A stretch of DNA of 9,112 nt from Pseudomonadota bacterium. Its GTDB lineage: Bacteria; Pseudomonadota; Gammaproteobacteria; Steroidobacterales; Steroidobacteraceae. Both the position numbers and the translations under genes were made by a program. This document shows positions 1 through 9,112 of the stretch, piece after piece (the first letter of the stretch is position 1; every line of letters starts with the position of its first letter). The notes under the pieces were generated by a model. That model had not been told where the DNA came from, ran no database searches, and saw only the letters and a program-made list of their open reading frames with translations. The stretch lies in the NCBI GenBank assembly GCA_021815905.1, contig JAKAZP010000079.1, positions 1 to 9,112 on the forward strand. The letters are read 5' to 3'.

Positions 1-347
1 GGGTCCTTCATGATCGGCAGGCCCCACTCCTCGAACTTGTGCACCGTGGCATCGACGTGGCGGGCGATGTCGTAGCCGAGATCCTCGCGCACCAGTCCCA
101 TGAGGTCGTTGCGCGCGTAGCGCACGTGGTCCTCCGGCTGGTTCTCGTTCCAGTGCATGCCCATGTAGCAGTTGATCGCGTACAGGCCCTGGGCGACCGC
201 GCCGCTGCGCTCGATGTTGGCCTTCTCGACGCAGACGATCTTCAGGTCCCGTCCCCAGTAGCGGGATTCGTACGTGGCGCCGCAGCCGCCCATGCCGCCG
301 CCGATGACGAGGATGTCCGAGTCGACGAATACGGTCTTGCGGCTCAT
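1..347 (-). CDS. aprA: Dissimilatory adenylylsulfate (APS) reductase alpha subunit, N-terminal part
   Basis: The flavoprotein catalytic subunit of APS reductase. In sulfur oxidisers it runs in the oxidative direction: sulfite plus AMP gives APS, in the cytoplasm. Only the first 115 residues are in the window; the gene continues past the left edge (the full family is about 620-660 aa). The protein opens MSRKTVFVDSDILVIGG and shows the dinucleotide-binding glycine motif GGGMGG at about residues 16-21. It then has RSGAVAQGLYAINCYMG, characteristic of the AprA FAD domain, and WNENQPEDHVRYARNDLMG. ATG lies at 347-345 and overlaps the aprB stop by 4 bases (ATGA), so translation is probably coupled to aprB, its obligate partner. 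Identity is very secure; the oxidative direction is inferred from aprM and from the tusA/dsrE2 neighbourhood. Confidence 0.96.
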   Translation of the reverse strand, partial: MSRKTVFVDSDILVIGGGMGGCGATYESRYWGRDLKIVCVEKANIERSGAVAQGLYAINCYMGMHWNENQPEDHVRYARNDLMGLVREDLGYDIARHVDATVHKFEEWGLPIMKD

Positions 348-808
348 GCGACCACCCCTTTCCTGAACCGAGTGCGCGCGAGCGTCGGCAGAGCCCCGAC
401 TTTCAGCGCATCGGGCTCGTGGGCGAGCTCCTGCGAGCGGACGGCCGCCTCGCTCGGCGGGGCGTAGTCGGCCGGACCCTTGATCGACCCCCAGGGGGTG
501 GTTCTGATCGGTGAGACGAAATTCTTCTCGCGTCCGTCGCGGAACTTGATGCGCCACGACACCGTGCCCTTCTCCTCCTCGCGCAGCACCCGCACGCTGT
601 GGCCGAGGGGCGCGAAATCCGCGTAGCCGCGGCAGTCGATGGCCTGCTGCGGGCAGGCCTTCACGCACGAGTAGCATTCCCAGCACATGTTGGGCTCGGC
701 GTTGTAGGCGCGCCGGTACTCGGGGTCGATGTGCATGATGTCGGACGGGCAGATGTCGACGCAGTACCCGCAGCCGTCGCAGTTCGTCATGTAGACAAAC
801 GTGGGCAT
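344..808 (-). CDS. aprB: Dissimilatory APS reductase beta (iron-sulfur) subunit
   Basis: Ferredoxin-like subunit that passes electrons between the AprA flavin and the membrane partner. At 154 aa it has the usual family length. Two [4Fe-4S] motifs are visible: C10-x2-C13-x2-C16-x3-C20-P and C42-x2-C45-x2-C48-x3-C52-P, with Trp43 inside the second. The aromatic and Pro-rich C-terminal tail (FVSPIRTTPWGS, then DYAPPSE) is the part that in known AprBA structures wraps around AprA. ATG at 808 is preceded by GAGGAG (plus-strand 817-822), which overlaps the aprM stop codon. The gene sits 12 bases after aprM and overlaps aprA by 4 bases, giving an aprM-aprB-aprA operon. The last 25 or so residues are more basic and variable than the core. 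Confidence 0.97.
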   Translation of the reverse strand: MPTFVYMTNCDGCGYCVDICPSDIMHIDPEYRRAYNAEPNMCWECYSCVKACPQQAIDCRGYADFAPLGHSVRVLREEEKGTVSWRIKFRDGREKNFVSPIRTTPWGSIKGPADYAPPSEAAVRSQELAHEPDALKVGALPTLARTRFRKGVVA

Positions 809-816
809 GGACTTGG

Positions 817-822
817 CTCCTC
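817..822 (-). promoter_or_regulatory. Ribosome binding site of aprB
   Basis: Read on the minus strand this is GAGGAG, eight bases before the aprB ATG. It overlaps the TGA of aprM (823-821). It is the best Shine-Dalgarno in the apr operon and supports the ATG at 808 as the aprB start. It also suggests translational coupling to aprM. Confidence 0.7.
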
Positions 823-1603
823 AGTAATTGCTCGGCTGACGGCGGGCGCTGCCGAAGGTCGCGGGCCGGTCGGCCGGCGCGGGCAGGTTGCGGCGGTAGC
901 CGTTGGCCTGCTCGATGCGCTTCTGAAACGCCGCGGCGGGCTTGTAGAACATGTGGGCGAACTTCGACCAGGGAACGGTCCCGAACAGCACCGTGCTCGA
1001 GAACAGATACAGGCCGAAGAAGACGTTGGCCCAGAGCGCGCTGTCGGCCGCCTGCAAGCGAGCCCAGATCAGGGCGAACGTCGCGCTCGCGAGCAGCGAG
1101 AGGATGAAGAGATCCGCCCGGACCACGCGCAGGCGGGGCTGGCCTTCGGCCGCCACGTCGACCCGTTGCAGGAGCCAGAACCAGTAGCCGCCGATGCAGA
1201 TCAACGCGGCGCCCGCATACCAGAGCTCGGGCAGGATGGCAGGTCCGGGCGCGGCGGCCGTGGGATAGGCGAAGACCATGATGGCCGTGGTCACGACGTA
1301 GAGTACGAAGCCGTACATCGTCGCCAGGTGAGTGAGCCTGCGCAGCGGGTTGCAGAACTCACCGGCCGCAAGCCCCGCGACCACGATGGTATCCAGCGCG
1401 AGCGCCGCGGCTTCCCCGGCGCCGACCCGGCGCGTGGCGCCGGAGCGCACGCGGCGCCGATGGGCGAAGAAGTACCGGGCGCTTCCCTTGTGCGCGAGGT
1501 CGATCAGCGTCCCGCAGATCACCAACACGAACATGACCGCGACATAGGCCTGCTTCGCGAGCGGCGGTATGGCTGCGGGAAGCGCGGCGAACGGATTGAG
1601 CAT
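821..1603 (-). CDS. aprM: APS reductase membrane anchor AprM
   Basis: A polytopic inner-membrane protein thought to link AprBA to the quinone pool in sulfur oxidisers that lack QmoABC. From ATG 1603 it is 260 aa. Hydrophobic stretches lie at about residues 18-36, 66-83, 95-113, 127-146, 164-181 and 189-210, so five or six membrane spans. His92 and His217 (in WSKFAHMFYKP) sit at membrane edges, like histidines that bind heme b in related quinone-reactive subunits; heme binding is an inference. The start is uncertain. A purine-rich GGGGGA lies 7 bases before an in-frame GTG at 1609 and 13 before ATG 1603, so GTG 1609 is a fair alternative. The frame stays open to 1723, but the extra 40 residues are Arg/Pro-rich and not anchor-like. 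Placement directly before aprB gives the aprMBA order of the AprM-type lineage. Confidence 0.88.
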   Translation of the reverse strand: MLNPFAALPAAIPPLAKQAYVAVMFVLVICGTLIDLAHKGSARYFFAHRRRVRSGATRRVGAGEAAALALDTIVVAGLAAGEFCNPLRRLTHLATMYGFVLYVVTTAIMVFAYPTAAAPGPAILPELWYAGAALICIGGYWFWLLQRVDVAAEGQPRLRVVRADLFILSLLASATFALIWARLQAADSALWANVFFGLYLFSSTVLFGTVPWSKFAHMFYKPAAAFQKRIEQANGYRRNLPAPADRPATFGSARRQPSNY

Positions 1604-1721
1604 GAGCACGGGTGGTTCCCCCGGGAAGAGCTGTTTCGTTGTCTTGCGGACCGTCAGTCCACGCCGGGGAGCTGCCGGCCGCAATCCGGGAAAAACTCTA
1701 TCCCCCGGAGCCCGCGCGCGC

Positions 1722-1740
1722 AATGATCGATTCGATCGTT
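1722..1740. repeat. Inverted repeat (operator candidate) in the apr/LysR control region
   Basis: GATCG (1725-1729), a 3-base spacer, then CGATC (1733-1737). The pairing resumes outward with AA (1722-1723) against TT (1739-1740) after one mismatch. It is a near-perfect dyad in the divergent region, so it may bind the adjacent regulator. It does not show the textbook T-N11-A spacing, so the assignment is tentative. Confidence 0.4.
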
Positions 1741-1746
1741 AAAAAC

Positions 1747-1764
1747 TATCATTTCAATCTGATA
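1747..1764. repeat. Inverted repeat TATCA-N8-TGATA (operator candidate)
   Basis: TATCA at 1747-1751 and TGATA at 1760-1764 form a perfect 5-base dyad. It ends 11 bases before the GTG start of the LysR-type gene, suiting autoregulation and divergent control of aprMBA. The same half-sites occur in the other AT-rich divergent region of the window (5418-5432), though with a 5-base spacer. Confidence 0.4.
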
Positions 1765-1775
1765 AACTGATTGAC

Positions 1776-2666
1776 GTGACGTTGGATCAACTGCGCATCT
1801 TCGTCGAGGTCGCCGAGCGCGGGCACGTCACCCGCGCCGCCGAGGCGCTGCAGATGAGCCAGTCGGCCGCCTCCGCGGCGATCGCCGCGCTCGAGGATCT
1901 GTATCAGATCCGGCTGTTCGATCGGGTGGGCCGCCGCATCCAGCTGACCGAGCCCGGCCGGACCTTTCTGCGCGAGGCGCGCGCGGTGCTCGACCGCGCG
2001 GCCCTGGCGCGCTCGGTGCTGGAGGATCTGGCGGGTTTCCCGGCCGGTCCCATGGCGCTCGCCGCCAGCCAGACCATCGCGACGTACTGGCTGCCTCGAA
2101 GGCTCGCCGCCTTTCATGCGGCCAATCCGCGCGTGCGGCTCAATGTGATGATCCGCAACACCCGCGAGGTCGAGAGTGCCGTGGCCGAGGGTGAGGTGGC
2201 GATCGGCCTGGTCGAGGGACCGACACGGCACCCGGCGCTGATCCGCACCCATCTCGATGAGGACCAGGTGGTGCTGGTGACCGCTGCCGGCCGGGAGCCT
2301 CTGCCGGTCGCAGCTTCCGGACGAGTCGATCTCAGGGCGCTCAACTGGGTGATCCGCGAGAGCGGCTCCGGCACCCGCCACGCCCTCGAGGAGCTCGCGG
2401 CCCGGGAGGGCCTGTCGCTCGAGGACCTCAACGTCTTCCTCGTGTTGCCCGCCAACGAGGCCGTGCGCGAGGCGGTCGAAGCGGGCGCAGGCGCCACCAT
2501 CATCTCGCGCCACGTCGTCGCCTCGGCGATCGCGGCCGGCACGCTCACCGAGATTCCGATCGAGTTGCCGCAACGCGAATTCGCGCTGGTGCGGCACCGG
2601 GACCGCCATGCGACGCTCGCGCAGGAAGCGCTCGTGGCGCACCTGACCGGCGCCGGGGTCATCTGA
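1776..2666 (+). CDS. LysR-family transcriptional regulator
   Basis: A DNA-binding regulator of 296 aa, normal for the family. Residues 1-60 form the winged helix-turn-helix: MTLDQLRIFVEVAERGHVT, then RAAEALQMSQSAASAAIAALE with the recognition helix, then LFDRVGRRIQLTEPG. A linker helix runs to about residue 88, and a periplasmic-binding-protein-like effector domain covers about 90-290 (for example VAIGLVEGP and EAVEAGAGATIIS). The start is GTG at 1776; there is an in-frame stop at 1740 and no ATG between. No Shine-Dalgarno is visible in the bases before it, so the message may be leaderless or poorly translated. It is divergent from aprMBA, the likeliest target. It resembles CysB/CbbR-type regulators, but the inducer cannot be read from the sequence; a sulfur or sulfite-derived signal is a guess from context. 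Confidence 0.9.
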   Translation: MTLDQLRIFVEVAERGHVTRAAEALQMSQSAASAAIAALEDLYQIRLFDRVGRRIQLTEPGRTFLREARAVLDRAALARSVLEDLAGFPAGPMALAASQTIATYWLPRRLAAFHAANPRVRLNVMIRNTREVESAVAEGEVAIGLVEGPTRHPALIRTHLDEDQVVLVTAAGREPLPVAASGRVDLRALNWVIRESGSGTRHALEELAAREGLSLEDLNVFLVLPANEAVREAVEAGAGATIISRHVVASAIAAGTLTEIPIELPQREFALVRHRDRHATLAQEALVAHLTGAGVI

Positions 2667-2679
2667 CCGGAGGCGGTCA
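2664..2679. terminator. Hairpin spanning both convergent stop codons; possible weak bidirectional terminator
   Basis: TGACCG (2664-2669), loop GAGG, CGGTCA (2674-2679): a perfect 6-base stem with a 4-base loop. The first TGA is the stop of the LysR-type gene; the last three bases are the stop of the osmC-like gene on the other strand. It lies exactly between two converging genes, where a shared terminator is expected. There is no T-run on either side, so as an intrinsic terminator it would be weak. Confidence 0.4.
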
Positions 2680-3153
2680 CGCCCCGGGCCCCTCGCCGGC
2701 GCCCTCGGGGATGACGCTCGCCTCCAGCACGTGCCGTCCCTTGAGCGAGTTGACGAGCAGACAGGCGCGCTCGGTCTGCTTCAGCAGCCTCTTCGCCTTC
2801 GACGTGTCGGCTCCCCGCGGGACGATGAGCGTGGCGTCGAGCTTGAAGTCGGTGAACTGCGGGCGCCGCTCGAGCTCCCGCAGCGTCCCCTCGGCCCGGC
2901 ACTCCAGCCTGATCCAGCCGAACAGGGCTGCCGCGCTCACCGCGCGGAAGGTCAGGATGTAGCAGTCGGCGATGGCGGACACGAGCAGCGTCTCGGGCGA
3001 CCAGAGCCCGCCCGCGCCGCCGAACTGGGGCGCCGGAGCGCTCGGGAGCGCCGGCAGCCCCGCGGATGTCAGCGTGGCGAGGCCCGCGGGCGCGCCGCTC
3101 GCCTGGGCGATGTAGGTGTGCGGGAAGGGCTGCCTCGAGCGCGGACCGCGCAC
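2677..3153 (-). CDS. OsmC/Ohr-family protein (putative thiol peroxidase)
   Basis: 158 aa with the OsmC-like fold pattern. Cys64 lies in WSPETLLVSAIADCYILTF, the usual family site after a Pro-Glu-x-Leu-Leu turn. Cys131 lies in ERACLLVNSLKG, the second conserved Cys. These two would form the redox pair that reduces organic hydroperoxides; Cys85 is extra. Residues 1-50 are Gly/Ala/Pro-rich. The start is GTG at 3153, immediately after the TGA of the fadL-like gene with no gap, so translation is probably coupled. The C-terminal tail is Gly-rich. Lying behind dsrE2-tusA-fadL, it could protect against peroxides or act on per- or polysulfides. That role is inferred from position only. Membership of the OsmC superfamily is firm; the subfamily (Ohr, OsmC or YhfA-like) is not decided. 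Confidence 0.85.
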   Translation of the reverse strand: MRGPRSRQPFPHTYIAQASGAPAGLATLTSAGLPALPSAPAPQFGGAGGLWSPETLLVSAIADCYILTFRAVSAAALFGWIRLECRAEGTLRELERRPQFTDFKLDATLIVPRGADTSKAKRLLKQTERACLLVNSLKGRHVLEASVIPEGAGEGPGA

Positions 3154-4524
3154 TCAATGTCCCCAGGCATATCCGAGCTCGAGGTCGTACTGGTGCATCT
3201 GCAGCGTGATCGTCTGAGTCGGATCGAAGGTATTCGTGCCGCGGATCGTCTTGTTGGCGGCATAGGTGAATGCGACGCTGAACTCGCCCCCCCCGGCGTC
3301 GAGGTGCGTGAACCCGGCCGCGATGTGGTTCTCGATGACGCCCGGGGCGAGGATGTTGAGCGTCACCTGCGAGGAGGGGATCGGCTGCGTCCCGTGGCTC
3401 ACGCCGACGCGTGCGGTCCAGGTCTGATCGACCTGCCAGCTCATGCCGAGCTTGTACACGGTCATGTCGCGCCAGCCGAAGCCCGGTCCCCGGCTGCCGC
3501 CGAGGCAGCTCTGCAGATCCGTGCCCCCGAATCCGGCGGTCGGACAGGCGAACAGGTTCTGGATCGGATTGCCGACGGAGGCGATGCTGTGGTACCAGAT
3601 CCGCTGCGTGTCGAAGCTGACGGCGACGGGCGGGGTCGGCTTGAATGTCACTCCGACGGTCGCGGATGCGGGGATGTCGAACGAGCCGCCGCCGGCGAAC
3701 AGATCCCGGTAGCGGGTGAGCTTCGACATGTACATCTTGGAGGTGTAGGAGGCCGCGAGGGCCCATTGCGCGGCCGGCCGCCACTCGATCCCGACCGACG
3801 CGCCGCCTCCGTAGGACATCTCGTGGCCGTTGTCGGTGAGCGCTGTCGGCAGCTTCGTGCCGCCGCTCGCCGCGAACGCCTCGGTGTACCCGGCGAAGGC
3901 GCCGAGACCGCGCGCCTCGAAGCGCTGCGCGGCGAAGATCAAGGAGGCGCCGATCGCGACGTGCCGGTCCGCGAACGTGCGCGCCAGCGCGACACTCGCG
4001 AACGCCTGCATGAGATCGACCCCGGCGGTGCCCATGCCGTAAGTCCCCGGCAGCGTCATGACCGGCGCGGGTCCCGGTCCATCCGGGTCGAAGGTGGCGC
4101 TGCCGCCGACCCACTTGGTGTTCATGCCGCCGCGCGCGTAGAAGGCGAATCCGAAGCTGTCCCGCGCATCGAGCTGGCGCTTGAGCGCGAAGTAGGGAAT
4201 GGGAAAGAGCTTGTTGGCGCTCGTGAGGCTGTTGGGGCCGATGGTGAAGGCGCCGCCGTTGCCGTTGGCGAGGCTGCTCGATGTCGAGTAGCTGCGGTCG
4301 GGACTGAAGAGCTCGAGTCCGAGCTCGCTGCCGTCGCCGATCAAGCCGATCCCCGCGGGGTTGGTGGCGAGAATCATCGCCTCCGTGGGGTCGGCGCTTC
4401 CGGCGCCTGCGAGCCCCATGCTGTTCACCCCGGCGCCGTCGGTGAAGTACCCGTTCGTGGCTTGCGCGGCGCCCGCGAGCAGCAGCGAGGCCGTGAGCCC
4501 GGTCAAAGCGATGTCGAGCTTCAT
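3154..4524 (-). CDS. FadL/OmpP1/TodX-family outer-membrane transport protein
   Basis: A 456-aa beta-barrel protein of the family that moves hydrophobic molecules across the outer membrane. A Sec signal peptide is clear: MKLDIALTGLTASLLLAGAAQA, probable cleavage before TNGYF. The mature start shows the family pattern (NSMGLAGAGSADPTEAMILATNPAG), where the N-terminus plugs the barrel. Alternating strands with aromatic girdles follow to the end. Two cysteines in a predicted loop (LFACPTAGF, then LQSCLGG) could form a disulfide. The protein ends LGYAWGH; most barrels end in Phe, so the assembly signal is slightly unusual. ATG 4524 is chosen because GGGGG precedes it closely and the signal peptide starts there; a TTG 18 bases earlier is less likely. 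It lies 61 bases downstream of tusA and abuts osmC. The substrate is unknown; elemental sulfur or another hydrophobic sulfur compound is suggested by context. Confidence 0.9.
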   Translation of the reverse strand: MKLDIALTGLTASLLLAGAAQATNGYFTDGAGVNSMGLAGAGSADPTEAMILATNPAGIGLIGDGSELGLELFSPDRSYSTSSSLANGNGGAFTIGPNSLTSANKLFPIPYFALKRQLDARDSFGFAFYARGGMNTKWVGGSATFDPDGPGPAPVMTLPGTYGMGTAGVDLMQAFASVALARTFADRHVAIGASLIFAAQRFEARGLGAFAGYTEAFAASGGTKLPTALTDNGHEMSYGGGASVGIEWRPAAQWALAASYTSKMYMSKLTRYRDLFAGGGSFDIPASATVGVTFKPTPPVAVSFDTQRIWYHSIASVGNPIQNLFACPTAGFGGTDLQSCLGGSRGPGFGWRDMTVYKLGMSWQVDQTWTARVGVSHGTQPIPSSQVTLNILAPGVIENHIAAGFTHLDAGGGEFSVAFTYAANKTIRGTNTFDPTQTITLQMHQYDLELGYAWGH

Positions 4525-4585
4525 GTCTACCCCCAGGTTCAACGTCGCCCTTGTGTCGGGCGATCGGTGTGTCAGCGCCGCATCG

Positions 4586-4813
4586 TCAGCCGCTGCGGCG
4601 CAGCAGGAAGCGCAAGACCTTGCCCTCGGTGGTGGATTCGACGAGCTCGTTGCCCGTGGTGCGGCAGAACGCCTGGAAGTCCTTGACCGCGCCGGGATCG
4701 GTGGCGAGCACCTCGAGGGTGCCCCCCGGCGGCAGGCTCTGCAGCGCCTTCTTCGCCCGCAGGATCGGCAGCGGGCAGTTGAGTCCTTTCGCGTCTAGGG
4801 TTTGATCCGCCAT
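4586..4813 (-). CDS. tusA: TusA-family sulfur carrier protein
   Basis: A 75-aa cytoplasmic sulfur carrier (E. coli TusA has 81 aa) that holds sulfane sulfur as a persulfide. The CPLP motif is at residues 13-16; Cys13 carries the sulfur. It sits in LDAKGLNCPLPILRAKKAL, the family's first strand and helix. Cys50, in the segment DFQAFCRTTGNEL, is a second cysteine whose role is unclear. In sulfur oxidisers TusA passes sulfur between rhodanese, DsrE-type proteins and the sHdr or rDsr systems. The partner dsrE2 lies 33 bases upstream on the same strand. ATG 4813 has no good Shine-Dalgarno; a 5-base hairpin (plus-strand 4823-4836) lies just before it. Two-gene dsrE2-tusA units are well known, often with a rhodanese gene, which is absent here. 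Confidence 0.94.
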   Translation of the reverse strand: MADQTLDAKGLNCPLPILRAKKALQSLPPGGTLEVLATDPGAVKDFQAFCRTTGNELVESTTEGKVLRFLLRRSG

Positions 4814-4846
4814 GGAGTGTTCGCCGAAGGATCGGCCTCCGTTGGT

Positions 4847-5359
4847 TCAGATGAACAGGTTGATTTCGGAGCGGGTGGCCACTTCGATGTAGGTCGCGGC
4901 TCCCCCGAGCTCGGGCCCTTCGATCATGTCCTTCAGCGTGTACTCGAACAGGTCCATCGTCATCTGGCAGGCGATCATGCGGACCCCCGATTCGGCGGCG
5001 AGCGAGCGCAGCTCCGCGATCGACGCCACGCCCTTCTTCTTCATGAGATTCTTCATCATGGTCGAGGCCGCGGCATCGACGCCGGGAATCATGGAGGCGA
5101 GGTTGGGCATGCCCATGTGCATGCCTCCGAGCGGCATCTTCATCGCCGGGTTGCCGAGCGGGGACAGGTGCAGGTCGAGGTCCTTCTTCAGCAGCGGCAG
5201 GCCGTAGAAGGTGAAGAACATCGTGACATCGAGGCCCATCGCGGCGGCGGTGGTGGCGAGGATGAAGGGTGGGTACGCCCAGTCGAGCGTTCCCTTGGTC
5301 ACGATGATGGACATGCTCTTCGCGCCGGAGCGCTGCTCGAGGCTATCGGAACTCATCAT
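4847..5359 (-). CDS. dsrE2: DsrE2-family sulfur-transfer protein
   Basis: A DsrE/DsrF/DrsH-family protein of 170 aa, partner of TusA in cytoplasmic sulfur trafficking. Visible family marks: the first strand MSIIVTKGTLDWAYPPFILA; a second block VTMFFTFYGLPLLKK; a Met-rich segment at about 73-106 (MKMPLGGMHMGMPNL, then STMMKNLMKKKG) typical of DsrE2; and IACQMTMDLFEY, whose Cys131 is the expected sulfur-binding residue and the only cysteine. The end reads GPELGGAATYIEVATRSEINLFI, as in the family. The start is ATG 5359 or ATG 5356; AGGGGG lies 3 bases before the first and 6 before the second, so 5356 (169 aa) is slightly better. It is the first gene of dsrE2-tusA-fadL-osmC and is driven from the AT-rich region at 5360-5491. 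DsrE2 proteins are often membrane-associated; I see no clear hydrophobic span beyond the moderately apolar first 50 residues. Confidence 0.92.
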   Translation of the reverse strand: MMSSDSLEQRSGAKSMSIIVTKGTLDWAYPPFILATTAAAMGLDVTMFFTFYGLPLLKKDLDLHLSPLGNPAMKMPLGGMHMGMPNLASMIPGVDAAASTMMKNLMKKKGVASIAELRSLAAESGVRMIACQMTMDLFEYTLKDMIEGPELGGAATYIEVATRSEINLFI

Positions 5360-5491
5360 CTGCCCCCTGGTCGTCGCGGGCGAGCCATGATCCGGAACAT
5401 ATCACCATTTTATAATTTATCAAGCGATGATATCTTCGCTCGCTGCTGAGCGCGCGAGATCCGCGCGCGCGGACTTCGTGGAACCTGACAC
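5360..5491. promoter_or_regulatory. Divergent control region between dsrE2 and the HDAC-like gene
   Basis: 132 bases without a gene, AT-rich at 5397-5436. On the plus strand there is a perfect TATAAT at 5411-5416 but only a poor -35 (TGATCC at 5388-5393). It would start the HDAC-lip operon about 70 bases before its ATG. On the minus strand TTGATA (5423-5418) with a 16-base spacer and TATGTT is a fair promoter for dsrE2. The two promoters would overlap, so one bound protein could control both operons. Half-sites ATATCA (5399-5404), TTATCA (5417-5422) and TGATAT (5428-5433) fall on them. Confidence 0.55.
5418..5432. repeat. Inverted repeat TATCA-N5-TGATA (operator candidate)
   Basis: TATCA at 5418-5422 and TGATA at 5428-5432, a perfect 5-base dyad with a 5-base spacer. 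It lies between the TATAAT box and the HDAC-like gene and covers the candidate -35 of dsrE2. A further ATATCA at 5399-5404 pairs with TGATAT at 5428-5433 at longer range. The half-sites match those near the apr/LysR start. Confidence 0.4.
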
Positions 5492-6625
5492 ATGCGATCG
5501 GACCGGCCGGCGGTGTTCATCGGCAGCGAGCCCGGCAGGGCGCCGGGCTTCGGTTGCGATCATCCGCTTTCGATCCCGCGCGTCGCGACCGTGCTGTCGC
5601 TGTGCGAGGCGCTCGGCTGGCTCGGGGCCGGGGAGTTGCGCAGGAGCCCCAGGGCCTCCGAAGAGCAGCTCGCCCGCGTCCACGAGCGCGGCTACATCGC
5701 CGCGCTGCGCGCGGCGGAGGCCGCGGGCGGCGCGAGCATCGAGATGCGCGAGCGTTATGGCATTGGCACGCGCGAGAACCCCGTGTTCCCCGGACTGTTC
5801 GCGCGGGCGGCGGAATCGGTCGGCGGCTCGGTGCTCGCGGCGCAGCTCGCGCTCGAGGGCAGTGTCGCCTTCCATCCGGCCGGCGGCACGCATCACGGGC
5901 GGCCCGGCCGGGCGAGCGGCTTCTGCTACTTCAACGATCCGGTGTTCGCGCTCCGGCGCCTCGGCGAAGCCGGTCTCACGCGGATTCTCTACGTCGATCT
6001 CGATGCGCACCACGGCGATGGGGTGCAGGATGCCGTGCACGACGATGCGCGAATGCACACCCTCTCCATCCACCAGGCGGGCCGCTGGCCGTTCACCGGC
6101 GGCGCGGACGACTTCGGCGGCGGACGCTCGCGCAACTTTCCCGTCCCCGCGGGCTTTCACGACGACGAGCTGCGTTTCCTCATGCGCACCGGCGTGCTGC
6201 CGTACGCGCAGGCGCTGCGGCCCGAGGCGGTGGTGATCACCTGCGGCGCGGACGCGCTCGCCGGCGACCCGCTCGCCGGGCTCATGCTGAGCAACGGAGC
6301 GTTGTGGCAGGCGGTCGGCGAGCTCGTCGCCTTGACGCCCGTGGCGGTCGTTCTCGGGGGCGGTGGCTACAATCCCTGGACGACCGCGCGCTGCTGGACC
6401 GGCCTTTGGGGCGCGCTCAGCGGGCGCAGCCCGCCGCCGGTCCTGCCGCAGGCGGCTCGCCGCGTGCTCGCGGGGCTTTCCTGCGAGCTGATCGATGAGG
6501 ACGCCGTCGATCCGGGCTGGCTGACGACACTCGCGGATCCGCCGCGCAGGGGGCCGGTTCGCGGGCCCGTGCTCGCGCTCGCCCCGGGCCGCGGAAACAT
6601 ACCGGGACTTGCGATTAGCTCATGA
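5492..6625 (+). CDS. Histone-deacetylase/AcuC-family zinc amidohydrolase
   Basis: 377 aa, full length for the class I HDAC/AcuC fold. All catalytic parts are present: His134-His135 (GGTHHGRPG), the general base/acid pair; Gly143-Phe144 lining the acyl tunnel; zinc ligands Asp171 and His173 (DLDAHHGDG) and Asp254 (CGADALAGDP); and Tyr293 in GGGGYNPW, which polarises the amide carbonyl. It should remove an acyl group from lysine or a similar amine. The substrate is not visible. Known relatives include AcuC (acetyl-CoA synthetase deacetylation) and polyamine amidohydrolases. The last 60 residues are a variable tail. ATG 5492 has only a weak GGAA before it. It is the first gene of the lipoate operon and overlaps the next gene by 4 bases (ATGA), so a role in acyl or lipoyl-lysine handling of the carrier protein is an attractive but untested inference. 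Confidence 0.88.
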   Translation: MRSDRPAVFIGSEPGRAPGFGCDHPLSIPRVATVLSLCEALGWLGAGELRRSPRASEEQLARVHERGYIAALRAAEAAGGASIEMRERYGIGTRENPVFPGLFARAAESVGGSVLAAQLALEGSVAFHPAGGTHHGRPGRASGFCYFNDPVFALRRLGEAGLTRILYVDLDAHHGDGVQDAVHDDARMHTLSIHQAGRWPFTGGADDFGGGRSRNFPVPAGFHDDELRFLMRTGVLPYAQALRPEAVVITCGADALAGDPLAGLMLSNGALWQAVGELVALTPVAVVLGGGGYNPWTTARCWTGLWGALSGRSPPPVLPQAARRVLAGLSCELIDEDAVDPGWLTTLADPPRRGPVRGPVLALAPGRGNIPGLAISS

Positions 6626-7710
6626 CCCAAAGTTGGCTCGATCGGCTGAGGACGATAGAAGCGCTCGAGGACGCGCCGCTCGATTCGGCGCTGATCGGCG
6701 ATCTCGAGCGCGCGGGCGCATCGGTCGCGGCGCGACCCATCCGCTTCGCCACGCCCACTTTCAAGGACTATGCGAGCACGGAGCTGCGGGGGTGCTCGCG
6801 CAACAGCTTTCCGGCCTTCTCGATCACCGCAGGCGCCTGCGGACTGAACTGCGATCATTGCCGGGCGAAGATCCTCGAGCCGATGCTGCCGGCCACCTCC
6901 CCGGAGATGCTCGACCGGCGGGTGCGCGAGCTGATCGCCAAGCAGGGGCTGCAGGGATTTCTGCTCTCCGGCGGCTCGAACGCCCGCAACGAGATCCGCT
7001 ATGAGCGGTTCTATCCGGTCCTCGAGCGCTTGAAGCGCGACCACCCGGCGCTCAAGGTCGCGATCCATACCGCGCTCACCGACGAGGCGGGGGCGCGCGC
7101 CATGGAGTCCGCCGGCATCGACACGGCGATGATGGATGTCATCGGCGCACAGGCGACCATCGAGCAGGTCTATCACTTGAGGCGCCCCGTGGCCGACTTC
7201 GAGGCGACGCTCGCGGCGCTGTGCACGACCACCATGGAGGTCGTGCCGCACATCGTCATCGGGCTGCACTACGGGCGCCTCCTCGGTGAGCCGGCGGCGC
7301 TCGAGATCGTGAGCCGGCAGCGCGTCCACGCGCTCGTGCTGGTGGTCGTCATGCCCTTCTATGCGGTGCCCGGAACGTTCGCGGTTCCCGACACGGCCGA
7401 GATCGGCAGGCTCTTCGCCGAGGCCCGTCGACGGCTGTCGGACCGCAACGTGCTGCTCGGTTGTGCCCGGCCCCCCGGGATGCACAAGCGCGTCACCGAC
7501 GCCTACGCCGTGCTCGCGGGGCTCGACGGCATCGCGTTTCCCGCCGACGGAGCGGTCGCCGCGGCCGCGGCCATCGGGCGGCCGTTCGAGCAGCAGCACG
7601 CCTGCTGCTCGATCAAGCTCGGCGCGCCGGCGCCCCGTCCGGATGCGCGCGGGTGCGCGGGGACGGGAGTATCCGCGTCCGCCCATCGCCGGACGGAGGT
7701 CAACACGTGA
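6622..7710 (+). CDS. lipS1: Radical-SAM protein, LipS1-type half of a split lipoyl synthase
   Basis: 362 aa. The radical-SAM cluster motif is C73-x3-C77-x2-C80 (GACGLNCDHC), followed by LLSGGSNARNEI, the glycine-rich SAM-binding strand. It resembles the biotin-synthase-like family to which LipS1 belongs. LipS1 and LipS2 together insert the two sulfurs into protein-bound octanoate and replace the single-chain LipA. Further cysteines at 58, 281 and 328/329 (GCSRN, GCARP, HACCSIKL) could hold the auxiliary sulfur-donating cluster; this is inferred. The last 28 residues, rich in Ala, Pro and Gly, look unconserved. ATG 6622 overlaps the HDAC-like stop; the stop overlaps the next start (GTGA). I assign LipS1 rather than LipS2 by overall pattern; the two names could be swapped. 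The type (radical SAM, lipoate operon) is much surer than the number. Confidence 0.8.
   Translation: MTQSWLDRLRTIEALEDAPLDSALIGDLERAGASVAARPIRFATPTFKDYASTELRGCSRNSFPAFSITAGACGLNCDHCRAKILEPMLPATSPEMLDRRVRELIAKQGLQGFLLSGGSNARNEIRYERFYPVLERLKRDHPALKVAIHTALTDEAGARAMESAGIDTAMMDVIGAQATIEQVYHLRRPVADFEATLAALCTTTMEVVPHIVIGLHYGRLLGEPAALEIVSRQRVHALVLVVVMPFYAVPGTFAVPDTAEIGRLFAEARRRLSDRNVLLGCARPPGMHKRVTDAYAVLAGLDGIAFPADGAVAAAAAIGRPFEQQHACCSIKLGAPAPRPDARGCAGTGVSASAHRRTEVNT
7695..7700 (+). promoter_or_regulatory. Ribosome binding site of the LipS2-type gene
   Basis: GGAGGT, six bases before the GTG at 7707. It is the strongest Shine-Dalgarno in the operon and lies inside the end of the preceding gene. It decides the start: GTG 7707, not the open frame that extends further upstream to 7461. 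Confidence 0.8.
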
Positions 7711-8972
7711 GTTGCCTGAAAAGAGGCGCCGAGGGAGCGGAGGCGGGCGCGACCCCGGGGCTCGATGTCAACGCCTTCGAGCGGATGCAGCCGCGCGCGC
7801 CGCGGCCGACTCCGCCCGAGCGGCGCAATGGCGCGCGGGTCAAGTCCGCCGATCTGCCGCCGGCGGGGGTGTACCTGCCGAACAACAACGTGCTTGCGCC
7901 CCACATGCGCTCGCCGGAATACGTGCAGCTTTCGACCGCCGCCGCCATGACGCTCGGAATCATGCCGGGCAGGATGCACCGGTGCGAGTGCACGCGCTGC
8001 CTGAACCTGCTGCTCACCTATCCGGAGGGCTGTCGCGCCAACTGCGCCTACTGCGGCCTCGCGCGCCATCGGGAGGCCGAGCGCGATTACGCCGATCGCA
8101 ACTTCATCCGGGTCGACTGGCCCGCGGTGCCGGTCGGGCAGATCATCGACATCGTGGCGCGCGATGCGGCGGCGAGCCCGTTCCACCGGATGTGCATCTC
8201 CATGATCACGCATCCGCGCTCGGACGCCGACACCGTCGCCGTGCTCCAGGCCTGGACGCGGCGCATCGACCCGGGCGCGATTCCAGTGTCCATCCTCTCG
8301 AATCCGACCACCATGGAGCGCGCGGACGTGGTTCGCCTGCGCGAGCTCGGAGCCGACATCTTCACGGTGGCGCTCGATGCGGCGACGCCGGCGATCTTCG
8401 ACCGCACCCGCGGCAAAGGCGTGCAGTCCCCGCACAAGTGGAGTCATTACTGGGAGATCCTGCTCATCGCGCGCGAGGTGTTCGGGCCGCAGAAGTTCGG
8501 CGCCCACATCATCATCGGCATGGGCGAGACCGAGCGCGAGGCGCTCGAGCTCGTGCAGCGGCTCGTGGACCTCGGCGGTCACAGTCATCTTTTCTGCTTC
8601 TTCCCCGAGAAGGGCTCGCTCATGGACCACCTGCCGGCGACGCCGCGCGATCAGTGGCGGCGAGTGCAGCTCGCGCGCTATCTCATCGATTACGCCTCGG
8701 TGCGCGTCGAGCAGATGCGTTTCGACGAGCTCGGGCGCGTGGTCGATTTCGCCCTGCCGCGGGCGGAGCTCGACCGGATCATCGATGCGGGCGTCGCCTT
8801 TCGCACTTCCGGGTGCCCGGGGAAGTTTCGCGACGACATCTCGGCGTGCGATCGCCCCTACGGCGATTCCCCGCCGAGCAACATCGCGAGCTATCCGTTC
8901 GCACCGGCCGCCGCGGACGTGAGGCGCATCCGCCGCCAGTTGCGCATCCCCGTGGTGCGGGAGCACTCGTGA
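7707..8972 (+). CDS. lipS2: Radical-SAM protein, LipS2-type half of a split lipoyl synthase
   Basis: 421 aa from GTG 7707. The radical-SAM motif is C109-x3-C113-x2-C116 (EGCRANCAYCGLARH), preceded by C93-x-C95-x2-C98 (HRCECTRC), an extra cysteine set likely to bind an auxiliary [4Fe-4S] cluster. The run STAAAMTLGIMPGRM before it and IRVDWPAV after it match the biotin-synthase-related family that includes LipS2. The end has C370 and C381 (FRTSGCPGKF, then ISACDRPYGD). Residues 1-48 are charged and Pro-rich and may be dispensable. It overlaps both neighbours by 4 bases (GTGA each side), so LipS1, LipS2 and ligase are probably made in step. The reaction is sulfur insertion into octanoyl-lysine on a lipoate-binding protein such as LbpA, which is not in this window. 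LipS1/LipS2 numbering could be reversed. Confidence 0.82.
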   Translation: MSCLKRGAEGAEAGATPGLDVNAFERMQPRAPRPTPPERRNGARVKSADLPPAGVYLPNNNVLAPHMRSPEYVQLSTAAAMTLGIMPGRMHRCECTRCLNLLLTYPEGCRANCAYCGLARHREAERDYADRNFIRVDWPAVPVGQIIDIVARDAAASPFHRMCISMITHPRSDADTVAVLQAWTRRIDPGAIPVSILSNPTTMERADVVRLRELGADIFTVALDAATPAIFDRTRGKGVQSPHKWSHYWEILLIAREVFGPQKFGAHIIIGMGETEREALELVQRLVDLGGHSHLFCFFPEKGSLMDHLPATPRDQWRRVQLARYLIDYASVRVEQMRFDELGRVVDFALPRAELDRIIDAGVAFRTSGCPGKFRDDISACDRPYGDSPPSNIASYPFAPAAADVRRIRRQLRIPVVREHS

Positions 8973-9112
8973 GCCACCGCTTTCGCGTGCTCGCTGCCGG
9001 GATGCGTTCGCGGGTGCGGCAAGGAGCTGCAACGCGCCCTTCAGGCGCGGTCCCCGAATCGGGGCCGGGCGGCGATTCGCTGCGATTCATTCACTTCCAG
9101 CCCGCCGCGCTC
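8969..9112 (+). CDS. Lipoate-protein-ligase-like protein (sLpl type), N-terminal 48 codons
   Basis: GTG 8969 overlaps the preceding stop (GTGA) and the frame is open to the right edge. The visible end, DSLRFIHFQPAAL, matches the LRF-x2-F-x-P-A/S-A-L strand near the N-terminus of LplA/sLpl-type lipoate ligases, and the opening FRVLAAGMRS fits the family's usual first strand. sLpl proteins attach octanoate or lipoate to the LbpA carrier before LipS1/LipS2 act, so this is the gene expected here. Codons 15-32 look wrong in this frame (poor third-position G/C, no family pattern), whereas the +1 frame there encodes KELQRALQAR, a plausible ligase helix. A pair of compensating indels or sequencing errors is possible. 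Assignment rests on about 25 informative residues plus context. Confidence 0.68.
   Translation, partial: MSHRFRVLAAGMRSRVRQGAATRPSGAVPESGPGGDSLRFIHFQPAAL

Follow-up and report, generated by a model that had tools for sequence, protein, structure and literature searches.

An HDAC-fold gene at the head of a lipoate-assembly operon

The window, the whole 9,112-nucleotide stretch of DNA that was analyzed, carries an uninterrupted and complete open reading frame (5492 to 6625, plus strand) for a predicted HDAC-fold (HDLP/AcuC-like) zinc amidohydrolase of 377 amino acids. The assignment rests on the reading frame, alignments, and a match to PF00850 (Hist_deacetyl) over profile positions 1 to 297 of 298 (E value of 6.9e-67), the full-length arginase/deacetylase-fold domain. 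The metal ligands D171, H173, and D254, the His-His dyad H134/H135, and the catalytic tyrosine Y293 align with their counterparts in Aquifex HDLP and are invariant in 27 of 27 aligned sequences (the window protein and 26 relatives), as well as in all 86 rows of the lip-linked clade A described below. The foot-pocket motifs are 130-AGGTHH-135 and 290-GGGY-293. The sequence-only reading had described a complete gene with intact catalytic residues, and this stands: the frame is closed, and every residue that it named is at its position. Judged by these residues, the gene product is an HDAC-fold enzyme like Aquifex HDLP, with its catalytic site intact.

The HDAC stop codon overlaps by 4 bases (ATGA, 6622 to 6625) the start of a gene for a LipS1-type radical SAM lipoyl synthase subunit (6622 to 7710, plus strand). 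LipS1 overlaps a gene for a LipS2-type radical SAM lipoyl synthase subunit (7707 to 8972, plus strand, GTG start at 7707) by 4 bases (GTGA, 7707 to 7710), and LipS2 overlaps by another 4 (GTGA, 8969 to 8972) the start of a lipoate:protein ligase (sLpl) gene that is cut by the window end (8969 to 9112, plus strand). The earlier claim that the HDAC gene is the first of four coupled genes, with a 4-base LipS1 overlap, can thus be read directly in the sequence. The LipS1 gene scores 181 bits against NCBIfam LipS1 (E value of 2.5e-53) and the LipS2 gene 180 bits against NCBIfam LipS2 (E value of 4.7e-53), below the curated cutoffs of 230 and 270, respectively. These cutoffs seem too strict for the group because LipS1 and LipS2 of L060, which belong to a longer sHdr operon, likewise fall below them.

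LipS1, LipS2, and lipoate ligase occur together in the window (the ligase by its start only), and full operons are found in relatives. The 48 codons of sLpl in the window align without gaps with the sLpl starts of six relatives, and a full-length relative of this protein in L060 matches PF21948 (LplA-B_cat). Around residues 15 to 35, the window sLpl is without the NIALDQAM-like stretch common to most relatives, which reflects either a sequence error or real divergence; a frameshift was rejected as the cause of this odd start, as none of the six frames compared fits. Longer relatives extend the operon with sLpl, LipX (glutamine amidotransferase class I), DsrE3, and sHdr genes. LipT is also among their genes, and LbpA (GCV_H) genes are near the operon in some of them; the sHdr and LbpA genes lie past the window end and were found in these longer relatives.

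Upstream of the HDAC gene is a divergent intergenic region of 132 bases with an A+T-rich stretch (5360 to 5491), presumed to be the promoter region of both operons. No common inverted repeat with perfect arms of at least 7 bases was found in this DsrE2-HDAC gap across 18 relatives and the window. Beyond the gap, the minus strand encodes the sulfur carrier protein DsrE2, the divergent neighbor of the HDAC (4847 to 5359, profile match), the sulfur carrier protein TusA (4586 to 4813; PF01206, E value of 9.3e-24), and a FadL/OMPP1-type outer membrane protein (3154 to 4542; PF03349, E value of 9.8e-13). Further along from FadL are an OsmC-like gene, a LysR regulator gene on the plus strand, and then AprM-like, AprB, and AprA genes. 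On the basis of this gene content (DsrE2, TusA, AprA/AprB, and others), the host of the window is judged to be a sulfur oxidizer. The genes for AprA, AprB, and the AprM-like membrane protein (5 to 1723, minus strand) adjoin the LysR gene, which is of the YeiE/CbbR type; AprA, AprB, and AprM are also linked to the HDAC-lip operon in L003 and L008.

Linkage and co-inheritance with LipS1 and LipS2

A collection of species genomes was scanned with a 27-row HDAC alignment, which gave at least 592 stretches and at least 555 confirmed relatives. The best 80 of these at least 555 relatives by similarity to the window HDAC were kept (51 to 74% identity), so the counts describe that clade and not HDACs at large. 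LipS1 is the next downstream marker on the same strand in 65 of these best 80 loci, and the HDAC and LipS1 matches are less than 300 bp apart in 60 of the 65. The other loci among the best 80 have sLpl (four loci) or LbpA (two) on the opposite strand as the downstream marker or no downstream marker (nine, three of which have less than 400 bp of contig left). LipS1 lies inside the locus in 68 of the best 80 and elsewhere in the genome for 10 of the remaining 12; 78 of the 80 genomes carry it, and it was not found in the genomes of L001 and L006. The survey of gene neighborhoods called for by the sequence-only reading, which asked whether the linkage occurs only in this genome, therefore rules out chance linkage or a one-genome oddity.

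The nearest upstream marker is DsrE2 or TusA in 59 of the best 80 of at least 555, and in five rearranged loci (L034, L063, L064, L071, and L073) the HDAC gene is still beside DsrE2/TusA, away from LipS1. By record titles, the HDAC-lip linkage spans the Alpha-, Beta-, and Gammaproteobacteria. Oricola nitratireducens (L052), a cultured sulfur oxidizer, is among the carriers of a clade A HDAC. In L044 (11101 to 12174, PF04143 match) and also in L039, HDAC and LipS1 are separated by an opposite-strand gene for a sulfur transporter of the YeeE/SoxT-type family.

Four genome draws were searched with the window LipS1. The class of Oricola gave 8 LipS1-positive genomes among 289 and the class of G003 gave 21 among 274; at the order level, there were 11 among 150 for G013 and 7 among 78 for G003. 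The class-wide searches scored the best few first-look candidates per genome, and extra copies may be missed. Removal of draw centers and repeats left 41 LipS1-positive genomes. The draw centers G003, G013, and G018, met through the HDAC, were left out of these LipS1-first counts, while G004, G014, G024, and G026, likewise known initially from their HDAC, were counted because the LipS1 draws contained them. A clade A HDAC gene lies beside LipS1 on the same strand within 1.3 kb in 18 of the 41 genomes (the gap is 1.2 kb in G211, G305, and G605 and smaller in the other loci), leaving 23 without it (G793, described below, and 22 more, of which three are alphaproteobacteria); many genomes are MAGs, in which absence may be missing sequence. 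The HDAC gene adjoins LipS1 in 18 of 21 genomes whose LipS1 shares at least 66% identity with that of the window (the misses are G027, G257, and G793) and in 0 of 20 with an identity of at most 59%. Among LipS1-first loci, LipX is visible in 11 of the 15 that have a clade A HDAC and in 1 of the 16 that do not, several loci being cut by contig or region ends. HDLP-type HDACs (E value of ≤1e-50) occur in 17 of the 274 genomes of the class-of-G003 draw (gammaproteobacteria), and 16 of these are LipS1 positive (Fisher P = 1.4e-19 with the center left out and shared ancestry ignored). The 17th genome, G505, has LipS2, LipT, and sLpl on the contig of its HDLP-type HDAC.

The HDAC gene can be missing from an otherwise conserved operon. 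In G793 (L261), with a LipS1 81% identical to that of the window, FadL-TusA-DsrE2 is divergent from LipS1-LipS2-sLpl-LipX-DsrE3-sHdr with exactly the HDAC absent. About 128 bp separate DsrE2 from LipS1 there, with no gene between them, and no HDAC match at an E value of ≤1e-50 was found anywhere in the genome. G027 and G257 have an HDAC of clade C only, and G222 has no match at the same threshold. Within the two class draws, three alphaproteobacterial LipS1-positive genomes (two with clade C only and one with no match at ≤1e-50) and five gammaproteobacterial ones (all with no match at ≤1e-50) are without a clade A or B HDAC. Because G793 keeps the operon with exactly this gene missing, we conclude that the clade A HDAC is accessory and dispensable and that it performs no required assembly step; the 23 of 41 LipS1-positive genomes without it beside LipS1 likewise speak against a core role in assembly. 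The DsrE2-LipS1 gap of L261 (7304 to 7429) contains a perfect 12-base inverted repeat, TTATCACTATTT...AAATAGTGATAA, which is a possible operator; the DsrE2-HDAC gap of the window has a similar A+T-rich stretch without an inverted repeat of this type.

A maximum likelihood tree (quick search, 91 rows, SH-aLRT support and no bootstrap) placed the lip-linked HDACs, including that of the window, in clade A, with 43 rows on one side of a branch supported at 98; after 38 HDACs were added, the clade held 53 rows with a support of 99. Clade B (gammaproteobacteria) has a support of 96, clade C (alphaproteobacteria) is weakly supported (77 and 73), and Aquifex HDLP falls outside clades A, B, and C on a long branch. 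All lip-adjacent HDACs placed in the tree fall in clade A, including 10 of 10 among the added sequences, and 28 of 28 added from LipS1-negative alphaproteobacteria fall in clade C. Whether these HDACs form a clade of their own, a check proposed from the sequence alone, is answered by their separation as clade A (SH-aLRT of 98 to 99) from clades B and C and from ordinary paralogs. In the alphaproteobacterial draw, clade A occurs in LipS1-positive genomes only (five with the center), and all 44 HDLP-type HDACs of LipS1-negative genomes belong to clade C (16 placed earlier and 28 added). G211 and G305 carry both, with A in the lip operon and C elsewhere. Bacteria that live on sulfur as an energy source often carry an HDAC relative of a separate branch within the gene set for the lipoic acid cofactor.

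The other clades have other neighbors. NMT1-type ABC transporter and DUF192 family genes are each found in 12 of 20 clade C loci, while 14 of 16 clade B loci have an aldo/keto reductase family gene and 9 have CbbQ; clade B HDACs are near CO2 fixation genes. The idea that every HDLP-type HDAC is tied to lip genes is refuted by clade C in the 44 LipS1-negative alphaproteobacteria. Clade B was rejected as a member of the lip operon: among 14 LipS1-positive genomes, its HDAC is 8 to 31 kb from LipS1 in 8, about 206 kb away in 1, and on a contig other than that of LipS1 in 5. A second protein with an LplA/B catalytic domain is encoded about 5 kb from the clade B HDAC in 7 of the 16 clade B loci (for example, L202, 8869 to 9945; PF21948, E value of 6.7e-22). 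All 26 genomes examined contain one or more additional PF00850 matches, and the window HDAC was rejected as an ordinary paralog of this sort: 30 paralog loci show 26 to 42% identity in their best matches, and the 11 that were placed fall outside clades A to C.

The HDAC and the lipoyl synthase subunits also share their pattern of divergence. Across 60 loci, distance matrices correlate at 0.64 for HDAC-LipS1, 0.635 for HDAC-LipS2, and 0.65 for LipS1-LipS2, values reached by none of 999 permutations. A paralog control in 24 genomes gave an r of 0.003 with the HDAC and 0.17 with LipS1, where LipS1-LipS2 gave 0.51; this control is weak because paralog types are mixed.

Active site, candidate substrate, and alternative roles

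Part of the text of Graf et al. 2024 (PMC11532494) describes enzymes without an RPP motif as able to have an open foot pocket, and it links cluster 2 enzymes, with XGGLHH and (G/A)GGY foot-pocket motifs, to varied acyl chains. The window HDAC is of the XGG-T-HH/GGGY type and not RPP, and its foot-pocket motif (AGGTHH/GGGY) is, by sequence, of the open kind. Compared with the cluster 2 motifs, GGGY fits, and Thr replaces Leu in 85 of 86 clade A rows. This Thr was considered as a lipoyl marker and rejected; it is common to clade C (19 of 20 rows), which is not lip-linked, and is therefore no mark of lipoyl specificity. Met is found at this position in 16 clade B rows and in HDLP, where Met130 corresponds to Thr133 of the window HDAC. 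HDLP Phe198, a tunnel residue, is replaced by Trp199, with the two residues before it missing, and Trp is found in 85 of 86 clade A rows. E95 (HDLP E92), the rim acid that by HDAC8 work anchors the peptide backbone, does not vary across the 86 clade A rows, whereas 12 of 20 clade C rows have Gly. At the position of HDLP Leu265, which by HDAC10 work is the acidic gatekeeper site of acetylpolyamine deacetylases (HDAC10/ApaH type), the window has Leu261, and all 86 clade A rows have Leu. A polyamine deacetylase was ruled out on this one position, which is not acidic.

Acyl-LbpA emerges as the leading candidate substrate of the clade A HDAC because several points come together: the open-type motif, the AcuC precedent, the invariant rim acid, the sequence of the LbpA lipoyl site, and the requirement of sLpl for free acids. 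In the pre-screen of Bacillus subtilis AcuC, as given in part of PMC11532494, the octanoyl peptide QPKKoct was hydrolyzed most efficiently of those tried, and Gly-Lys was accepted. The lipoyl site is ESGKW (Gly-Lys) in every LbpA match recovered, with seven matches from clade A loci (L077 and L263 come from the same genome); operons that have no clade A HDAC encode LbpAs with ESGKW as well. According to part of PMC10332631, sLpl accepts free octanoate or lipoate only, and acid freed from LbpA could therefore be reused.

We propose that a zinc-dependent lysine deacylase of the HDLP/AcuC kind may have become a dedicated accessory of LipS1/LipS2-sLpl lipoate assembly in sHdr sulfur oxidizers. Its most likely substrate would be the carrier protein LbpA, acylated on the lipoyl-attachment lysine, from which it would hydrolyze unproductive or spent groups (never-sulfurated octanoyl, damaged lipoyl, or acetyl and other short acyl). 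The products would be a free lysine and a free acid, and sLpl could then reload the site, placing an eraser beside the writer. Removal of wrong or spent acyl groups from the cofactor carrier protein appears to be the likeliest job of clade A. A predicted lysine deacylase that acts on LbpA, in editing or recycling, is accordingly the role that we favor, tentatively and at a little under an even chance. The fold, the intact active site, the conserved linkage, the separate clade, and the distance correlation with LipS1/LipS2 are shown by the analysis; what the enzyme acts on, which acyl group it removes, and which way the effect runs in the cell are inferred. It is doubtful that clade A represents the first case of an HDAC-fold enzyme devoted to a lipoyl carrier protein, serving as a zinc-dependent de-octanoylase/delipoylase in the editing and recycling of the LbpA lipoyl arm. 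If this eraser reading is true, then writer (sLpl), maker (LipS1/S2), and eraser would lie in one sulfur-oxidizer operon. Part of PMC10272112 describes reduced lipoic acid and lipoamide as ligands and inhibitors of human HDAC1, 2, 3, 6, 8, and 10, so a reduced lipoyl arm may block the enzyme rather than be cut. Caution over function read from operon company is also advised by SirTM, a sirtuin of the GcvH-L/LplA2 operon that, in the account given in part of PMC4518038, was predicted to be a delipoylase, did not pass the assay for this activity, and turned out to be an ADP-ribosyl transferase.

It is rather unlikely that the HDAC is an AcuC-type regulatory lysine deacetylase whose target is another sulfur oxidation protein (sHdr subunits, DsrE2/TusA, or a CoA synthetase) and not LbpA. 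B. subtilis AcuC acts on AcsA (PMC8556138, in part), and the upstream company noted above, DsrE2 or TusA in 59 of the best 80 of at least 555 loci and DsrE2 in the five rearranged loci, would suit such a target. In typical loci, however, the HDAC gene heads the lip operon, and no acetyltransferase family was found among the 10 window proteins scanned (one has no Pfam match) or among another 30 proteins, all but one of which come from clade A, B, or C loci and which cover the neighbors in part (six have no Pfam match). The enzyme might instead supply precursors, as a lipoamidase that frees lipoate or octanoate for sLpl from housekeeping lipoyl proteins (GcvH and E2). This would suit an sLpl that is without octanoyltransferase activity and takes free precursors only (PMC10332631, in part); those parts of the literature name no source of free octanoate in these cells, and bacterial lipoamidases exist in the sirtuins CobB and SrtN (PMC8556138, in part) and in Lpa (PMC6247088, in part). 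But the eight LipS1-positive genomes of the class draws and G793, all without a clade A or B HDAC, mean that another precursor source must exist, and stripping housekeeping enzymes would cost much, which makes this role unlikely.

A small-molecule amidohydrolase, or a passenger gene unrelated to lipoate, is decidedly unlikely. HDAC-fold dimethoate and propanil hydrolases do exist (PMC11532494, in part), and the differing neighbors of clade C (ABC transporter/DUF192) and clade B (CbbQ and aldo/keto reductase) indicate that the family serves more than one setting, but clade A is one clade with one usual operon position across the Alpha-, Beta-, and Gammaproteobacteria, and its distance correlation with LipS1 is as high as that between LipS1 and LipS2. 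Most improbable is a nonhydrolytic role, either in binding the (dihydro)lipoyl chain, for which the binding of reduced lipoic acid and lipoamide by human HDACs (PMC10272112, in part) could be cited, or in new chemistry on the lipoyl arm, for which SirTM is a precedent (PMC4518038, in part); invariance of the catalytic residues in clade A, Y293 included, argues against it.

Relation to known systems

The genes of the window are those of the LipS1/LipS2-sLpl(AB) assembly of sHdr sulfur oxidizers (Cao 2018; Tanabe 2023), and the longer relatives share LipX, LipT, DsrE3, sHdr, and LbpA genes with known sHdr lipoate assembly. The published lipoate-assembly gene sets, in the passages that list them, comprise lipS1, slpl, lipT, lipS2, lipY, and lipX, and a deacetylase is not among these names. 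A literature search that combined deacetylase, AcuC, or acetoin with lipoate, Hdr, or LbpA returned no paper on an HDAC gene in a lip operon, and "deacetylase" and "AcuC" do not occur in the main texts of PMC10332631, PMC6067878, PMC12423496, and PMC11582611; figures and supplements lie outside this search, so a published gene map may show the gene as an unlabeled or white arrow. Within these limits, the statement that no HDAC-fold enzyme has an assigned role in the pathway is borne out.

SirTM/macrodomain-GcvH-L-LplA2 operons (Rack 2015, in part) likewise place an enzyme of a deacylase fold by a dedicated lipoate ligase and a GcvH-like carrier. SirTM differs from the window HDAC as an NAD-dependent sirtuin and ADP-ribosyl transferase, and LipS1/LipS2 are not named in that part of the source. 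The lipoamidases CobB/SrtN and Lpa remove lipoyl from lysine, which is one activity proposed for clade A, and are absent from this operon. Their folds are unrelated to the HDAC fold. To our knowledge, few bacterial HDAC-fold enzymes have a known physiological role. The role of clade A is directly testable because the clade is well bounded, usually sits in one setting, and has a single obvious candidate substrate. If deacylation of LbpA is true, it would be an unrecognized quality control or recycling step in lipoate-dependent sulfur oxidation and would give the sirtuin lipoamidases a zinc-dependent counterpart; if it is false, the conserved HDAC-lip linkage still needs explaining.

Among HDAC-fold enzymes, HDLP of Aquifex aeolicus (PDB 1c3p/1c3r) is a class I-type bacterial HDAC, and AcuC of B. 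subtilis (acuABC operon) is a class I/cluster 2-type enzyme, a type to which the window HDAC probably belongs. The AcuC system has acuA (acetyltransferase) and acuB, neither of which was found among the window genes scanned; the window HDAC sits instead in the lipoate-assembly operon of a sulfur oxidizer. Close relatives of the window HDAC are named "acetoin utilization protein AcuC" in some sources. The NCBIfam cutoffs exclude all the sulfur-oxidizer copies tried (three of LipS1 and two of LipS2), and automatic annotation may miss such genes. A MAG contig titled Bordetella parapertussis (L050) carries this HDAC and the start of LipS1, and its organism label is probably wrong.
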